Source: Sphingobium xanthum
GTDB lineage: Bacteria > Pseudomonadota > Alphaproteobacteria > Sphingomonadales > Sphingomonadaceae
Assembly (NCBI RefSeq): GCF_019737615.1
Contig: NZ_JAHKKS010000001.1
Coordinates: 1 to 64,000 of the forward strand
Length of the DNA stretch: 64,000 nt
Direction: 5' to 3'
Shown here: positions 1 through 64,000 of the stretch, piece by piece
How the letters are laid out: each line of letters begins with the position of its first letter
Position numbering within the stretch: position 1 is the first letter of the stretch
Position numbers and translations under genes: made by a program
Notes under the pieces: generated by a model
The model's input: only the letters and a program-made list of their open reading frames with translations
Databases searched by the model: none
Told to the model about the DNA's origin: nothing

Positions 1-254
1 CTCGACGTGGCGATCGGCCCGGCGGTCACGCCTTGAAGCTGCTCGCGAAGCTCGCGGCGCCACGTGAAAAGCTGCGACGGTACGATATCGTGCCGCCGGG
101 CGACCGCGCTCACGCTCTCGAGGCCAGAGTAGCTCTCCGCGACGATCGCTGCCTTGACCGACGGATCCCAATCACGACGTCGGCCAGCGCCCGTGAACAC
201 CTCGAAACGCCGGGCACGCCCCTTCGTGCTAGCATCGTCACATGGCATCGTCAT
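1..254 (-). CDS. tnpA: IS66 family accessory transposase TnpA (partial, C-terminus outside window)
   Basis: From ATG at 254 the minus strand encodes at least 84 residues beginning MTMPCDDAS. It contains RRDWDPSVKAAIVAESY followed by ARRHDIVPSQLFTWRREL, the helix-turn-helix signature of the small TnpA (OrfA) protein of IS66 elements. The family is usually about 110-140 aa, so roughly the last third lies outside the window. TnpA acts with TnpB and the DDE transposase TnpC, both presumably further left. Two more in-frame or near ATG codons (248, 243) sit just inside, so the exact start is uncertain. The gene has replaced the 3' end of the adjacent MFS transporter gene. Confidence 0.88.
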   Translation of the reverse strand, partial: MTMPCDDASTKGRARRFEVFTGAGRRRDWDPSVKAAIVAESYSGLESVSAVARRHDIVPSQLFTWRRELREQLQGVTAGPIATS

Positions 255-340
255 AGCATCAGCCGCCCCGGTCCGGATCAGAGGGCGGAAACTCGACGCT
301 GATCAGCGGCCGCGCAAGGTGCCAGCAGGACACCGCTTAC
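1..340. mobile_element. IS66-family insertion sequence, one end only (left part outside window)
   Basis: The element is recognised from its first gene (minus strand, 254 to 1), an IS66 TnpA protein, and from the outer end. Read on the minus strand from base 340 the sequence starts GTAAGCGG, matching the GTAAGCG tip typical of IS66-family terminal inverted repeats. Base 340 is therefore placed as the junction. The interrupted MFS gene runs straight into it and finds a TAA stop made by the IS tip. IS66 elements normally give 8-bp target duplications, so gcacagac (341-348) is the expected duplicated target; the other copy is outside the window. Bases 255-340 are the leader between the inverted repeat and tnpA. 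Confidence 0.85.
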
Positions 341-1209
341 GCACAGACGAGGCAGCTTGCACAACCGAGCCAGGCGGGTTCGATGCGGTCGGCAAGCCAA
401 CCGACGAGTATGCGCGTCACGATGACCGATCCGCCGATGAGACCGGCCAAGGCGCCGGCCCGCTCGACCGGCATCCCGGCCTCCCGCAGCATGGGCACGA
501 AATGCGAGAGCATGCCGGCGAACGCAAAGGCCATGGTACAGAAGGCAGCATATTGCAGCCGGAACAGGCTGGAAGCACGGATCGCGGCATGGTCCTCGTC
601 ACCCGGCGACCCGCTGTGCGGCGATCGGCCCGGCAAGCCGAGCAGTGCGGGGAGGAGACCGAGCGCAGCCAGCATGGCGAGCGCGAGAAACCCGTGCTGC
701 CAGCCCTGCCGGGCGATGACCAGCCCGATCACCGGCGGCACGATGGCTGCGGCAAGGCCGATGCCGACTTGCGTCAGTCCCAGCGCGAGGCCCCCCCGCG
801 CCCGATCGAAGGCAGCGGAGACGGCGCGCGTATAGGGAACCGGCGTGGAGCCAGCGGTTAGCGGCCCGATCAGCACGACGATGATGATATAGAGCGTCAC
901 GGATCGAACTTGCGAGAGCGCAAGAAAGCCGACCGAAAGCATGGCGGCGCCAAAGGCGGCAATGGCGCGCGGTCCGAACCGATCGACGAGCCGGCCAACC
1001 AGCGGCATGGCTGCCGCCATCGCGAGGGTCGAACCGAAAAAGGCCGCGCCGAACGCGGTACGGCTGAGTCCGATCGCACCGGCCAGATCGCGCGCGAACA
1101 AGCCCGCATTGTAAGTGAGCAGGCCCGATACGCCCAGACCGACGCCGAGCGCCGCCATCAGGACGGTCCGCCAGCCCCGGACGAACTCCGATGAGGCCGA
1201 CTCCTTCAC
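337..1209 (-). pseudogene. MFS transporter, 3' end removed by IS66 insertion
   Basis: The frame starts at GTG 1209, overlapping the stop of the upstream MFS gene (GTGA). It encodes 290 aa: VKESASSEFVRG followed by about eight or nine hydrophobic helices, with the MFS loop 2-3 motif near GRLVDRFGPR and a second-half GWLADRIEP. Intact MFS proteins are about 400 aa, so around 110 residues (the last three or four helices) are missing. The last codons run into the IS66 tip, where TAA at 339-337 ends the frame. It was the last gene of the eight-gene operon that begins at 8101. With this truncation it is probably non-functional, while the intact MFS gene next to it could still serve the operon. Confidence 0.85.
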
Positions 1210-2474
1210 GCGCCGGCCGGCGAATGGCTGTGTCCCGCGCGTATTCGAACGAAAGACATCCACAGGAGCAGTCCTGCGACGAGCGGCATCGGCGCCATTG
1301 TCGCAAGGCCATAGCGCAGTGCGTCGGTGCCGAGATAGGGTGCGGTCGCGTCGCTGACCACACCGACGATGACCGGAGCAACGGCACCACCAATGATGCC
1401 CGAGGCAAGCAGCATGAGCGTCGATGAAACAGCACGCATGCGGATGGGCGCGATACCGATCGCCACGGCGATGCAAGGCCCCATCGCGCTTGCCAGCAGG
1501 AAGTTCATGATCGCGGCCGACGACATGGCGAGTACCAGAGACGGCGCAAGTATGAAAACAAGGAAGAAGGGCGCTGCCAGCGGGACGGCGATGAGCGGCA
1601 CCAGAAGACCATGCACTTCACCGCCATGCTTGCGCGCGAGATGGCTGGCGAGCAGGCCGGAGACAATGGTCCCCGTAATGCCGCCGAGTCCGACCGCCGG
1701 GCCGATGAGCGCGCCAACCGAGGCGAGCGGCACGCCATGGCTACGCAGCAGGAACGCGGGTGCCCAGGTCGGCAGCACCGCCACCGCCATGCCGGCAAAT
1801 GCCATGCCGAGCGAGAGCGCCTTGAAGCCCGGCAGGCCGACGAGGTGGCCGATCGCCTGAAGGAGATTCTTTTCCTGCAACTGGTCATCTGTATCGCGCG
1901 TACGGACGGGCTCGTGCATGCTCACCAGCATGAGCGCGACGAGCGCGAATCCGGAGAGGCCGCAAATGAGGAACATTGCGCGCCAGCCATGAGCCGCCGC
2001 CAGCACGCCCGCGAGGATCGCGCCGACCACGAGGCCGACGAAGGTGCTGGCCTGAAAGACCGAGATGGCGCGGGGCCGCTTCGGCGCGGCGAACAGGTCC
2101 GAGATCATCGAGATCGCCACGGGAAAGGCCGTCGCCTCGCCGACGCCGACAAGGATGCGGGTAAGGCCGAGCGACCAGAAGCCCTGCGCGAGGCCGGTCA
2201 GTGCCGTGGCGCCGGACCACAGCGCCACGCCGAGAATGAGGATGCGCTTGCGGTTTCCATGATCGACCCAGCGGGCGATGAAGATGCCCATCAGCAAGTT
2301 GAACAAGACGAAGGCCGTACCCGAGACCAGGCTCATCTGCGTGTCGCTGAGACGCAAGTCCGCCTTCACCGGGTCCACGACGATGCCAAGCAGGGTGCGG
2401 TCGGCGATGTTCAGGAAGTTGCAGAGAAAGAGGACGAAGAGCGTGTAACCGGCGCCTCTGATACGATCATTCAT
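1206..2474 (-). CDS. MFS transporter, 422 aa (anion/aromatic acid type)
   Basis: Starts MNDRIRGAGYTLFVLFLCNF at ATG 2474, which overlaps the cupin stop codon as ATGA. The protein has twelve predicted hydrophobic helices and the MFS signature loop FIARWVDHGNRKRILILG after helix 2. The helix 1 NIADRTLLGIVVDPVKADL and TQMSLVSGTAF pattern is typical of the spinster/anion-cation symporter-like MFS proteins common in sphingomonad catabolic clusters. It sits in the inner membrane and presumably imports the substrate, or an intermediate, handled by the enzymes encoded upstream. The downstream gene is a second MFS protein broken by an IS, so this is the only intact permease of the operon. The substrate cannot be deduced. 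Confidence 0.85.
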   Translation of the reverse strand: MNDRIRGAGYTLFVLFLCNFLNIADRTLLGIVVDPVKADLRLSDTQMSLVSGTAFVLFNLLMGIFIARWVDHGNRKRILILGVALWSGATALTGLAQGFWSLGLTRILVGVGEATAFPVAISMISDLFAAPKRPRAISVFQASTFVGLVVGAILAGVLAAAHGWRAMFLICGLSGFALVALMLVSMHEPVRTRDTDDQLQEKNLLQAIGHLVGLPGFKALSLGMAFAGMAVAVLPTWAPAFLLRSHGVPLASVGALIGPAVGLGGITGTIVSGLLASHLARKHGGEVHGLLVPLIAVPLAAPFFLVFILAPSLVLAMSSAAIMNFLLASAMGPCIAVAIGIAPIRMRAVSSTLMLLASGIIGGAVAPVIVGVVSDATAPYLGTDALRYGLATMAPMPLVAGLLLWMSFVRIRAGHSHSPAGA

Positions 2475-2968
2475 GGGGTCAGCTCCTGCCCGGTCGTCAA
2501 TGCCTCGAGATCGGCGTCGAAGCTTGCGTCGATCAGTACGAAGGCCATCCGCGCGGGATGCTCCGAGCGGTTTTCCCAGGCATGATCGGTGCCGCGCTGG
2601 ACTACGACGTCGCCGGGGCGCAGCACGGTCTCGCCATCGCTGAGGATCAGCACCATTTCGCCCTCGAGCACGATGCCGTAGTCGATCGACCGGGTCCGAT
2701 GCATCGGGCTGCGGACGCCGCCGGCCGCGGCCGGCAGGAAATCGATGACGCGGATGACGCTGCCTGCGGGCGGGGGACCGATCCGTGGCGCGGCACTGGT
2801 CGGTTCGCTTGCCGGCACCGGACCGATTGCCTCGGGCGTCGCGTCGGTCGACCAGACCTCGTCGAAGCTGGCGCCGGGCAGGACGCGCACATGAGGCACC
2901 GGGCCATCCGCGACGATGACCGAGCGCCCGTCGGCCGCATGGCCGGTAACGATCCGCCGCGTCGTCAT
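2471..2968 (-). CDS. cupin-domain protein, 165 aa
   Basis: A single small beta-barrel protein. The cupin core is in the C-terminal half: RSIDYGIVLEGEMVLILSDGE, then VLRPGDVVVQRGTDHAWENRSEHPARM, with PGD and the His of GTDHAW matching the second cupin motif. The first motif has DYG where metal-binding cupins usually have His, so the metal site may be incomplete. Members of this group are found beside aromatic-degradation genes and may isomerise or bind an intermediate; no specific reaction is supported. Its start overlaps the stop of the acetoacetate-decarboxylase-like gene (ATGA) and its stop overlaps the MFS start, so translation is coupled to both. Confidence 0.8.
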   Translation of the reverse strand: MTTRRIVTGHAADGRSVIVADGPVPHVRVLPGASFDEVWSTDATPEAIGPVPASEPTSAAPRIGPPPAGSVIRVIDFLPAAAGGVRSPMHRTRSIDYGIVLEGEMVLILSDGETVLRPGDVVVQRGTDHAWENRSEHPARMAFVLIDASFDADLEALTTGQELTP

Positions 2969-3768
2969 GCGAGGATCCGTTGCGCGCTGCCATCGCCGCC
3001 GCCCGAAGAGCGCATCAGAATCGCGGGCCCGAAGTCGGATAGCGGCAGGGCCGCGAGCGCATTCACGATCGGGTATTGCGTCGGCATGTCCTCCCAGCGA
3101 GCGGGAAGGAAGGCGAAACGCCCCTGTCCCCGCTCCATCGCGAGGATATCGGGCGGGGGGCCGTCCGGCGTGCTCGCCGTCGCGTAGGTCACATCCGGCT
3201 TACCCCAGGCGCCGGTGCGGGGCATATATTTTTGGAACAGCATCGGCAGCGAAGGGGCGGGCAGTGCGGTGTCGGGTCTAAAGCCGGCCGCCTCGATCTC
3301 GAAGAAGCAATGGCCTTCCCAGGCCGCACCGCCGATCCAGCGCCCATCGATGATTTCGGGATCCGGGATCGTCGCGTGGATCTTGCACCAGCCGAGTTCC
3401 TCGCGGCCGGTCAGGATGGGATCAGCCATGCTTTCCCAGACCACGGGGACGAAATCGCCCTCGACGCGCTCCGCGCCTCCCCAGACTGCAGGGACGCGGA
3501 CGAGCACGATGTTGTAGCCGCGTCCGGCCAACCAGCCGATATCGGTCAGGAGCATCAAGCTCACCTCGATGCGTGGCTCTCCGCGCAGCGCAAAGCCATC
3601 CGGCAGAAGCGCACCAAGCATCGCCGCATCGGAGCGCGCCGAGATCGCGAGCGAGGCGACCTGCTTGCGATAACGCAGATGCGCCTTGTCGGCCGGCAGA
3701 TTACGCGGCCCCGGCGCCGGCCCGAAGGACACCGGCATGCGGTAAAGCGGAGCGAGGGCACCGCTCAT
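2965..3768 (-). CDS. acetoacetate decarboxylase (ADC) superfamily protein, 267 aa
   Basis: Start ATG 3768 overlaps the Rieske oxygenase stop (ATGA). The sequence MSGALAPLYRMPVSFGPAPG, then RYRKQVASLAISARSD, and later GYNIVLVRVPAVW and FVPVVWESMADPILTGREELGW follow the ADC family layout. In this family an N-terminal strand region leads to a conserved 'E/W-x-DP-x-x-x-GRE-x-x-G' segment, seen here as SMADPILTGREELGW. In true acetoacetate decarboxylase a Schiff-base lysine does the chemistry; I cannot place that lysine confidently here. Many relatives act as hydratases, aldolases or decarboxylases on small oxo-acids. In this operon it probably processes a ring-cleavage or side-chain product. Function is inferred from the superfamily only. 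Confidence 0.78.
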   Translation of the reverse strand: MSGALAPLYRMPVSFGPAPGPRNLPADKAHLRYRKQVASLAISARSDAAMLGALLPDGFALRGEPRIEVSLMLLTDIGWLAGRGYNIVLVRVPAVWGGAERVEGDFVPVVWESMADPILTGREELGWCKIHATIPDPEIIDGRWIGGAAWEGHCFFEIEAAGFRPDTALPAPSLPMLFQKYMPRTGAWGKPDVTYATASTPDGPPPDILAMERGQGRFAFLPARWEDMPTQYPIVNALAALPLSDFGPAILMRSSGGGDGSAQRILA

Positions 3769-4802
3769 GCCGCGCGTGTCTCCCGTCCGATCAGTTCCTC
3801 GACCAGGCGGCGCGCGCGGGTGCCGCCTGCATCGATGCCGAGGAATGCGGGCTTGGCGTCCCAGAAATCCCGGCCATCGAGATTGGCATAGGCCGCCTCG
3901 ATGATCGGTTTGTCCTCCTGTTCGAAAGCCTGCGTCATCATGGCGAACAGCATGGCGTCGCCCTGCTCGCTCGCCACGCCGCTGCCGCGCGTGCTCGCCC
4001 AGAAATAATGCGCCGTATCGGCTGTCTCGGGCGTGATGATATGCGCCTGATGAATGATCACGCCGGTCTCGCGCGGTTCGCCCACCGGTGTCGCGCCGAT
4101 TTCCAGCAACATGGACGCGGGGGCATCCCAGCGCATGTCCAGCCAGTGATCGGTCGGAAGGCTCCGCTCGTAGATGCCATAAGTATGACCGGGCGCCGGA
4201 ACATTGGGCATCCACCAGTTGGAGTGGAGGCGGTCTCCATCCCGTCGAACTTCATGCTTGCCGGCGAAAATCACGCCCGCTCCCGCGAAGCTGCCGCGAT
4301 GCACGAACTCGATGTGGCTCAAGTCCATCAAATTGTCGGTCGCGAACTCGTAGGGCGCGCGCATCGGCATCAAGCCACGCACAGGCTCCGCGCCGTCGCG
4401 AAAGAGCGTGTTGAAGTCGGGCAGCAACGCGGGGTCGGCCTGATCGGCGTCTCCCATCCAGATCCAGGCTATGCCGTCACGTTCGTGGACCGGCCAGTTG
4501 CGCACGGCGGCACCCTTGGGCAGCGTGGCCGAGAAGGGATTGTGGGCGCACTGGCCGGAAGCATCGAAGGCCAGGCCATGATAGGCACAGCGCACCAGAT
4601 CGCCTTCGCGCGCACCTGCGCTGAGCGGGGCGAAGCGATGCGGGCAGCGATCGGTGAGCGCGGTCGGGGCGCCGTCCGCCGTGCGAAACAACAAGATGGG
4701 TTCGCCGAGGATGCGACGGCGCAGCAAGGCGTCGCCGACTTCGTTCGACCAGCCTGCCATGTACCAGCAGTTGCGGGGATAATTGGGACCGGTCTGTGTC
4801 AT
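3765..4802 (-). CDS. Rieske non-haem iron oxygenase, VanA-like, 345 aa
   Basis: Terminal oxygenase of the vanillate O-demethylase/dicamba-type group. The Rieske [2Fe-2S] site is visible as C53-P-H55 and C72-AY-H75, and the mononuclear iron triad as D160-LS-H163-IEFV-H168. Length of about 345 aa and the start MTQTGPNYPRNCWYMAGWSNE fit the family. Such enzymes hydroxylate or O-demethylate aromatic acids and need an electron-transfer reductase. No VanB-like reductase or separate ferredoxin partner for it lies in the window, so a partner must be encoded elsewhere. The gene is coupled by ATGA overlaps to the amidohydrolase upstream and the ADC-like gene downstream. It may start the pathway by opening up a methoxylated or carboxylated aromatic substrate (inference). 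Confidence 0.88.
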   Translation of the reverse strand: MTQTGPNYPRNCWYMAGWSNEVGDALLRRRILGEPILLFRTADGAPTALTDRCPHRFAPLSAGAREGDLVRCAYHGLAFDASGQCAHNPFSATLPKGAAVRNWPVHERDGIAWIWMGDADQADPALLPDFNTLFRDGAEPVRGLMPMRAPYEFATDNLMDLSHIEFVHRGSFAGAGVIFAGKHEVRRDGDRLHSNWWMPNVPAPGHTYGIYERSLPTDHWLDMRWDAPASMLLEIGATPVGEPRETGVIIHQAHIITPETADTAHYFWASTRGSGVASEQGDAMLFAMMTQAFEQEDKPIIEAAYANLDGRDFWDAKPAFLGIDAGGTRARRLVEELIGRETRAA

Positions 4803-5848
4803 GCTGTCACCGTCAAGCCGAGGAGATCGGCCGCGTTGAGGCCAAGGATCTTTGCCTTGTCCGCATCGTTGAGCCGCGCGTGGAAGCCGACCGGATCGGG
4901 CTCGGACATGTCGAAGGGATAGTCGGTGCCCAGACAGAGCTTGTGAGCGCCGTGCGTGCGCACGAGACTGTCGAGCTGGTCAGGATCGAACACCAGCGTG
5001 TCGAGCCAGAGCTTGCGCAGATAGCTGGAGGGCGGGTGCTGGCAATGCTCCGAGCAATCGCCGCGCGCGCGCCAGCCATGATCCATGCGGCCCCAGTAGC
5101 CAGGGACATAGCCGCCGCCATGCGCGACGCAGACGCGCAGGCCCGGATGGCGATCCAGCACGCCGCCGAAGATCAGATGCCCGATGGCGAGCGTGGATTC
5201 GAGCGGGTTGCCGATCAGATTGTTGAAATAATAATCGCTGAGCCGGCGCCCCTCGGTGAATCCGAGCGGGTGGATGAAGAGCAGGATGCCGAGTTCCTCC
5301 GCTGCGGCCCAGAAGGGGCGCAGTTCCTCGGCATGGAAGTCCGTGCCGTTGACGTTGGAGCTGATCTCGATGCCGCGCAGATCGAGTTCGCGCATGCAGC
5401 GGCGCATTTCGGCGACTGCCATTTCGACATTCTGAAGCGGCACCGTGCCCATGCCGACGAGGCGATCGGGATGCTGTGCGACAGCCGCCGCCATGCCGTC
5501 GTTGACGGCGCGCGCGGCGTCGCGACCGGTCTCGGGGTCCGTGAAGTAGAAATATTGCCCCGGGCTTGGACTGATCGCCTGCACGTCAATGCCGAGACGG
5601 TCCATGTCGGCAATGCGCTGGTCGAACGTATTGAGCGTGCGGCCGATCGTCGCGAACTGGGCGCGGTTGACCTCCACGGTCCTGGCGCTGGTGAAATCGT
5701 TGATGCCGGGCGGTGGCCCCGGATATTTCGCCTGCACGATCGCATCGGCGGCCGGGATGCCAAGATGGCAATGGATATCGACGACGAGATGCTTCCCGCG
5801 CGCCGAGACCGGAATCGGTTTGCGATCGCCGCAGGTGGTGATCGTCAT
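4799..5848 (-). CDS. amidohydrolase 2 family protein, ACMSD-like decarboxylase/hydratase, 349 aa
   Basis: Start ATG 5848 overlaps the fumarylacetoacetase stop (ATGA). Metal ligands of the TIM-barrel amidohydrolases are visible: H26-C-H28 in VVDIHCHLG, a barrel His in LLFIHPLGF, another in VCVAHGGGYVPGYWGRMD, and the catalytic Asp in LCLGTDYPFDMSEP. The HxH start and the GTDYPF ending match the aminocarboxymuconate-semialdehyde decarboxylase (ACMSD) branch, which contains decarboxylases and hydratases of aromatic acids and their ring-cleavage products. It could decarboxylate an aromatic carboxylate or a meta-cleavage product. The neighbours (Rieske oxygenase, fumarylacetoacetase) support aromatic catabolism but do not fix the substrate. 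Confidence 0.85.
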   Translation of the reverse strand: MTITTCGDRKPIPVSARGKHLVVDIHCHLGIPAADAIVQAKYPGPPPGINDFTSARTVEVNRAQFATIGRTLNTFDQRIADMDRLGIDVQAISPSPGQYFYFTDPETGRDAARAVNDGMAAAVAQHPDRLVGMGTVPLQNVEMAVAEMRRCMRELDLRGIEISSNVNGTDFHAEELRPFWAAAEELGILLFIHPLGFTEGRRLSDYYFNNLIGNPLESTLAIGHLIFGGVLDRHPGLRVCVAHGGGYVPGYWGRMDHGWRARGDCSEHCQHPPSSYLRKLWLDTLVFDPDQLDSLVRTHGAHKLCLGTDYPFDMSEPDPVGFHARLNDADKAKILGLNAADLLGLTVTA

Positions 5849-7122
5849 GCGCGTGCTCGCGCGGGCTGGATCGTGCCGGTGCAGTCGCCGAAACCGATCG
5901 GTACGTAGCCTTCCGCCATTGCTCGCCCCCGCAAGGTCAGAGTGTCGCCATCCTCCAGCCAGTCGCGCTTCGTGCCGTCGGGCAGATCGATGCTGACGCC
6001 GCCGCGCATCGTAATCTCGGCCAGGCAGGCCTTGGCGTCGTCGGCGGCGCCGGAGACGGTGCCGGTCGCGACCAGATCGCCGCGCTCGAGCGGGGAGCCG
6101 TTGGAGGCCTGGTGCGCGACCATCTGCGCGAGCGTCCAGAACAGCTCCTTGAGATTGGTGCGCACGATCTGCTCGCCGGCGAGGTCGGCCGTGAGCTCGA
6201 TGTCGACGCCGCCATGGCTGCGGTCGCTCGCGCCGAGCAGATGGGCAGGCACGGCCGGCTCCTCGCTGGTCCGGCCACGGGCGGCGACGCGGAACGGTGC
6301 GAGTGCCTCCATGGTGACAATCCACGGGCTGATCGTCGTGGCGAAGCTCTTGCCGAGATGAGGCCCAAGGATGGATTCGAAGAACTGGATGCCGCGCGCG
6401 GACCAGTCGTTGACGAGGCAGCAGCCGAACATGAGGTCCTCGGCGGCGGGCATGGCCAACGGCTCGCCGAGCGCGTTGCCGTCCCTCAGCCACACGCCGA
6501 ACTCCAACTCGAAATCAAGCATCGGCTCGGGTCCGAAGAGGATGCTGTTGCTGCCTGGTGGTGAGGCGAACTGGCCGGTCGGGCGCACGATGGGCGTGCC
6601 GCTCGCGACGACCGAGCTGGCGCGGCCATTATAAGCGACGGGAAGAGACATGGTCGCAAGCGGAGCGTCCCGGCCGCCCATGCGCTTGATGTGATCGATG
6701 GAGGTGCAGAAGTCCGTGAAGGCCGTGGGCTTCAGCGGCAGGAGCAGCTCGGTTTGCGCCATCGGCACAAGGCAGGTTTCCAGCGTCGCGATGTCGCCGT
6801 TTCCGCCTTGCCGGAACAGATCGGACAATTGCGCCCGCAGTGCGCTGACGGCCTCGGCGGCGCAAGCGAGCAGCGGAGCCAGACTCGGTCCCCTCGCCGC
6901 TTGCGCCGCCTCTGCCGCCACTCCCACGAGCAAACCGGTGTCGAGCAAAGCCGCCATGTCTATGATGCGATCACCAAGCGCGACGCCGCCGCGCACATGA
7001 TCGTCCGTCCGAAACAGCCCGAAGGGCAGGTTCTGGATCGGGAAATCCCCGCCCGGCGTGTTGGCGCTTTCCACCCAGCTTCGCCGCGCCGGGTCATGCG
7101 TCTCGTTGATCCTAATGCTCAT
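5845..7122 (-). CDS. fumarylacetoacetase-family hydrolase with N-terminal domain, 425 aa
   Basis: This full-length two-domain fumarylacetoacetase starts MSIRINETHDPARRSWVES, including the WVESAN and FPIQNLPFG segments typical of the N-terminal domain of FahA. The FAH catalytic domain follows, with the metal-binding acidic stretch in MLDFELEFGVWL and the conserved CLVNDWSARGIQ. Length 425 aa agrees with the roughly 420 aa of true fumarylacetoacetases. The known reaction is C-C hydrolysis of fumarylacetoacetate to fumarate and acetoacetate at the end of the homogentisate pathway. No homogentisate dioxygenase is present here, so an analogous acyl-acetoacetate may be the substrate; this is inference. 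It overlaps the MBL gene end by 11 bp and the amidohydrolase start by 4 bp. Confidence 0.87.
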   Translation of the reverse strand: MSIRINETHDPARRSWVESANTPGGDFPIQNLPFGLFRTDDHVRGGVALGDRIIDMAALLDTGLLVGVAAEAAQAARGPSLAPLLACAAEAVSALRAQLSDLFRQGGNGDIATLETCLVPMAQTELLLPLKPTAFTDFCTSIDHIKRMGGRDAPLATMSLPVAYNGRASSVVASGTPIVRPTGQFASPPGSNSILFGPEPMLDFELEFGVWLRDGNALGEPLAMPAAEDLMFGCCLVNDWSARGIQFFESILGPHLGKSFATTISPWIVTMEALAPFRVAARGRTSEEPAVPAHLLGASDRSHGGVDIELTADLAGEQIVRTNLKELFWTLAQMVAHQASNGSPLERGDLVATGTVSGAADDAKACLAEITMRGGVSIDLPDGTKRDWLEDGDTLTLRGRAMAEGYVPIGFGDCTGTIQPARARA

Positions 7123-8101
7123 GATCGCAGGCCTCGCTGTGGGCGGTCAGTTCCTTGTGGTAGCGGCCCATCGCGCCGAACAGGTCGCGCTGCTGCTCGG
7201 GCGTGAATGCGGCTCCCCATTGCCGGTAGAGCGAGAAGACATTCGCCACGATCCGCTCCGGGTCGGTCCAGCCGCGATATTCCTGCATGTTGATGTCGCG
7301 CGCCGTTTCTTCAAAGCGCATGCCTGCATCGAAGCGCGCCCGTGCCTCGTCCCGGATGTATTCGAAATAGGCCTTCATATTGGCCACGGCGTTCCGGTCG
7401 GTGATCGGGCCATGGCCGGGCACGACCACCTGTGGATCGAGGTCGATGATGTGCTGACAGGCGGCGATCCAGTTCTCGATCGGCCCGGCCCACATGATCG
7501 GATGCCCTTCGTTGAACAGGAGATCGCCGGTGAACAAGACGCGGTCGCCGGGCACCCAGACGATCGTATCGGACGCGGTATGAGCCGGGCCGAGATCGGT
7601 CAGCTCGACCAGCTTGTCGCCGACGAAGAGTGAGAGCTGCTTTTCGAAAGTCCGGTTGGGCAGCGTCACCTTATCGACCCCGGAGAAATCGAACTTGCGG
7701 CCCATCGTCTCGTAGAGAAACTCGCCGCCATCCCCCATTTGCGGATAATTGTCCTTAAGGGCGGCGAGCATCTTCGGATTGAACCCCGCCATCTCCTCCT
7801 TCGCTTCGACCGTGCCGATGATTTCCGCGTCCGCGACGAGGCCGTTGCCGAAGAAATGATCGGGATTGGCGTGCGTATTGACGAGCCGGTCGATCTTCGC
7901 CGCCTCGAGCACCTTAGCCTTGAAGGTATCGAGCATCTCGCGGGTCAGGGGCACGCTCATCAGCGTATCGACCAGCAATGTCTCGCCCGCGCTGACGATC
8001 AGCCCGGCGTTCGACCAGCCCCACGTCCCATCCGGCTGCACATAGCCATAAACGCCGTTGCCGATGTCATGCATGCCTTGCGTGAACGGCCAGTTCGCCA
8101 T
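7112..8101 (-). CDS. MBL-fold hydrolase with HxNxDH metal motif, 329 aa
   Basis: First gene of the eight-gene operon. The metallo-beta-lactamase motif reads H77-A-N79-P-D81-H82 (THANPDHFFGN); most family members have His where N79 stands. Later ligands appear in DLGPAHTASDTIVWVPGDRVLFTGDLLF and VVPGHGPITDR. The N-terminus MANWPFTQGMHDIGNGVYGY shows no signal peptide, so it is probably cytoplasmic. The C-terminal 80 residues form a charged helical extension with EEYRGWTDPERI-type spacing, seen in some quinoprotein-associated and alkyl-hydrolase MBLs. It may hydrolyse a lactone or thioester. It lies 49 bp from the 18-bp operator at 8150-8167, divergent from the TetR gene. Confidence 0.83.
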   Translation of the reverse strand: MANWPFTQGMHDIGNGVYGYVQPDGTWGWSNAGLIVSAGETLLVDTLMSVPLTREMLDTFKAKVLEAAKIDRLVNTHANPDHFFGNGLVADAEIIGTVEAKEEMAGFNPKMLAALKDNYPQMGDGGEFLYETMGRKFDFSGVDKVTLPNRTFEKQLSLFVGDKLVELTDLGPAHTASDTIVWVPGDRVLFTGDLLFNEGHPIMWAGPIENWIAACQHIIDLDPQVVVPGHGPITDRNAVANMKAYFEYIRDEARARFDAGMRFEETARDINMQEYRGWTDPERIVANVFSLYRQWGAAFTPEQQRDLFGAMGRYHKELTAHSEACDHEH

Positions 8102-8149
8102 TCGCCTCTCCCTTTGAGTCGGAGTTTATCGATCCCGAACAGCGAAGCA

Positions 8150-8167
8150 ATTCCTATTTTCAGGAAT
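8150..8167. promoter_or_regulatory. 18-bp inverted repeat, predicted operator of the TetR regulon (site 1)
   Basis: ATTCCTATTTTCAGGAAT: perfect 6-bp arms ATTCCT/AGGAAT around six bases. It lies midway in the 114-bp region between the divergent MBL operon (start 8101) and the TetR gene (start 8216). Three close relatives occur at 11860, 14421 and 14469, always in front of the other transcripts of this locus. Two extra GGAAT half sites are at 8202 and 8211, the second touching the tetR start. Binding by the TetR protein is inferred from position and recurrence. Confidence 0.72.
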
Positions 8168-8215
8168 ATTATCGTCGCGCTTGCCGCTCGCGAAAAAAAG
8201 CGGAATAGCGGGAAT

Positions 8216-8845
8216 ATGGCGAAGGTTGCGAAGAAGCGTGGGCAAGGCCGCCCCTCGGACAACGCGGTGGGCCGCGAGACGGTGCTCAACAAGACGATGG
8301 AGCTGGTGCAGGAACTCCCGCCCGCGCGCGTCACCATCTCGCTGATCGCTCGCGAGGCCGGGGTCGATCCGGCGCTCATCCGCTATTATTTCGGTGACCG
8401 GGAGAAGCTGCTTCTGGCCGTGGTCGACAAGATGCTCGCCGATGTGCCGCCCGATGTTGACCACGATGCCGAGCCGATGGAATTGCTCGAGGCGCGCATC
8501 CGCAACACGGCGCGCTTCACGCGATCGACCAAGCATGTCCATCGCCTGATGGTCGATGAGCTCGCCGACGCGAAATCCGCCGATGTCCGCCGGCAACAGG
8601 GCGAGATGAACATGCGGGCCGTCAACGCCTTCGCCGGCCTGCTCGCACGGGATGGCGGCACCACGCTGCGGGACGTCAACCCGCTGTTCCTGCATGTCGC
8701 GCTGGTCGGGCTGTTCGACTTCTTCGTCTCCGCGCGGCCGGTGGTGCGCAACCTCGTGCCCGACGGCACGGACATGGACGCCCTTGGCGACGACTTCGAG
8801 GACTTCATCGTCGACCTGATGCTGAACGGCATCCGCAAGCGCTAG
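8216..8845 (+). CDS. TetR family transcriptional regulator, 209 aa
   Basis: Start ATG 8216 (MAKVAKKRGQGRPSDNAVG). The helix-turn-helix is at about residues 30-60: VTISLIAREAGVDPALIRYYFGDREKLLLAV, a typical TetR signature ending in the YYF-x-x-(K/R)-E-x-L pattern. The basic Gly-Arg rich N-terminal tail (GRPS) is common in catabolic TetR repressors. The C-terminal ligand domain is unassigned. It is divergent from the MBL-led operon and shares the operator at 8150-8167, so autoregulation is likely. It is the only regulator between 337 and 14968, hence the natural candidate for all four copies of the operator. Repression relieved by a pathway intermediate is the usual mode for the family. Confidence 0.88.
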   Translation: MAKVAKKRGQGRPSDNAVGRETVLNKTMELVQELPPARVTISLIAREAGVDPALIRYYFGDREKLLLAVVDKMLADVPPDVDHDAEPMELLEARIRNTARFTRSTKHVHRLMVDELADAKSADVRRQQGEMNMRAVNAFAGLLARDGGTTLRDVNPLFLHVALVGLFDFFVSARPVVRNLVPDGTDMDALGDDFEDFIVDLMLNGIRKR

Positions 8846-8860
8846 GACGACACACACGAC

Positions 8861-9805
8861 TCAGGCTTCCGCCACGCAGGGATTGCGCTGCATGCCGAGC
8901 CCGGTGATCGAGCCTTCCATCACGTCGCCGGGCTGGAGAAAGACGCCAAAGGCGGAGCCATTGCCATAAGGCGAGCCGGTGCAGATCACGTCGCCTGGCA
9001 TGAGTTCGACGCGATCGGAGAGATAGGCTATCTGTCGCTCAATCCCGATCATCATGTCGCGCGTGGATTCGTCCTGATAGACCTTGCCGTTGACCGCGAG
9101 GCGGATCGTCAGGTCATAGGGGTCGGCCACGAACTGCCGCGGCACGATCATCGGGCCGAAGGGCAGGAAGGTCGGGAAGCATTTGCCCGAGAGCCAGTCC
9201 GCCCCCAACCCACCCGCATCGCGGCGGAAGATATGCTCGCGTGCGGTCACGTCGTTCACGACCGCGAAGCCGGCGACATGGTCCATCGCTTCGTCCGGCG
9301 ACACATGGTGCGCCCGCCTGCCGATGACGACGCCCAGCTCCAGCTCCCAATCCGGCTTCACGACATTGCGCGGCAGCACGACCGCGTCGTTTGGCCCAAC
9401 CACGCAGGACGGCAGTTTGATGAAGCAATAAGGGTCTGTCGCCCTGGCGCGTTCGTCCATTACCTTTTCCGCGCGGGCGCGACGCTCCTCGTCGGAGATG
9501 TCCTCGTCGCCCGGCGTGCGCATGGACGGATCGCCCATGATCAAGCCAATCACATGTTTGCGGTAATTGGCGCCCGTGCAGAAGATCTGGCGGGGGATAT
9601 AGGGCGCCGCCAAAGCCGTCTCGTCGAGCACGGTCGCGCCTTCCCCCGTTGCCGCAAGGGCTTCCAGTTTCGGGAAGGCCGCATCCCAGTCGTCGAGCAA
9701 TGCCAGCACCTCGCGCCCTTCGCCGAGCGGCGCGAGCGCGATCACCCGATCGCCAACCACCAATGCCGCGCCGCCATCGCGCAGCGTCGCCAGACCGAAG
9801 CTCAT
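8861..9805 (-). CDS. FAH-family hydrolase/isomerase (2-oxo acid type), 314 aa
   Basis: Single-domain fumarylacetoacetate-hydrolase-like protein. The N-terminal segment MSFGLATLRDGGAALVVGDRV leads to the catalytic domain with IFCTGANYRKHV, the acidic metal site in WELELGVVIGRRAH, AVVNDVTAREHIFRRD and DVICTGSPYGNG. This architecture covers 2-hydroxyhepta-2,4-diene-1,7-dioate isomerases, acylpyruvate hydrolases and 2,4-diketo-acid hydrolases. As the last gene after an extradiol dioxygenase and an FAD monooxygenase, it probably hydrolyses or isomerises the ring-cleavage product. The region between it and the convergent TetR gene is only 15 bp. It differs from the longer fumarylacetoacetase at 5845, so the locus holds two distinct FAH enzymes. 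Confidence 0.86.
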   Translation of the reverse strand: MSFGLATLRDGGAALVVGDRVIALAPLGEGREVLALLDDWDAAFPKLEALAATGEGATVLDETALAAPYIPRQIFCTGANYRKHVIGLIMGDPSMRTPGDEDISDEERRARAEKVMDERARATDPYCFIKLPSCVVGPNDAVVLPRNVVKPDWELELGVVIGRRAHHVSPDEAMDHVAGFAVVNDVTAREHIFRRDAGGLGADWLSGKCFPTFLPFGPMIVPRQFVADPYDLTIRLAVNGKVYQDESTRDMMIGIERQIAYLSDRVELMPGDVICTGSPYGNGSAFGVFLQPGDVMEGSITGLGMQRNPCVAEA

Positions 9806-9821
9806 TCCGTCTCTCCCAAGA

Positions 9822-10937
9822 TCAATAGGGCGCCTGGAGCTGGCCCATGGTCGCTCCCAGCATTTTCGGCGCCTTGTCGGACATGTCGCCGGCCATCTCC
9901 ATGTCGCCGATCATGACGCTGTTCTCGACAACCAGACGGGCGCGCTCGAAACGGCGCTCCATGAAGGCGTGCAGCGCGTCGGTGACGCTCTCATGCCGCT
10001 GCAGTTCCTCGGCGAGGACGAGGCCGTCTTCGGCGGCGATGCCGGCGCCGCTTGCCATATGCGGCGTCGTCGCATGCGCCGCGTCGCCGATCAGGACGAC
10101 GCGCCCGTTATACCAGGGCTTGGGCAGAAGCAGCCATTCGAGCGGGCGATAGTTGATCTGCGCGGGATCGACGATGCTCTCCCGCACGCGCGGCACTGCG
10201 CCACCGAACGGGGCCATGAGCGCGCGAACATGCTCGACCATCTCGCCTTCCGGGAAGAAGGGATTGTCCGGCACATGTTCGAGGATGAACATGTACATCT
10301 CGTCCTGCGACACCGGATTGATACCGAGCTTTACCGGCCCGCCGAAATACATTTCCGTGCGATCGACCTCCGTCGGCCGCTTGGCGACCACGCGCCAGCA
10401 GCCCTGCCCGGTGAATTTCGGCTTGGGCGCATCGGGGAAGATCATCGAGCGGATCTGCGAATAGATGCCGTCGGCGCCGATCACGAGATCGTACCGGCCA
10501 CTGCTGCCGTCGTCGAACGTGACCTGGACGCCGGTCTGGTCCTGCGCCAGCCTATCCACCTTGAGCCCCAGACGCACATCGATCTTCTCGGCCCGCACGG
10601 TCGAGGACAGGATCTCGTGCAGGACCGGGCGCATGATGCCGCCACCCTGCTGGATCGGCTGCGGATCGGGCGGCACCGGCGGTTCCATTATCGTCTGCCC
10701 ACTGGCCGTCTTGCCGCGCATTCCCGCGCCGACATGGCCGCGCGCGCGGACCTGATCGAGAATGCCGAGCGCATCGAAGGCGCGCAGAGAAATGCCCGTG
10801 ACGCTGATTCCGGCGCCATAGACCCGCCACTGCGGATCGGCATCGATCAGGTCTACCTCCACGCCGATCCGCTTCAGGGAAATCGCGGCCGTCATACCGC
10901 CGACGCCGCCGCCGACGACAAGCGTCTTGCCGATCAT
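9822..10937 (-). CDS. FAD-dependent aromatic monooxygenase, salicylate-hydroxylase-like, 371 aa
   Basis: Group A flavoprotein monooxygenase. The FAD-binding GxGxxG motif is at the start (MIGKTLVVGGGVGGMTAAISLKR...), and the second FAD motif GD is in RVVLIGDAAHATTPHMASGAG near residue 290. An internal DG motif is in DLVIGADGIYSQIR. Start ATG 10937 is chosen because it overlaps the dioxygenase stop as ATGA; an upstream ATG at 10952 would lengthen the overlap. The family hydroxylates phenolic rings with NAD(P)H and O2, often with decarboxylation. In front of an extradiol dioxygenase in the operon it would make the catechol-type substrate for ring cleavage (inference). Confidence 0.87.
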   Translation of the reverse strand: MIGKTLVVGGGVGGMTAAISLKRIGVEVDLIDADPQWRVYGAGISVTGISLRAFDALGILDQVRARGHVGAGMRGKTASGQTIMEPPVPPDPQPIQQGGGIMRPVLHEILSSTVRAEKIDVRLGLKVDRLAQDQTGVQVTFDDGSSGRYDLVIGADGIYSQIRSMIFPDAPKPKFTGQGCWRVVAKRPTEVDRTEMYFGGPVKLGINPVSQDEMYMFILEHVPDNPFFPEGEMVEHVRALMAPFGGAVPRVRESIVDPAQINYRPLEWLLLPKPWYNGRVVLIGDAAHATTPHMASGAGIAAEDGLVLAEELQRHESVTDALHAFMERRFERARLVVENSVMIGDMEMAGDMSDKAPKMLGATMGQLQAPY

Positions 10938-11842
10938 GCGGGCACCTGCCACAGGCCCTTATCGGGCATCATTTCCGCGTGCGGCACATTGCCCGGAATG
11001 ATGCGGCCCGTGCCCCATTGGTCGGTGATACTCGGGCTGAACTCATGGACGGTCGGCCGCCAGCTGGTTTCGTCTATTTGTTCGAGGTCGGAGGTATATT
11101 CGACGGCGTTGCCGTTGGGTGTCAGGTAATAAGTGAACGTGTTGTTCCCCGCCGTGTGGCGCCCCGGCCCCCAGGAGAGCGTGACGCCCTTCTCGTGCAT
11201 GCGCGCGAGGCCGCGCATCAGCTCATCGACCGACGACACATCGAACGCGACATGATTGAGCGCCGGCGGCCCCGGCAGAATGGCGAGCCGATGATGCACC
11301 GGATTGCAGCGCAAGAAGGCCATGAACGTGCCGATCCAGTCCGACAGGCGGAAGCCGAGCACATCCTCATAGAACTTGACCAGCTTCGCCGGCTCGGGCG
11401 TGTGCAGCACGATGTGGCTGAGCCCGGTCGGGATCGCTTCGCCCCTGGCAAGCGACCGGGGCGTGCGCGGCGTGGTGTCGCTGATCACTTCGATCGCGCG
11501 GCCATCCGGATCGAAGAAGCGGAACGCATAGCCGCCTGCCGGACCCTCGGCGTCGCCGGGCTCGGAGATGATCTTGCAGCCCGCTCCCCGCACCTGCGCG
11601 AAAAGCGCATCGACATCGGCGCGGGAGGCCGCCGTGAAACCGATCAGATCGGTCTTGCGCTCCGCATCCTGGCGCAGACGGATGACATAGGGATAGGCCG
11701 ACGCTTCGGCAGCGAAATAGACCTTGCCATCCTGTTCGCCGACTTCCGTCAGGCCCCAGGTCTCTCCGAAGAAGGCGCGCTCCGCCGCAAGATCCGGCAC
11801 TGCCAGCGCGACATAATGTAGATCGGTGACCGACGTCGACAT
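10934..11842 (-). CDS. type I extradiol ring-cleavage dioxygenase (VOC superfamily), 302 aa
   Basis: Two VOC modules: residues 5-125 (LHYVALAVPDL... FDPDGRAIEVISD) and 138-270 (GLSHIVLHTPEP... GNAVEYTSDL). The Fe(II) triad of type I extradiol dioxygenases is visible in the second module as H143 (GLSH), H197 (LNHVAFDV) and E248 (AVEYT). H229 in GRHTAGNN matches the conserved second-sphere region. Length 302 aa is usual for catechol 2,3-dioxygenase/2,3-dihydroxybiphenyl dioxygenase relatives. Start ATG 11842 has a strong GGAGGGG ribosome site. It is the first gene of an operon followed by the monooxygenase and the FAH hydrolase. The predicted operator at 11860-11877 lies 18 bp upstream of the start. 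Confidence 0.9.
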   Translation of the reverse strand: MSTSVTDLHYVALAVPDLAAERAFFGETWGLTEVGEQDGKVYFAAEASAYPYVIRLRQDAERKTDLIGFTAASRADVDALFAQVRGAGCKIISEPGDAEGPAGGYAFRFFDPDGRAIEVISDTTPRTPRSLARGEAIPTGLSHIVLHTPEPAKLVKFYEDVLGFRLSDWIGTFMAFLRCNPVHHRLAILPGPPALNHVAFDVSSVDELMRGLARMHEKGVTLSWGPGRHTAGNNTFTYYLTPNGNAVEYTSDLEQIDETSWRPTVHEFSPSITDQWGTGRIIPGNVPHAEMMPDKGLWQVPA

Positions 11843-11859
11843 AACCCCTCCGACTCTTA

Positions 11860-11877
11860 ATTCCTGATATTGGGAAT
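11860..11877. promoter_or_regulatory. 18-bp inverted repeat, predicted operator (site 2)
   Basis: ATTCCTGATATTGGGAAT, one mismatch between the arms, same 6-6-6 layout as site 1. It lies 18 bp before the dioxygenase start codon and 46 bp after the end of the TonB receptor gene, so it would overlap the promoter core or the transcript start of the dioxygenase operon. Its presence implies that the dioxygenase operon has its own promoter and is not only read through from the receptor gene. Confidence 0.68.
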
Positions 11878-11922
11878 AATATGATACAGACGTTTTTGCA
11901 AAGCCTTTGCTGCCGCATCGCG

Positions 11923-14385
11923 CTAGAATTTGCCGCCGATGCGAACGCCCCAGGTGCGGGGCTGCTCGGCGGAAGCGGAGATCGCGCCGGCCGAATTGAC
12001 GGTGCCGCCAACAAGCCTTTGATTGTCCTCGATGTTGAAGACGTAGACGCTCGCAAACCAGCGGTCGTCGGCGCTGGCAAGCGTGACCGATGCGTCGCTC
12101 ACGAAGGTCGCGGGCGAGCGCAGATAGGGGAGATAGTCCGCCGAAGAATAGCTCGATCCACGATACCGTGTCCCGGCCTGCAGGACCAGCTTGGTCCCGC
12201 CGAGCGGGATGGTCTGCTGGCCGTTGAGGTTGAAAGACCATTTGGGCGAGTTGAACGCCTGCTTGCCCGAGCAGTCGATCCGGAACACGTTGACCGTGCC
12301 GCCCGGCGTGGTCTGCGTCGTCGGCGCGAAACCGCAGGTCGTGTTCGGCGGCAAGCCCTGGTTCGGCGTGAAATAGATGAAGCTGTCATACGTCGTGTCG
12401 AGATACTGGACATTGGCCGACAGTAACGTGTTGCGGGTGGCCAGCAGCTCCACGTCGAGATCGACGCCCTGGATGGTGCTGTCGCCGATATTGCGCGTCA
12501 GGAAGACGGTCGCGGGCGGCGTGCCGAGGTCGTAGCCGAACTGGCTGTATTGCTGGTTCTTGTACTTCCAGACGAAGGCTTCGACGTTCACTTGCAGCGT
12601 GTTGCCGAGGAAGCGGTTCTTGCTGCCGATCGTGTAGGCCTTGATCGTCTCCGGCGCATAGGTTTCGACGCCGCGCGCAAAGGAGAAGCCGCCGGCATGA
12701 TAGCCGGTTTCGAAGCTCGCATAGATCATGCTGCGCGGGCTGAAGTCATATTGCGCGGCGAGCCGATAGGTGAACTTTTCGTTCTTGAGGCCCGCGTTGA
12801 TCGCGATCGGCGAGCGCAACACGAATGGCGCTGTCTGCGATCCGCCGGCAATCGGCGGCAGAACATAGAGCGGCACCGGCGTCACCGGAATGCCGCGCGA
12901 TGTGTAGAAGCTTTCCAGCTCGGCCGTATTCCGGATCGAGGGCATCAACGGCAATGTCGGGCAGATATCCTGCGGGGGCGCGGGATTGCCGCAGAACAAT
13001 ATATAGACCGACGACAGGCCGTCGAACCGCTTCCTGTCGGACGTATAGCGGCCGGCAGCGGTGAGCGTCAGTTGCTCGACGGGGCGCCAGCTCAGCTTGC
13101 CGAAGCCTGCCCAGGACTCCGTGCCGGTCGCGAAATTCTGGATCGGCATGAGGTTGGACTGATTGTAGAAGGCATTCGGGACGTCGATCTTCTCGTCGAA
13201 ATACATGGCGCCGAGCAGATAATCGACGGCGCTGCCGATCTTGCCTGTCCAGCGCGCCTCGACGCTGCTCTGCTTGTCCTTCTCCCGCGTGCCGGCGGAA
13301 CGGAACACCCCGTTGAACGTGTAGTCGAGTGTGGACTCGCGATAGGCGGGCTGCAGGGTGAACGTGCCGGTGGCCGTCTCGTAATTCAGCTCACCGGTGA
13401 TGCCCCAATAGTCGTTGTCATTATAGGGCACGCCATCGACGACGGCACCGGCGCGGCCGACCTGGGCAATGAAGCGCGCGCTTTGAAGCGCGTTCGAGCG
13501 TGGATCGAGCAGGCCCTGATTGGGCGAAAAGCCGGTCGGCGCATAGGCATAGCCGGCAAAGCCGTTGGCCCCGAAGGCAGGCGTGACCGTGCCCAGATAA
13601 TAGCCGCTCGCGCCGCTGCCGCCCTGATGCGCGAAATCGACACCGATGCGCAGCGACAAGGCATCCGTCGGCTCGGCATAGATCTGCGCGCGGCCGGCAT
13701 ATTCGCGCTGCTTGCCTGTCCCGTCGGACAGGAAGGCGTCGCGCTGCGCAACCGATCCGGCAACGCGAAGGGCCACCGTCTCGCCGAGTGGCAGGTTGAG
13801 CGCGGCCTGCCCGGTCAGCCAGTTATAATTGCCATAGCCGAGCGTGAAGGAACCGGCCGTCTCGCCGAGCTTGGGGCGATTGGGGATCACGTTGATCGCG
13901 CCCCCGGTCGCATTGCGGCCATAGAGCGTGCCTTGCGGACCCTTCAGGACCTCGACGCGCTGGAGGTCGTAGAAGACGCCGGAGGTCGAGGACGGCCGAC
14001 CGAGATAGACGCCGTCATAGTTGAAGGCGATTGCCGGGTCGGAATAGGCGTTGACGGTCGCATTGCCGACGCCGCGCACGAAGAAGACCGTGGTGGGGCC
14101 GCCTCCACTGTTCGCCGCCAGCGCGGGCGACGTGCGTGCGAGATCCTCGGCGCGGATCACGTTCTGGCGGACCAGCTCCTCGGGCTTCACGACATCCATG
14201 GCGACCGGTGTGCGCTGACTGCTCTCCGCTACGCGCTGAGCGGTTACGATGATTTCCTCGAGGCCATCGTCCGTTTCGGCCCCGTCAGATGCGACGGCAC
14301 TGTTCGGCGAAGACTGCTGCGCCAAAACCGGCCCGTGAGCCATGACGGCAGCAACAGCGACGGACGCACGAATGATCCCTTTCAT
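11923..14385 (-). CDS. TonB-dependent receptor, 820 aa
   Basis: Outer-membrane substrate receptor. A signal peptide (MKGIIRASVAVAAVMAHGPVLAQQ, cleaved around residue 22) is followed by a TonB box region EEIIVTAQRV at residues 43-52. The plug domain follows (VEVLKGPQGTLYGRNATGGAINV at about 155-177), then a beta-barrel rich in aromatic residues, ending in the expected C-terminal Phe (RIGGKF). This is the FecA/IroN-like sphingomonad class used for aromatic and plant-derived compounds, so it probably brings the pathway substrate across the outer membrane. Predicted operator site 3 lies 36 bp upstream of the start. The gene is divergent from the 128-aa protein gene. Confidence 0.92.
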   Translation of the reverse strand: MKGIIRASVAVAAVMAHGPVLAQQSSPNSAVASDGAETDDGLEEIIVTAQRVAESSQRTPVAMDVVKPEELVRQNVIRAEDLARTSPALAANSGGGPTTVFFVRGVGNATVNAYSDPAIAFNYDGVYLGRPSSTSGVFYDLQRVEVLKGPQGTLYGRNATGGAINVIPNRPKLGETAGSFTLGYGNYNWLTGQAALNLPLGETVALRVAGSVAQRDAFLSDGTGKQREYAGRAQIYAEPTDALSLRIGVDFAHQGGSGASGYYLGTVTPAFGANGFAGYAYAPTGFSPNQGLLDPRSNALQSARFIAQVGRAGAVVDGVPYNDNDYWGITGELNYETATGTFTLQPAYRESTLDYTFNGVFRSAGTREKDKQSSVEARWTGKIGSAVDYLLGAMYFDEKIDVPNAFYNQSNLMPIQNFATGTESWAGFGKLSWRPVEQLTLTAAGRYTSDRKRFDGLSSVYILFCGNPAPPQDICPTLPLMPSIRNTAELESFYTSRGIPVTPVPLYVLPPIAGGSQTAPFVLRSPIAINAGLKNEKFTYRLAAQYDFSPRSMIYASFETGYHAGGFSFARGVETYAPETIKAYTIGSKNRFLGNTLQVNVEAFVWKYKNQQYSQFGYDLGTPPATVFLTRNIGDSTIQGVDLDVELLATRNTLLSANVQYLDTTYDSFIYFTPNQGLPPNTTCGFAPTTQTTPGGTVNVFRIDCSGKQAFNSPKWSFNLNGQQTIPLGGTKLVLQAGTRYRGSSYSSADYLPYLRSPATFVSDASVTLASADDRWFASVYVFNIEDNQRLVGGTVNSAGAISASAEQPRTWGVRIGGKF

Positions 14386-14420
14386 AGCACTCTCCCCGGC
14401 TTTCGACTCTGAGGTCGTTT

Positions 14421-14438
14421 ATTCCTATTTCCGAGAAT
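14421..14438. promoter_or_regulatory. 18-bp inverted repeat, predicted operator (site 3)
   Basis: ATTCCTATTTCCGAGAAT, 6-6-6 layout with two mismatches in the right arm. A further half site GGGAAT follows at 14440-14445. It lies 36 bp upstream of the TonB receptor start, in the promoter position. Together with site 4 it gives the divergent receptor/128-aa protein promoter region two copies. Confidence 0.65.
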
Positions 14439-14468
14439 AGGGAATTTCGGTCGGCGCGCAACCGGATT

Positions 14469-14486
14469 TTTCCTATATGCAGGAAT
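14469..14486. promoter_or_regulatory. 18-bp inverted repeat, predicted operator (site 4)
   Basis: TTTCCTATATGCAGGAAT, one mismatch between arms, same layout as sites 1-3. It lies 95 bp upstream of the 128-aa protein start and 84 bp upstream of the TonB receptor start. Centre-to-centre distance from site 3 is 48 bp, within the range that would allow cooperative binding, though nothing here shows that it happens. Confidence 0.68.
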
Positions 14487-14581
14487 ATTGCGCAGGGACG
14501 CGCCCGCGACCGTGGCGGGAGCCGTCAGTCTTTCTTTGCGGCGAGCGCGGAACTGTCCTATCCAGGGCGACGGGAAGTGAC

Positions 14582-14968
14582 ATGCTCCGTGAGAAGCTCT
14601 TGTTCGAGTTCAATTATCATACCGAACTCGGCGTCATGCAGGTCGATGTGGTGGGGGCCTGGACGGTCGAGGAGGCGCGGCGATATGGCCGTGAAGCCGG
14701 CCAGCATTTCCAGCATGCACGCGAACAGTCCGGCCGCCTCCGCCTTCTGCTCAACCTCATGCAAAACCAGCTGATGACCCAGGACGTCATCGTCTCACTG
14801 ACGCGGTCAGGCACCAAGAATGGACAGCCGGACGACATCATCGCGATCGCGGTCGGGTCGCCGGAGCTCGATCTGCAGCTGCGCCGGATGTTCGGCGAGC
14901 GAAATGCAACGATGTTCGGTTCGGTTGAGAACGCGCTCGACTGGTTGCGCGATCAGGGCCGAGAATAG
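14582..14968 (+). CDS. uncharacterised protein, possible SpoIIAA/STAS-like fold, 128 aa
   Basis: Start ATG 14582 is chosen for its GGGAAG ribosome site 5 bp upstream; the frame opens earlier, at 14477, but that would run through the operator. The protein MLREKLLFEFNYHTELGVMQVDVVGAWTVEEARRYG has a strand-strand-helix beginning. An RLRLLLNLM strand and a final MFGSVENALDWLRDQG helix follow, the strand/helix order of SpoIIAA-like (STAS) proteins. No phospho-accepting serine site of anti-anti-sigma factors is recognisable. It is divergent from the TonB receptor and has a predicted operator copy upstream, so it belongs to the regulon. No enzymatic function can be assigned. Confidence 0.7.
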   Translation: MLREKLLFEFNYHTELGVMQVDVVGAWTVEEARRYGREAGQHFQHAREQSGRLRLLLNLMQNQLMTQDVIVSLTRSGTKNGQPDDIIAIAVGSPELDLQLRRMFGERNATMFGSVENALDWLRDQGRE

Positions 14969-15476
14969 GGTCCTGCATCTGAAATTCGCCGCATAATTCA
15001 TCGTCACCCTGAACTTGTTTCAGGGTCCATCGGGCAGCGCGCGCCTTCACCCGATTGGAGACGCAACCGCGCCGTTTGTGCGGCTTTCCGAGCACGGCGC
15101 GGGAGGATGAATAGACCCTGAAACAAGTTCAGGGTGACGATATCTGAATGTTGCGAACTTTGAATCCGCCCTAGGGCAGCGGAAGCGGCGGCCATGGCGG
15201 CGGCGAGCGCGGACAGGTTGAACGCCACCGTCGTCGGCGGTCATCTCATGGAATCGGCGAAGATGCGGCACGAAGGGGAATGTCGCGCCGGGCACGACAT
15301 GAGGCTGCCTGGGGGCAGGACGCTCGCTCCTGCCGGTCGCTCATGCGCCGACGCCTGTCGAGCTCCCGTGAAACAGGCGTTGATTGGGTGACCGGACAAA
15401 CGCCTGGCGGTTGCCCGGAGCGGCCGAATGCGGCAAGAGCGCAGCCCGGACAGAGTCAATCACGGAGAGGGTCCCC
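14969..15476. other. 508-bp intergenic region with palindromic repeats, no credible gene
   Basis: The left part carries the REP-like inverted pair described separately (15001-15140). The rest has short open frames on both strands but none with a ribosome site, family signature or consistent coding pattern. An 8-bp inverted repeat CAGGCGTT/AACGCCTG (15374-15381 and 15399-15406, 17-bp spacer) lies about 70 bp upstream of the SDR start and could be a regulator site. No tRNA or terminator with a T tract was seen. Confidence 0.6.
15001..15140. repeat. REP-like palindromic pair (27-bp perfect inverted copies)
   Basis: The 27 bases at 15001-15027 (TCGTCACCCTGAACTTGTTT then cagggtc) recur exactly in reverse complement at 15114-15140. 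Each copy also contains the inner palindrome CCCTGAA...TTCAGGG. The 86 bases between them are unrelated to the copies. This motif, CACCCTGAACTTGTTTCAGGG, is of the kind scattered through sphingomonad genomes as extragenic palindromes; dispersal is from general knowledge, the pairing is directly visible. Confidence 0.85.
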
Positions 15477-16349
15477 ATGGAAATCGCAGGCACGACAGCG
15501 TTCATTACCGGCGGCGCGAGCGGCATCGGCTTCGGCATTGCGCAGCGGCTGCTGGCGAACGGCGCGAAGCTCGTGCTGGCCGACATCCGGCAGGACCATC
15601 TCGACGAGGCCAAGCAGTTCTTCGAGGAGCGGCAGGAAGGCCGCAACGTCCATACCATCCGCCTCGACGTCTCGGATCGCGAGCAGATGCGCGAAGCCGC
15701 GAAGGAATGCGAAGCGATGATGGGCGGGCCGGACATCCTGGTCAACAATGCCGGCATCGATCCTTCCGGCCCGTTCGAGCAGCTCACCTATCAGGACTGG
15801 GACTATGGCCTTGCCATCAACCTGCTCGGCCCGATCAATGGCATCATGGAGTTCGCGTCCGGCATGCGTCGCCGCGGCCGGGGCGGGCATATCGTCAATA
15901 CCGCCTCGCTCGCCGGCGTCACGCCGATGATGAGCGCGATGGTGGTCTATGCGGTCGCCAAGGCCGGCGTCGTCACGCTCACCGAGTCGATCAGGGACAC
16001 GATGGCGCAGGACAATATCGGCGTCACCGTGCTGATGCCCGGGCCGATCAAGAGCCGCATTCACGAATCCGGCCAGAACCGCCCGGAGCGCTTCCGCGAC
16101 GGCAGTGGCATCCGCGACAATGAGGAGCAGCTTGCCAAGCGCGTCGTCGCCGACAGCTGGATGGACGCGACGCAGGTGGGCGACATGATCGTCGACGCGA
16201 TCCGCAACAACACGCTCTATGTCTCGACCCACGGCAACTGGAAGACGCAGGTGACGCAGCGCTTCCACGACATCATCGCCTCCATGCCGGACGCCGACGA
16301 CAGCCTCGATCTCAGCAAGTCGCTGAGCGTGCCGAAGAAGGAAGACTGA
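15477..16349 (+). CDS. SDR-family NAD(P)-dependent oxidoreductase, 290 aa
   Basis: Start ATG 15477 with GGAGAGGG ribosome site (MEIAGTTAFITGGASGIGFG). The cofactor motif TGGASGIG is at residues 11-18, NNAG follows, and the active-site Ser (NTASLAG) and YAVAK are in place. At 290 aa it is longer than the usual 250, with a C-terminal extension after WMDATQVGDMIVDAIRNNTLYVSTHGNWK that resembles SDRs acting on larger hydrophobic or steroid-like alcohols. The substrate is unknown. The upstream region carries a REP pair and a small inverted repeat. The next gene on the same strand begins 45 bp later, but its product is unrelated. Confidence 0.85.
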   Translation: MEIAGTTAFITGGASGIGFGIAQRLLANGAKLVLADIRQDHLDEAKQFFEERQEGRNVHTIRLDVSDREQMREAAKECEAMMGGPDILVNNAGIDPSGPFEQLTYQDWDYGLAINLLGPINGIMEFASGMRRRGRGGHIVNTASLAGVTPMMSAMVVYAVAKAGVVTLTESIRDTMAQDNIGVTVLMPGPIKSRIHESGQNRPERFRDGSGIRDNEEQLAKRVVADSWMDATQVGDMIVDAIRNNTLYVSTHGNWKTQVTQRFHDIIASMPDADDSLDLSKSLSVPKKED

Positions 16350-16394
16350 CCGGCAGGCCCTCGTGTAAAGGGCGGTCTGTCAGGGGACACGGAC

Positions 16395-17210
16395 ATGACG
16401 CCTGAGCAACGGGACATCATCGATCGCGCTGCCGCGCACCTGTCGGCCGACGACCGGATCGAGGCCTTGTGGCTCGCGGGCAGTCTCGGTCAAGGCGGCG
16501 GCGATCAGTGGAGCGACGTCGATCTGCTGGCCTGCTGCGCGGCAGGGACCAAGGCGGCGGTGTCGCAGGACCTCGCGGTCAGCATCGCGCAGATCGCGCC
16601 GCCCTTGCTGGTCAACAGCCTGTTCGGCGGCATCGTCATCAATGTCGTGGCGGAGGGCTGGCGGCGCTTCGACATCAGCCTCGCCGAGCCGGGCGATCTC
16701 GGGCGCTACGATCCCGCCGTGCTGACGACCCTGTTCAATCGCAGCGGGATCGAGCCGGGCGGGCGGTTTCCGGAGAGCTATCGCGCCACGCCGCAATCGG
16801 TGCTGCCGATCGTCAACGAGTTTCTGCGGGTGCTCGGCCTTGCGCCGGTCGGTGCCGGTCGGGGTGAACTCATGCTGCTCATGGCGGGCATCGAGCTGCT
16901 GCGCGGCATGACGGTGAACCTCATGCTCGAGGAAAACGGCATCGGACCATGGGCGCGCGGCGGCATGCTCTCGCGCGATCTCTACCTGACCGAAGAACAG
17001 AAGGCCGCGCTGTTCGCGCTGCCGCCGCTCGCGCCGACGCTGGAGAGCACGTTCGAAGGCAATGTCGCCATCGCGCGCATCTTCCTGCCCCGCGCGCGGG
17101 CGCTGCTGGAGGCGATCGGCGGAGACTGGCCCGAGGCGTTCGAGCGGGAGACGCGCGCGCACCTGCGTGCGACGCTCGGTCTCGAAATCCCTGCCTCCGG
17201 CGAGTTTTGA
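16395..17210 (+). CDS. nucleotidyltransferase-fold protein, 271 aa
   Basis: N-terminal minimal nucleotidyltransferase motif: G29-S30 in WLAGSLGQGGGDQWSDVDLLA with D41 and D43, matching GS-x(10)-SDxD of the polymerase beta superfamily. The remaining 220 residues are mostly helical (GRGELMLLMAGIELLRGMTVNLMLEENG), like the substrate domain of aminoglycoside adenylyltransferase or lincosamide nucleotidyltransferase relatives. It may modify a small molecule, but no resistance function should be assumed. Predicted cytoplasmic. It ends 37 bp before the S41 lipoprotein start on the same strand. Confidence 0.75.
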   Translation: MTPEQRDIIDRAAAHLSADDRIEALWLAGSLGQGGGDQWSDVDLLACCAAGTKAAVSQDLAVSIAQIAPPLLVNSLFGGIVINVVAEGWRRFDISLAEPGDLGRYDPAVLTTLFNRSGIEPGGRFPESYRATPQSVLPIVNEFLRVLGLAPVGAGRGELMLLMAGIELLRGMTVNLMLEENGIGPWARGGMLSRDLYLTEEQKAALFALPPLAPTLESTFEGNVAIARIFLPRARALLEAIGGDWPEAFERETRAHLRATLGLEIPASGEF

Positions 17211-17247
17211 CCTGACAGCCGTCGCGGCGCGATCTAGGTCCGGCTTC

Positions 17248-18696
17248 ATGAAGTTTGCGCAACGCAAGGCCATCGCCGCGCTCGTCAGCACTGCCCTCCT
17301 TCTCTCCGGCTGCGGCGGCGGAGGAGGATCGAGCGCGGGTGGTGGTGGCACAGGCGGCAGCCCGACACCGACGCCCGCCGGCAATGCGACCTGCACCCTG
17401 CGCGCGCGGCAGGACTGGGCGGCGGCGCAGTTGCGCGAATGGTATCTCTTCCCGGACACATTGCCGGCGTCGCTCGATCCGACGCCCTATGGCAGCGTCG
17501 CCGACTATGTCGATGCGCTGACCGCGTCGGCGCGATCACAGGGCAAGGATCGCTATTTCACTTATGTCACCTCGATCGCCGAGGAAGATGACTATTACCG
17601 GACCGGCGCGACCGCCGGCTTCGGCATCCGGCTCAAGGTCGATGAAGCCGGGCGCCGCGCTTATGTCTCCGAAGCCTTCGAGGGTGCGCCGGGGCTGGCA
17701 GCGGGGCTCGATCGCGGGACCGAGATCCTGGCGGTCGGCACCAGCGAGGGAAGTCTGCGCGACACGAGCGAGATCATCGCCGCATCGGGCGAGGGCGGCT
17801 TCATCGACGCGCTCGGCCCCTCGACGCCCGGCACGACGCGATCGATGCGCATCCGCGATGCCGGTGGCGAGCGCGTCGTCACCGCGACCAAGGCGGACTA
17901 TGACCTGACGCCGGTCTCCAGCCGCTATGGCGCGCGGGTGCTCGACGATGGCGGGCGCAAGGTCGGCTATCTGAACCTGCGCACCTTCATCACCTCGGCC
18001 AACACCGCGCTGCGCCAGGCCTTCGCCGATTTCCGCGCGCAGGGCGTGACCGACATCATCGTGGACCTGCGCTACAATGGCGGCGGGCTGCTCTCGGTGG
18101 CCGATACGCTCGGCAATCTGCTCGGCGGCAATCGCCGGACCAACGAGGTCTTCACGCAGATCAGCTATCGGCCGGAAAAGTCGTCGCAGGACGAGATCAG
18201 CTATTTCTCGCCGCAGGCGGAGTCGATCAGCCCGCGCCGCATCGCCTTCATCGGCTTCGAGGGATCGGCCTCGGCGAGCGAGCTCGTGATCAACGCGATG
18301 GTGCCCTATCTGCATGCCGATGTCGCGCTGATCGGCAGCAATAGCTATGGCAAGCCGGTCGGCCAGATCGCGCTCGACCGCTCGGCCTGCGACGATCGCC
18401 TGCGCGTCGTCGCTTTCGCCACCAGGAACGCGGCAGGGCGCGGCGACTATTATGATGGCCTCGCACCGGCCATGGAGAAGACCTGCGCGGCCAGCGACGA
18501 CATCGCCTATCCGCTCGGCGATGCGCGGGAAGCCTCGATCAGCGTGGCGCTGGATTATCTTGCCGGGCGGAGCTGCACGCCGATCGGCGGTGCTACGGCG
18601 GGCATACGCGCCCAGTCGGTCGCGGCGCCGGCGGCGCGCCTGCTCGTGCCCGATCGTCCCACCACGCCTGAGCGGGAAGTTCCCGGACTTTTCTAG
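17248..18696 (+). CDS. S41-family C-terminal processing peptidase-like lipoprotein, 482 aa
   Basis: Signal peptide MKFAQRKAIAALVSTALLLSGC with lipobox LSG-C22, so lipid-anchored in the periplasm, followed by a Gly/Ser/Pro linker (GGGGGSSAGGGG). A PDZ-like module follows at about 110-220 (AGFGIRLKVDEAGRRAYVSEAFEGAPGLAAGLDRGTEIL). The S41 domain contains VGYLNLRTF, IIVDLRYNGGGLLS and the serine motif GFEGSASASELVINAM, matching the family GSxxSASE. The Lys partner is probably in SNSYGKPVGQ. The fold and arrangement match bacterial tail-specific proteases. An in-frame longer frame exists upstream but only this start gives a lipoprotein signal. Role: periplasmic protein processing or turnover; substrate unknown. 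Confidence 0.85.
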   Translation: MKFAQRKAIAALVSTALLLSGCGGGGGSSAGGGGTGGSPTPTPAGNATCTLRARQDWAAAQLREWYLFPDTLPASLDPTPYGSVADYVDALTASARSQGKDRYFTYVTSIAEEDDYYRTGATAGFGIRLKVDEAGRRAYVSEAFEGAPGLAAGLDRGTEILAVGTSEGSLRDTSEIIAASGEGGFIDALGPSTPGTTRSMRIRDAGGERVVTATKADYDLTPVSSRYGARVLDDGGRKVGYLNLRTFITSANTALRQAFADFRAQGVTDIIVDLRYNGGGLLSVADTLGNLLGGNRRTNEVFTQISYRPEKSSQDEISYFSPQAESISPRRIAFIGFEGSASASELVINAMVPYLHADVALIGSNSYGKPVGQIALDRSACDDRLRVVAFATRNAAGRGDYYDGLAPAMEKTCAASDDIAYPLGDAREASISVALDYLAGRSCTPIGGATAGIRAQSVAAPAARLLVPDRPTTPEREVPGLF

Positions 18697-18729
18697 ATTC
18701 CGAGCTTTCCACCGCCAGGCCGCGTCCGG

Positions 18730-20451
18730 TCAATGGACGAGAATGGAGTCGATCTGGGCGGAGAGGGTCTGGATCGTGAATGGCTTGGTGACGAGGCGGA
18801 TGCCCTCGTTGCGCGCGGTCGAGGCGGCCTCGCTATAGCCGGTCATGAGAATGGCGGGCATCGTCGGCCAGCGCTGCGAGATCTGGCGCACGAGATCGAT
18901 GCCGCTCAATTGCCCCGGCATGATCATGTCCGAGAGGACCATCGAGAAGTCCGGATTTCGTTCGAGCCGGCGCATGGCGGCGTCGCCGCTGACCGCGCGC
19001 TCATGGTCGTATCCGATCGCGCTCAGCATGTCCCCGACCATGCCGGCCACGGTGTTGTCGTCCTCGACCAGAAGGATGCGGCGCCGTGCGGAGGCCTGGA
19101 CAACGGCGGGCATCACCGCCGCGCGCTCCGGCTCGCCATGTGAACGGGGCAACAGCAGGGAGATGAGCGTGCCCTTGCCGACTTCGCTCCTCACCTCGAC
19201 GTCGCCGCCCGAAGCGCGCGCGAAGCCATAGACCTGGCTCAGGCCGAGGCCCGTGCCATGGCCCACGCCCTTGGTCGTATAGAAGGGCTCGAAGATACGG
19301 TTGAGGATTTCCGGCGCAATGCCCGTCCCGCTGTCCGAAATGGCGACGCGCACCATATCGTCCGCGCCTTCGTTGCCGGACTGGTTGACCGCCGAAATGA
19401 CGATCGTGCCGCCGCCGGGCATGGCATCGCGCGCGTTGATCGCGATGTTGAGGATGGCGACTTCCAGCTCGGAGGGATCGACCTCGACGGGCCAGAGACC
19501 GGCCGGCAGATCGAGTTCGATCTGGATGCCGTCGGTCTGCAGACGATCGAGCAGCGCGTCCATGCCGCGGATGCGATGGCCCAGATCGATGACTTCGGGC
19601 TTGAGCGGCGAGCGGCGGGAGAAGGTCAGCAATTGCTGGGTAAGCTTGGCGCCGCGATCGACCGCGTGGCGGATGCCGGCCTTCAGGCGCTCCAGCTTGG
19701 TCGGATCGTCGGTGCGGTCCATGAGATCGAGCGCGCCCGAGGCGACCATCAGCAGATTGTTGAAATCATGCGCGACGCCGCCGGTGAGCTGGCCAAGCGC
19801 TTCCATTTTCTGCGACTGGCGCAGCGCCTCCTCCGCCTGCATCCGGCTTGCGGTTTCCTGTTGCAGCTGGTTGTGCGCCTCGTGCAGCGAGGCATAGGAG
19901 GCGCCCAGCACGACGATGAGCAAAGCGGCCATCATCACGATCGCGGCGATGCCCACATAGCGCGTCGCGCGGCGCGACCAGCTGTCGAGTCCGACCCGCA
20001 GATAGACCGAGCCCAGCTGCGTGTCGCCCTGGACAACAGGGACGGTGACGGTCAACTCCCGCGCCGATATGACCGGCTCGCCGATCTGGCCCTTTCTGGG
20101 CAGCTTTGCGGGGGCGACCGCGTAACCGCCGACGAACCCTCCCTGCGCGTCATAGGCGGCGACCGCCAGGATCTGCGGATCGGCGTGAAGAGCCCCGAGA
20201 TATTCCTGGAGTGTGGCGCTATCGTCAAACGCCAGCGGCGCGGCGATGCCGCTGGCCAGAACCTGCGCCTGAACCGTCGTCTGCTGAAGCTTCTCGTCGC
20301 GGCTGATCCGGTCGATCTGGAACGCGAAGGCGGCACCGGCACCGAGCAGCAGGCAGGCGATGATGCCCGCCGTGATCGGCGTCGCGACCAGGCTGGTGAG
20401 CCAGTCCCGCAACCGGGAAAGGGGGAGACGCGAAGGCGATTCCGCCGTCAT
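18730..20451 (-). CDS. membrane-bound hybrid histidine kinase, 573 aa
   Basis: Two membrane helices (about 23-45 and 165-186) enclose a periplasmic domain of about 120 residues resembling CHASE8 of YfiN-type proteins (LASGIAAPLAFDDSATLQEYLGAL). A linker coiled coil follows (LHEAHNQLQQETASRMQAEEAL). Then come the dimerisation/phosphoacceptor domain with H228 (GGVAHDFNNLL), the ATPase domain (N339 in INARDAMP, DSGTGIAP, GHGTGLGLS), and a C-terminal receiver with phosphoacceptor D508 (VLSDMIMPG) and K556. There is no DNA-binding output. Start ATG 20451 overlaps the YfiR stop (ATGA), so kinase and YfiR are made together. The lone receiver protein at 23038 could be its partner. Confidence 0.88.
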   Translation of the reverse strand: MTAESPSRLPLSRLRDWLTSLVATPITAGIIACLLLGAGAAFAFQIDRISRDEKLQQTTVQAQVLASGIAAPLAFDDSATLQEYLGALHADPQILAVAAYDAQGGFVGGYAVAPAKLPRKGQIGEPVISARELTVTVPVVQGDTQLGSVYLRVGLDSWSRRATRYVGIAAIVMMAALLIVVLGASYASLHEAHNQLQQETASRMQAEEALRQSQKMEALGQLTGGVAHDFNNLLMVASGALDLMDRTDDPTKLERLKAGIRHAVDRGAKLTQQLLTFSRRSPLKPEVIDLGHRIRGMDALLDRLQTDGIQIELDLPAGLWPVEVDPSELEVAILNIAINARDAMPGGGTIVISAVNQSGNEGADDMVRVAISDSGTGIAPEILNRIFEPFYTTKGVGHGTGLGLSQVYGFARASGGDVEVRSEVGKGTLISLLLPRSHGEPERAAVMPAVVQASARRRILLVEDDNTVAGMVGDMLSAIGYDHERAVSGDAAMRRLERNPDFSMVLSDMIMPGQLSGIDLVRQISQRWPTMPAILMTGYSEAASTARNEGIRLVTKPFTIQTLSAQIDSILVH

Positions 20452-21032
20452 CGCCTGTCCACCGAAACGGCCATGCCGAGCAGCTTGGAACTGATGGTCA
20501 GGCCATTGGCGCGCGCCGCCGTGGAGTCGATCTGGAACCGCACACGGCCATTCTGCATCACGAACTGGATCATGGCACCATCGACGCCGCTCTTCTGATC
20601 GCTGACCGTAAGGATCGGCTGCCCGTCGATCTCCGCGAACGGCGCATAGCTGGTCGCCGTTGACCGGCCGGCAAAGAGCATCTGGCAGCCGCCGAGATTG
20701 CCATTGTCGCCCAGACGGCGGACGCTGACCGAGCGGCCGGATATCCTCTGGCCGCGCACCACCTCGTCGAGCGTGGCGCCGAACGGGTCCTCGCCGCGCA
20801 GGCAGATGTTGAACGGCCCGCCCTGCGGTTGTGCTGCCGCCGGCCAGGAGACGAACGGCGCGAACTTGAACAGGAAGCTGGCCTTCACGGCCTGTTCGAG
20901 CGAGGCCGGTTGCTGCGCCGTCGCCGGCGCGTCCTGCGACATGAGCAGCGCCAGGACGCAGCACAGCACGACCGGAGCAGTCAGCGTCCGGCGAAGGGTT
21001 CGCGCCGGGGAGGGAGGCCTCACATCGTCCAT
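20448..21032 (-). CDS. YfiR family periplasmic sensor/repressor, 194 aa
   Basis: Secreted protein: N-terminal hydrophobic segment (TAPVVLCCVLALLMSQDAPATAQQ) with predicted cleavage near residue 40. The mature part ASLEQAVKASFLFKFAPFVSWP is the hallmark of the YfiR (DUF4154) family, and CLRGEDPFG and the two Cys (LGGCQMLF) follow as usual. In Pseudomonas, YfiR binds the periplasmic domain of the diguanylate cyclase YfiN and keeps it off. Here its translational partner is a hybrid histidine kinase. The gene overlaps the end of the TonB receptor gene by 13 bp and the kinase start by 4 bp, forming a three-gene unit. Confidence 0.87.
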   Translation of the reverse strand: MDDVRPPSPARTLRRTLTAPVVLCCVLALLMSQDAPATAQQPASLEQAVKASFLFKFAPFVSWPAAAQPQGGPFNICLRGEDPFGATLDEVVRGQRISGRSVSVRRLGDNGNLGGCQMLFAGRSTATSYAPFAEIDGQPILTVSDQKSGVDGAMIQFVMQNGRVRFQIDSTAARANGLTISSKLLGMAVSVDRR

Positions 21033-22939
21033 TTCAGCGCCGCATAGACGCTTCGGCCAAGGGGCTTGCCCTGAGAGAGGGGAAGCTCCTGATGCCGGTC
21101 GTGGAGCAGATTGAAGCCCGATATCGAGAATTCCGCGCGCTCGCTGAATGCCCAGCCGATCCGGGCGCCGAGCTCGACATAACTGGGCGAGAAGGGGTCG
21201 GGCAAGGCACTCACGAAGCGCAGGTCGGCGTCGAGATTGATTTGTGGGCCGATGTCCATGGATGAGCGCACGGAAGCACGGTGCTTCGGGTCATTGCCGA
21301 CCTGTGAGATACCGAGAAGGGGAAAGGACCCCGGCTTGAAGCGGAACTTCTGGACGAGCAGGCTGTAGCCCGGCTTGATCCGCCACCAGTCGGTCAGGCG
21401 AACATCCGCCCAGCTGTCGAAGCCATAGCTCTCACCCTTTATGCCATTGCCCCAATAGAGCGGAATCAAGGTGGCGGGCGTTGGCTCGACGCTGCGCAGA
21501 TCGTCATAGAAATTGTAAAAGCCGGATAACGTCGCGGAAATCCGGGGCGTCAGCACGAGACGCGTGCCGGCTTCCAACGCGGTCAGCTTCTCGGAGCGGA
21601 AGTCCGGCGTGCCGATCACGAAAGGCGGCGTGATGCCGGGCATATATTCGCGCACGTCCCGGTCGAACGGTGTCGGCGACCGAACCGCGCGCGAAACAGC
21701 TGCCCACAGCAACGTCTCATCGTCCAGCTTCCAGGACAGGCGCGCGCTCGGCAGGAGCTCGGTCTCATGATAGGGGCCATGCTCGACCTTGAGGCCGGCG
21801 ATCGCCGTGACCGACGGCGTCAGCGCGAAGCTACCCTGGACGAATGCATTGGCAAGGAATTGAGTCGCGCGAGTCGGCACGAATTCGAGGTTCGGGACGC
21901 CGAAAATATCATAATGATTGAGACGCGCACCCCCACCCCAGATGATCTGGTGGCCCGCGCCGAAGGGGATGCTGTGTTGCAGGTCGAGATCGACGGTATC
22001 GACGGTGAACCGACCGTTGCCGTCGAGCACCTTGCGACCGGCGCGGTCATAATAGAGCTGAACCTGCAGCGCCGATCCGTTCGACGACGAGCGGTTCCAG
22101 CGGGCCAGCAGATCGAGGCCGTGAATCTCCTCGTCCGGCGTCGTCCCCTGGCTTCGCGCGCCTTCATAGACATCGCCCTGGACCATGAAAAGATCGTCTG
22201 CGGACGGGCTCCAGTCGACGCGGAAGCCGACTTGCGTTCGGCGTGACCCGTCATTCGCGCCGTCACTGCTCTCGAAATTTTCGCGGCGCTTGACGAACAG
22301 GCGGTAATTGACCCTCTCGCCCACCGTGCCACCATAACGTAAGCCAGCGTCATAAGTTCGGTTACCGATCGCACCCGTGCCGTAAAGGCCCTGACTCGCG
22401 CCGGCATTGCGGGTGATGACGTTGATGACGCCGTTCATGGCGTTCGCGCCCCAGAGCGTGGCGCCCGGTCCGCTCAGCACCTCGATGCGCTCAACATCTT
22501 CGGGCAGCACATCCTGCATGTCCCAATAGACGCCCGAGTAAAGCGGCGTGTAGACGCTGCGACCGTCGATGAGCACGAGCAGCTTGTTCGAGAAATTCTG
22601 GGCCGTCAGATTTCCGCCGAGGCCGCGCGCGGTGATTACCGGATTCTGTGCGCCACGCATGATCTGGAGATTGGGTGCGAGCCGCAGAATGCCGGGCAAG
22701 GTGAGATTGCCGGAGCGGACGATGTCGTCATGTGTGATGACATAGACGGAAGCGGGCGTCTCTCCGAGTGCGCCCGACGATTTGGTGATCGAGCTGACGT
22801 CGAGGCTGGACAGAGCCGAAATGGGCATGTCCCGCAGTTCCTCGATGCTCTGGGCATAGGCCGGCAGCGCAATGGCGCACCCCGTGCAAAAAGCCGCCAG
22901 GAGACGCGACGCGCGGGACGCCCCCGAGATCAATCGCAT
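21020..22939 (-). CDS. TonB-dependent receptor, 639 aa, linked to YfiR/kinase unit
   Basis: Start is set at ATG 22939 because the GGGGGA ribosome site is 9 bp upstream; another ATG nine bases earlier (22948) would sit right on that site. A signal peptide (RLISGASRASRLLAAFCTGCAIALPAYAQS) is followed by IEELRDMPISALSSLDVSSITK, a TonB-receptor N-terminus of the colicin I receptor-like class. The plug motif ERIEVLSGPGATLWGANAMNGVINVI and a beta-barrel follow, ending AALKWTM. At 639 aa it is compact (compare the 820-aa receptor at 11923). Co-transcription with YfiR and a hybrid kinase suggests a signal or nutrient receptor whose state is sensed in the periplasm (inference). Confidence 0.88.
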   Translation of the reverse strand: MRLISGASRASRLLAAFCTGCAIALPAYAQSIEELRDMPISALSSLDVSSITKSSGALGETPASVYVITHDDIVRSGNLTLPGILRLAPNLQIMRGAQNPVITARGLGGNLTAQNFSNKLLVLIDGRSVYTPLYSGVYWDMQDVLPEDVERIEVLSGPGATLWGANAMNGVINVITRNAGASQGLYGTGAIGNRTYDAGLRYGGTVGERVNYRLFVKRRENFESSDGANDGSRRTQVGFRVDWSPSADDLFMVQGDVYEGARSQGTTPDEEIHGLDLLARWNRSSSNGSALQVQLYYDRAGRKVLDGNGRFTVDTVDLDLQHSIPFGAGHQIIWGGGARLNHYDIFGVPNLEFVPTRATQFLANAFVQGSFALTPSVTAIAGLKVEHGPYHETELLPSARLSWKLDDETLLWAAVSRAVRSPTPFDRDVREYMPGITPPFVIGTPDFRSEKLTALEAGTRLVLTPRISATLSGFYNFYDDLRSVEPTPATLIPLYWGNGIKGESYGFDSWADVRLTDWWRIKPGYSLLVQKFRFKPGSFPLLGISQVGNDPKHRASVRSSMDIGPQINLDADLRFVSALPDPFSPSYVELGARIGWAFSERAEFSISGFNLLHDRHQELPLSQGKPLGRSVYAALKWTM

Positions 22940-23037
22940 AGTCCCCATTCCCCCGTTTTCACGATTGCGTGAAACGCGCCAGCGGTGAATCGGTTCCCCG
23001 AATGATCCCGGCGTCGCGCCGAAAGCGTCCGGAGAAA

Positions 23038-23403
23038 TCAGACGCCCGAAAGCAGGATCGTTTCCAGATCCTTCAGGCGATAAGGCTTGCGCAGGATCGG
23101 CGTGCCCTCGCAACCCGGAGGCAGGTCGACATCCTCGAACCCTGTGGTGATGACGAGCCGGACAGCATTCCGGCAGAGGCGCTCCGCGACGGGCACGCCG
23201 CTCTCGTCGCCGAGGCTGATGTCGAGGATCGCGAAATCGAAATCCTCCCGGTCGATCAATTCGAAGGCTTCCGAGACGGTGGAAGCCGTATGAACCTGAT
23301 CGATGCCGATCGCGGAGAGCAGCATCTGGGTGTTCATCGCGATCATCGGTTCGTCCTCGACGAGGAGAACGACGGAGGGCGGGCCAGACGAATTGGGAGC
23401 CAT
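23038..23403 (-). CDS. stand-alone response-regulator receiver protein, 121 aa
   Basis: Pure receiver domain of 121 aa without an output domain. The acidic pair is in VLLVEDEPMIAM, the phosphoacceptor is D61 (FAILDISLGDESG), the T/S position is in VITTGFED and the conserved Lys is in ILRKPYRLKD. This CheY-like form with a short tail is common next to hybrid kinases as a phosphorelay shuttle or phosphate sink. It lies upstream of the receptor/YfiR/kinase unit on the same strand, 98 bp before the receptor start, so it may be co-expressed. Confidence 0.87.
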   Translation of the reverse strand: MAPNSSGPPSVVLLVEDEPMIAMNTQMLLSAIGIDQVHTASTVSEAFELIDREDFDFAILDISLGDESGVPVAERLCRNAVRLVITTGFEDVDLPPGCEGTPILRKPYRLKDLETILLSGV

Positions 23404-23547
23404 AGCAGTCTGTTATCATGCGACGATGGCCCCCGCTAGGATGGATCGCCATCAGGTTGTATCGACATTCAGTTCAGAGCGAGCTGCAAACGCGCGAGGC
23501 CGGAAAAGCGATTCCCACTTTCCCGCGCGATGCTCTAGGGGCGTGGC

Positions 23548-25170
23548 ATGCTTCGCCTGTCCGGACTGACCCTGCCGCTCGATCATCAAGAGGCGGCCTT
23601 GCCCGAAGCGATCTGCGCGCGGCTCGGCATCGCGCGCGCCGATCTGCAGAGCCATGAGATCGTGCGGCGCGGCAACGATGCGCGGCGCAAGAGCGCGATC
23701 CTGCTGGTCTATACGATCGACCTCGCTGTGCGTGACGAGGCGGACGTGCTGGCGCGCTTTGCCGGGGATCACGATGTGCGCCCGCGCCCCGACACGACCT
23801 ATCGCTTTCCCGCCATCGCGCCCGCCGGCTGGTCGGGCAAGCGGCCGGTCGTGGTCGGTGCCGGCCCATGCGGCCTGTTCGCCGGGCTGATCCTCGCGCA
23901 GATGGGCTTTCGGCCGATCATCCTGGATCGCGGCAAGGTGGTGCGCGAGCGGACCAAGGACACCTGGGGCCTCTGGCGGCGCGGCGTGCTCGATCCCGAC
24001 AGCAACGTGCAGTTCGGCGAAGGCGGGGCGGGCACGTTCTCGGACGGCAAGCTCTATTGCCGCGTCAAGGACCCGCGCTTCCTCGGCCGCAAGGTGCTGG
24101 AGGAGTTCGTCAACGCCGGCGCGCCGGACGACATATTGACCGAGGCGCATCCGCATATCGGCACGTTCCGGCTCGTGACCATGGTCGAGAGCATGCGGCG
24201 CACGATCGAGGAACTGGGCGGCGAATATCGTTGGCAGACGCGCGTCGACGATCTGATGCTGGAAAGCGCGGGCGACGGGCACAAGCGGCTGCGCGGGCTG
24301 GTGCTGGCGGATGGCAGCGTCATCGAGACCGACCATGTCGTGCTCGCCGTTGGCCACAGTGCCCGCCCGACCTTCGAGATGCTGCATGGGCGCGGCGTCC
24401 ATATCGAGCCCAAGCCTTTCTCGATCGGCGTGCGCATCGAGCATCCGCAAAGCTGGGTGGACGAGGCGCGCTATGGGCGCTTTGCGAAACATCCGATCCT
24501 GGGTGCCGCTGCCTACAGCCTCGCGCATCACTGCGCCAATGGCCGCACGGTCTACAGCTTCTGCATGTGCCCCGGCGGGCGCGTGGTCGCCGCAACGTCC
24601 GAGGAAGGGCGCGTCGTCACCAATGGCATGAGCCAATATTCGCGCGCCGAGTTCAATGCCAATTCGGGTCTGGTCGTCGCCATCGATCCCCAGCGCGACT
24701 ATCCCGATGGTCCGCTTGCCGGGATCGCGCTCCAGCGGCACTGGGAATCGCTCGCCTTCGTCGCGGGCGGCTCGGATTATTCGGCGCCGGGACAGACGGT
24801 CGGGGACTTCATGGCTGGTCGGCCGTCGAAGGAACTGGGATCGGTCACGCCGTCCTACAAGCCGGGCGTGACGATGACGGATCTCTCGACCTGCCTGCCG
24901 GAGTTCGTGCTGGACTCCTTCCGCGAGGCGCTGCCGGTATTCGGGCGGCAGATCCGGCATTATGATCATCCCGATGCCGTGATGACGGGCGTGGAGACGC
25001 GGACTTCCTCGCCGATCCGCATCACGCGCGGCAAGGATTATCAGAGCCTCAATGTCGAGGGTCTGTACCCCGGCGGCGAAGGCGCGGGCTATGCGGGCGG
25101 CATTCTCTCCGCCGCGATCGACGGGATCAAGCTGGCCGAAGCGGTCGCGGCGCGGATCACCGCGCCCTGA
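23548..25170 (+). CDS. NAD(P)/FAD-dependent oxidoreductase (COG2509-type), 540 aa
   Basis: N-terminal alpha/beta domain (residues 1-100: LRLSGLTLPLDHQEAALPEAICARLG... EIVRRGNDARRKSAILLVYTID) followed by an FAD-binding Rossmann fold. The dinucleotide motif is in VVVGAGPCGLFAGLILAQMG and a family motif in NVQFGEGGAGTFSDGKLYCR. CMCPGGRVV and GLYPGGEGAGYAGGILSAAIDG complete the pattern of the uncharacterised FAD-dependent proteins of the COG2509 group, widely conserved and about 540 aa. The reaction is not established. It stands alone between a divergent receiver gene and the next plus-strand gene 107 bp on. Confidence 0.83.
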   Translation: MLRLSGLTLPLDHQEAALPEAICARLGIARADLQSHEIVRRGNDARRKSAILLVYTIDLAVRDEADVLARFAGDHDVRPRPDTTYRFPAIAPAGWSGKRPVVVGAGPCGLFAGLILAQMGFRPIILDRGKVVRERTKDTWGLWRRGVLDPDSNVQFGEGGAGTFSDGKLYCRVKDPRFLGRKVLEEFVNAGAPDDILTEAHPHIGTFRLVTMVESMRRTIEELGGEYRWQTRVDDLMLESAGDGHKRLRGLVLADGSVIETDHVVLAVGHSARPTFEMLHGRGVHIEPKPFSIGVRIEHPQSWVDEARYGRFAKHPILGAAAYSLAHHCANGRTVYSFCMCPGGRVVAATSEEGRVVTNGMSQYSRAEFNANSGLVVAIDPQRDYPDGPLAGIALQRHWESLAFVAGGSDYSAPGQTVGDFMAGRPSKELGSVTPSYKPGVTMTDLSTCLPEFVLDSFREALPVFGRQIRHYDHPDAVMTGVETRTSSPIRITRGKDYQSLNVEGLYPGGEGAGYAGGILSAAIDGIKLAEAVAARITAP

Positions 25171-25277
25171 GACCAGTATCGACGGTTCGCCGTTGTCGGT
25201 GCATCTTTGATATGGTCAATGGCGGCGCGGGCGCGTAACCGCCGATGGAACACATGTGAAGAATCGGGGAGGCTGTG

Positions 25278-25982
25278 ATGATCGCAGGATTGGGCAAGCG
25301 CATGCGGGTTGCCGGAGCACTTCTTGGCGCGGCGTTGCTGAGTACGGCGGCAATGGCGCAGGGCGAGCGCTATCAGGTCTTCGCCTTCCAGTCGGGCGAT
25401 GCGGCGGTCGAGGCCGGTCTCAAGCCGAGTCTGCTGCCGCTCGTCATGATTACGCGGCCGGAAGCGGGCAAGCAGGTCGTCTTCGTCGAGGCCGATCAGA
25501 CCGGCGTGGCGCGCGTCAAGGAGGCCGCCAAGGGGCCGACCCTCGTCTACAAGGCGCTCGGCGAGTATGTGCAGGCGAGCGCTGCCGCCAAGGCGGGGGC
25601 CGCCAGCCTCGTGCCCGGCGCGGGCGGCGAGCCGGGGACCTATTATCTGTTCGCCCATCTGGAGGCCGCGCCGGACAAGGAGACGGCCTTCAACCATTTC
25701 TATGGGACGGTGCATCAGATCGAGGTGTTGCAGATTCCCGGCATGCAGTGGAGCGTGCGCGGGGAACTGGTGTCGCAGGCGCCCGAGGCGTTCGGCGCCC
25801 CGCGCTATGTCGCCATCTATGCGATCAAGAGCCACGACCTCAAGGCGACGATGGCCGAATTCGACCGGCGCATGAAGGAGAAGGTCATCACGCCGTTCCC
25901 GGACGGCGTGGTCGGGCGCAACATCCTCATCCAGTGGGCGGGACCGGCGCCCGCGGCGCAGCAGCACACTCACAACCACTGA
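25278..25982 (+). CDS. secreted protein with duplicated ferredoxin-like (EthD/antibiotic-monooxygenase-type) domain, 234 aa
   Basis: A signal peptide (MIAGLGKRMRVAGALLGAALLSTAAMAQG) directs export; the start ATG 25278 has GGGGAGG 5 bp upstream. The second half reads TYYLFAHLEAAPDKETAFNHFYGTVHQIEVLQIPGMQWSVRGELV. This resembles the dimeric alpha/beta-barrel proteins, where a short-chain fragment 'hYgT-H-x-E-V-L-x-x-PG' precedes the second strand. The first half (YQVFAFQSGDAAVEAGL... YQA-type strands) could be a decayed repeat of the same fold. The C-terminus ends HTHNH, a short His-rich tail. It lies upstream of mmsA and downstream of no obvious partner. Function unknown. Confidence 0.7.
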   Translation: MIAGLGKRMRVAGALLGAALLSTAAMAQGERYQVFAFQSGDAAVEAGLKPSLLPLVMITRPEAGKQVVFVEADQTGVARVKEAAKGPTLVYKALGEYVQASAAAKAGAASLVPGAGGEPGTYYLFAHLEAAPDKETAFNHFYGTVHQIEVLQIPGMQWSVRGELVSQAPEAFGAPRYVAIYAIKSHDLKATMAEFDRRMKEKVITPFPDGVVGRNILIQWAGPAPAAQQHTHNH

Positions 25983-26012
25983 CGGCCAGCCCGCGAGACC
26001 GGAGATGTTCGA

Positions 26013-27508
<1,496 letters not shown>

Positions 27509-27512
<4 letters not shown>

Positions 27513-28669
27513 CGGCTTCCATTGCCTTCCCGCGCATGATGCGTGTCGGCGCGGGCGCCGCGCTCGCGCTGCCGGAGGTGTTGACGCAACTGGGCCTCTG
27601 GCGGCCGTTCATCATGAGCGACGACTATCTCGTGCAGAACGGGCGCGTGCAGCCGATCGTGGACGCGCTGGCGGCGGCCGGAATGAGCGCGCGGCTGTTC
27701 GCGGACACGATGCCGGAGCCGGACGTGCCCTCGGTCGAGCGTGCGCTGGCGGCCTTGAAGGAAGGCGATCATGATTGCGTCGTCGGCTTTGGCGGCGGCA
27801 GCCCTATCGACAGCGCCAAGGCCGTAGCGGTGCTGGCCGTCCATGGCGGGACGTGCCGGGACTATAAGGCGCCGCATGTCCAGGATCAGCCGGGCCTGCC
27901 GGTCATCGCCATACCGACCACGGCGGGCACGGGCAGCGAGGCGACCCGCTTCACCATTGTTACCGACAGCGAGCGGGACGAGAAGATGCTCTGCATCGGC
28001 CTCGCCTATCTGCCGGTCGCGGCGCTGATCGACTATGAGCTGACCCTGACGATGCCGCGGCGCCTCACCGCCGATACCGGGATCGACTCCCTGACGCACG
28101 CGATCGAGGCCTATGTGTCCAGGCGTGCGAATCCGGTCTCGGATCGTTTCGCGATCGATGCGATCCGGCTGATCGCGCCCAATCTGCGACGCGTCTGGGC
28201 GGACGGGCAGGACCGGGAGGCACGCGAGGCGATGATGCTGGGTGCGACCTATGCGGGCATCGCCTTTTCGAACAGCTCGGTGGCGCTCGTGCATGGCATG
28301 AGCCGGCCGATCGGTGCGCATTTCCATGTGCCGCATGGCCTCTCCAACGCGATGCTGCTGCCGATGGTCACGGCCTTCTCGGCGGCGGGCGACGTGGGGC
28401 GCTACGCGGTCTGCGCCGATGCCATGGGGCTGGCGCGCGAGGGGGAGGGCGGTCAGATGACGGTCGCCCGGCTGGTCGAGGAGCTGACCGCGCTCAACCG
28501 CGATCTCGCCGTGCCGGACCCGAAAGGCTACGGCATCGACCGCGACAAATGGCATGGGCTGATCCCGCTCATGGTCGAGCAGGCGATCGCCTCCGGATCG
28601 CCCGCGAACAATCCGCGCGTGCCGACCGTTGCCGAGATGCAGGGGCTTTACGAGCAAGCCTGGGGGTAG
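27509..28669 (+). CDS. iron-containing alcohol dehydrogenase, 386 aa
   Basis: Group III (Fe) alcohol dehydrogenase. The NAD motif is [13 protein letters not shown] near residue 94, [12 protein letters not shown] follows, and metal ligands are in [18 protein letters not shown] (Asp and His) and [16 protein letters not shown] (two His). Length 386 aa is standard. It is coupled to mmsA by a 4-bp overlap, so it probably oxidises a short 3-hydroxy acid or alcohol to the semialdehyde used by MmsA, for example 3-hydroxypropionate to malonate semialdehyde. This assignment is inference. Cytoplasmic, no signal peptide. Confidence 0.9.
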
Positions 28670-28709
28670 CTGGCTGGCGTCCATGGCCTGTTCGGGATAA
28701 AGCCGCGCG

Positions 28710-29048
28710 ATGGCAAAAATCGACCGCCTCGAACGCATGGACATGCGCAGGGCAGACCTTGAGGAAGAATATCGCGCGACGCTGATCGACGCGCTGCGCG
28801 TCACGGCGTCGGGCGTCTGGGGACTGTTCGATCATCAGCAGGATCGGCAGGCGCGCGCGAAAGTGGCGCCGATCATCGAGACCCTGACCGACATGGCCGA
28901 TGCGATCGACGGCATGCGCGAGACGCTCGCCATGCCGCCTTTCGATCTGCATCGCGACTTTCTCGCCGCGCGCGGGAAGGTCTCGGCTCATGCGGTCGGT
29001 GAACCCAGGCAGGCCCAGGCATGGCTGGAGCGTCTGGAGAAGCTTTGA
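28710..29048 (+). CDS. hypothetical protein, 112 aa
   Basis: Small helical protein of unknown function. It starts MAKIDRLERMDMRRADLEEEYRATLIDALRVTASGVWGLFDHQQDRQARAKV, and the middle IETLTDMADAIDGMRETLAMPPFDLHRDFLAARG is also helix-forming and charged. No family recognised. The frame is supported by codon pattern (GC-rich third positions), start context and lack of a convincing opposite-strand gene. It runs convergently into the CoA-transferase gene, 6 bp between stops. The composition resembles small proteins that accompany cytoplasmic enzymes, but no partner is clear. Confidence 0.65.
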   Translation: MAKIDRLERMDMRRADLEEEYRATLIDALRVTASGVWGLFDHQQDRQARAKVAPIIETLTDMADAIDGMRETLAMPPFDLHRDFLAARGKVSAHAVGEPRQAQAWLERLEKL

Positions 29049-29054
29049 AGCCCG

Positions 29055-29762
29055 TCAGTCCGGACGCGGCCGGGTCGTGCGCTTCTCGATCCGCTTCTCG
29101 TTGATCGTCGTCTTGACGATCCGGTCGACATAGATGCCGGGCGTGTGGATATGGTCCGCTTCGAGCGCGCCCAGCGGCACGATCTCCTCGACCTCGACGA
29201 CCGTCATTTTCGCAGCTGTCGCCATCACCGGATTGAAGTTGCGCGCGGTCTTGCGGAAGACGAGATTGCCGGAGGGATCGGCCTTCCACGCCTTGATGAT
29301 CGCGAGATCGGCGCGCAGCCAGGTCTCGCGGACATAATCATGCCCCTCGAACCGCTCGACCGGCTTGCCGTTCGCGACGATCGTGCCGACGCCGGTCTTG
29401 GTGTAAAAGGCCGGAATGCCGGCGCCACCGGCGCGGATGCGCTCGGCGAGCGTGCCTTGCGGGTTCAGCTCCAGCTCCAGCTTGCCATCCAGATAGAGCT
29501 GCTCGAACAGCTTGTTCTCGCCGACATAGGAGCTGATCATCTTCCGGATCTGCCCGTTGTCGAGCAGCATCCAGAGGCCGAAGCCGTCCGCACCGCAATT
29601 GTTGGAGATGACGGTCAGGTCCCTGACGCCCGCATCGCGCACCTGCGGGATCAGGCTCTCCGGATTGCCGGAAAGGCCGAAGCCGCCGGACATGATGGTC
29701 ATGCCGTCGAACAGGATGCCGGAGAGCGCGGCAGCTGGTGTCTCGAAGATCTTGTCGGCCAA
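29055..29762 (-). CDS. 3-oxoacid CoA-transferase subunit A, 235 aa (TTG start)
   Basis: Class I CoA-transferase alpha subunit: GILFDGMTIMSGGFGLSGNPESLI at residues 15-38 (family GGFGLCGIPE), VISNNCGADGFGLWMLLDNGQIRKMISSYVGEN, and FYTKTGVGTIVANGK. Length 235 aa is right when translation starts at TTG 29762 (LADKIFETPA); the next in-frame ATG upstream (29858) would lie inside the EthD-like gene. The enzyme moves CoA between succinyl-CoA and a 3-oxo acid. The catalytic glutamate lies in subunit B, which is not next to it and was not found anywhere in the window. It is probably translated from the same message as the EthD-like gene just upstream. Confidence 0.83.
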   Translation of the reverse strand: MADKIFETPAAALSGILFDGMTIMSGGFGLSGNPESLIPQVRDAGVRDLTVISNNCGADGFGLWMLLDNGQIRKMISSYVGENKLFEQLYLDGKLELELNPQGTLAERIRAGGAGIPAFYTKTGVGTIVANGKPVERFEGHDYVRETWLRADLAIIKAWKADPSGNLVFRKTARNFNPVMATAAKMTVVEVEEIVPLGALEADHIHTPGIYVDRIVKTTINEKRIEKRTTRPRPD

Positions 29763-29770
29763 GTGGTCGC

Positions 29771-30592
29771 TCAGATCATCACATGCTCGAGGCTGACGAT
29801 CGTGCGGCTGCGTGCCCGATCGATGAACTGGTCGCCATGCGCCGACCAGGCCGCCCATGCTGGCGAACTCGTGCGCTCACCATGATTGAGCGCGCCGGCA
29901 TCCCACCAATATTCGGCAATGCCGTCGATCTCGCTCCAGGGCGAAGCCGGGCCGCCCAGCGCCGTCTCGATGCGGTTGAAGATGCAGCCGACGAGGCCCG
30001 GCACGGTTCGCGCGAGATCGGCATGGCGGCCGGTCCATTGCTCGACGAACTGCGCATGCGTAACGTCCTGCCGGCGCACGAGGAGTGCCGTGCGCTTGAT
30101 GCCGCCCTCCGCGCGGGCCGGGGCCGTTACGACCTGTTCCTTGACGAAGAAACCGCGCGAGGCCTTGCGATCGATGAAGAGATCGCCGTGGGCCAGCCAG
30201 TCGCGGCCCTGCTGCGTGGCGAAGGCGGCGCGCATCACGTCCCGCGCCGGGTGCCAGCTTTGCGCGATGCCGTCGAAGCGCTCGGCATAGGGGGCTTGCG
30301 GCGCGGCGTTCGCGCTGTCTTGCACAGCCTCGGAGAGGATGAACGCATTCATGCCCGGCACCGTGCGCGCCATGGGGCCATGAACGCCGAGCCAATGTTG
30401 GCGAAAGCCGTCAGTGGACAGATCGGCCTTGCGCGCGACGAGCGAGACGACTTTGACTGCCGGATCGGCGGCGCCGGCTGCGAAGGCATTGCCGGGCAGG
30501 GCGGCCATAGCGGGTGCGGCGACCATCGCGCCCATCAGGGTGCGCCGGGTGACGCCGCCTTGCTTTTCCGGATTCGAGAATGCCTGGTCCAT
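29771..30592 (-). CDS. Tat-exported protein with tandem EthD-like domains, 273 aa
   Basis: Start ATG 30592 with GGGAGGGG ribosome site. A twin-arginine signal is present: TRRTLMGAMVAAPAMAALPGNAFA (RR at about 15-16). The mature part holds two similar units of about 120 aa: VKVVSLVARKADLSTDGFRQHWLGVHGPMARTVPGM... and IKRTALLVRRQDVTHAQFVEQWTGRHADLARTVPGL.... Both carry the EthD-type 'F-x-x-x-W-x-x-x-H-x-x-L/M-A-R-T-V-P-G' pattern of dimeric alpha/beta-barrel proteins, usually cytoplasmic and linked to aromatic or quinone chemistry. Periplasmic export is unusual for the family. The CoA-transferase subunit A starts 9 bp after its stop. Confidence 0.78.
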   Translation of the reverse strand: MDQAFSNPEKQGGVTRRTLMGAMVAAPAMAALPGNAFAAGAADPAVKVVSLVARKADLSTDGFRQHWLGVHGPMARTVPGMNAFILSEAVQDSANAAPQAPYAERFDGIAQSWHPARDVMRAAFATQQGRDWLAHGDLFIDRKASRGFFVKEQVVTAPARAEGGIKRTALLVRRQDVTHAQFVEQWTGRHADLARTVPGLVGCIFNRIETALGGPASPWSEIDGIAEYWWDAGALNHGERTSSPAWAAWSAHGDQFIDRARSRTIVSLEHVMI

Positions 30593-30833
30593 CGACGTCC
30601 CCTCCCGATCATGCTGCGCATGGTCTTTGCCTGCGCGCGCCATTCTATCGCCCGCGCCGGACCTGTCTTGCCCGAACCGGCAGAGACTGCGAAAATTCCA
30701 GACTATAGTGCCTTTGTTTCCCGGCAGCATATCCTGTGATCATGGTTCATCGTGAACTGACCTAATGGTCGCGCCGCCCGGATGATAAGCCCGGCAGTCA
30801 AGACCAAGACCTGACAACCAGAGGAGCCCGTAT

Positions 30834-31610
30834 ATGGCCGACATTTCCTTCTCGCTCGATGGCCGCAAGGCGCTGGTGATCGGCGCGGATTCGGGGATCG
30901 GCCTTGCCTGCGCGCGGGCGATCGCCGGTGCGGGCGCGGACCTCGTCATCGGCGGTATCGATCCCGCCAAGGGCGACGATCTCGCCAAGGAAATCGCTGC
31001 CGCGAGCGGCCGCGCGGTGAGCTACGTCGCGGTCGACGTGACCAGGGAGGAGCAGGTGGCGGCCGCCGTGGATGAGGCGGTCAAGCGGCTCGACGGTCTC
31101 GACATCGCGATGAACAATGCGGGTATTCCGGGCTGGCCGGGCGCGATCCAGGACCAGAGCGCGGAGCAGTTCGACATCCTGTTCAACATCAATGTGCGCG
31201 GCGCGATGTTCGGGATGAAATATCAGGTCCCCCATATGCTCAAGGCCGGCAAAGGCTCGATCATCAACCTCGCCTCGACCGCGGCGATCAATGGCCTTGC
31301 CTATTGCGCGCCTTATGCGGCGAGCAAGCATGCGGTGGCGGGCCTCACCAAGTCGGTCGCGCTGGAACTCGCCGACAAGGGCGTGCGCGTGAATGCCATC
31401 GCGCCGGGTCCGGTCAATACGGGGCTGCTTGCCTCGATGCGCGCCGGGCGTATGGCGCTGCCGAGCCAGACGGGCGGGGCCAAGGTGCCGATGGACCGCG
31501 TCGCCGAGCCGCATGAAATGGCCGGCGCAGTGGTGTGGCTGGCGTCGGATGCATCGTCCTATGTGACGGGGGCGCTGATCTCGCTGGATGGCGGTGTCGT
31601 CGCGGCGTGA
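30834..31610 (+). CDS. SDR-family oxidoreductase, 258 aa
   Basis: Classical short-chain dehydrogenase: ALVIGADSGIGLACARAIAG (cofactor motif at about 15-22), NNAGIPGWPG, catalytic Ser in NLASTAAINGLAYCAP, and YAASKH. C-terminal VTGALISLDGGVVAA is typical of enoyl/3-oxoacyl reductase-like SDRs. Start ATG 30834 follows the GAGGAG ribosome site at 30822. It ends exactly one base before the stop of the LysR gene on the other strand. The substrate is unknown; it may reduce a 3-oxo acyl intermediate or oxidise a secondary alcohol. Confidence 0.87.
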   Translation: MADISFSLDGRKALVIGADSGIGLACARAIAGAGADLVIGGIDPAKGDDLAKEIAAASGRAVSYVAVDVTREEQVAAAVDEAVKRLDGLDIAMNNAGIPGWPGAIQDQSAEQFDILFNINVRGAMFGMKYQVPHMLKAGKGSIINLASTAAINGLAYCAPYAASKHAVAGLTKSVALELADKGVRVNAIAPGPVNTGLLASMRAGRMALPSQTGGAKVPMDRVAEPHEMAGAVVWLASDASSYVTGALISLDGGVVAA

Positions 31611-32555
31611 TCAATCCCCGCCGCGCGTATTCTGGAATGTCTGCACGGCCTGCCGCACGCTCACGGGCGTCAGTTGCGGCGCGATGGAGCGGATGAACTC
31701 GAGCTGGAAAGGCCGCATATAGGTGTTGGGCCGCAGCGCGATCTGCACCGTACTGGGCGGGATGAGATCGTCGAGTTCGCGGATGGCGATGCCTTCGTCG
31801 CGCTCTGGCTCATAGGCCATGGTGGCGAGGATACCGATGCCGAGGCCGAGCGAGACATAGGATTTGCAGACGTCGGCATCGATGCCGCTCATGATGATGT
31901 GCGGCTCCAGCCCGGCGTCATGGAAGGCCTTCATCACTTTCCAGCGGCCGCTGTAGCGATGATCGTAAGTGATGATCGGATATTTGGCGATCTCGGCGAG
32001 GGTCAGCTCGGGCACGGACAGGATCGGGTGGCCCTTGGGCGCGACGATCATGCGGCTCACTTCGAAGCAATCGAGCTTCACCAGATTGGGGAAGTCGCGA
32101 TTGGTCTCGGTGCCGATGGCGAAATCGACGTCGCCTGCCTCGACCATCTGGCGGATTTCCTCGGGATCGCCCTGGCGCAGCTCCAGCCGCACATCGGGGT
32201 AGCGCTTCACGAATTGCTCTACGACGCGGGGCAAGGTGTAGCGCGCCTGGAAATGCGTCGTGCCGATCGTGAAGACGCCCTGATTGCCCGACGTCATGTC
32301 GCTCTTGAGGCGTTTGAGCGCCTGCACGTCCGTCACCACGCGCTGGGCGATCTGGAATACGACTTCGCCCGGCTCGGTGAGGCCGATGATGCGATTGCGC
32401 GTGCGCACGAAAATCTCGAAGCCCAGCTCCAGTTCCAGCAATTGGATCTGGCGGCTGACGCCTGGCTGCGAGGTGTTGAGCGCATCGGCGGCGGCGGAGA
32501 GATGATTGCCGCGCCGCACGATCTCGACGACGTAGCGAAGCTGCTGCAGTTTCAC
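31611..32555 (-). CDS. LysR-family transcriptional regulator, CysB-like, 314 aa
   Basis: Helix-turn-helix at residues 2-60: MKLQQLRYVVEIVRRGNHLSAAADALNTSQPGVSRQIQLLELELG, with FVRTRNRIIGLTEPG. The sensor domain (GVFTIGTTHFQARYTLPRVVEQF, VDFAIGTETNRDFPNLVKLDC) is the CysB/Cbl branch, where GTTHTQARYVLP is characteristic. CysB proteins respond to sulfur or, in catabolic relatives, to aromatic acids. It is followed on the same strand, 76 bp upstream of its start, by the BKACE gene. Candidate targets are the intergenic GCATAGTG octamers noted at 32613, 33620 and 40368; these are weak. Confidence 0.85.
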   Translation of the reverse strand: MKLQQLRYVVEIVRRGNHLSAAADALNTSQPGVSRQIQLLELELGFEIFVRTRNRIIGLTEPGEVVFQIAQRVVTDVQALKRLKSDMTSGNQGVFTIGTTHFQARYTLPRVVEQFVKRYPDVRLELRQGDPEEIRQMVEAGDVDFAIGTETNRDFPNLVKLDCFEVSRMIVAPKGHPILSVPELTLAEIAKYPIITYDHRYSGRWKVMKAFHDAGLEPHIIMSGIDADVCKSYVSLGLGIGILATMAYEPERDEGIAIRELDDLIPPSTVQIALRPNTYMRPFQLEFIRSIAPQLTPVSVRQAVQTFQNTRGGD

Positions 32556-32631
32556 GATCTCTCCCCGACTATGCGCTCACCGTATCGAAGAGTGCATCAA
32601 TTCGCCGCACGGGCATAGTGCGTGAACGGCG

Positions 32632-33555
32632 CTATAGCTTGACCGCGTCCCGTCCCTTGAGACCCAGCATTTCGCGCGCTTCGGCGGGCGTTGCGATGTC
32701 GAGGCCCAGCTCGTCGAGGATGCGACGGATCTTCAGCACCTGCTCGGCATTGGAACTGGCGAGCTGGCCCTTGGAGATGAACAGGCTGTCTTCCAGCCCC
32801 ACACGTACCGAGGAGCCCATGATCGCACCCATGGTGCAGACCGGCATCTGGTGCCGACCGGCGCCGAACAAAGACCAGATATAATCCTTGCCGAACAGCC
32901 GGTCGGCGGTCTGGCGCATATAGTAGACGCTCTCGGGATGCGCGCTCATCGCACCGGGCACCCCGAGCACGGACTGGATGAGGAAAGGCGGCTTCAAGAG
33001 GCCGCGATCGGCGAAGCTGGCGACATTATAGAGATGGCCGATCTCGTAGCATTCCATCTCGAACCGCGTGCCGCCGGGGCCGAGCGTCTCGATGATCTGG
33101 CGGATGTCGCGGTGCGTGTTCTTGGAGATGATGTCTTCCATCCCCTCCAGGAACGGGCGCTCCCAGTCATATTTGTACGGCTCGTAGCGCGGGGCGAGCG
33201 GATAGAGGGCGGGGTTCACCGTCCCCATGTTGAGCGAGCAGAGCTCCGGACTGACCGCGACGGCGGCCTTGAGGCGATCCTCCATCGACATGCCCGGCCC
33301 GCCGCCGGTGCTGATGTTGATCACCGCGTCCGTAGCCGCGTGGATCTGCGGCAGGAACTGCATGAACACTTCTGGGAGGGCGGTCGGGCGCCCGTCGATC
33401 GGATCGCGCGCATGAAGATGCAGGATGGCGGCGCCGGCCTTCGCTGCGGCGATCGACTGCTCGGCGATCTGTGCGGGCGTGATCGGCAGGAAAGGCGACA
33501 TGGTCGGCGTGTGCATGCTGCCAGTGGACGCGCAACTGATGATGACCTTTGCCAT
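32632..33555 (-). CDS. beta-keto acid cleavage enzyme (BKACE, DUF849 family), 307 aa
   Basis: TIM-barrel metalloenzyme. The zinc-binding pair H46-L-H48 is visible in ILHLHARDPIDGRP, with ISTGGGPGMSMEDRL and FEMECYEIGHL further on, matching the family of 3-keto-5-aminohexanoate cleavage enzyme (Kce). The known reaction is condensation/cleavage of a beta-keto acid with acetyl-CoA to acetoacetate plus a new CoA ester. The substrate here is unknown. Start MAKVIISCASTGSMHTPTMSPF at ATG 33555. A TACCGGTA palindrome 21 bp upstream of the start ties it to the LacI-family regulator at 43966 (inference). Confidence 0.88.
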   Translation of the reverse strand: MAKVIISCASTGSMHTPTMSPFLPITPAQIAEQSIAAAKAGAAILHLHARDPIDGRPTALPEVFMQFLPQIHAATDAVINISTGGGPGMSMEDRLKAAVAVSPELCSLNMGTVNPALYPLAPRYEPYKYDWERPFLEGMEDIISKNTHRDIRQIIETLGPGGTRFEMECYEIGHLYNVASFADRGLLKPPFLIQSVLGVPGAMSAHPESVYYMRQTADRLFGKDYIWSLFGAGRHQMPVCTMGAIMGSSVRVGLEDSLFISKGQLASSNAEQVLKIRRILDELGLDIATPAEAREMLGLKGRDAVKL

Positions 33556-33575
33556 AACCGCTCCTCATGATTTTC

Positions 33576-33587
33576 ATTACCGGTATC
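33576..33587. promoter_or_regulatory. TACCGGTA palindrome, predicted LacI-family operator
   Basis: ATTACCGGTATC at 33576-33587 has the core TACCGGTA and matches the sites at 43906 (GTTACCGGTAAC) and 45139 (GATACCGGTATC) flanking the lacI-type gene. It lies 21 bp before the BKACE start on the minus strand and 100 bp before the carboxymuconolactone-decarboxylase-like gene on the plus strand. So it could control both divergent genes. Confidence 0.6.
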
Positions 33588-33686
33588 AGTTATGGTTCTG
33601 GTTGCACCCGGCCCAAAGCGCATAGTGGATATAGATTCGGAATGCCGGGCGCCTGCGGCCCGATTGACTTGCACGGGGCGCAACCG

Positions 33687-34268
33687 ATGATGCGCGCCAT
33701 GATCGACGCCATTTCTCCGCCGCCCGCGAAACTGCGCATCCCCTATCCGGATCCGGAGACGCTCTCCCCCGAGAAGCGGCAGATTTACGACACGTTCAGC
33801 CCCATGCTGAACATCATGAAGATCCTGATGGTGGCGCCCGATCCCTTCTGGCGCGGGCAGCGGGCGCTCGGCCGCTCGGCGGTCGTGGATACCTCGATCA
33901 GCGACCAGCATCGCGAGTTGCTGGTGCTGCGCGTCGCCTATCTCTCCAACTCGGACTATGAGCTTTACCACCATCTCCCGCTCGGCAAGACGGCCGGTCT
34001 TTCCGATGCCAAGTGCGAGGCGATGCGGACCGGCGATTTCACCGTGCTGGACGATCAGGAGCGGGCGCTGGCTCAGTTCGTGACCGAGCTGGTGGTGGAC
34101 ATCTCGCCGACCGACGAAACGCTGGCGGCGGTGCGTGCCTATTTCCCCGATCCGCAGCTGTTCGAGATCATCATGATCGTGGGCTATTACATGCTGATCG
34201 CGCGCGTCATCGCGGTGAGCGGCATCGAGATGGACGAAGCCGCCGTGCAGAACTGGACGAAGCCTTAG
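33687..34268 (+). CDS. carboxymuconolactone decarboxylase (CMD/AhpD-like) family protein, 193 aa
   Basis: All-helical CMD fold: PEKRQIYDTFSPMLNIMKILMVAPDPFWRGQRALGRSAVVDTSISDQHRELLVLRVAYLSNSDYELYHHLPLGK. The conserved E-x-x-x-x/HH region is YELYHH; the CxxC of AhpD peroxidase-type members is absent, so it is more likely a decarboxylase-type or structural member. Start ATG 33687 is chosen with GGGG 8 bp upstream; two more ATGs follow (33690, 33699). It is divergent from BKACE with the TACCGGTA site between. It ends 254 bp before the next gene. Confidence 0.8.
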   Translation: MMRAMIDAISPPPAKLRIPYPDPETLSPEKRQIYDTFSPMLNIMKILMVAPDPFWRGQRALGRSAVVDTSISDQHRELLVLRVAYLSNSDYELYHHLPLGKTAGLSDAKCEAMRTGDFTVLDDQERALAQFVTELVVDISPTDETLAAVRAYFPDPQLFEIIMIVGYYMLIARVIAVSGIEMDEAAVQNWTKP

Positions 34269-34522
34269 AAGCTTTTCCTATCATCCGAACGTCTCCGTCT
34301 CCCCGGATCAAGTCGCGTTTACGAAATCGTCCATGTCCGCAATTGCTTATCGGCTCCTCGTCTAACGGTTCGAGCCGACTTCCAAATTGACCCCCGTTCC
34401 GGTGCCGGTCGCCTATCTCGGCGTGCCGGGCCTCCTTCCACAATGCGTCGTTTTGCGTATTTCCACGCTGCACATTGCGGCGCCTGAATCGGTCGATTTC
34501 CAGCCGGATTCGGGAGCAGCCC

Positions 34523-35158
34523 ATGGAAGACCAAACCCCCTCGCGTCGCCAGTTTCTGGCGGCGGTCGGCAATCTGGCCAGCGCGGCCTGGATCACGATG
34601 AACTGGCCGCAGATCGCTTTCGCGGCCGAGCAGGCGGATCATTCGGCGCATGGCGGGCATGGCGCTGCACCGGATGCCCCGGCCAAGCTCACGACCCTGA
34701 CCGCTGCCGAGGCGGCGGAAATCGACGCCATCACCAACCAGATCGTGCCGGGCGGCGCGACGCCTGGCGCGCGGGACATCCGCGTTCTCTATTTCATCGA
34801 CAATGCGCTCGGCAGCTTCTTCGCGGCGCAACTCCCGTCCTTCCGGCAGGGTCTGGCGGAATTTCAGAACGGCTATGCCAAGAAGAGCGCGGCCGGTGCA
34901 CCTTTCTCCGCGGCGCCGGAGGCGCAGCAGATCGCCTTTCTGCACGAGGTCGATGAGACACCTTTCTTCCAGGCAGTGCGGCGGCTGACCGTGCTCGGCA
35001 TCACTTCCATGCCGAAATATGGCGGCAACCGCGACGGCCTCGGCACCAAGCTGCTCGGGGTGATCGACAGCCATTATTGGGAGCCGCCGTTCGGATATTA
35101 CGACAAGGATTATGCCGGTTTCGAGCCCTATCCCGGCACCAAGATCCAGACGGCCTGA
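34523..35158 (+). CDS. Tat-exported gluconate 2-dehydrogenase subunit 3-like small subunit, 211 aa
   Basis: Start ATG 34523 (GGGAG ribosome site). A twin-arginine motif SRRQFLAAVG at residues 7-16 is followed by a hydrophobic segment ending in FAAEQA. The domain LTTLTAAEAAEIDAITNQIVPGGATPGARDIRVLYFIDNALG is the gluconate 2-dehydrogenase subunit 3 family. Such small subunits pair with a GMC flavoprotein and carry it through the Tat pathway. The next gene, 12 bp on, is a GMC oxidoreductase without its own signal peptide, the expected partner. A short His-rich stretch (HSAHGGHG) follows the signal. No cytochrome c third subunit is present in the window. Confidence 0.87.
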   Translation: MEDQTPSRRQFLAAVGNLASAAWITMNWPQIAFAAEQADHSAHGGHGAAPDAPAKLTTLTAAEAAEIDAITNQIVPGGATPGARDIRVLYFIDNALGSFFAAQLPSFRQGLAEFQNGYAKKSAAGAPFSAAPEAQQIAFLHEVDETPFFQAVRRLTVLGITSMPKYGGNRDGLGTKLLGVIDSHYWEPPFGYYDKDYAGFEPYPGTKIQTA

Positions 35159-35170
35159 CGGAGATATCGC

Positions 35171-36820
35171 ATGGACAGCAAGACATACAAGACCAGCGAG
35201 ACCGTCGATTTCATCGTCGTCGGTTCCGGCTCCTCCGGCGGCATCGTGGCGCGCGAATTGGCGCGCGCCGGCATGAGCGTCATCGTCATGGAGCAAGGCC
35301 CGCGCATGGAGCCCTGGGACTTCGAGCATGACGAGCTCAAATATCGCCAGCTCTCGGGCATTACCAACAATCCCAGGACCAATCCGCAGACCTTCCGCCG
35401 CGACGCGAGCCAGAAGGCCGTGCAGCCCAGCGGCCGCAACCCGCTGACCTACGCCCGCATCGTCGGCGGCAGCAGCGCGCACTTCAACGCCAATTTCTGG
35501 CGCCTGCATGAGATCGACTTCATCGAGGGCAGTCGCCTGGGCGGTATTGAGGGCGCGAGCCTGGTCGACTGGCCGATCACTTATGCCGAGCTTGAGCCCT
35601 ATTACACGATGGTGGAATGGGAAGTCGGCGTCTCGGGTCTGGCCGGCGCCAGCCCGTTCGATCCGTGGCGCAGCAAGCCATATCCCATGCCGCCGCTGCC
35701 GGTGAAGTCGTCGGGCGTGCTGTTCGAGCGCGGCGGACGCAAGCTCGGGCTACACCCGTTCCCGGCGCCGATGGCGATCAACTCGGTGATCTACAAGGAG
35801 CGCCCGCCATGCGCGCAATGCGGCCTTTGCGGCGGTTTCGGCTGCGAAGTGAAGGCCAAGTCCTCGTCGGTCTGGACCGTCATTCCCGAAGCGGAGGCGA
35901 CCGGCAACTGCGAGGTGCGCTCGGAAAGCTATGTGTACCGCATCGGAATGAATGCCGCCGGCCGCGCCACGGGCGTCCATTATTTCGACAAGGACCGCAA
36001 GGAGCAGTTCCAGAATGCCAGGGCCGTGGTCGTCTGCGCCAATGGCGCCGAGACGCCCAAGCTGTTGCTCAACTCCGCGACCAGTGCCTTTCCGGACGGC
36101 CTCGCCAATTCGAGCGGCAAGGTCGGGCGCTATCTCATGTTCAACAAGGGTGGCGGCGCGCAGGCCAGGTTCGAACATCCGCTCAACGAATATAAGGGCG
36201 CCAACGTCACGCGCATCATCCACGACTGGTACGACAGCGATCCCAAGCGCGGCTTCTATGGCGGCGGCGGGTTCGATGCGCGCTCGGGCGGGCCGCTCAC
36301 CTGGGGCCAGAATGTGCCCGAGGGGACGCCGACCTGGGGGCCGGGCTTCAAGGAATATCTGGAGTCCTACACTTACTGGATGAACTGCTCGGGCCATGGC
36401 ACATCGCTGGCGCAGGAGACCAACCGCGTCGATATCGATCCCGAGATGAAGGACGACTGGGGCGTGCCGTCGATCCGCGTCACCTACAAGGATCATCCTG
36501 ACGACATGAAGCATGCCAAATGGCAGGTCGAGCGTGCCGTCGAGATCATGGACGCGGCCGGCGCCAAGCAGATCGTGCCCGGCGAGATCGGCGCAGCGAG
36601 CGGCGGCGTCCACCTGCTCGGCACCTGCCGCATGGGCAACGACCCCTCCACCTCGGTGATCGACAAATATCACCGCACGCACGACGTGAAGAATCTCTTC
36701 CTCTGCGACGGGTCGAGCATGGTCACGTCCGGCCGTGGTCAGCCGACGCAGACGATCGAGGCACTGGCGTTCCGCGCCGGTGACTATATCGCCAGATTCG
36801 CGAAGGCCAACCAGATCTGA
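35171..36820 (+). CDS. GMC-family FAD oxidoreductase, catalytic subunit, 549 aa
   Basis: Flavoprotein with the FAD motif G18-S-G-S-S-G23 (VDFIVVGSGSSGGIVARELA), the second GMC region (ARIVGGSSAHFNANFWRL), a Cys-rich loop (PPCAQCGLCGGFGCEVKAKSS) and the C-terminal GMC signature with LGTCRMG and GSSMVTSGRGQPTQTIEAL. Lack of a signal peptide plus the adjacent Tat-bearing subunit suggest export as a folded complex to the periplasm. Related enzymes with this subunit layout oxidise sugars, sugar acids or glycosides (gluconate and glycoside-3-dehydrogenases). The Cys-rich loop may hold an Fe-S cluster, as in the FAD-glucoside dehydrogenases. Substrate not determined. Confidence 0.88.
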   Translation: MDSKTYKTSETVDFIVVGSGSSGGIVARELARAGMSVIVMEQGPRMEPWDFEHDELKYRQLSGITNNPRTNPQTFRRDASQKAVQPSGRNPLTYARIVGGSSAHFNANFWRLHEIDFIEGSRLGGIEGASLVDWPITYAELEPYYTMVEWEVGVSGLAGASPFDPWRSKPYPMPPLPVKSSGVLFERGGRKLGLHPFPAPMAINSVIYKERPPCAQCGLCGGFGCEVKAKSSSVWTVIPEAEATGNCEVRSESYVYRIGMNAAGRATGVHYFDKDRKEQFQNARAVVVCANGAETPKLLLNSATSAFPDGLANSSGKVGRYLMFNKGGGAQARFEHPLNEYKGANVTRIIHDWYDSDPKRGFYGGGGFDARSGGPLTWGQNVPEGTPTWGPGFKEYLESYTYWMNCSGHGTSLAQETNRVDIDPEMKDDWGVPSIRVTYKDHPDDMKHAKWQVERAVEIMDAAGAKQIVPGEIGAASGGVHLLGTCRMGNDPSTSVIDKYHRTHDVKNLFLCDGSSMVTSGRGQPTQTIEALAFRAGDYIARFAKANQI

Positions 36821-36900
36821 GCCGATTGGTCATGCCGGATGAGAGGTCATAGGTTGGGCCAATGGATGTAGATCGTGCCTTGTTCCGGCTAACGCAACTT

Positions 36901-36977
36901 GTGCTCCTGCGAAGGCAGGAGCCCAAGGCGGCCAGGCTCCTCGGTTGGGTTCTGGGCTCCTGCCTTCGCAGGAGCAC
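36901..36977. repeat. palindromic extragenic repeat, 25-bp perfect inverted copies
   Basis: Bases 36901-36925 (GTGCTCCTGCGAAGGCAGGA then gccca) recur exactly in reverse complement at 36953-36977, with a 27-bp spacer. Each copy holds the inner palindrome GCTCCTGC-GAAG-GCAGGAGC. The GGAGCAC end of the right copy supplies the only purine-rich ribosome-site candidate for the next gene. Repeats of this type are common in sphingomonads; the pair is directly visible. Confidence 0.85.
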
Positions 36978-36984
36978 GGTATCA

Positions 36985-37920
36985 GTGGGGCAGGGTAAGT
37001 CGTTTCGCACGGCCCGCCGGTTCGCCGCCGGGCACCAGTCCTTCGCGCTGATCGGTGCCGCGCTTCTGCTCGGCGCCGCGTCACCCGCGCTCGAGGCGCC
37101 GCCGTTCGCGCACTGGATCGACGGCACGACCGCCAGCGAGCCGGAGACGCAGGTCCAGAGGATCGATGACGACACGTTCGTCATTCGCCAGTCGGTCCGA
37201 ACCAATTTCGAGGCGCCGTTTCTCTACCTGCTGTTCGGCAAGGATCGCGCTCTGTTGATCGATACCGGCGCGGGGGGCCTCAAGATCCGCCCGACCATAG
37301 ATCGGCTCGTCGCCGAATGGCAGGCGAAGCATGGTGGCCGTCCGATCCGCCTGGTCGTGGCGCATTCGCATGGTCATGGCGACCATCATGCCGGCGACGA
37401 CGAGTTCCGTGCCCGCCCGGATACCGATCTTGTCGGCCTCAAGCCGGGAGAAGTCGCCGCATTCTTCCGCATCCAGCGCTGGCCGGACGATATTGCCCGC
37501 TTCGATCTTGGCGAGCGCATTCTCGACATCATCCCGACGCCCGGTCACGAGCCGGCGCACATGATGGTCTATGACGCACGCACGCAATTGCTGTTTTCCG
37601 GCGACATGCTTTATCCGGGCCGGCTCTACGTGCCGGACGGCAAGTTCGCGGAGTTCCGCGCGAGCGCCGACCGGCTTGCCGCCTTCGCGGCGAAACATCC
37701 GATCCGCGCGCTGCTCGGCGCGCATATCGAGATGACCGCCACGCCGGGACAGGACTATCCGATGAAGGCCGAGACGCATCCGGCCGAGCGTGTGCTTCCG
37801 CTTTCGCCTGCGGCGATTACCGAGTTGCAGCAGGCGGCGGCCAAGGCGGACACGCCGCCCATGATCGATCGGCATGCCGACTTCATCGTTTATCCGCTGC
37901 CGCCTGAGCCTCCATCCTGA
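36985..37920 (+). CDS. secreted MBL-fold hydrolase, 311 aa
   Basis: GTG 36985 is the first usable start after the repeat and gives a signal-like segment (RFAAGHQSFALIGAALLLGAASPALEAP). The metallo-beta-lactamase motif follows at VVAHSHGHGDHHAG (H-G-H-G-D-H), and later ligands are in IIPTPGHEPAHMMVYD and LLFSGDMLYPGRLYV, with GAHIEMT near the end. The reading frame is open further upstream through the repeat, but that part is not protein-like. Exported MBL proteins of this kind often act as lactonases or phosphodiesterases. It follows the GMC oxidoreductase by 164 bp, so a role in lactone hydrolysis after sugar oxidation is possible (inference). Confidence 0.78.
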   Translation: MGQGKSFRTARRFAAGHQSFALIGAALLLGAASPALEAPPFAHWIDGTTASEPETQVQRIDDDTFVIRQSVRTNFEAPFLYLLFGKDRALLIDTGAGGLKIRPTIDRLVAEWQAKHGGRPIRLVVAHSHGHGDHHAGDDEFRARPDTDLVGLKPGEVAAFFRIQRWPDDIARFDLGERILDIIPTPGHEPAHMMVYDARTQLLFSGDMLYPGRLYVPDGKFAEFRASADRLAAFAAKHPIRALLGAHIEMTATPGQDYPMKAETHPAERVLPLSPAAITELQQAAAKADTPPMIDRHADFIVYPLPPEPPS

Positions 37921-37930
37921 CAGGAGGGAG

Positions 37931-39739
37931 CTACTCCGCCGGCTCCGACTGCTTCTCGGTTGCCATCCCGAACACCGGCCCTGCCACGCCCTCCATCAGC
38001 GCCTTGAGCTGCAGTGCCAGATGCAGCGAATGGAAGCGGGACTGCTGCAGATTGCCGCCGTGGAACCAGAGGCCCGGTTGCGCGGTCGGCTTCCACATGT
38101 TGCGCAGTTCGCCTTCCCAGGGGCCGGGGTCCATCGCCGTGTCGGAGCCAAGGCCCCAGCATTGGCCGACCTTGTCCGCGACCTCCTTCGAGATGAGCAT
38201 CTCGGCCCAGTTGTTCATCGGGCCGTAGCCGGTGGCATAGGCGATGACGTCGGCCGGCAGTTCCTCGCCGCTCGTCAGCACGACCGATTGCGGTCGGATT
38301 TCGCGGACGCCGACGCCGCTGCGCACCTTGATCTCGCCCCGGATGATGAGGTCCGACGCGCCGACATCGATATAATAGCCCGAGGCGCGGCGGGGATATT
38401 TGCCTGCAATGCCGGTCTCGTCCTCGGCAAAATCGAGCAGGAAGCCGGTGGCGCGCAGCCTGGCGTAGAAGTCCGCTTCGTCTTCCTGAATGGCGCGGCA
38501 ATTGGCCTGATCCATGCCGATGCGGAATCGGAAGGGCAGGGCGCCGAGCAGGAGGTCCGCCTCGTCCGTGGTCATGCCGGCGGCGACGGCGTCCTCCGAG
38601 AACCAGCCGCGATCCGCGATCTTGCGCATCGAGGACGCCTTGATGACCGTGGTCGACGAGCGCTGGATCATCGTCACCTCGGCCGCCTCGTTCTCCCAGA
38701 GATCGGCGGCGATGTCGTGCGCGGAGTTGTTGGCGCCGATGACGACGCAGCGCTTGCCGCGCATCCCTTCGCCGCCCGGATGATCGGCCGAATGATATTG
38801 CAGGCCTTCGAACGTCTCCGCGCCGGCGATCTCGGGAAAGCTGCGCATGCCCGAGAGCCCGGTCGCGAGCACGAGCTGCCGGGGATGGAGGACGACCGTC
38901 TCGCCGTCGCGATCGACTTCGACCGTCCAGCGGCCGGCGGCTTCGTCGTAGTTCGCGTTGCGGCAGCGCGTGGAACTCCAGATGTCGAGTTCCATGATCC
39001 TCGCATAGCCCTCGAGGAAGTCGCCCATCTTGTCCTTGGCGGTGTAGACCGGCCAATGATCGGGGAAGGGCAGATAGGGCAGATGATCGACCCAGATCGG
39101 ATCGTGCAGGTAGAGCGATTTGTAGCGCACGCGCCAGCTGTCGCCCGGCTTTGCCAGCGCATCGACGATCAGGGTCGGGACGCCGAGCCGCTTGAGGCGC
39201 GCGCCGAGCGCGAGGCCGCCCTGACCGCCGCCGACGATGAGCACATAGGGCTGAACCTCGCGGCCGAGGGTGCGTGCCGTCTCCTCGCGCTCGTCCGTCC
39301 ATGTCTGCCGCCCGCGCCAGGCGGCATGATGTGCGCCTTCGATGCGGCGGCGTCGGGCGGGCTCCTCATGGCCGATCAGTTCCTGCCCCGCGGTCAGCAG
39401 CGTGACCGCCTTGCCGTCCTTGAGGCGCACATGGCCGGTGCCGCGCACCATCGCGGTCTCGAAGCTGAACCACCCCTCCACATAAGGCTCGGTCGCGCGC
39501 GGTTCCCCCTTGGGCGCGACCGTGACCGGCCCGGCATGCGCCAGCTGCTCGCGCAGCAAACGGCCCACGCTCTCGCGTCCCTCGACCGTCACCAATGTCC
39601 AGGAGAAGGCGACGAAATCGCGCCAGTAGCAGTCCCCATCCGCGAACAGGGCCTGCGCAGCCGCGATATCGCCCCTGGCGAGCGTCGCCCCGAATGCGTC
39701 GATCCAGTCGTGCAGCTGCTGCGTGGCGGTTTCTGTCAT
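37931..39739 (-). CDS. flavin-containing monooxygenase fused to N-terminal NTF2-like domain, 602 aa
   Basis: Residues 1-130 form an NTF2/SnoaL-like domain (TATQQLHDWIDAFGATLARGDIAAAQALFADGDCYWRDFVAFSWT...), the rest a flavin monooxygenase. FAD motif GGGQGGLALGARLKRLGVPTLIVDALAKPGDSWR begins near 168. The NADP motif GANNSAHDIAADL and the FMO-type fingerprint ATGYGP are present. The C-terminal part ends in HGGNLQQSRFHSLHLALQLKALMEGVAGP. The NTF2-like domain before an FMO core is a recurrent fusion in actinobacterial and sphingomonad enzymes, probably acting as a lid or dimerisation unit. Likely oxygenates a ketone, amine or hydrophobic organic substrate; substrate unknown. Confidence 0.86.
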   Translation of the reverse strand: MTETATQQLHDWIDAFGATLARGDIAAAQALFADGDCYWRDFVAFSWTLVTVEGRESVGRLLREQLAHAGPVTVAPKGEPRATEPYVEGWFSFETAMVRGTGHVRLKDGKAVTLLTAGQELIGHEEPARRRRIEGAHHAAWRGRQTWTDEREETARTLGREVQPYVLIVGGGQGGLALGARLKRLGVPTLIVDALAKPGDSWRVRYKSLYLHDPIWVDHLPYLPFPDHWPVYTAKDKMGDFLEGYARIMELDIWSSTRCRNANYDEAAGRWTVEVDRDGETVVLHPRQLVLATGLSGMRSFPEIAGAETFEGLQYHSADHPGGEGMRGKRCVVIGANNSAHDIAADLWENEAAEVTMIQRSSTTVIKASSMRKIADRGWFSEDAVAAGMTTDEADLLLGALPFRFRIGMDQANCRAIQEDEADFYARLRATGFLLDFAEDETGIAGKYPRRASGYYIDVGASDLIIRGEIKVRSGVGVREIRPQSVVLTSGEELPADVIAYATGYGPMNNWAEMLISKEVADKVGQCWGLGSDTAMDPGPWEGELRNMWKPTAQPGLWFHGGNLQQSRFHSLHLALQLKALMEGVAGPVFGMATEKQSEPAE

Positions 39740-39806
39740 GAGAGCGTGATGCCAAAACCAGCTATACGCAAACCAATAGGTCTTTTGCCGCTGGCATAAC
39801 TGCTGG

Positions 39807-40247
39807 CTATTGTGACGGCGCGTCGGGGATCGCGAAGACGCCGCTGCCGCGCGCGATCACGCCCTTGTCGCCGAGCAGCAGGCCGTCGCAGAATACGAAG
39901 CGCCGCGCCTTGCGGACCACGCGGCAGCGACTCTCGAGCCATTCGCCGACCTGCGCGGCGCGCACGAAGTCGACATTCATGCTGATCGTCGGCGCGGGGC
40001 GTTCGGCCACGGACCAGGCGTTGCGGCCCATCGATATGTCCATCAGCGCGGCGATGAGGCCGCCATGCGCCGTGCCGAGCATGTTGCAGTTCTTCTTCTC
40101 GATGCGGAAGCCGACGCGCGTCAGCTCCATCCCGTCCGGCTGGAAATGGATGTTGCGGTAGATCGCGCCGTTGATCGCCTCGAACGGGTCGTCCTTGTCC
40201 CAGATTTCCCAGTCTTCGGCGCGCCAGGGGCCTTTCGTCTCGCTCAC
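39807..40247 (-). CDS. PaaI-like hotdog thioesterase, 146 aa
   Basis: Hotdog-fold protein: GTAHGGLIAALMDISMGRNAW is the PaaI/4-hydroxybenzoyl-CoA thioesterase motif (HGG...D), and TISMNVDFVRAAQVGEWLES and VFCDGLLLGDKGVIARGSGVFAI follow. Length 146 aa is usual. The known reaction of the family is hydrolysis of phenylacetyl- or hydroxyaromatic-CoA esters. It may release an acyl-CoA side product in this region. It is transcribed towards the FMO gene with 67 bp between them and is divergent from the TauD-like gene, sharing a 168-bp promoter region. Confidence 0.84.
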   Translation of the reverse strand: MSETKGPWRAEDWEIWDKDDPFEAINGAIYRNIHFQPDGMELTRVGFRIEKKNCNMLGTAHGGLIAALMDISMGRNAWSVAERPAPTISMNVDFVRAAQVGEWLESRCRVVRKARRFVFCDGLLLGDKGVIARGSGVFAIPDAPSQ

Positions 40248-40415
40248 ATCCTGCTCCTCGTTCCCGTCGCAATCGCGACTAGCGCCTCGTGCCGCGCGGG
40301 ATGAAGAACTGCGGACTATGGAGTATCAGCATAAGTAATGAACCCGGGGCATCGGCAAGGCGTATGGGCATAGTGATTGGCTGCGCCTATCCGTGCGCTG
40401 CCCGTGGAGAAGAGT

Positions 40416-41342
40416 ATGTCCGTTTCCCTTGCCAGCGCGCCGGCCGCTGGTTTCGAGAGCAAATATCTGACGTTCACGCCGCTCAATCCCCATTTCGGGG
40501 CGTGCGCCGAGGGCCTCGATCTCACTCGGCCGCTGACGGTGGAGCAGCGCAACGAGCTGCGCGCGGCGATGAACCATTTCGCGGTGCTGGTCTTCCCGGG
40601 GCAGCAGTTCACGGACGAGACGCAGGCTGCCTTCGCCGAGCAGTTCGGCACGATCGAGGCGACGCCGACTTTGGTCGATCAGGAGCGCCGCCGCCTTCCG
40701 AACATGAAGATCAACGACATCTCGAACCTCGGCGCGGACGGCGAGATCCTCGCCGTGGACGATCGTCGCCGCATGTTCAATCTCGGCAATCTGCTCTGGC
40801 ACAGCGACAGCAGCTTCAAGCCGACCCCGGCTTACTGGTCGATGCTGCATGCCCGCGTCATCCCGCCGAGCGAGGGGGAAACCGAGTTCATCGACACGCG
40901 CGTCGCCTGGGATCATCTGCCCGAGAAGATGCAGGCCGAGATTCGGGATCTCGTCACCGAACATTCGCTGATCTTCTCGCGCATGCAGCTCGGTTTCGAA
41001 GCGTTCAGCCCGGAGGAAGCCGCGCGCTGCAAGCCGGTGCCGCAGCGGCTGGTGCGTCGCCATGCCGAGAGCGGGCGGCTCGCGCTTTACCTGTCCGCCC
41101 ATATTGGCCGCATTCAGGGCCAGCAGACGCCCGAGGCGATGGCGCTGATCCGCGACCTCACCGAGTTCGCGACGCAGCGCGCCTTCGTCTATCAGCATCG
41201 CTGGACCGTGAAGGACCTCGTCATCTGGGACAATCGCTGCACCATGCACCGGGGCCTGCGCTATGACGACAAGCTTTATCCGCGCGATCTGCGCCGGGTG
41301 ACGCTCGAGGATATTGCGCCGACGCTGGAGCAGCCGGTCTGA
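40416..41342 (+). CDS. TauD/TfdA-family 2-oxoglutarate-dependent dioxygenase, 308 aa
   Basis: Start ATG 40416 with GGAGAAGAG ribosome site. The Fe(II) facial triad is visible as H129-S-D131 (LLWHSDSSFKP) and H278 (NRCTMHRGLRYDD), with the 2-oxoglutarate salt-bridge Arg in YPRDLRRVT near 290. These enzymes use 2-oxoglutarate and O2 to hydroxylate or cleave C-O, C-S or C-N bonds, as in taurine or 2,4-D breakdown. Its stop overlaps the start of the ThDP enzyme (TGATG), so the product is probably handed to that decarboxylase or ligase-type enzyme. A second member lies at 60151 with 38 percent-like overall resemblance by eye only. Confidence 0.88.
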   Translation: MSVSLASAPAAGFESKYLTFTPLNPHFGACAEGLDLTRPLTVEQRNELRAAMNHFAVLVFPGQQFTDETQAAFAEQFGTIEATPTLVDQERRRLPNMKINDISNLGADGEILAVDDRRRMFNLGNLLWHSDSSFKPTPAYWSMLHARVIPPSEGETEFIDTRVAWDHLPEKMQAEIRDLVTEHSLIFSRMQLGFEAFSPEEAARCKPVPQRLVRRHAESGRLALYLSAHIGRIQGQQTPEAMALIRDLTEFATQRAFVYQHRWTVKDLVIWDNRCTMHRGLRYDDKLYPRDLRRVTLEDIAPTLEQPV

Positions 41343-42976
41343 TGGCGGCCAATCCGAGCGTAGCGGGGGCCGTCAGCCTCAGCGTCACCGAGGCGATGGT
41401 CGAGGAATTGGCGCGGCGCGGGGTCACGCATATGTTCGGCGTGCCCGGCGGCGAGTGCAATCTCGATTTCATCGCGGCGGCCGACAAGGCGGGCGTGCGG
41501 TTCGTGCTGACGCGCACCGAGACGTCCGCCTCGATCATGGCCTGCGTCGCGGGCGAACTGACCGGCACGACCGGCGTCGCCATGACCACGCGCGGGCCGG
41601 GGCTGTGCGCCGCGACCAACGGCGTCGCCTATGCCGATCTCGATCGCGCGCCCCTGCTGCTGATCGCCGACGGCTATGAGGACGATCAGGCCTATATCAG
41701 CCACCAGCGCATCGATCAGATCGCCGTGCTCGCGCCGATGCTGCGCGCCAGCTCGGACTTGCGGAGTGGCGATGCGCTCGGCGAGCTGGACCGGCTGCTG
41801 GCGGCGACCATGTCGCAGCCGCATGGGCCGGCCTATCTCGAAGTCGCCGGATCGCGCATCCGTCGTCCGGCCGAGGATGCGCCATCCGCCGCGCCGAAAG
41901 CTGCTATGGCGTCGATCGATCCGGCCGCGCTGGAGCAGGCGCGTGCCATGCTCGCCAAGGCCAAGCGCCCGGTGATCATCGCGGGGCTGCAGGCGCGTCG
42001 TCCGGAAGCAGCGGCGGCGATCAACCGCTTCGTCAAGGCCACCGGCTGTCCGGCGCTGACGACCTACAAGGCCAAGGGTGTCGTCTCGGAGCGCACGCGG
42101 CTCGGTCTCGGTCTCTATGCGGGTGGCGTGGCGGAAGAGCCGTTGCTGCGCGCGGCCGATCTCATCCTGCTTTACGGCTTCGATCCGGTCGAGGGGCCGC
42201 CATCGCCCTGGCGCTATCATGATAGGCCGACGGTCGAGCTTTCCGAACATGCCCATGCGCACAGCCTGCTTCATCCCGAGCAGTTGCTGGTGGCCGATAT
42301 CGCCGCGACGCTGGATGCGCTGGCCGATGCCTTGCCTAAACCGGACTGGACGGCGGACGAACTGGCGACCGCCAAGGATCGCCTGTGGACGGCGGCGCTG
42401 ACGCCGACCGGCGAGGGCATCGCGCCGTCGCAGCTCGTTCAGGCCGCCCGCGCGGCCTTCCCGCCCGAGACGCGGATCGCCATCGATGCGGGCGCGCATA
42501 TGCTGCCGGTGCTGCACCTCTGGCAGAGCGGCGAGGCGAACGAGTCGCTCATCTCGCGCGGCCTCTCGACCATGGGGTTCGCGCTGCCTGCCGCGCTCGC
42601 GGCAAGCCTTGTCGATCCGGACCGGCCGACGATCGCCTTCACCGGAGACGGCGGCATCATGATGTGCCTCGGCGAACTTGGCACCGCGATCCAATATGGC
42701 GCGACGCCGATCGTCGTCGTGTTCAACGACAGCGCGCTGACCCTGATCGGCGCCAAGCAGAAACGGCGGCAACTCGCGCCAGCGGGCGTCGATTTCTCGG
42801 ACACCGATTTCGCGAAAATCGCCGATGGCTTCGGCTGGTGGACTCGGCGGGTGACCGACGCCGCCGATCTGGCCGGCGCTTTCGCTGATGCGCAGAAGGC
42901 GGGCAAGGCAGCGCTGATCGACGTGGTGATCAATCCCGCGCAATATGACGATCAGATATTGGCGATCCGAGGTTAG
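41342..42976 (+). CDS. thiamine-diphosphate-dependent enzyme, acetolactate synthase-like, 544 aa
   Basis: ThDP enzyme with N-terminal pyrimidine domain (GVTHMFGVPGGECN...), conserved Glu for ThDP activation in RTETSASIMA, a middle domain (KRPVIIAGLQARRPEAAAAI), and the C-terminal ThDP motif GDGGIMMCLGELGTAIQYG...NDS. It belongs to the large family of acetolactate synthase, benzoylformate decarboxylase and oxalyl-CoA decarboxylase relatives; the active-site pocket residues cannot be assigned to one of them. Start overlaps the TauD stop by one base set (TGATG). A decarboxylation after the TauD hydroxylation would be consistent. No FAD-binding marks typical of real acetolactate synthase were seen. 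Confidence 0.85.
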   Translation: MAANPSVAGAVSLSVTEAMVEELARRGVTHMFGVPGGECNLDFIAAADKAGVRFVLTRTETSASIMACVAGELTGTTGVAMTTRGPGLCAATNGVAYADLDRAPLLLIADGYEDDQAYISHQRIDQIAVLAPMLRASSDLRSGDALGELDRLLAATMSQPHGPAYLEVAGSRIRRPAEDAPSAAPKAAMASIDPAALEQARAMLAKAKRPVIIAGLQARRPEAAAAINRFVKATGCPALTTYKAKGVVSERTRLGLGLYAGGVAEEPLLRAADLILLYGFDPVEGPPSPWRYHDRPTVELSEHAHAHSLLHPEQLLVADIAATLDALADALPKPDWTADELATAKDRLWTAALTPTGEGIAPSQLVQAARAAFPPETRIAIDAGAHMLPVLHLWQSGEANESLISRGLSTMGFALPAALAASLVDPDRPTIAFTGDGGIMMCLGELGTAIQYGATPIVVVFNDSALTLIGAKQKRRQLAPAGVDFSDTDFAKIADGFGWWTRRVTDAADLAGAFADAQKAGKAALIDVVINPAQYDDQILAIRG

Positions 42977-42980
42977 TCTT

Positions 42981-43141
42981 TCCTCGCCCCGAACGGAGAG
43001 AGGATAGGGGAGCTTGCCGACGCAGGTCGGCTAGCGGACCTTGGAGAGGGGAATTTGGGCGCCGTGGCTGCCCCCCTCTCCAACTGCGCCTAGCGAGTAA
43101 ATTCGCAAGGCTTCGTATCCTCTCCCCATGCGGGGCGAGGA
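42981..43141. repeat. small inverted-repeat element (MITE- or REP-like), about 160 bp
   Basis: A 26-bp end TCCTCGCCCCGAACGGAGAG (continuing aggata) at 42981-43006 is matched by an imperfect reverse complement at 43116-43141 (TATCCTCTCCCCATGCGGGG continuing cgagga). The enclosed 109 bases contain a second nested pair around 43037-43085 (TTGGAGAGGGG against CCCCCTCTCCAA). It sits exactly between the ends of the ThDP enzyme gene and the SDR gene, in a convergent-gene gap. It has no coding potential. Confidence 0.72.
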
Positions 43142-43149
43142 TAGGGACT

Positions 43150-43878
43150 TTACCCCGCCAGATAGCCCCCATCGATCGGCAGGGTCGCGCCCGTAATGTA
43201 GCGTGCCTCGTCCGACACCAGGAACACCGCCGCGCCGCCAATGTCCGCCGCCTCGCCGACGAACTTCATCGGCGTGCGCGCGAGGATCATCGCTTCGCGC
43301 TGCGGCGTCTTCTCTTCCTCGGGAACCAGCGGCGTGTCGATGAAGCCCGGTGCGATGGCATTCACGCGGATACCCTCGGCCGCCCACTCCACCGCCAGCG
43401 CCTTGGTGAGTTGCAGCACGGCGCCCTTGGACGCGGCATAGGCGGCGGCATTGGCGGCCGCCGTAAAGGAGCGAATCGAAGCGAGATTGACCACCGCGCC
43501 GCGCGTTTCCTTGAGCTGGGCATGGAAGGCGCGGCACATGTTGAACGTGCCGCCCGCGTTGATGCCGAGCGTGCGCGCCCAGACGTCCGTGCCGTCCGGG
43601 TCGGTGATACGGCCCTGCCGGATGATGCCGGCGTTGTTGACGAGGATCGACACCGAGCCGAGCGACGCAGCCAGCGCCTCGCAGGCAGCGGCATCCGTGA
43701 CGTCGAGCGCGACGCCCCGCGCAGTGCCGCCAATGGCTTTTGCCGCGGCGTCCGCACCCGCGCCGTCTATATCGGCGAGCGTCACGCTCGCACCAGCCGC
43801 GGCAAGCGCCCCGGCAATCGCTTCGCCAATGCCGCGCGCTGCGCCGGTGACGACGGCGGTGCGTCCTTGCAGTTTCAT
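43150..43878 (-). CDS. SDR-family oxidoreductase, 242 aa
   Basis: MKLQGRTAVVTGAARGIGEAI has the TGAARGIG cofactor motif at residues 11-18. NNAGIIRQG, active-site Ser in NLASIRSFTAAAN, and YAASKG follow, with a C-terminal ITGATLPIDGGYLAG. A 242-aa classical SDR, most similar in layout to 3-oxoacyl reductases and sugar-acid dehydrogenases. It is downstream of the LacI-family gene on the same strand, and a TACCGGTA palindrome lies 28 bp before its start. Control by that regulator is likely (inference). Confidence 0.87.
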   Translation of the reverse strand: MKLQGRTAVVTGAARGIGEAIAGALAAAGASVTLADIDGAGADAAAKAIGGTARGVALDVTDAAACEALAASLGSVSILVNNAGIIRQGRITDPDGTDVWARTLGINAGGTFNMCRAFHAQLKETRGAVVNLASIRSFTAAANAAAYAASKGAVLQLTKALAVEWAAEGIRVNAIAPGFIDTPLVPEEEKTPQREAMILARTPMKFVGEAADIGGAAVFLVSDEARYITGATLPIDGGYLAG

Positions 43879-43905
43879 TCCTGGCTCCCGTCTGTCAGTC
43901 TACCT

Positions 43906-43917
43906 GTTACCGGTAAC
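43906..43917. promoter_or_regulatory. TACCGGTA palindrome, predicted LacI-family operator
   Basis: GTTACCGGTAAC is a perfect 12-bp palindrome, 28 bp upstream of the SDR start and between that gene and the end of lacI. E. coli GntR-type regulators bind sites of the form TGTTACCsGTAACA, and the LacI-family protein encoded at 43966 resembles that branch, so the match is meaningful. A degenerate half site TGTTACC is at 45006, before the lacI start. Confidence 0.68.
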
Positions 43918-43965
43918 GAAATCGAGGCGTGTCGGCAAGCGTCCGAATTCGTGTTTCCGATCAGT

Positions 43966-44985
43966 TCAGGTGCTGCCGCGCTGCAAGATCTCGAAACCCA
44001 GGTCGGCCGAACGCGCAGGCAATTCGCGATCGACGATGCGAGCGAGCAACATCTCGGCGCTGCGGCGGCCGATTTCGTGGCGGGGCAAGCGCAGCGCGGT
44101 GATCGGCGGATTGACGTGACGCATCAGCTCGAGATCGTCATAGCTGGCGATGGCGAGGCGCCCGGGCACGTCCCAACCGCGCCGGTTGCATTCGAGCAGG
44201 GCGCCCACGGCGATGACGTCGCCGGCGCAGAACACGGCGTCGGTGTCGGGCGCCGATTGCTCGATATGGGCGATGGCTTCGGTTCCGCCCACGAAGCCGC
44301 GCGAGACGGCGACCATGCGGCGCGGGTCAGGCTTGTGGCCGGCTTCCTCCAGCGCCTCGAGAAAACCGATCTGCCGCTCGGCCGCGCGCGGATTGTTGGC
44401 GAGGCTGGCAAAGGCGATCTTCTTGTAGCCGAGCCGCGCAAGGTGCAGCGTCATCGCTCTGGATGCCGCGCGGTTCGAATAGCTCGCGACCATATCGATC
44501 GGCTCGGTCGGGATGTCGCCATTCTCGACGACCGGGATGTTCGCTCCCTTCAGCATGCGGATCGAAGCTGGGCTATGCTGCGTGCCGTGCAGCACGAGGC
44601 CCGCGACACGCTGCGAGATGAAGGCTGCGATGACGGCCTCCTCGACCTTGGCGTCGTCGGTCGCCTCGGCCAGCATCAGGTGGAAACCGGCGGGTCTCAG
44701 CACGTCCGAAATCGCCTTCACTGTCTGCGAGAAGATCGAGTTTTCGAGGCTCGGCAGCACCAGCCCGATGACGTTGGAGCGGTTGGATGAGAGGCTGCGC
44801 GCGAGATGATTGTGGACATAGCCGAGTTGGCTCACCGCCTCGAACACGCGCAGGCGCACTTTCTCCTTCACCTTTTCGGGATGATTGAGCGCGCGCGAGA
44901 CGGTCATGCGGGATACGCCGGCAAGCTCGGCCACTTCGTGCATGCGCACGCCGCCTGTGCTGCGGGACGATGATCTTGGCGGCAA
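43966..44985 (-). CDS. LacI-family transcriptional regulator, GntR (gluconate) branch-like, 339 aa
   Basis: N-terminal helix-turn-helix (residues 14-40: MHEVAELAGVSRMTVSRALNHPEKV) and hinge helix (NHLARSLSSNRSN), then a periplasmic-binding-protein-like sensor domain: NVIGLVLPSLENSIFSQTVKAISDVLRPAGFHLMLA, HGTQHSPASIRMLKGANIPVVENGDIP and GYKKIAFASL. The order and wording of these segments resemble E. coli GntR, which senses gluconate. Known GntR operators are TGTTACC(C/G)GTAACA; three such cores lie near its likely targets (43906, 45139, 33576). Its genes may therefore serve a sugar acid or a related hydroxy acid. The effector itself is unknown. Confidence 0.87.
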   Translation of the reverse strand: MPPRSSSRSTGGVRMHEVAELAGVSRMTVSRALNHPEKVKEKVRLRVFEAVSQLGYVHNHLARSLSSNRSNVIGLVLPSLENSIFSQTVKAISDVLRPAGFHLMLAEATDDAKVEEAVIAAFISQRVAGLVLHGTQHSPASIRMLKGANIPVVENGDIPTEPIDMVASYSNRAASRAMTLHLARLGYKKIAFASLANNPRAAERQIGFLEALEEAGHKPDPRRMVAVSRGFVGGTEAIAHIEQSAPDTDAVFCAGDVIAVGALLECNRRGWDVPGRLAIASYDDLELMRHVNPPITALRLPRHEIGRRSAEMLLARIVDRELPARSADLGFEILQRGST

Positions 44986-45138
44986 ATTCAGGACTCCTCA
45001 CATCCTGTTACCATGCTCGCCAGCCGGAGCAAGCGGGCGGTGTAGCGATCCTGATCCGGGACGGCATTTGCCGACTGAGTTCAGCAATATCGCCGGGTGA
45101 GGCTTGCCAGCGGGCACAAAGCAGCTTAGTGATTTTGT

Positions 45139-45150
45139 GATACCGGTATC
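45139..45150. promoter_or_regulatory. TACCGGTA palindrome, predicted LacI-family operator
   Basis: GATACCGGTATC is a perfect 12-bp palindrome 30 bp upstream of the MmgE/PrpD start (GTG 45181) and 154 bp upstream of the lacI start on the other strand. It is in a promoter-overlapping position for the four-gene plus-strand operon that runs from 45181 to 49085, and may also set lacI expression. Confidence 0.66.
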
Positions 45151-45180
45151 TTTTTGAGTCCTGCGGAGAAAGAATTACAC

Positions 45181-46563
45181 GTGGCGAGCGCCTCCGAAAC
45201 CATTTCCGCCTGGGTCTCTTCCATCAGCTATGACGATATTCCCGCCGATGTGGTGGCGAGCACGCGGCTGCGCATCCTCGATGTGATCGGCCTGTCGATC
45301 GCGGGCGGGGAGACGCCGTTCGGCAAGTCTGTGCGCGCGTCCGCGAGCGCCTGGCCCGGCACGGCGGCGCGCCTCTGGGGCACGAGCGGGACGGCAAGCG
45401 CGGTCGGCGCGGCCTTCGTCAACGGCGCCTGCTCGCAAGCGCTGGAATATGACGACACGCACAATGAATCCGTTGTGCATATGAGCAGCCCTGCCGTGGC
45501 TGCAGCATTGGCGCTGGCCGACGAGCACAAAGCGAGCGGCAAGGCGATCGTCACGGCCATCGCGCTCGGCAACGAGATGAGCTGCCGTGTGGGCAGCGTG
45601 ACGCCGCAGCAATTCCACAAGCGCGGCTTCCATCCTTCGGGCCTGTTTGCCCCGTTCGGCGTCTGCTGGCTGGCGGGCAAGCTGCTCGGGCTGGACGCTG
45701 GCCAGATGAGCCGGGCGGCGGGCATCACCGGCAGCTATGCGGCGGGCCTCATCCAGTGCTGGGTGGACGGCACGCAGTCGAAATTCCTGCATCCCGGCTG
45801 GGCGGCGCAGTCCGGCATCGCGGCGGCAATCCTCGGCAAGAATGGCGTGACTGGACCGAGCGAAGTGTTCGAGGGGCGCTTCGGTCTGTTTGCCTCGCAT
45901 CTCCAGGCGGCCGATCCCGCGCCGAATTTCGATCGGCTGACGAAAGAGCTTGGGACATTTTGGGACAGCCGGGCTTCGTCGTTCAAGCCCTTCCCGGTCG
46001 CCCATGTCGTCCATCCCTATATCGATGCCCTGTTGCGCCTGCGCGAGCGCCACGGCCTGACGCCGGACAAGATCGAGAAGATCGTGGTGCCGGTCGCGCC
46101 GTTCATCGTGCCGATCGTGTGCGAGCCGGTCGAGGAGAAGCGGCGACCGAATACGGACAGCCATGGCCGCGTTTCGATCCAGTATACGCTGGCCGAGGCG
46201 CTGGCGCTCGGGCGCATCGGCAAAGATGCTTATGCCGAAAGCTCGCTGCGCGATCCGGCCATTCTCGCGCTTGCCGACCGCGTCGAGTTCGTCGCTGATC
46301 CGTCGATGCCGGGCTCCGAGCAGTTCAAGGGCGTAGTCGAGGTCTTTGCGCGCGATGGTTGTCACTGGACCGAGATCGAGGAATATAATCACGGATCGCC
46401 CGAGAACCCGATGACCGACGCCGACATCGAGGCGAAGTTCCGCGAGAATGTCGAGGGCGTGCTGAGCGGGGATCAGGCGACGCGGGTTGTCGAGGCGGTC
46501 ATGGCCGTCGAGACCCTGCCCGATGCATCCGCGATCGGTGCCCTGCTGGTGCGCAATGGCTGA
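45181..46563 (+). CDS. MmgE/PrpD family protein, 460 aa (GTG start)
   Basis: Start GTG 45181 with GGAGAAAG 8 bp upstream; a TTG at 45154 would extend it but sits next to the operator. Sequence VASASETISAWVSSISYDDIPADVVASTRLRILDVIGLSIAGGETPFG begins the family. Later motifs: ALEYDDTHNESVVHMSSPAVAAALALADE and KPFPVAHVVHPYIDALLRLRE, the latter close to the 2-methylcitrate dehydratase/cis-aconitate decarboxylase pattern KxFPxxxxxHxxxDA. The family contains dehydratases and decarboxylases of tricarboxylic and related acids; the exact reaction is open. First gene of a coupled operon: its stop overlaps the next start by 8 bp. Confidence 0.86.
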   Translation: MASASETISAWVSSISYDDIPADVVASTRLRILDVIGLSIAGGETPFGKSVRASASAWPGTAARLWGTSGTASAVGAAFVNGACSQALEYDDTHNESVVHMSSPAVAAALALADEHKASGKAIVTAIALGNEMSCRVGSVTPQQFHKRGFHPSGLFAPFGVCWLAGKLLGLDAGQMSRAAGITGSYAAGLIQCWVDGTQSKFLHPGWAAQSGIAAAILGKNGVTGPSEVFEGRFGLFASHLQAADPAPNFDRLTKELGTFWDSRASSFKPFPVAHVVHPYIDALLRLRERHGLTPDKIEKIVVPVAPFIVPIVCEPVEEKRRPNTDSHGRVSIQYTLAEALALGRIGKDAYAESSLRDPAILALADRVEFVADPSMPGSEQFKGVVEVFARDGCHWTEIEEYNHGSPENPMTDADIEAKFRENVEGVLSGDQATRVVEAVMAVETLPDASAIGALLVRNG

Positions 46564-47356
46564 GGGAATGCGCCTCGACGGGCGCGTGGCGCTGGTCACC
46601 GGCTCCACGGCGGGGCTCGGCTATGCGATGGCGCGGGCGCTGGCTTCAGCGGGCGCGACGGTCACGCTGACGAGCATCGAGGGCGCGGAGATCGGTGAGC
46701 CGGCGCGCGCCGCGCTGGAAGCGGAAAGCGGCGTTCCGGTCCATTATGTGCAGGCCGATCTGACCTCGCGCGACGAACTGCGCGGTCTCGTTGCCAATGT
46801 GGAGCGGAGCAGCGGGCCGATCGACATCCTCATCAACAATGCGGTCGTGCGCCATTTCGCGCCGGTCGAGGAGTTTCCGCTCGACGCCTGGGACCGGGCG
46901 CTGGCGGTCAATCTGACGGCCGCCCTGATCGCCACGCAGCTTGTGCTGCCCGGCATGCGCGAGCGGGGCTATGGGCGCATCTTCAACATGACCTCGGTCT
47001 ATGGCTCGCGTGCGACGGTCAACCGCATCGACTATGTGACGACCAAGACCGCGCTGCAGGGCCTCACCCGCGCGATCGCGCTCGAAAATGCCGGCGGTCC
47101 GGTGAGTTGTCATGCGCTCACGCCGGGCTCCGTGCTGACCCCGATCTGGGAAGCGCGCGTGGCATCGCTGATGGCCGAGAAGGGCATCAGCCGCACCGAG
47201 GCGGAAGGCCAGTTTCTCGAGGGCAAGCAGCCGAGCGGCGCGTTCGTCCGCCCGGACAGCGTCGGGCAAGTGATGCTCATGCTGTGCGGGCCGGTCGGGA
47301 TCGACATGAATGGCGCCATCGTTCCCATAGAGGGCGGCTGGCTCGCCAACGGATAA
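46556..47356 (+). CDS. SDR-family oxidoreductase, 266 aa
   Basis: Starts at ATG 46556 inside the end of the MmgE/PrpD gene (ATGGCTGA overlap; ATG 46568 is an alternative). MRLDGRVALVTGSTAGLGYAMARALA carries the cofactor motif TGSTAGLG, NNAVVRHFAP replaces the usual NNAG, and the catalytic segment FNMTSVYGSRATVNRIDYVTTK has S, Y and K. The Asn-Asn-Ala-Val variant is a small departure from the family. It probably oxidises or reduces an acid intermediate of the operon. Second of four genes in the predicted LacI regulon. Confidence 0.86.
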   Translation: MAEGMRLDGRVALVTGSTAGLGYAMARALASAGATVTLTSIEGAEIGEPARAALEAESGVPVHYVQADLTSRDELRGLVANVERSSGPIDILINNAVVRHFAPVEEFPLDAWDRALAVNLTAALIATQLVLPGMRERGYGRIFNMTSVYGSRATVNRIDYVTTKTALQGLTRAIALENAGGPVSCHALTPGSVLTPIWEARVASLMAEKGISRTEAEGQFLEGKQPSGAFVRPDSVGQVMLMLCGPVGIDMNGAIVPIEGGWLANG

Positions 47357-47380
47357 GCGCATCAGGAAGGAACAGACGAC

Positions 47381-48271
47381 GTGACCGGCAAGACCTTGGG
47401 ATTCATCGGGCTGGGCAGCATGGGGAGCGCGATGGCGCCGCATCTGCTGGCCGCCGGGCATGAGGTGGTCGCGTACGATCCGACTGCCGCCGCCGTGGAG
47501 GCTTTCAAGAACGCGGGCGGCAAGGCGGCGGCTTCGGCGGCGGATGTCGCTGCGCAGGCGCAGATCGTGTTCCTGAGCCTGCCGACACCGGCCATCGTGC
47601 AGGATGTCGCGCGCCAGCTCATTCCGGGCAAGCCGCGCATCGTCGTCGATCTCTCGACCACCGGTCCGCGCGTCTCGGTCGCCGTCGGTCAGGAGCTGGG
47701 CGCGGCGGGCATCCAGCTTGTCGATGCGCCGGTCAGCGGTGGGCGCGCCGGGGCGCTCGGCGCGAAGCTGGCGCTCATGGTTGCCTGCCCGCTCGCGACC
47801 TGGGAGGAAGTGCAGCCGCTGCTCGCCTTGTTCGGCAAGACCTTCCATGTCGGCGAGGGCGCCGGGCAGGGGCAGACGATGAAGCTCGTCAACAACATGC
47901 TATCCGTCGCGGCGCTGGCCGCGACCTCGGAAGGCATGGCGATGGGCGTCAAGGCCGGGCTCGACCCTGCCGTGATGCTCGACGTGCTCAATGCCTCCAG
48001 TGGCAAGAACAGCGCCACGACCGACAAGATGCCGCGCTCGGTGCTGCCCGGTACGTTCGATTTCGGCTTCGCGACGCAGCTCTCGCTCAAGGATCTGCGC
48101 CTCTGTCTCGACGAGGCCGAGGCGGCGGGCGTGCCGATGATCGTCGGCAGCGCGGCGCGCACGATGCTCAACATCACGCAGGCGAGCTACGGGCCGGACT
48201 CGGATTTCACCTCCATGGCCAGGGTGGTAGAGCAATGGGCTAAAGTGGAGATACGGGGCGGCAAGGGCTGA
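47381..48271 (+). CDS. 3-hydroxyisobutyrate dehydrogenase/beta-hydroxyacid dehydrogenase family protein, 296 aa (GTG start)
   Basis: GTG 47381 with AGGAAGGA 9 bp upstream. Beta-hydroxyacid dehydrogenase motifs: LGFIGLGSMGSAMAPHLLAAG (NAD-binding), VDAPVSGGRAGALGAKLALMV (substrate-binding) and the catalytic Lys in GQGQTMKLVNNML. Length 296 aa matches 3-hydroxyisobutyrate and tartronate-semialdehyde/glyoxylate reductases. In a LacI/GntR-controlled cluster a tartronate- or hydroxyacid-semialdehyde substrate is plausible, but not shown. It lies 24 bp after the SDR stop in the same operon. Confidence 0.88.
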   Translation: MTGKTLGFIGLGSMGSAMAPHLLAAGHEVVAYDPTAAAVEAFKNAGGKAAASAADVAAQAQIVFLSLPTPAIVQDVARQLIPGKPRIVVDLSTTGPRVSVAVGQELGAAGIQLVDAPVSGGRAGALGAKLALMVACPLATWEEVQPLLALFGKTFHVGEGAGQGQTMKLVNNMLSVAALAATSEGMAMGVKAGLDPAVMLDVLNASSGKNSATTDKMPRSVLPGTFDFGFATQLSLKDLRLCLDEAEAAGVPMIVGSAARTMLNITQASYGPDSDFTSMARVVEQWAKVEIRGGKG

Positions 48272-48287
48272 GCGGGAGACCGGGGCG

Positions 48288-49085
48288 ATGAGCGAATCCA
48301 CCTTCGAGATCACCGCCATTCGCTATGGCCATCATGATCGCAATGCCGCTGCCAACTTCATCGGCGGCGATGAGCATGACGGGCCGATGCCGCTCGATTA
48401 TTATATCTGGGCGATCAAGGGCCCGACCAAGACCTACCTGCTCGACACCGGCTTCGATGCGGCGATGGGCAAGCAGCGCAATCGCCAGATCGTCCGCCCG
48501 ATCGAGGAGGGGCTCGCCGCGGTCGGCCTCGCACCCGCCGACATTTCCGACATCATCATCTCGCATATGCACTTCGATCATGCCGGCAATCGCGACATGT
48601 TCCCGCACGCCACCTATCATGTGCAGGATGCGGAAATGGCGTTCTGCACGGGGCGCTGCATGTGCCAGCCGTTCCTCAATCACAGCTTCGACGTGAAGGA
48701 CGTGCAGGCCATGGTCGGTCGGGTCTTTTCGGGCAAGGTCTGCTTCCACGCGGGCGACAACGAGATCGAGCCGGGGCTTTCCGTTCACCTGATCGGCGGA
48801 CATACGCGCGGACTGCAGGCCGTGCGCGTGAAGACCCGGCGCGGCTGGGTGGTGCTGGGGTCGGACGCCGCGCATTTCTATGCGAATTTCGAACAGTATC
48901 GACCCTTCCCGGTGGTCGAGAGCGTTGCAGACATGATGGCGGGATATGACCGGATGCGCGCGCTCGCGACATCGATACGACATATCGTGCCCGGCCACGA
49001 TCCGCTGGTGACCGAGCGCTATCCCAAGGCGCGCGACGGCATAGCCGACATCGTCCGGCTCGATCTCGATCCTGTCCCTTACTGA
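48288..49085 (+). CDS. MBL-fold protein of the N-acyl-homoserine-lactonase type, 265 aa
   Basis: Metallo-beta-lactamase motif H93-M-H95-F-D97-H98 (SHMHFDHAGN). Further ligand candidates are in LIGGHTRGLQAVRV and HIVPGHDPLVTERYP. YLLDTGFDAAMG and the GxxTRG segment match the AiiA/AttM-like lactonase branch, which includes quorum-quenching enzymes and lactonases of other substrates. No signal peptide. Last gene of the LacI-linked operon, 16 bp after the dehydrogenase. A sugar-acid lactone is a more likely substrate here than an acyl-homoserine lactone, given the neighbours (inference). Confidence 0.84.
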   Translation: MSESTFEITAIRYGHHDRNAAANFIGGDEHDGPMPLDYYIWAIKGPTKTYLLDTGFDAAMGKQRNRQIVRPIEEGLAAVGLAPADISDIIISHMHFDHAGNRDMFPHATYHVQDAEMAFCTGRCMCQPFLNHSFDVKDVQAMVGRVFSGKVCFHAGDNEIEPGLSVHLIGGHTRGLQAVRVKTRRGWVVLGSDAAHFYANFEQYRPFPVVESVADMMAGYDRMRALATSIRHIVPGHDPLVTERYPKARDGIADIVRLDLDPVPY

Positions 49086-49238
49086 TCGCACCGCACGAAT
49101 TTTTGTTGCGCACTAAGGCGCTGAGGCGGCGCGCGAAAAGGCGCCGCATCGTCTCACTTCGCAACAGAAATGCGATCCGGGAAATTGACCTGAACGCCTT
49201 TGAGCGTCATTTGTGTTGCAGGTGCGAAGGAATTTGGG

Positions 49239-49820
49239 GTGCGAATCGTCATCATCGATGACAGCGGCGCGCGCGCGACGGTCCTCGAGGAAGGGCTGCG
49301 GGATGCGGGCTATGACGACATCCATGTCGTGCCCCCGCGCGGTGCCTTCGTCGCGCGGCTGGAGCGCATGGCGCCCGATGTCGTGCTCATGGATTTGGGC
49401 AATCCGAGCCGCGACACGCTCGAGGAAATGCTCACCGTCAGCCGGGCGCTCGCCAAGCCGATCGCCATGTTCGTCGATCAGTCGGATGATTCGATGATCG
49501 GTGCCGCCATCGATGCGGGCATTTCCGCCTATGTTGTCGATGGCCTGCGCAAGGAGCGGGTGAAGCCGATCCTCGATCTCGCCATTCGCCGCTTCAATGC
49601 CTTCGCGCGCATGCAGACCGAGCTTGACGAGGCGCGCACGCAGCTGGCCGACCGCAAGACGATCGACCGGGCCAAGGCGATCCTTATGTCGTCGCGTGGC
49701 CTTTCGGAGCCGGATGCCTATGCGCTGTTGCGCACGACGGCGATGAACCAGGGCAAGAAGATGGTGGACGTTGCGCAGGCCCTGATCACGGCCAGCGATT
49801 TGTTGGGAGGAATGTCGTGA
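49239..49820 (+). CDS. nasT: NasT, ANTAR-domain response regulator of nitrate assimilation, 193 aa (GTG start)
   Basis: Start GTG 49239 with GAAGGA 7 bp upstream. Receiver-like N-terminus VRIVIIDDSGARATVLEEGLRDAGYDDIHVVPP with D in VVLMDLGNPS. The C-terminal ANTAR domain is LADRKTIDRAKAILMSSRGLSEPDAYALLRTTAMNQGKKMVDVAQALI. NasT prevents termination by binding paired hexaloop hairpins in leader RNA, and is kept inactive by NasS until nitrate or nitrite is present. NasT-NasS is the cognate pair: the next gene overlaps by 4 bp (GTGA). Two leaders with the expected structure lie downstream (51040 and 52655). Confidence 0.92.
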   Translation: MRIVIIDDSGARATVLEEGLRDAGYDDIHVVPPRGAFVARLERMAPDVVLMDLGNPSRDTLEEMLTVSRALAKPIAMFVDQSDDSMIGAAIDAGISAYVVDGLRKERVKPILDLAIRRFNAFARMQTELDEARTQLADRKTIDRAKAILMSSRGLSEPDAYALLRTTAMNQGKKMVDVAQALITASDLLGGMS

Positions 49821-51025
49821 CGCCCATTCGTGTCGCATTTCTGGGGCTCACCGATTCCGCCGTACTCGTCGCCGCGCGCGAGAAGGGCTTTGCCGAGGAG
49901 CAGGCCGTCGCGCTCGATCTGGTGCGCGCCGAGAGCTGGGCGACCCTGCGCGACCGGCTGGTATACGGGCAAGTCCATGCCGCGCATATGCTGGCGCCGC
50001 TCGCCGTCGCCGTGACGCTCGGCCTCAGCCAGCAGCCCTCGGCGCTTTCGGCACCCTACAAGCTCAACGTCAACGGCAACCTCATCGTCATGGCGCCGGA
50101 CTTCGCTGCGGCGCTGGAGCCGGATGCGGCCGTGCGGCTGAACGATCCGCTGGCGACAGCGCATGATTTCGCCAACGCCATCGGCCTCTATCACCGCAAG
50201 CCGATCATCGGTGTGGTGCATCGCTTCTCCAGCCACTCCCTGGCTCTGCGCTACTGGCTGGCGAGCGCGGGCATCCATCCCGATCGCGACGTGGTTCTGC
50301 GCGTCCTGCCTCCCTCCCTGATGGTCGAAGCGATGAAGGCCGGCGAGATTGACGGCTTCACCGCCGGCGAGCCGTGGGGCAGCGCCGCGATCGAAGTCGG
50401 GCTTGCCGAGGCCGTCGCCGCGAGCGAGCGGCTCTGGCAGCGCGGCGTCGAGAAGGTGCTGGCCTTCCGCACCGACTGGATGGAGCAGAATCCCGAGCCC
50501 GTGGATCGGCTGTTGCGTGGCCTTTCGGCTGCCGCGCGCTGGTGCGACGAACCGGAGAACCGCACGGAACTCTCCGAATTGCTCGCGCGGCACGCCTATG
50601 TCGATCAGCCCTCGGAACTGATCGAGCGTGCGCTGACCGGCCGGATCGTCGCGCGCCGTGGCGAGTCGCCGGTGGACCTGCCGGATTTCGTGCTGTTCGA
50701 TCGGGAGGCGACGCCCTTTCCGTGGCGCAGCCAGGCCCTGTGGATCTATTCGCAACTTGTCCGCTGGAAGATGGTCGAACCGAGCGCCGATGCCGAAGCG
50801 CGCGCCGGCGCCGTATTCCGGCCCGATATCTATCGCCGTGCGCTGGCCGACAGCGACACGCCCATGCCGGGCGCGAGCATGAAGGTCGAGGGCGCTCTGG
50901 AGGCGCCGCTCGCCATCGGCGCGCAGCGCGGATCGATCACGCTGGGGCCGGATCGTTTCTTCGACGGTCGCGCCTTCGATCCCGACCGGATTGCCGAATA
51001 TATTGCGGGCTTTGACGTGCCGTGA
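49817..51025 (+). CDS. nasS: NasS, cytoplasmic nitrate/nitrite sensor (NrtA-like), 402 aa (GTG start)
   Basis: NrtA/CmpA-type substrate-binding fold without a signal peptide: MTPIRVAFLGLTDSAVLVAAREKGFAEEQAVALDLVRAESWATLRDRLVYGQVHAAHML. Later GVVHRFSSHSLALRYWLASAGIHPDRDVVLRVLPP and GFTAGEPWG match nitrate-binding proteins of the NasS/NrtA group. Lack of a signal peptide and the coupling to nasT identify it as the cytoplasmic sensor, not a transport component. It is thought to bind NasT in the absence of nitrate and release it when nitrate binds. Start GTG 49817 overlaps the nasT stop. Confidence 0.9.
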   Translation: MTPIRVAFLGLTDSAVLVAAREKGFAEEQAVALDLVRAESWATLRDRLVYGQVHAAHMLAPLAVAVTLGLSQQPSALSAPYKLNVNGNLIVMAPDFAAALEPDAAVRLNDPLATAHDFANAIGLYHRKPIIGVVHRFSSHSLALRYWLASAGIHPDRDVVLRVLPPSLMVEAMKAGEIDGFTAGEPWGSAAIEVGLAEAVAASERLWQRGVEKVLAFRTDWMEQNPEPVDRLLRGLSAAARWCDEPENRTELSELLARHAYVDQPSELIERALTGRIVARRGESPVDLPDFVLFDREATPFPWRSQALWIYSQLVRWKMVEPSADAEARAGAVFRPDIYRRALADSDTPMPGASMKVEGALEAPLAIGAQRGSITLGPDRFFDGRAFDPDRIAEYIAGFDVP

Positions 51026-51039
51026 TGTGCTGGAGGAAA

Positions 51040-51216
51040 TTTGTGCCTTGCACAAAAAGCCGAATCACGAGATAAGGCCGTGAACGCGCGACGAGGCGCG
51101 TCCATCGGATTGCTAACCCCAGGGCAGGGGCAGGGCGTCCTCCACAACATCGCAGCAAAGCCGCTGACCGGATTTCGCACATCGCGTGCGCATGTCGGTC
51201 GAGCGGCTTTTTTTGT
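51040..51216 (+). promoter_or_regulatory. NasT-type antitermination leader upstream of the nitrate transporter gene
   Basis: Three elements lie in the 220-bp gap after nasS. (1) A 7-bp-stem hairpin at 51040-51056 (TTTGTGC-ctt-GCACAAA). (2) Two hexaloop hairpins: 51084-51101 (6-bp stem, loop GACGAG) and 51117-51130 (4-bp stem, loop AGGGCA). The second loop has A1 and G4, the conserved ANTAR loop bases; the first has G4. (3) An intrinsic terminator at 51157-51210, arms AAAGCCGCTGACCG and CGGTCGAGCGGCTTT with one bulged base and a T7 tail. This order, two hexaloop stems then a terminator, is that of ANTAR target leaders. Binding is inferred. Confidence 0.8.
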
Positions 51217-51245
51217 TTTCACCGTCCATCCAAGGGGGACGTGAC

Positions 51246-52490
51246 ATGGCAACCTTCTACGAGGATGCTCCGAGCGCCGTAAGCGCCGCATCCGACAAGA
51301 ACAGCTTCTGGCGCGCCGGCCATACGCCGACGCTCATTGCGGCTTTCCTGTATTTCGATCTCGCGTTCATGGTCTGGGTTCTGCTTGGCCCGCTCGCACC
51401 GGACATCGCCAAGACGCTCGACCTCAATGCCGCGCAAAAGGGATTGATGGTCGCGACGCCGACCCTGATGGGCGCGCTGCTGCGCGTCGGCAACGGCCTG
51501 CTGGTCGATCGCATCGGACCCAAGCTGTCCGGCGCGATCAGCCAGGTTATCGTGATCGTCGGCCTGTTTGCGGCATGGATGATGGGCGTCAACAGCTTCG
51601 GCGGCACGCTGGCGCTCGGCGTCATTCTCGGCTTCGCGGGTGCGAGTTTCGCGATCGCGCTGCCGCTCGCCAGCCGCTGGTATCCGGCCGAGCATCAGGG
51701 CAAGGCCATGGGCCTCGCCGGTATGGGCAATTCGGGCACGGTTCTCGCCTCGCTGTTCGCGCCGACCCTGGCCAAGCTGTTCGGCTGGAACGCCGTTCTG
51801 GGTCTCGCCTGCATTCCGCTCGTCATCGTGCTGGTGGTCTACATGATCATGGCGAAGGACGCGCCGAACCAGCCTGCCCCCAAGAAGTTCACCGAATATT
51901 TCCATCCGCTGAAAACGGCGGATGCCTGGTGGCTGATGGGCTTCTACGCGGTGACGTTCGGCGGCTTTTCGGGTCTTGCATCCTCGCTCACCATCTATTT
52001 CAACGACCAGTTCGGCCTCTCGACCATCATGGCGGGCTATTGCACGGCGGCCTGCGTGTTCGCCGGTTCGCTGGTCCGCCCGATGGGTGGCGCGCTGGCC
52101 GACCGGATCGGCGGCGTGAAGACGCTGATGATGGTGTTCGTGGTTGCGGCGGTTTCCCTCGGCGGCGTCAGCGTCGCGCCGACGCTGGGCAGTGCGCTGG
52201 CGCTGTTCGTCGTCGCCATGCTGGCGCTCGGCACCGGCAATGGTGCGGTCTTCCAGCTCGTTCCGCAGCGTTTTCAGGCAGAGATCGGCATCATGACAGG
52301 CCTCGTCGGCATGGCCGGCGGTGTCGGCGGCTTCTATCTTGCCTCGTCGCTTGGCTTCGCCAAGCAACTGACCGGCAGCTTTGCATCGGGCTTCCTGATT
52401 TTTGCTGCGCTTGCGTTGCTTGCCCTTGCCGGGCTCGCGATGGTCAAGGCCGGCTGGCGTTCGCGCTGGAGTACCGGCGCGCGCATCTGA
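51246..52490 (+). CDS. narK: nitrate/nitrite MFS transporter (NNP family), 414 aa
   Basis: Start ATG 51246 (MATFYEDAPSAVSAASDKN) with GGGGGAC upstream. Twelve predicted membrane helices. Both nitrate signature regions of the NNP family are visible: GLAGMGNSGTVLASLFAPTLAKLFGW and, in the second half, LGTGNGAVFQLVPQRF. Such proteins import nitrate and/or export nitrite across the inner membrane. It is the first gene of the nas operon and sits behind the NasT-type leader. Assignment to NarK versus NasA-type transporters is by position; in assimilatory clusters it is a nitrate importer. Confidence 0.9.
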   Translation: MATFYEDAPSAVSAASDKNSFWRAGHTPTLIAAFLYFDLAFMVWVLLGPLAPDIAKTLDLNAAQKGLMVATPTLMGALLRVGNGLLVDRIGPKLSGAISQVIVIVGLFAAWMMGVNSFGGTLALGVILGFAGASFAIALPLASRWYPAEHQGKAMGLAGMGNSGTVLASLFAPTLAKLFGWNAVLGLACIPLVIVLVVYMIMAKDAPNQPAPKKFTEYFHPLKTADAWWLMGFYAVTFGGFSGLASSLTIYFNDQFGLSTIMAGYCTAACVFAGSLVRPMGGALADRIGGVKTLMMVFVVAAVSLGGVSVAPTLGSALALFVVAMLALGTGNGAVFQLVPQRFQAEIGIMTGLVGMAGGVGGFYLASSLGFAKQLTGSFASGFLIFAALALLALAGLAMVKAGWRSRWSTGARI

Positions 52491-52573
52491 GGACCAGGCT
52501 CAGTCATGAGAATATTGGCCGAAGAGTACCGAAAAGGTGCCTTCGGTCAGTGTTTCTGGAGGGGTGCCAGGGA

Positions 52574-52604
52574 AATCCTCTCTCTGAAAGGAGGGAGGAT
52601 TTTC
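52574..52604 (+). terminator. intrinsic terminator after the nitrate transporter gene
   Basis: Stem arms AATCCTCTCTCT (52574-52585) and GGAGGGAGGATT (52590-52601), closed by GAAA and followed by TTTTCG. Two G-T pairs are needed, otherwise the 12-bp stem is complementary. It separates the transporter from the nirB leader, so nirB may start its own transcript here or be reached by read-through. Confidence 0.7.
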
Positions 52605-52654
52605 GTTATAAATCACTTGAGCGACTCGACCGTTTCGAGTATGTTGCAATGCGA

Positions 52655-52785
52655 AGGGCTGGGCAGTCCTCCACTGATATAGTTGCGATCGATCCGATGT
52701 TGGGTCGTTCGGGCGTTACGTGATGGCAAGGCCGCCATCCAGGCTTCGGTTCCTGCGAACCGAGGTCCGGATGGCGGCCTTTTTC
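52655..52785 (+). promoter_or_regulatory. NasT-type antitermination leader upstream of nirB
   Basis: Same plan as the first leader. Hexaloop hairpins occur at 52655-52670 (stem AGGGC/GTCCT with one G-T, loop TGGGCA) and 52690-52707 (stem CGATCC/GGGTCG with one G-T, loop GATGTT). Both loops have G at position 4. An intrinsic terminator follows: arms AAGGCCGCCATCC (52728-52740) and GGATGGCGGCCTT (52769-52781), a small nested hairpin between them, and a T5 tail. The terminator ends 16 bp before the nirB ribosome site, so nirB expression should depend on antitermination. Confidence 0.77.
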
Positions 52786-52801
52786 GTTTTGGAGCACGGG
52801 C

Positions 52802-55330
52802 ATGGATTTTCAGAATCAACGGGCGGACGACAAGGATCCCGCCGCCGCTGAAGAGGGCGCCCGCAACGGTGCCGATCAGCGCGAGCATCTGGTCGTCATC
52901 GGCAACGGCATGGCCGGTTGCCGCGCGGTCGAGGAACTGCTGGCGCGCGATCCGGGCCGCTATCGCGTCACCATCTTCGGCGCCGAACCGCATGTGAATT
53001 ATAATCGCATCATGCTCTCGCCGGTCCTGGCCGGGGAGAAGACGTTCGACGATATCGTGATCAATGGCCATGACTGGTATGCCGACAATGGCATCTCGCT
53101 CGTCACGAGCGACGCCGTCACCGCCATCGATCGCGCCGCGAAGACCGTTACCAGCCGCTCGGGTCGCACCCTCGGCTATGACCGCCTGCTGATCGCGACC
53201 GGGTCCGATCCGTTCATCATCCCCGTGCCGGGCAAGGATCTGCCCGGCGTCATCAGCTTCCGCGACATGAAGGATGTCGACACGATGCTGGCGGCGGCGG
53301 ATGCGGGCGGCGACGCCGTCGTGATCGGCGGCGGCCTGCTTGGGCTGGAGGCCGCCCACGGGCTCAGCCTGCGCGGCATGAAAGTGACCGTCCTGCACAT
53401 CATGCCGACGCTCATGGAGCGCCAGCTCGACGAGGCAGCCGGCTGGCTGCTCAAGACCGCGCTGGAAGGGCGCGGCCAGACCGTGCTGACCGGTGCCGAC
53501 ACCGCCGAGATCTATGGCGACGGCAAGGTCGAGGGCGTGCGGCTGAAGGACGGGCGCGACATTCCGGCGAGCCTCGTCGTCATGGCGGTCGGCATTCGTC
53601 CGTCGGTGGCGCTGGCGCGCGAGGCGGGGCTGGATATCGGTCGCGGCATCAAGGTCGACGATCATATGGTGACGAGCGACCCGTCGATCCTCGCGGTCGG
53701 TGAGTGCGTCGAGCATGACGGCAATGTCTATGGCCTCGTCGCCCCGCTCTGGGACATGTGCCGCAGCCTGGCGGACGGTCTGGTCGGCAAGGCCAATCCC
53801 TATCGCGGGTCCGTCACCTCGACCAAGCTCAAGGTGGCCGGGCTCGACGTGTTCTCCGCGGGCGATTTCTCCGGCACCGGGGGGGGCTGCGAGGACATCG
53901 TCCTGCGCGATGCCAGCCGTGGCGTCTACAAGCGCCTGATCCTGCAGGACGAAAAGATCGTCGGCGCGGTGCTCTATGGCGACACGGCTGACGGCAACTG
54001 GTATTTCGATCTCCTCAAGAAGGGCGAGAATGTCGGCGAGATGCGCGATTTTCTCATCTTCGGCCAGGCCTTCGCCTCTGGGGGTGGGCAGGCGGACCCT
54101 AAGGCGGCCGTTGCGGCGCTCTCGGACGATGCCGAGATTTGCGGCTGCAACGGCGTCAGCAAGGGCCAGGTCGTTTCCTGCATTGCCAAGGGCGCACACA
54201 GCCTCGATGCCGTGCGCTCGACCTGCAAGGCCTCGGCGAGCTGCGGCTCCTGCACCGGCCTCGTCGAGACTCTTCTGGCGCTGACGCTCGGCGACGACGT
54301 CCAGAGCGGGCCGAAGACGATGTGCAAATGCACGAGCTACACGCATGACGACGTGCGCCGCGAGATCGTCGCGCAGGGCATGAAGTCGATGCCGGAGGTC
54401 ATGCAGAAGATGCACTGGTCGACGCCGGACGGCTGCTCCTCCTGCCGCCCCGCGCTCAATTATTATCTGCTCTGCGCTTTGCCGGGCGAGTATGTCGACG
54501 ACCAGCAGAGCCGCTTCGTCAACGAGCGCATGCACGCGAACATCCAGAAGGACGGCACCTATTCCGTCGTTCCGCGCATGTGGGGCGGGCTCACCAATCC
54601 GCGCGAGCTGCGCGCGATCGCCGATGTGGTCGAGAAGTATAACGCGCCGATGGTCAAGGTGACCGGTGGCCAGCGGCTCGACATTTTCGGCATCAGGAAG
54701 GAGGATTTGCCTGCCGTCTGGGCCGATCTCAACGCCGCCGGCATGGTCTCGGGCCATGCTTATGGCAAGTCGCTGCGTACGGTGAAGACCTGCGTCGGCT
54801 CCGAATGGTGCCGCTTCGGTACGCAGGATTCGACGGGCCTCGGCGTCAAGCTGGAGCGGATGACCTGGGGCTCGTGGATGCCCCACAAGTTCAAGATCGC
54901 CGTCTCGGGCTGTCCGCGCAATTGCGCCGAAGCCACGATCAAGGACTTCGGCGTCGTCTGCGTGGACTCTGGCTATGAGCTCCATGTCGCCGGCAATGGC
55001 GGCATCCACGTCCGCGCCACGGACCTGCTCTGCCGGGTGAGCACCGAGCAGGAGGCGATGGATTACTGCGCGGCCTATATCCAGCTCTACCGCGAGGAAG
55101 CCCGCTATCTGGAACGCACCGCGCCCTGGGTCGAACGGGTCGGCGTCGATTATGTGCGGCAGCGCATCGTCGAGGACGGCGTCGGCCGCGAGGCGCTGCG
55201 CTCGCGCTTTCTCTTCTCGCAGAGCTTCAGCCAGGACGATCCCTGGGCCGAGCGTGCTGCCGGCGCGGACCGCGAACAGCATGCGCATATGGCGCAGGTG
55301 CGACCCATCAATCTGGAGGCAGTAGCATGA
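52802..55330 (+). CDS. nirB: assimilatory nitrite reductase (NADH) large subunit, 842 aa
   Basis: Domains in order: FAD/NADH-binding (VVIGNGMAGCRAVEEL; DAVVIGGGLLGLEAAHGLSLRGMKVTVLH), two BFD-type [2Fe-2S] modules (CGCNGVSKGQ...CKASASCGSC and CKCTSYT...GCSSCRPAL), and the siroheme/4Fe-4S domain with Cys in TCVGSEWCRFGTQDSTGLG and SGCPRNCAEATIKDFGVV. Length 842 aa matches the family. It reduces nitrite to ammonium in the cytoplasm with NADH. The start ATG 52802 has GGAGCACGGGC. Its stop overlaps the start of nirD (ATGA). Siroheme is supplied by the CobA-type methyltransferase encoded at the end of the operon. Confidence 0.95.
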   Translation: MDFQNQRADDKDPAAAEEGARNGADQREHLVVIGNGMAGCRAVEELLARDPGRYRVTIFGAEPHVNYNRIMLSPVLAGEKTFDDIVINGHDWYADNGISLVTSDAVTAIDRAAKTVTSRSGRTLGYDRLLIATGSDPFIIPVPGKDLPGVISFRDMKDVDTMLAAADAGGDAVVIGGGLLGLEAAHGLSLRGMKVTVLHIMPTLMERQLDEAAGWLLKTALEGRGQTVLTGADTAEIYGDGKVEGVRLKDGRDIPASLVVMAVGIRPSVALAREAGLDIGRGIKVDDHMVTSDPSILAVGECVEHDGNVYGLVAPLWDMCRSLADGLVGKANPYRGSVTSTKLKVAGLDVFSAGDFSGTGGGCEDIVLRDASRGVYKRLILQDEKIVGAVLYGDTADGNWYFDLLKKGENVGEMRDFLIFGQAFASGGGQADPKAAVAALSDDAEICGCNGVSKGQVVSCIAKGAHSLDAVRSTCKASASCGSCTGLVETLLALTLGDDVQSGPKTMCKCTSYTHDDVRREIVAQGMKSMPEVMQKMHWSTPDGCSSCRPALNYYLLCALPGEYVDDQQSRFVNERMHANIQKDGTYSVVPRMWGGLTNPRELRAIADVVEKYNAPMVKVTGGQRLDIFGIRKEDLPAVWADLNAAGMVSGHAYGKSLRTVKTCVGSEWCRFGTQDSTGLGVKLERMTWGSWMPHKFKIAVSGCPRNCAEATIKDFGVVCVDSGYELHVAGNGGIHVRATDLLCRVSTEQEAMDYCAAYIQLYREEARYLERTAPWVERVGVDYVRQRIVEDGVGREALRSRFLFSQSFSQDDPWAERAAGADREQHAHMAQVRPINLEAVA

Positions 55331-55665
55331 TCGGCGAGTGGCTCGATATCGGTTGGCTGGGCGAAATTCCGGTGCGCGGCAGCCGCACGATCCCGGTCGA
55401 GGGCGGCGAGGAAATCGCGGTGTTCCGCACCGGCGACGACAAGGTGTTCGCGCTGGTCAATCGCTGCCCGCACAAGGGCGGCCCGCTGAGCCAGGGCATC
55501 GTCCACGGTCACAGCGTCGCCTGCCCTTTGCACAACTGGAACATCGCGCTGGCGACCGGCGAGGCGCAGGGCGAGGACAAGGGCTGCACGCCGACCATCC
55601 CCGTCAAGATCGACGGCGGTCGCGTCCTCATCTGTCGCGCCAGCACCGTGCAGGCGGCTGCGTGA
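55327..55665 (+). CDS. nirD: nitrite reductase small subunit, 112 aa
   Basis: Rieske-like small subunit: MIGEWLDIGWLGEIPVRGSRTIPVEGGEEIAVFRTGDDKVFALVNRCPHKGGPLSQGIVHGHSVACPLHNWN. The CPHKGG and CPLHNW boxes carry the Cys/His ligands, so this copy can hold a [2Fe-2S] cluster, unlike the cluster-free NirD of enterobacteria. It works with NirB and is translationally coupled to it. A 122-bp gap with stable hairpins separates it from nasA. Confidence 0.93.
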   Translation: MIGEWLDIGWLGEIPVRGSRTIPVEGGEEIAVFRTGDDKVFALVNRCPHKGGPLSQGIVHGHSVACPLHNWNIALATGEAQGEDKGCTPTIPVKIDGGRVLICRASTVQAAA

Positions 55666-55675
55666 TGCATGATTT

Positions 55676-55761
55676 CCTCCCCCCTGCGGGAGGTCGATCG
55701 GGGGCTCGTCCCTCCGATCGAGGGGGTGGGTTCTGTCCGTGCCCAGCCTTTGCCCACCCCC
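55676..55761. repeat. three consecutive hairpins between nirD and nasA (REP-like)
   Basis: Hairpin 1: CCTCCC-ccctgc-GGGAGG (55676-55693). Hairpin 2: TCGATCGGGGG...CCCTCCGATCGA (55694-55721). Hairpin 3: GGGGGTGGG (55722-55730) pairs perfectly with CCCACCCCC (55753-55761). The motif mix (CCTCCCCC...GGGAGG, GGGGG...CCCCC) resembles extragenic palindromes common in sphingomonads. No T tract follows, so it is not a classical terminator; it may modulate stability or expression of nasA relative to nirBD. Confidence 0.75.
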
Positions 55762-55786
55762 ATCACCTGTTCGGGCGGACAAGTTC

Positions 55787-58387
55787 ATGAGCGAGGCGAT
55801 CCGCACCACCTGTGCCTATTGCGGCGTCGGCTGCGGCATCCGCGCGACGCCGCTCGGCGAGCGCGCCATGAAGGTGGAGGGCGATCCCGATCACCCGGCC
55901 AATGCTGGCCGCTTGTGCTCCAAGGGCACGCATCTTGGCGAAACGGTCGGGCTGGAAGGCCGCCTGCTCCACCCCATGATCGGCAACCGCAAGGCGAGCT
56001 GGGACCGCGCGCTCGATCTGGTCGCGAAGACCTTCCGTGACACGATCGCGAGGCACGGCCCGGACAGTGTCGCCTTCTATGTCTCCGGCCAGCTGCTTAC
56101 CGAGGATTATTATGTCGCCAACAAGCTGATGAAGGGATTCATCGGCTCGGCGAACATCGACACCAATTCGCGGCTCTGCATGTCGAGCGCCGTCGCCGGC
56201 CATCAGCGCGCGTTCGGCGAGGACGTCGTGCCGGCGAGCTATAACGATCTCGACGCTGCCGATCTCATCGTGCTGGTCGGTTCGAACACGGCCTGGTGCC
56301 ACCCGATCGTCTACCAGCGCATCATGGCCGCCCGCGCCGCGCGTGGCACCAAGCTCGTCATCATCGATCCGCGCCGCACCGAGACTTGCGAAGAGGCCGA
56401 TCTCCATCTGCCGCTGCGTCCCGGCACGGACGTGGCGTTGATGAATGGCCTCCTCGCGCATGTGCGGCGCGAGGGGCTTGTCGATCAAGAGTATCTCGCC
56501 CGGCATGTCGCCGTGCCCGAGGGCTTCTGGGATGCACTCGATGTCGATCACGACCTGTGGAGCATCGCGCGCACCTGCGATCTCGCGCCCGCCGATCTCC
56601 AGCGCTTCTACGATCTGTTTGCCGCGACGCCGCGCACGGTCACGATGTTCAGTCAGGGCATCAACCAGTCGATCCGCGGGACCGATCAGGTGAATGCGAT
56701 CGTCAACGTCCATCTTGCGACAGGCCGTATCGGCAAGCCGGGCGCGGCGCCTTTCTCGATCACCGGCCAGCCCAATGCGATGGGTGGGCGCGAGGTTGGC
56801 GGGCTGGCCTCGACGCTCGCCGTGCATCGCGGCTTTGGTGAGGAGGATGTCGCCGATGTCGGGCGCTTCTGGGCGGCTGAGCGCATGGCCACCAAGCCGG
56901 GCCTCAAGGCGGTCGATCTGTTCCGCGAAATCGAGGAAGGCCGCGTCAAGGCGCTCTGGGTCATGGCGACCAATCCCGCCGTCTCGCTGCCCGACGCTGC
57001 CCGCGTGCGCGCTGCCCTCGCCAAATGTCCCTTCGTCGTGGTGTCGGATTGCATCGCCGAGACGGACACCAGCCGTCACGCACACGTTCGCCTGCCGGCG
57101 GCAGGCTGGGGCGAGAAGGACGGCACGGTCACCAATAGCGAGCGCTGGATCAGCCGCCAGCGGCAGGTTCTGCCGCTCGCCGGCGAAGCGAAGCCGGACT
57201 GGTGGATCATCAAGGAAGTCGGCCGTCGCATGGGCTGGCGCACCGCCTTCGGCTATGATCGCCCGGCGGATGTCTGGCGCGAATATGCGCGCCTCACCGC
57301 CTATCGCAATGACGGCCTGCGCATCCTGAACCTGCGCGACAAGGCCGTGATCGGCAATGCCGATTATGAGGCGATGGAGCCTTTCCAGTGGGGTGGCACG
57401 CCCTTCGCGGACGGGCGTTATTCGACGCCGGACGGCAAGGCGCGGATGATCCCCGTCGTGCAGCGCCAGGCCGAGGCGAGCCTCAAGGACTGGCCGATGG
57501 TGCTCAACACCGGCCGCTATCGCGACCAGTGGCACACGATGACGCGCACCGGCCTCAGCCCGAAGCTGGCCCGGCATCGCGAGGAGCCGCTCGTCGAGAT
57601 CCACCCGGACGATGCCGCCGCGCTTGGCCTCGCCGATCGCGCGATTGCCCGCGTATCGACACCGCAGGGTGAAAGCCTGTTCCGTGTCGCGCATCATCCC
57701 GGACAGCGGCGTGGTGATCTGTTCACGCCCATTCACTGGACGGACCAGCAATCGACCGGAGGACGCACTGGCTTGCTGCCTCGCCCGCTGGTCGATCCGC
57801 ATAGCGGGCAGCCAGGTTTCAAGATGACCCCGGCGAAGATCGAGTCGGTGGCGGTCGACTGGACCGGCTTTCTCATCGTCCACGGCGAGGGTGCTGCCGC
57901 GCCGAAGTGCCTGTGGGCGACCCGTGTCGCCGTGCCGGGCGGTGCCTTGTTCGAGCTAGCCGGGTTGGGCGATGTGGCTGCGCTCGATGCCGCTCTGCCG
58001 AGGGGCGAACGCATGGAAGCGTGCGATCCCGCCCGTGGCACGCGGCGCGTCGCGGTGCTGCGCGACGGCAAGCTGGTAGCGGCGCTGTTCCTGACCCGAA
58101 CGGGCGAGCTGCCCTCGCGCGACTGGCTTATCGCGCAGCTGAGCCAGCCGCAGGGGCCCCAAGTCCTCGCCGGCCGCGCGCCCGGCGCGCAGGCGGATCG
58201 AGGCGCCATCGTCTGTGTCTGCTTCGACGTCGGCGTGCGCACCATCGTGGCTGCCATCCGCGACCAGCAACTCACCGATGTCGCGGCGATCGGCGCGGCT
58301 CTGGGCGCGGGCACCAATTGCGGCTCCTGTCGCCCCGCGCTGGCCCAGCTGCTCGCAGCACAGACAAAGGAGGCCGTGCATGGCTGA
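55787..58387 (+). CDS. nasA: assimilatory nitrate reductase catalytic subunit, 866 aa
   Basis: Molybdopterin enzyme. The N-terminal [4Fe-4S] Cys set is C9, C12, C16 (RTTCAYCGVGCG) plus GRLCSKG. Mo-bis-MGD regions are RLCMSSAVAGHQRAFGEDVVPASYNDLD (Cys ligand) and VGSNTAWCHPI; later GRYRDQWHTMTRTGLSP and STGGRTG. The C-terminus is a BFD-type [2Fe-2S] module: CVCFDVGVRTIV...CGSCRPAL. This domain plan is that of assimilatory NasA of alphaproteobacteria. ATG 55787 is preferred over an upstream in-frame start (55739) because it begins at MSEAIRTTC, matching other NasA. Its stop overlaps the cobA start. Confidence 0.93.
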   Translation: MSEAIRTTCAYCGVGCGIRATPLGERAMKVEGDPDHPANAGRLCSKGTHLGETVGLEGRLLHPMIGNRKASWDRALDLVAKTFRDTIARHGPDSVAFYVSGQLLTEDYYVANKLMKGFIGSANIDTNSRLCMSSAVAGHQRAFGEDVVPASYNDLDAADLIVLVGSNTAWCHPIVYQRIMAARAARGTKLVIIDPRRTETCEEADLHLPLRPGTDVALMNGLLAHVRREGLVDQEYLARHVAVPEGFWDALDVDHDLWSIARTCDLAPADLQRFYDLFAATPRTVTMFSQGINQSIRGTDQVNAIVNVHLATGRIGKPGAAPFSITGQPNAMGGREVGGLASTLAVHRGFGEEDVADVGRFWAAERMATKPGLKAVDLFREIEEGRVKALWVMATNPAVSLPDAARVRAALAKCPFVVVSDCIAETDTSRHAHVRLPAAGWGEKDGTVTNSERWISRQRQVLPLAGEAKPDWWIIKEVGRRMGWRTAFGYDRPADVWREYARLTAYRNDGLRILNLRDKAVIGNADYEAMEPFQWGGTPFADGRYSTPDGKARMIPVVQRQAEASLKDWPMVLNTGRYRDQWHTMTRTGLSPKLARHREEPLVEIHPDDAAALGLADRAIARVSTPQGESLFRVAHHPGQRRGDLFTPIHWTDQQSTGGRTGLLPRPLVDPHSGQPGFKMTPAKIESVAVDWTGFLIVHGEGAAAPKCLWATRVAVPGGALFELAGLGDVAALDAALPRGERMEACDPARGTRRVAVLRDGKLVAALFLTRTGELPSRDWLIAQLSQPQGPQVLAGRAPGAQADRGAIVCVCFDVGVRTIVAAIRDQQLTDVAAIGAALGAGTNCGSCRPALAQLLAAQTKEAVHG

Positions 58388-59165
58388 CGATTTTCTTCCC
58401 GGCACCGTGTGGCTGGTGGGCGCCGGCCCCGGCGATCCCGATCTGCTGACGCGCAAGGCCGCGCGCTTGCTCGCGGAAGCGGACATCGTCTTTTACGACG
58501 CGCTGGTCGGCCACGAGATCCTCGCGCTCGCCCCGCAGGCGAGGATGGTCAGCGTCGGCAAGCGCTCGGGCCGCCACAGCAAGGATCAGGGCACGATCGA
58601 CGAGTTGATCGTCGCGGCGGCGCTGGCCGGCCGCAAGGTGCTGCGCCTCAAGGGCGGCGACCCATCCGTCTTCGGTCGCGCGGCCGAGGAACTGGCGGCA
58701 TGCGCCGAGCATGGCGTGCCGGTCCGCATCTGCCCCGGCATCACGGCAGCGAGTGCGGCGGCCGCGAGCGGCCTTGCCTCGCTCACCCTGCGCGGCGCGG
58801 CGCGTCAGCTCACGTTCCTGACCGCTCATGCGCGCGGTGACGAGCCCCTTCAGCATGACTGGGAAACGCTGGCTCGCAACCAAGGCACGCTCGCTATCTA
58901 CATGGGCCGCGCCGCTGCGCCCGAGATCGCGCGGCGTCTCGTTGCCGGCGGATGCGATCCCGCGACGCCGGTGATGGTCGCGGTCAATGTCTCGCTGCCC
59001 GGCGAACGCCTGCTGCGCGGTCGGCTGGACGCGCTGTCCTTCCTCGTGCGGACGATCGGACAGGACGACCCCACGTTGCTGCTGATCGGCGAGGCCGTGG
59101 CGCCGCGGCCCGTTGCGCCCGCGCCGGAGCGGACGGATCAGGCGCTGCCGCTGGCGAGCCGCTAG
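58380..59165 (+). CDS. cobA: uroporphyrinogen-III C-methyltransferase (SUMT), 261 aa
   Basis: Tetrapyrrole methylase fold: VWLVGAGPGDPDLLTRKAARLLAEADIVFYDALVGHEIL, GKRSGRHSKDQGTIDELIVAAA, VLRLKGGDPSVFGRAAEEL, VRICPGITAASAAAA and TLAIYMGRAAAPEIAR. It makes precorrin-2, the siroheme precursor, by two SAM-dependent methylations. In this operon it supplies siroheme for NirB. Start ATG 58380 overlaps the nasA stop (ATGGCTGA). It ends in a stop that shares bases with the stop of the convergent SDR gene. Confidence 0.93.
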   Translation: MADDFLPGTVWLVGAGPGDPDLLTRKAARLLAEADIVFYDALVGHEILALAPQARMVSVGKRSGRHSKDQGTIDELIVAAALAGRKVLRLKGGDPSVFGRAAEELAACAEHGVPVRICPGITAASAAAASGLASLTLRGAARQLTFLTAHARGDEPLQHDWETLARNQGTLAIYMGRAAAPEIARRLVAGGCDPATPVMVAVNVSLPGERLLRGRLDALSFLVRTIGQDDPTLLLIGEAVAPRPVAPAPERTDQALPLASR

Positions 59166-60049
59166 GCCGTCTTCAAATCCTGCCGACCCGGCTCCCGCTC
59201 GGCCGCCGCCTCGATCGCACGGTGGCGCGAGAGGGTCGAGGACAGAAGGTCGGGATGGGTCACCACCCACAGCTCGCCGCGTCGCATGCCGGCGAGCGCC
59301 GCATCGGCGACATAGTCCGCCGTGCTCCAGTCGACCTCGAATGTCTCGTCGCGGAAAGCCTGCTCGTGGACGTCCGCCCCGGCATCGGCGGCGGTCGGCA
59401 CGCGATATTGCTCTTCCCGTTTCGCATAGCCCGTGCCGATATTGGTCCGCACCGGCCCGGGGCATAGCAGCGTGACGCCGACCTTTGCCCGCTCGGCCTG
59501 AAGCTCCAGCGCCAGCGTTTCGCCAAAGGCGGCCAGCGCATATTTGGTTGCGGCATAGGCGGCCTGCGCGCGGGTCGCATAGAAGCTGGAGAGCGAGGCG
59601 GTGAACAGGATATGCGCGCCGTCCGGATTGGCCTTGAGCACGGGCAGGAAGGCGTGAACGACATTCACCGCGCCGAACAGATTGACGTCGAACAGCCAGC
59701 GCCAGTCCTGGATGCTCAGCCGCTCGATTCCGGCCATTCGCGCGACGCCGGCATTGGAGCAGAGCAGATGGACCTGCCCGAATCGCGCGACGGCTTGATC
59801 GGCCAGAGCCTGCACGCTGGCAGGATCGCGGCTGTCGGTCACGACGGCAAGGCCGCCCAGTTCCGCGACCGCCCGATCGAGCGCGTCGGCATCGAGATCG
59901 GCAAGGACGAGCTGCACGCCCTCCGCCTTCAGCCGGCGCCCGAGCGCAAGGCCGATGCCTGACGCCGCCCCGATGATGACCGCCGTCTTTCCGGCGAGAT
60001 CGGCCATGTCCAGCGGAGTTTCGCCCGTCGCGATCGTTTCCAGAAGCAT
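59162..60049 (-). CDS. SDR-family oxidoreductase, 295 aa
   Basis: MLLETIATGETPLDMADLAGKTAVIIGAASGIGLALGRRL: cofactor motif IGAASGIG, SNAGVARM, catalytic Ser in FTASLSSFYATRAQAAYAATKYALAAFGETLALELQ with YAATK. ATG 60049 has a strong GGGGAGGACC site, so the longer form is chosen over ATG 60007. The C-terminal segment DETFEVDWSTADYVADAALAGMRRGELWVVTHPDLL is characteristic of the larger SDRs acting on aromatic diols or hydroxy compounds. Divergent from the TauD-type gene at 60151 with about 100 bp between. The stop overlaps the cobA stop by three bases. Confidence 0.86.
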   Translation of the reverse strand: MLLETIATGETPLDMADLAGKTAVIIGAASGIGLALGRRLKAEGVQLVLADLDADALDRAVAELGGLAVVTDSRDPASVQALADQAVARFGQVHLLCSNAGVARMAGIERLSIQDWRWLFDVNLFGAVNVVHAFLPVLKANPDGAHILFTASLSSFYATRAQAAYAATKYALAAFGETLALELQAERAKVGVTLLCPGPVRTNIGTGYAKREEQYRVPTAADAGADVHEQAFRDETFEVDWSTADYVADAALAGMRRGELWVVTHPDLLSSTLSRHRAIEAAAEREPGRQDLKTA

Positions 60050-60150
60050 CGGTCCTCCCCAATAAGTCGCTGCCTTTCATCGGCATGCACTATCGGTCCG
60101 GCCATAACCGTGAAATATTGCGGGCAAAATATGATTCACAGGAGAAGGAC

Positions 60151-61080
60151 ATGTCCTCGCTGCAGATCAGGAAGATCACGCCCGGCTTCGGCGCGGAGAT
60201 CACCGGCATCGACCTCACCCGGCCGCTGACGCCGGATCAGGAAGCCGATATCGTCTCGGCGATCGCGGAATATGGCGTCTGCGTCTATCCGCACACCGGC
60301 CTCACCGATCAGACCCACATCTGGTTCAGCCGCATGTTCGGCAATCTCTGGACGATCGGCGGGCAGGCGACTCGCCCCTCGCGCTTCGCCTATCCGCACC
60401 TGTTCGAGGCGGGCAATCTGAGTCCGGACGGCTCGATCAGCATGGACGAGATGGCCCGCAAGCGGCGCAAGGGCGACCGGCTGTGGCACACGGATTCGAG
60501 CTTCACGAAAGAGCGCACGACCTACTCGCTGCTGCTCGCGCATGAAGTGCCGGCGGAGGGCGGCGAGACCGGCTTTGCCGACATGCGCGGCGCCTATGAC
60601 GCGCTGCCCCAGTCCATGAAGGACCGGATTGAGCATCTGGAAGCTGAGCATAGCTATAATTACTCGCGCATGCTCGCCGGCTTCCCGATCACCGAGGAAG
60701 AAGTCGAGGCAGGCATGATTGCCCGCCACAAGCTCGTCCACATCCATCCCGGTTCGGGTCGCAAGAGCCTCTACATCGCCAGTCACGCGCTGCGCATCAC
60801 CGGCATGGAGAAGGAAGAGGGGCGCGCGCTGCTCCGGGAATTGCTGGCGTTCGCGACCCAGCCGCAATTCACCTTCAACCACTACTGGAAGCCCGGCGAT
60901 CTCGTCATCTGGGACAATTTCTCCACGATGCACCGGGGCGGAGACTATGATGACCTCAATCATCGCCGCGACATGCGCCGCACGACCGTCATGGCCTATC
61001 CGCCGCCGCCCGTCGTACTCGATCCGCGCTTCAGGGACCGGTTCGATCCCGCCCAGTTCGAGGCGATGGTCGATGCGTGA
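60151..61080 (+). CDS. TauD/TfdA-family 2-oxoglutarate-dependent dioxygenase, 309 aa
   Basis: ATG 60151 with AGGAGAAGGAC. Facial triad: H113-T-D115 (DRLWHTDSSFTKER) and H261 (NFSTMHRGGDYDD), with the 2-oxoglutarate Arg in NHRRDMRRTTV. N-terminal ITPGFGAEITGIDLTRPLT is the usual family start. It resembles the protein at 40416, including length, but the sequences diverge outside the motifs, so it is not a recent duplicate. It could be a 2,4-D-type etherase or sulfonate dioxygenase. It is followed by an MFS transporter 15 bp downstream, so import and oxidation of one substrate are probably linked. Confidence 0.88.
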   Translation: MSSLQIRKITPGFGAEITGIDLTRPLTPDQEADIVSAIAEYGVCVYPHTGLTDQTHIWFSRMFGNLWTIGGQATRPSRFAYPHLFEAGNLSPDGSISMDEMARKRRKGDRLWHTDSSFTKERTTYSLLLAHEVPAEGGETGFADMRGAYDALPQSMKDRIEHLEAEHSYNYSRMLAGFPITEEEVEAGMIARHKLVHIHPGSGRKSLYIASHALRITGMEKEEGRALLRELLAFATQPQFTFNHYWKPGDLVIWDNFSTMHRGGDYDDLNHRRDMRRTTVMAYPPPPVVLDPRFRDRFDPAQFEAMVDA

Positions 61081-61095
61081 GGCGGGCGCAGCTGC

Positions 61096-62481
61096 ATGAC
61101 CACGCCCGCTTCGACCGCGATCGATGACAGCCTGCCGCACCCACCGGTCTCCACCGTCGCTGCCGAGCCGGACTGGGCGCCACCGCGCGTCGCCTGGTTC
61201 ACCATGTGCATGATCGGGCTGGTCATGATCTTCGGCCAGATGGATCGCGCGATCTTCTATCTGCTGGTAAGCCAGATCAAGGCGGACCTGCAGTTCAGCG
61301 ATACGCAGATGAGCCTGCTGATGGGCGTTGCCTTTTCTGGCGCCTATTTTCTTTGCGGCCTGCCGATCGCGCGCCTGTCGGATGTCGGCCGGCGCAAGCT
61401 CATTCTGCCCGCCGCGCTCGGCGTGTGGAGTCTCGGCACGACGCTGTGCGCGGTCACGGGCAATTTCTGGCAGCTTTTCGCCGCGCGGTCGCTGGTCGGC
61501 GCGGGAGAGTCGGTCAAGGGGCCATGCGCGGTCTCGATCATCTCGGACCTGTTTCCTCCCCGAAAGCTGGCGCGTGGTTTCGCCTTCTACAGTTTCAGCA
61601 TTCGCGTCGGCGAGGCGCTGGCGCTGATCGTCGGCGGCCTGCTGATCGGCCTCTTCGCCACACTCGGGTCGATCCAGGCGCCGGTGCTCGGCGAACTGCG
61701 CGGCTGGCACATGATCTTCATCATCTTCGGCGCGCCCGGCATCCTCTTCGCCTTCGTCTTCGCGCTGACGGTCAAGGAACCCGCCCGGCACGGCCGGCGG
61801 ATACAGGGATCGGTACCGCTCAGCGAGTGCTTCGCCTTTCTGTTCAAAAGCAGGTCCGGCGCGGTGCTGATCCCGATCCTGCTCGCGGCCGCAGTCTCGA
61901 ATATAGAAGACGTCGGGGTGGGCTCGTGGCGCCCGGTCTTCTATGAGCGCACTTATGGATGGGGACCGGCGGATTTCGCGCCGATCCAGGGCTTGGCCAG
62001 CCTCATCCTGACGCCGATCGGCCTGATGCTTGGGGCCTGGCTTGCCGAGAGCATGATGAAGCGCAAGCGCTACGACGCCAATATGCGGGTCGTGCTGTGG
62101 GCTGCGTTCATCAGCATTCCGCTCAGCATTGCCGGTCCGCTTATGCCCACGTTCGAGCTGGCGCTGGCTTGCAGCCTGTCCAATCTCACGCTGACCATCG
62201 CCGCTTCGCCCTGCCAGCTCGCAGCGATGCAGGTCGTGACGCCCAACGAACTGCGCGGGCAGGTGAACGCGCTCTACATGTTCACGTTGAGCGTGCTGGG
62301 GCAGGGCCTGGGACCGACCGTCGTCGCGTTGATGACGGACTATCTCTTCCGGTCCGAGGCCGATCTTCGCTATGCCATGGTGACCACCGCCGCCGTGGCC
62401 GGGCCGATCGCACTTTTCCTCATCTGGAAGGCGGTGCGCCCCTATGGCGACTTTTATCGCGCGCAGATGGCGAAGGTTTAG
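61096..62481 (+). CDS. MFS transporter, spinster-like/anion-cation symporter type, 461 aa
   Basis: Twelve predicted helices with the loop 2-3 motif LSDVGRRKLILPAALGVWSLG and helix 1 MIGLVMIFGQMDRAIFYLLVSQIKADLQFSDTQMSLLMGVAFSG. TFVRSL-type domain: SFSIRVGEALALIVGGLL. It is related by layout to the transporter at 1206 (QMSLVSGTAF versus QMSLLMGVAF). In the inner membrane, presumably importing the substrate of the TauD-type dioxygenase encoded just upstream. Starts at ATG 61096; the ribosome site is weak. Confidence 0.85.
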   Translation: MTTPASTAIDDSLPHPPVSTVAAEPDWAPPRVAWFTMCMIGLVMIFGQMDRAIFYLLVSQIKADLQFSDTQMSLLMGVAFSGAYFLCGLPIARLSDVGRRKLILPAALGVWSLGTTLCAVTGNFWQLFAARSLVGAGESVKGPCAVSIISDLFPPRKLARGFAFYSFSIRVGEALALIVGGLLIGLFATLGSIQAPVLGELRGWHMIFIIFGAPGILFAFVFALTVKEPARHGRRIQGSVPLSECFAFLFKSRSGAVLIPILLAAAVSNIEDVGVGSWRPVFYERTYGWGPADFAPIQGLASLILTPIGLMLGAWLAESMMKRKRYDANMRVVLWAAFISIPLSIAGPLMPTFELALACSLSNLTLTIAASPCQLAAMQVVTPNELRGQVNALYMFTLSVLGQGLGPTVVALMTDYLFRSEADLRYAMVTTAAVAGPIALFLIWKAVRPYGDFYRAQMAKV

Positions 62482-62566
62482 ACGACTGCCATTCGCCCCG
62501 CTTCGGCGTGCCGCGCGGATACGAATCACCGCCTCATCCGTTTGATTCCCTTCCGACAGGAGAGGC

Positions 62567-63172
62567 ATGATGACCAAGATTCTGGTGCTCTATTATTCGA
62601 GTTATGGTCACACGGAGGCGATGGCGAAGGCCGTCGCGGAAGGCGCGGCGAGCATCGAGGGGACGCAAGTCGAAACCAAGCGCGTGCCCGAGCTTGTGCC
62701 GGACGAGATTGCCGAGAAATCCGGCTTCAAGCGCGATCAGGATGCACCGATTGCCACGGTGGAGGAGCTGCCAGACTATGATGCGATCATCTTCGGCACG
62801 CCGACACGCTTCGGCAACATGACCGCGCAGATGCGCAACTTCCTCGACCAGACCGGGCCGCTGTGGGCGCAGAACGCACTGGTGGGGAAGGTCGGCAGCG
62901 TATTCACCTCGACCGCGACCCAGCATGGCGGGCAGGAGACGACGATCACCTCGTTTCACCTGACGCTGCTGCATCACGGCATGGTCATTGTGGGCCTGCC
63001 CTATACCTTCGCGGGCAACAGCGAGATGTCGGAAATCAGCGGCGGCACGCCTTATGGCGCCTCGACATTGGCTAATTCGGACGGCAGCCGCCAGCCCAGC
63101 AACAATGAACTGGCCGGCGCGCGCTTTCAGGGTCGCCATGTCGCGGAAATTGCGGCTAAGCTAGCAGGCTAA
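62567..63172 (+). CDS. wrbA: NAD(P)H:quinone oxidoreductase, WrbA type, 201 aa
   Basis: Flavodoxin-like: [27 protein letters not shown] (FMN-binding loop YSSYGHTE), [52 protein letters not shown], and [38 protein letters not shown]. All are marks of WrbA (about 200 aa). It reduces quinones by two electrons with NAD(P)H, protecting cells from redox cycling and maintaining quinone intermediates of aromatic breakdown. Start ATG 62567 with GGAGAGG upstream. Confidence 0.92.
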
Positions 63173-63212
63173 GGGTTATAAGATGCCCGCCTGATTCGTG
63201 AGGAGAGAGAAG

Positions 63213-63764
63213 ATGGCGAAAATCCTGGCCAACCGCCTGCACCATACTGCCTATGTGACCAAGGATCTCGAAAAGACGCGCGCCTTCTACGAGGACCTGC
63301 TCGGCTTCCAGCTCGCTGCAACCTATTGCGAGAAGGACGAGCTGTTCGGCAAGGAGCGCACTTATTGTCACTGCTTCTTCGAGATGAAAGACGGCAGCGC
63401 GCTCGCCTTCTTCCAGTTCGCCGATGACGAGGATCAGGCCCTGTTCGGACCGTCCATGCCGGATAGCCCCTTTCACCACATCGCCGTGCATGTCGATGCC
63501 GAGGACCAGGCCGAGCTCGAGCGCCGCATCGAGGCCGCCGGCATTCAGCCCCCGGAGACCTACACGCTGGAGCATGGCTATTGCCGCTCGGTCTATGTGA
63601 AGGACCCGAACGGCATGACCGTCGAGTTCACCTGCGACGATCCCAAGGCGCTCGATCCGGCACTGGATGCGCGGCGGCGCGCGGATGCGCATGCCGAGCT
63701 CAAGCGCTGGCTGGGCGGGCAGCATCACAACAACAACCCCTTCCGGGCCGAAGCCAACCACTGA
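63213..63764 (+). CDS. VOC-family protein (glyoxalase/dioxygenase-like), 183 aa
   Basis: Start MAKILANRLHHTAYVTKDLEKTRAFYEDLLGFQL at ATG 63213 with GAGGAGAGAG. One VOC module: His in LHHTAYVT, FHHIAVHV and the Glu in MTVEFTCDD could bind metal. An intervening YCHCFFEMKDG loop and a C-terminal tail (RWLGGQHHNNN) follow. Single-module VOC proteins dimerise to act as lactoylglutathione lyases, extradiol-like dioxygenases or resistance proteins. It lies 40 bp after wrbA, so it probably helps in the same pathway. Function not fixed. Confidence 0.85.
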   Translation: MAKILANRLHHTAYVTKDLEKTRAFYEDLLGFQLAATYCEKDELFGKERTYCHCFFEMKDGSALAFFQFADDEDQALFGPSMPDSPFHHIAVHVDAEDQAELERRIEAAGIQPPETYTLEHGYCRSVYVKDPNGMTVEFTCDDPKALDPALDARRRADAHAELKRWLGGQHHNNNPFRAEANH

Positions 63765-63765
63765 G

Positions 63766-63793
63766 CGAAACGCGATACGCCGTTTCGTTCTTG
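63766..63793 (+). terminator. hairpin with T-rich tail after the VOC gene
   Basis: CGAAACG (63766-63772) pairs with CGTTTCG (63781-63787), then ttcttg follows. The stem is 7 bp with an 8-base loop and a weak T tail. It overlaps the VOC stop region, so it may end the wrbA/VOC transcript before the next gene. Confidence 0.5.
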
Positions 63794-63954
63794 TCGAACG
63801 CTATTTGTCATGGCAGAACGCCAGACGGTAGGCTGCTGGGGAGATCAGGCTGACATTTGCAGGGGAAATCGGGCGCGATCCGACGCCCGACACCCGGCGA
63901 GCTGGCGGCTTTCCTCCACCCGCATCGACATGCTGATAGTGAGAGGAGAGTGAC

Positions 63955-64000
63955 GTGGTGCTGCTTCCGACAACGCTCGTGGGGTCCTATTCCCAGCCCG
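63955..64000 (+). CDS. MetE-like (cobalamin-independent methionine synthase superfamily) protein, N-terminus only
   Basis: GTG 63955 (or GTG 63958) follows a GAGAGGAGAG ribosome site. The translated start VVLLPTTLVGSYSQP matches the beginning of MetE-superfamily proteins, such as the LPTTLVGSYPQP pattern of epoxyalkane:coenzyme M transferase-like and other vitamin-B12-independent methyltransferases. The rest is beyond the window. It is on the same strand as wrbA and the VOC gene after a 190-bp gap that holds a terminator-like hairpin; I see no riboswitch consensus in that gap. Confidence 0.72.
   Translation, partial: MVLLPTTLVGSYSQP

Follow-up and report, generated by a model that had tools for sequence, protein, structure and literature searches.

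Two leaders with three hexaloop hairpins each, candidate NasT antitermination switches, in a sphingomonad nitrate-assimilation cluster

The closest described systems, as the portions of the sources drawn upon here present them, are the RNA targets of ANTAR proteins, in which the last hairpin excludes a terminator (Ramesh, 2012, PMC3369931), and the NasS-NasT complex of P. denitrificans, which is split by nitrate or nitrite and whose NasT becomes roughly hexameric on release from NasS (PMC3795266, PMC5424462). For the eut genes of E. faecalis, a linker of about 5-12 nt is described between hairpins (PMC3369931), and it has been proposed that the dimer engages only a single hexaloop at any one time, moving from P1 to the terminator hairpin (Walshe, 2022, PMC8934654). 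The role of the adenine at the first loop position (A1) in these targets is contested. Mutants mark it as important, as the A1U changes A29U and A53U lowered the induction of eutP in the EutV system (PMC3369931), whereas in the EutV-RNA structure A1 makes no specific contact and is proposed instead to prevent cross-loop pairing (PMC8934654). The guanine at position 4 (G4) and the loop are held by R142, K143, K149, E160, Y164, R168, M172 and N173 of EutV (PMC8934654). The leaders described below provide a natural mutagenesis set, in which G4 is constant among the scored loops while position 1 changes. An ANTAR search that insists on A1 and on a hairpin count of two would miss or misread such leaders.

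The window, by which is meant the whole 64,000-nucleotide stretch of Sphingobium xanthum DNA that was analysed, contains a sphingomonad nitrate-assimilation cluster of nasT, nasS, a major-facilitator transporter gene, nirB and a molybdopterin oxidoreductase gene (Pfam), the last of which reads as the nitrate reductase. The four genes that bear on the leaders are as follows, the nitrate role of the transporter being presumed from gene context.

49200..49820, forward strand: nasT, with a receiver and an ANTAR domain (Pfam ANTAR 9.2e-21, Response_reg 9.3e-9); proposed antiterminator
49817..51025, forward strand: nasS, nitrate-sensor protein of the NMT1_2 family (Pfam NMT1_2 3e-62), overlapping nasT
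51246..52490, forward strand: putative nitrate transporter of the major facilitator superfamily (Pfam MFS_1 5.2e-40)
52802..55330, forward strand: nirB, assimilatory nitrite reductase large subunit (Pfam Pyr_redox_2, NIR_SIR, Fer2_BFD)

The arrangement is that of a NasS-NasT system, in which a receiver-ANTAR gene stands next to that of a soluble sensor of the nitrate-binding type, both beside nas genes, and nasT is the sole ANTAR gene found in the genome (a single ANTAR match). When NasT is aligned with EutV, in chain numbers that run 2 higher than the residue numbers of the paper, all eight of the EutV residues named above are kept, and three others are substituted (K147 by R, R175 by G and R177 by K).

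Before the transporter gene and again before nirB lies a leader of closely similar build.

51084..51101, forward strand: transporter P1, ACGCGC-GACGAG-GCGCGU, loop 51090-51095 (G1, G4)
51107..51140, forward strand: transporter P2, CCCC-AGGGCA-GGGG on a lower stem GGAU/GUCC, loop 51121-51126 (A1, G4)
51153..51166, forward strand: transporter P3, putative antiterminator hairpin CAGC-AAAGCC-GCUG, loop starting at 51157 (A1, G4)
51157..51214, forward strand: intrinsic terminator of the transporter leader, U run after the stem 51157-51210; excludes P3
52655..52670, forward strand: nirB P1, AGGGC-UGGGCA-GUCCU, loop 52660-52665 (U1, G4)
52686..52711, forward strand: nirB P2, CGAUCC-GAUGUU-GGGUCG with a short lower stem, loop 52696-52701 (G1, G4)
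52722..52739, forward strand: nirB P3, putative antiterminator hairpin GAUGGC-AAGGCC-GCCAUC, loop starting at 52728 (A1, G4)
52728..52788, forward strand: intrinsic terminator of the nirB leader, U run after the stem 52728-52781; excludes P3

Hexanucleotide-loop stem-loops of at least 3 bp thus stand in tandem in both leaders, three in each where the dual-hexaloop family has two, and in both the intrinsic terminator shares sequence with the last hairpin. The 5' arm of the terminator is made up of the loop and 3' arm of P3; the two structures are mutually exclusive. In the transporter leader the linkers measure 5 nt (P1-P2) and 12 nt (P2-P3) if the lower stem of P2 forms and 15 and 22 nt otherwise, and in the nirB leader 15 and 10 nt with that stem and 19 and 14 nt without it. 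All six window loops have G4, and A1 is found in three of the six (transporter P2 and both P3). Because A1 is not present in every loop, strict membership of the dual-hexaloop family fails, and the leaders are filed as a variant of the known ANTAR switch; among curated Rfam families, no match reached the gathering score within the window.

This anatomy bears out much of the initial annotation, which had read both leaders as being of the NasT type. By anatomy they are NasT-type antitermination leaders; the four hexaloops that it named lie where it placed them, each with G4 and with A1 in AGGGCA alone, and nirB does have a leader and terminator of its own. The terminators are strong and start 20-26 nt past the upper stem of P2 in both leaders, within the 20-30 bases past the second hairpin that had been given. 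Its hairpin plan stands as regards the two upstream hexaloops but not as a plan of two only, since a third lies on the terminator arm. The annotation had also drawn attention to the likeness of the AGGGCA and TGGGCA loops at opposite positions of the two leaders. As a conserved feature this swap was rejected, as it is absent from relatives, which have different loops (L001, for example, has ACAGAC and AAGGCT), and it is probably due to chance.

Putative promoters and a further hairpin were noted around the two leaders.

51048..51076, forward strand: sigma70-like promoter of the transporter leader, TTGCAC - 17 - GATAAG; predicted start at about 51083
52573..52608, forward strand: probable terminator hairpin downstream of the transporter gene, with AAAUCCUC ... 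GAGGAUUU and a U-rich stretch behind it; terminator-like match 52579-52598
52617..52645, forward strand: sigma70-like promoter of the nirB leader, TTGAGC - 17 - TATGTT; predicted start at about 52652

The promoter-like elements end 7 bases (transporter) and 9 bases (nirB) before P1. Loose promoter patterns, which were written after the sequences had been seen, match 37 of 65 transporter leaders and 40 of 59 nirB leaders, and a strict promoter scan found no promoter at either leader. On account of its promoter-like element and the terminator-like hairpin at 52573-52608, nirB is probably a separate transcription unit.

The hairpin on the terminator arm was sought by scanning for A1-G4 hexaloop hairpins that share their loop and 3' arm with the 5' arm of an intrinsic terminator. 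With a stem of at least 4 bp, the scan returned two sites in the window, with loops at 51157 and 52728. Relaxing the scan to a 3-bp minimum stem and a weaker terminator brought in eight more sites in the window besides the same two, each of the eight inferior in its U run, its hairpin length or its terminator length. Over 81 loci and 1.19 Mb, searched on both strands, the stricter scan gave 129 matches; among the rows inspected, all but four (one apiece in L013, L031, L042 and L044) were at leader positions, and the opposite strand had none, while matches close before a transporter gene are included in the count of 129 and fall outside the inspected rows. A genome-wide model search for further leaders, in which the best 150 of 4690 and of 5034 first-look candidates were scored, recovered the true sites at 1.9e-14 (R2) and 8.1e-13 (R1), and these two were the only strong ones; the next best among the best 150 candidates each had E 0.055 (R2) and 0.052 (R1).

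Relatives were represented by 80 NasT loci gathered by protein similarity. An element of the form CAGC-ARRGCC-GCUG follows nasS in 64 of the 79 loci with a readable nasS end, as well as in the window; short contigs, rearrangements of the locus and the divergent NasT group L072-L080 are among the 15 misses. The nirB-type element occurs in 58 of the 80 loci, again in addition to the window; in 12 of the 22 misses nirB is present with more than 150 nt upstream, and the searched element is absent from it. Leaders of this type that belong to nirB alone are thus common but not universal. As these element searches fix most of the letters of P3, they do not by themselves demonstrate conservation of its loop. 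A free search for 6-base loops on the terminator arm, however, returned CAGC-ARRGCC-GCUG as the best candidate in 60 of 74 rows after nasS, the window's copy included. In the nirB leaders the distance between the P1 and P2 loops is 33-35 nt in 55 of 58, whereas that between the P2 and P3 loops is 31-32 nt in 41 and 53-61 nt in 17, so that P1 and P2 look like one unit with P3 at a more variable distance; the corresponding distances in 57 scored transporter leaders are 28-34 nt (P1-P2) and 30-42 nt (P2-P3).

Folding and covariation were examined in alignments of distinct leaders. The transporter alignment comprises 54 of 63, the rows L040, L050, L054, L060-L064 and L074 having been omitted on account of bulges or register shifts in P1 or P2 or because these were difficult to align; the nirB alignment comprises 39, exclusive of 18 "long" rows with an insert between P2 and P3. 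RNAalifold, given no structure, placed three hairpins at the same columns in both, and the nirB-type consensus adds a pair between positions 1 and 6 of the P1 loop. An absence of stem covariation in relatives, against which the initial annotation had staked its reading, was not what was found: cells in which both sides of a pair change and stay paired number 32 in the three-helix structure of the transporter leaders, against a shuffle mean of 5.7, and 43 in that of the nirB-type leaders, against 13.3. This exceeds nearly all of 500 shuffles, and controls in which the structure was slid along gave at most 2 (transporter) and 15 (nirB). The covariation comes entirely from P1 and P2, as P3 is invariant within each leader type and contributes none. 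For the window itself, the transporter leader taken as far as P3 has an MFE fold of exactly the three hairpins; when the terminator is included it replaces P3, and the transporter MFE also rearranges P1 and P2, both of which are retained in the fold of a longer transporter stretch. Folding energy alone proves nothing in this case, because neither leader, taken up to its terminator, folds better than shuffled sequence (z -0.21 for the transporter and 0.40 for nirB). A long-range helix in the nirB leader, pairing the -35 region with the 3' side of P2, was discarded, as it is gone when folding starts near the putative transcript start.

The loops themselves were scored over the distinct leaders of the window and its relatives. 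G4 is present in all 228 distinct scored upstream loops, in agreement with the initial annotation: 55/55 for P1 and 60/60 for P2 of the transporter leaders, and 56/56 and 57/57 for those of nirB. Twelve rows stayed unscored (8 transporter P1, 3 transporter P2 and 1 nirB P1). According to the hairpin list, the unscored transporter P1 of L060, L061, L063 and L064 are still G4 hexaloops; that of L062 may read AAGAAT, with A at position 4, or a mismatch-closed G4 loop, and by eye L040, L050 and L054 have bulged or seven-base loops. At position 1, 165 of the same 228 loops have A, 62 have G and 1 has U. The base differs between hairpins, with G in 42 and A in 13 of the transporter P1 loops, A in 58 and G in 2 of the transporter P2 loops, A in 51, G in 4 and U in 1 of the nirB P1 loops, and A in 43 and G in 14 of the nirB P2 loops. 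On a NasT-NasS tree built by a quick method, position 1 requires at least 5, 2, 4 and 5 changes for these hairpins in the order just given, 16 in total. The tolerance at position 1 that the initial annotation had proposed is thus upheld to the extent that the position is looser than the published A1, but it is not general, being confined to purines, and the code of the upstream hairpins, as read from these sequences, is purine-N-N-G-N-N. The one U belongs to the window's own nirB P1, and being the only one in 228 loops it counts as an exception rather than as a sign of general tolerance. Among 29 same-genus loci, some of which may repeat genomes among L001-L080, the nirB P1 loop could be scored in 28, with A1 in 26, G1 in 2 and G4 in all. 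Avoidance of Watson-Crick pairs across the loop between positions 1 and 5 is unsupported (49 of 228 observed against 45.5 expected), while pairs between positions 1 and 6 are mildly short, at 61 observed against 71.9 expected, with 4 of 2000 shuffles as low.

Two observations concern the exceptional loop by itself. For the loop of nirB P1 in the window, folding predicts a closing pair U1-A6, which runs counter to the shortage of such pairs, and its U1 is the very change that lowered eutP induction in the EutV system, a point that counts against the explanation favored below.

A wider survey covered 107 NasT-bearing loci of Pseudomonadota, among them eight named plasmids, together with 4 further loci without a NasT match, in a list uncurated by hand. 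In 58 loci it yielded a total of 63 A1-G4 hairpins that overlap a terminator and have one or more RNNGNN hairpins upstream, and 49 of the 107 NasT loci gave no such hairpin. The upstream hexaloops number one in 43 of these leaders, two in 19 and three in 1. Three or more hexaloops in all are therefore present in 20 of the 63, some perhaps by chance; indeed, chance must account for part of the extra hairpins, since 35 non-RNNGNN hairpins stand beside the 21 additional RNNGNN ones. Among loops on a terminator arm, both strands included, an upstream RNNGNN partner accompanies 65 of 86 with A1-G4, as opposed to 1 of 17 with A1 and another base at position 4; the figures for other controls are 1 of 5 for U1-G4, 0 of 8 for C1-G4 and 13 of 29 for G1-G4. 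With the G moved to position 3, 5 or 6, partners were found for 9 of 22, 17 of 31 and 2 of 13, counts that are mixed, as loops such as AAGGCC or AACGGC also hold G at position 4. The G1 cases in L165, L206, L209, L210, L229, L237 and L239 are likely to be G1 versions of P3. Upstream loops with G1 make up 1 of 43 in leaders with one upstream hexaloop as against 10 of 41 in those with two or more (6 of 31 outside the window's family), a weak contrast that takes no account of kinship and that chance hairpins could have enlarged. Three-hexaloop leaders are probably not unique to sphingomonads, and the support from covariation applies to sphingomonads only.

Read together with the described systems, these sequences allow a model in which each leader is, very likely, a switch by which NasT brings about transcription antitermination in response to nitrate. 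In the absence of nitrate, NasT would be held by NasS and RNA polymerase would stop at the terminator. With nitrate, freed NasT would be brought to the hexaloop hairpins P1 and P2 during transcription and would then hold P3, which contains the 5' arm of the terminator, whereupon the terminator would be blocked and the gene read. Recognition would rest on G4 and a purine at loop position 1, and the transporter gene and nirB would be two separately promoted targets of one NasT. Nitrate release, RNA binding and the order of events are carried over, by analogy, from P. denitrificans NasT and E. faecalis EutV, and it is solely by inference that we have P1 contact NasT. Termination itself needs no NasT, and the leaders could be conceived as attenuators that answer to another signal, through translation-coupled attenuation or a small RNA, for example. 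However, G4 hexaloops fit an ANTAR target, the adjacent nasT is the only ANTAR gene found, and NasT of P. denitrificans is reported to bind its own nasA leader RNA, all of which makes such an attenuator most improbable.

Within a NasT-worked switch, the part played by each hairpin may be construed in several ways. The plan given in the initial annotation, whereby P1 and P2 form a dual hexaloop target and the terminator follows without a P3, rightly takes these two hairpins to be real, conserved and regularly spaced, but neither overlaps the terminator, and binding them alone would not prevent it; moreover, both window leaders have P3, as do 64/79 transporter-type and 58/80 nirB-type relatives, and the survey's 65/86 for A1-G4 against 1/17 for other bases at position 4 likewise points to the terminator-arm loop, so that this plan has very little probability. 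A canonical two-hexaloop ANTAR switch, in which NasT contacts P2 and P3 while P1 serves stability or folding at the 5' end and binds no NasT, would accord with the 43/63 survey leaders that have a single upstream RNNGNN hexaloop, with a P1 that begins almost at the putative start point, and with the prevalence of G1 in transporter P1 (42/55), unlike P2 (2/60). Yet P1 keeps its six loop bases and G4 in 55/55 and 56/56 distinct scored leaders, its stem covaries, and its distance from P2 in the nirB leaders is nearly fixed while that between P2 and P3 varies, and a P1 without NasT seems unlikely. It is possible, if doubtful, that in sphingomonads, and in some other Pseudomonadota, the NasT leaders take the form of three-hexaloop arrays that load a NasT oligomer, with the extra hairpin buffering position 1 and the code being RNNGNN rather than ANNGNN. 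Such an array would combine two recruitment hairpins at near-fixed spacing with one antitermination hairpin and might take, for instance, one dimer per hexaloop, for which there is room because NasT is roughly hexameric once freed in P. denitrificans. The third hexaloop thus raises the question of how many NasT dimers a leader engages.

As regards known systems, EutV and the eut leaders of E. faecalis, as the portions of the sources drawn upon here present them (PMC3369931, PMC8934654), are alike in their G4 hexaloops, the last of which lies on the 5' arm of the terminator, in an ANTAR protein with the same G4-binding residues as NasT and perhaps in their short linkers. They differ in having two hexaloops rather than three and A1 where the upstream loops here have a purine, and their loops start at A29 and A53, 24 nt apart, whereas the distances here are about 28-42 nt, with some nirB P2-P3 distances of 53-61 nt. 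P. denitrificans, as these sources describe it, has nasT-nasS beside the nas genes, a NasT that binds the leader of the first nas gene and a leader hairpin, HI, that is essential (PMC3795266, PMC5424462), but a single leader in which hairpins HI and HII were tested (PMC5424462), as compared with two leaders of three hexaloops each. Bradyrhizobium diazoefficiens is described as similar in that one NasT has several leader targets, one of them predicted before the assimilatory nitrite reductase gene, and as different in that its targets include denitrification genes (PMC6759348), whereas here only the two nas leaders score strongly among the best 150 candidates. Three-hexaloop NasT leaders are undescribed among the matches listed from the open-access PMC literature, the nearest being the small RNA EutX, which carries an extra G4 hexaloop beside a dual hexaloop motif but is reported as a sequestering RNA and not a leader (PMC8934654). 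The antiterminator layout of the present leaders is of the known ANTAR kind, with a count of three hexaloops in place of two.

The triple leader after nasS, in which the two upstream hexaloop hairpins P1 and P2 are followed by P3, the hexaloop hairpin on the 5' arm of the terminator and proposed antiterminator, precedes a different gene rather than the transporter gene at L054 and at the visible end of L050, both among the relatives' NasT loci, and that gene reads as though it encodes a signal-sequence-bearing substrate-binding protein. Within the wider survey of NasT loci in Pseudomonadota, a second terminator-overlapping hexaloop leader lies ~1.75-1.8 kb 3' of nasS at L180 (at 3842), L184 (at 3918) and L208, an arrangement which suggests that two NasT-controlled units are present there too. 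Seven further loci of this survey (L165, L206, L209, L210, L229, L237 and L239) carry terminator-overlapping hairpins with G at loop position 1 (GACGCC, GAAGCC, GCAGCC), and in some genera G1 may thus be tolerated by the antiterminator hairpin itself. In Paracoccus ferrooxidans (L160), two hexaloops with A1 and G4, AATGGC and AATGAT, were recognized by eye after nasS, where the scan found no terminator with a U run.

Among the nirB leaders, a "long" form (L022, L030, L053 and others) has an additional GC-rich hairpin between P2 and P3, for example CCGGC ... GCCGG, and it is because this hairpin intervenes that P2 and P3 stand 53-61 nt apart. The nirB-type P3 element, as searched, was absent at 12 loci that have nirB with >150 nt upstream, in some of which the transporter gene lies closely 5' of nirB:

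nirB loci without the searched P3 element: L040, L045, L050, L060, L061, L063, L064, L066, L070, L075, L077, L080

Some nirB promoters (L023, L028, L041 and others) contain an inverted repeat, GGAATCGC ... GCGATTCC, across the -35 element, and GAATC/GATTC falls within the longest inverted repeat in 16 of 59 nirB promoter regions. The repeat over the nirB -35 element could possibly be an operator for a nitrogen regulator. Upstream of rhizobial-type nas leaders after nasS (L157, L158, L163, L164, L178) stands a TGGCACG-N4-YTGC element, which we take to be a promoter of the sigma54-like type, whereas the sphingomonad leaders have sigma70-like promoter elements.
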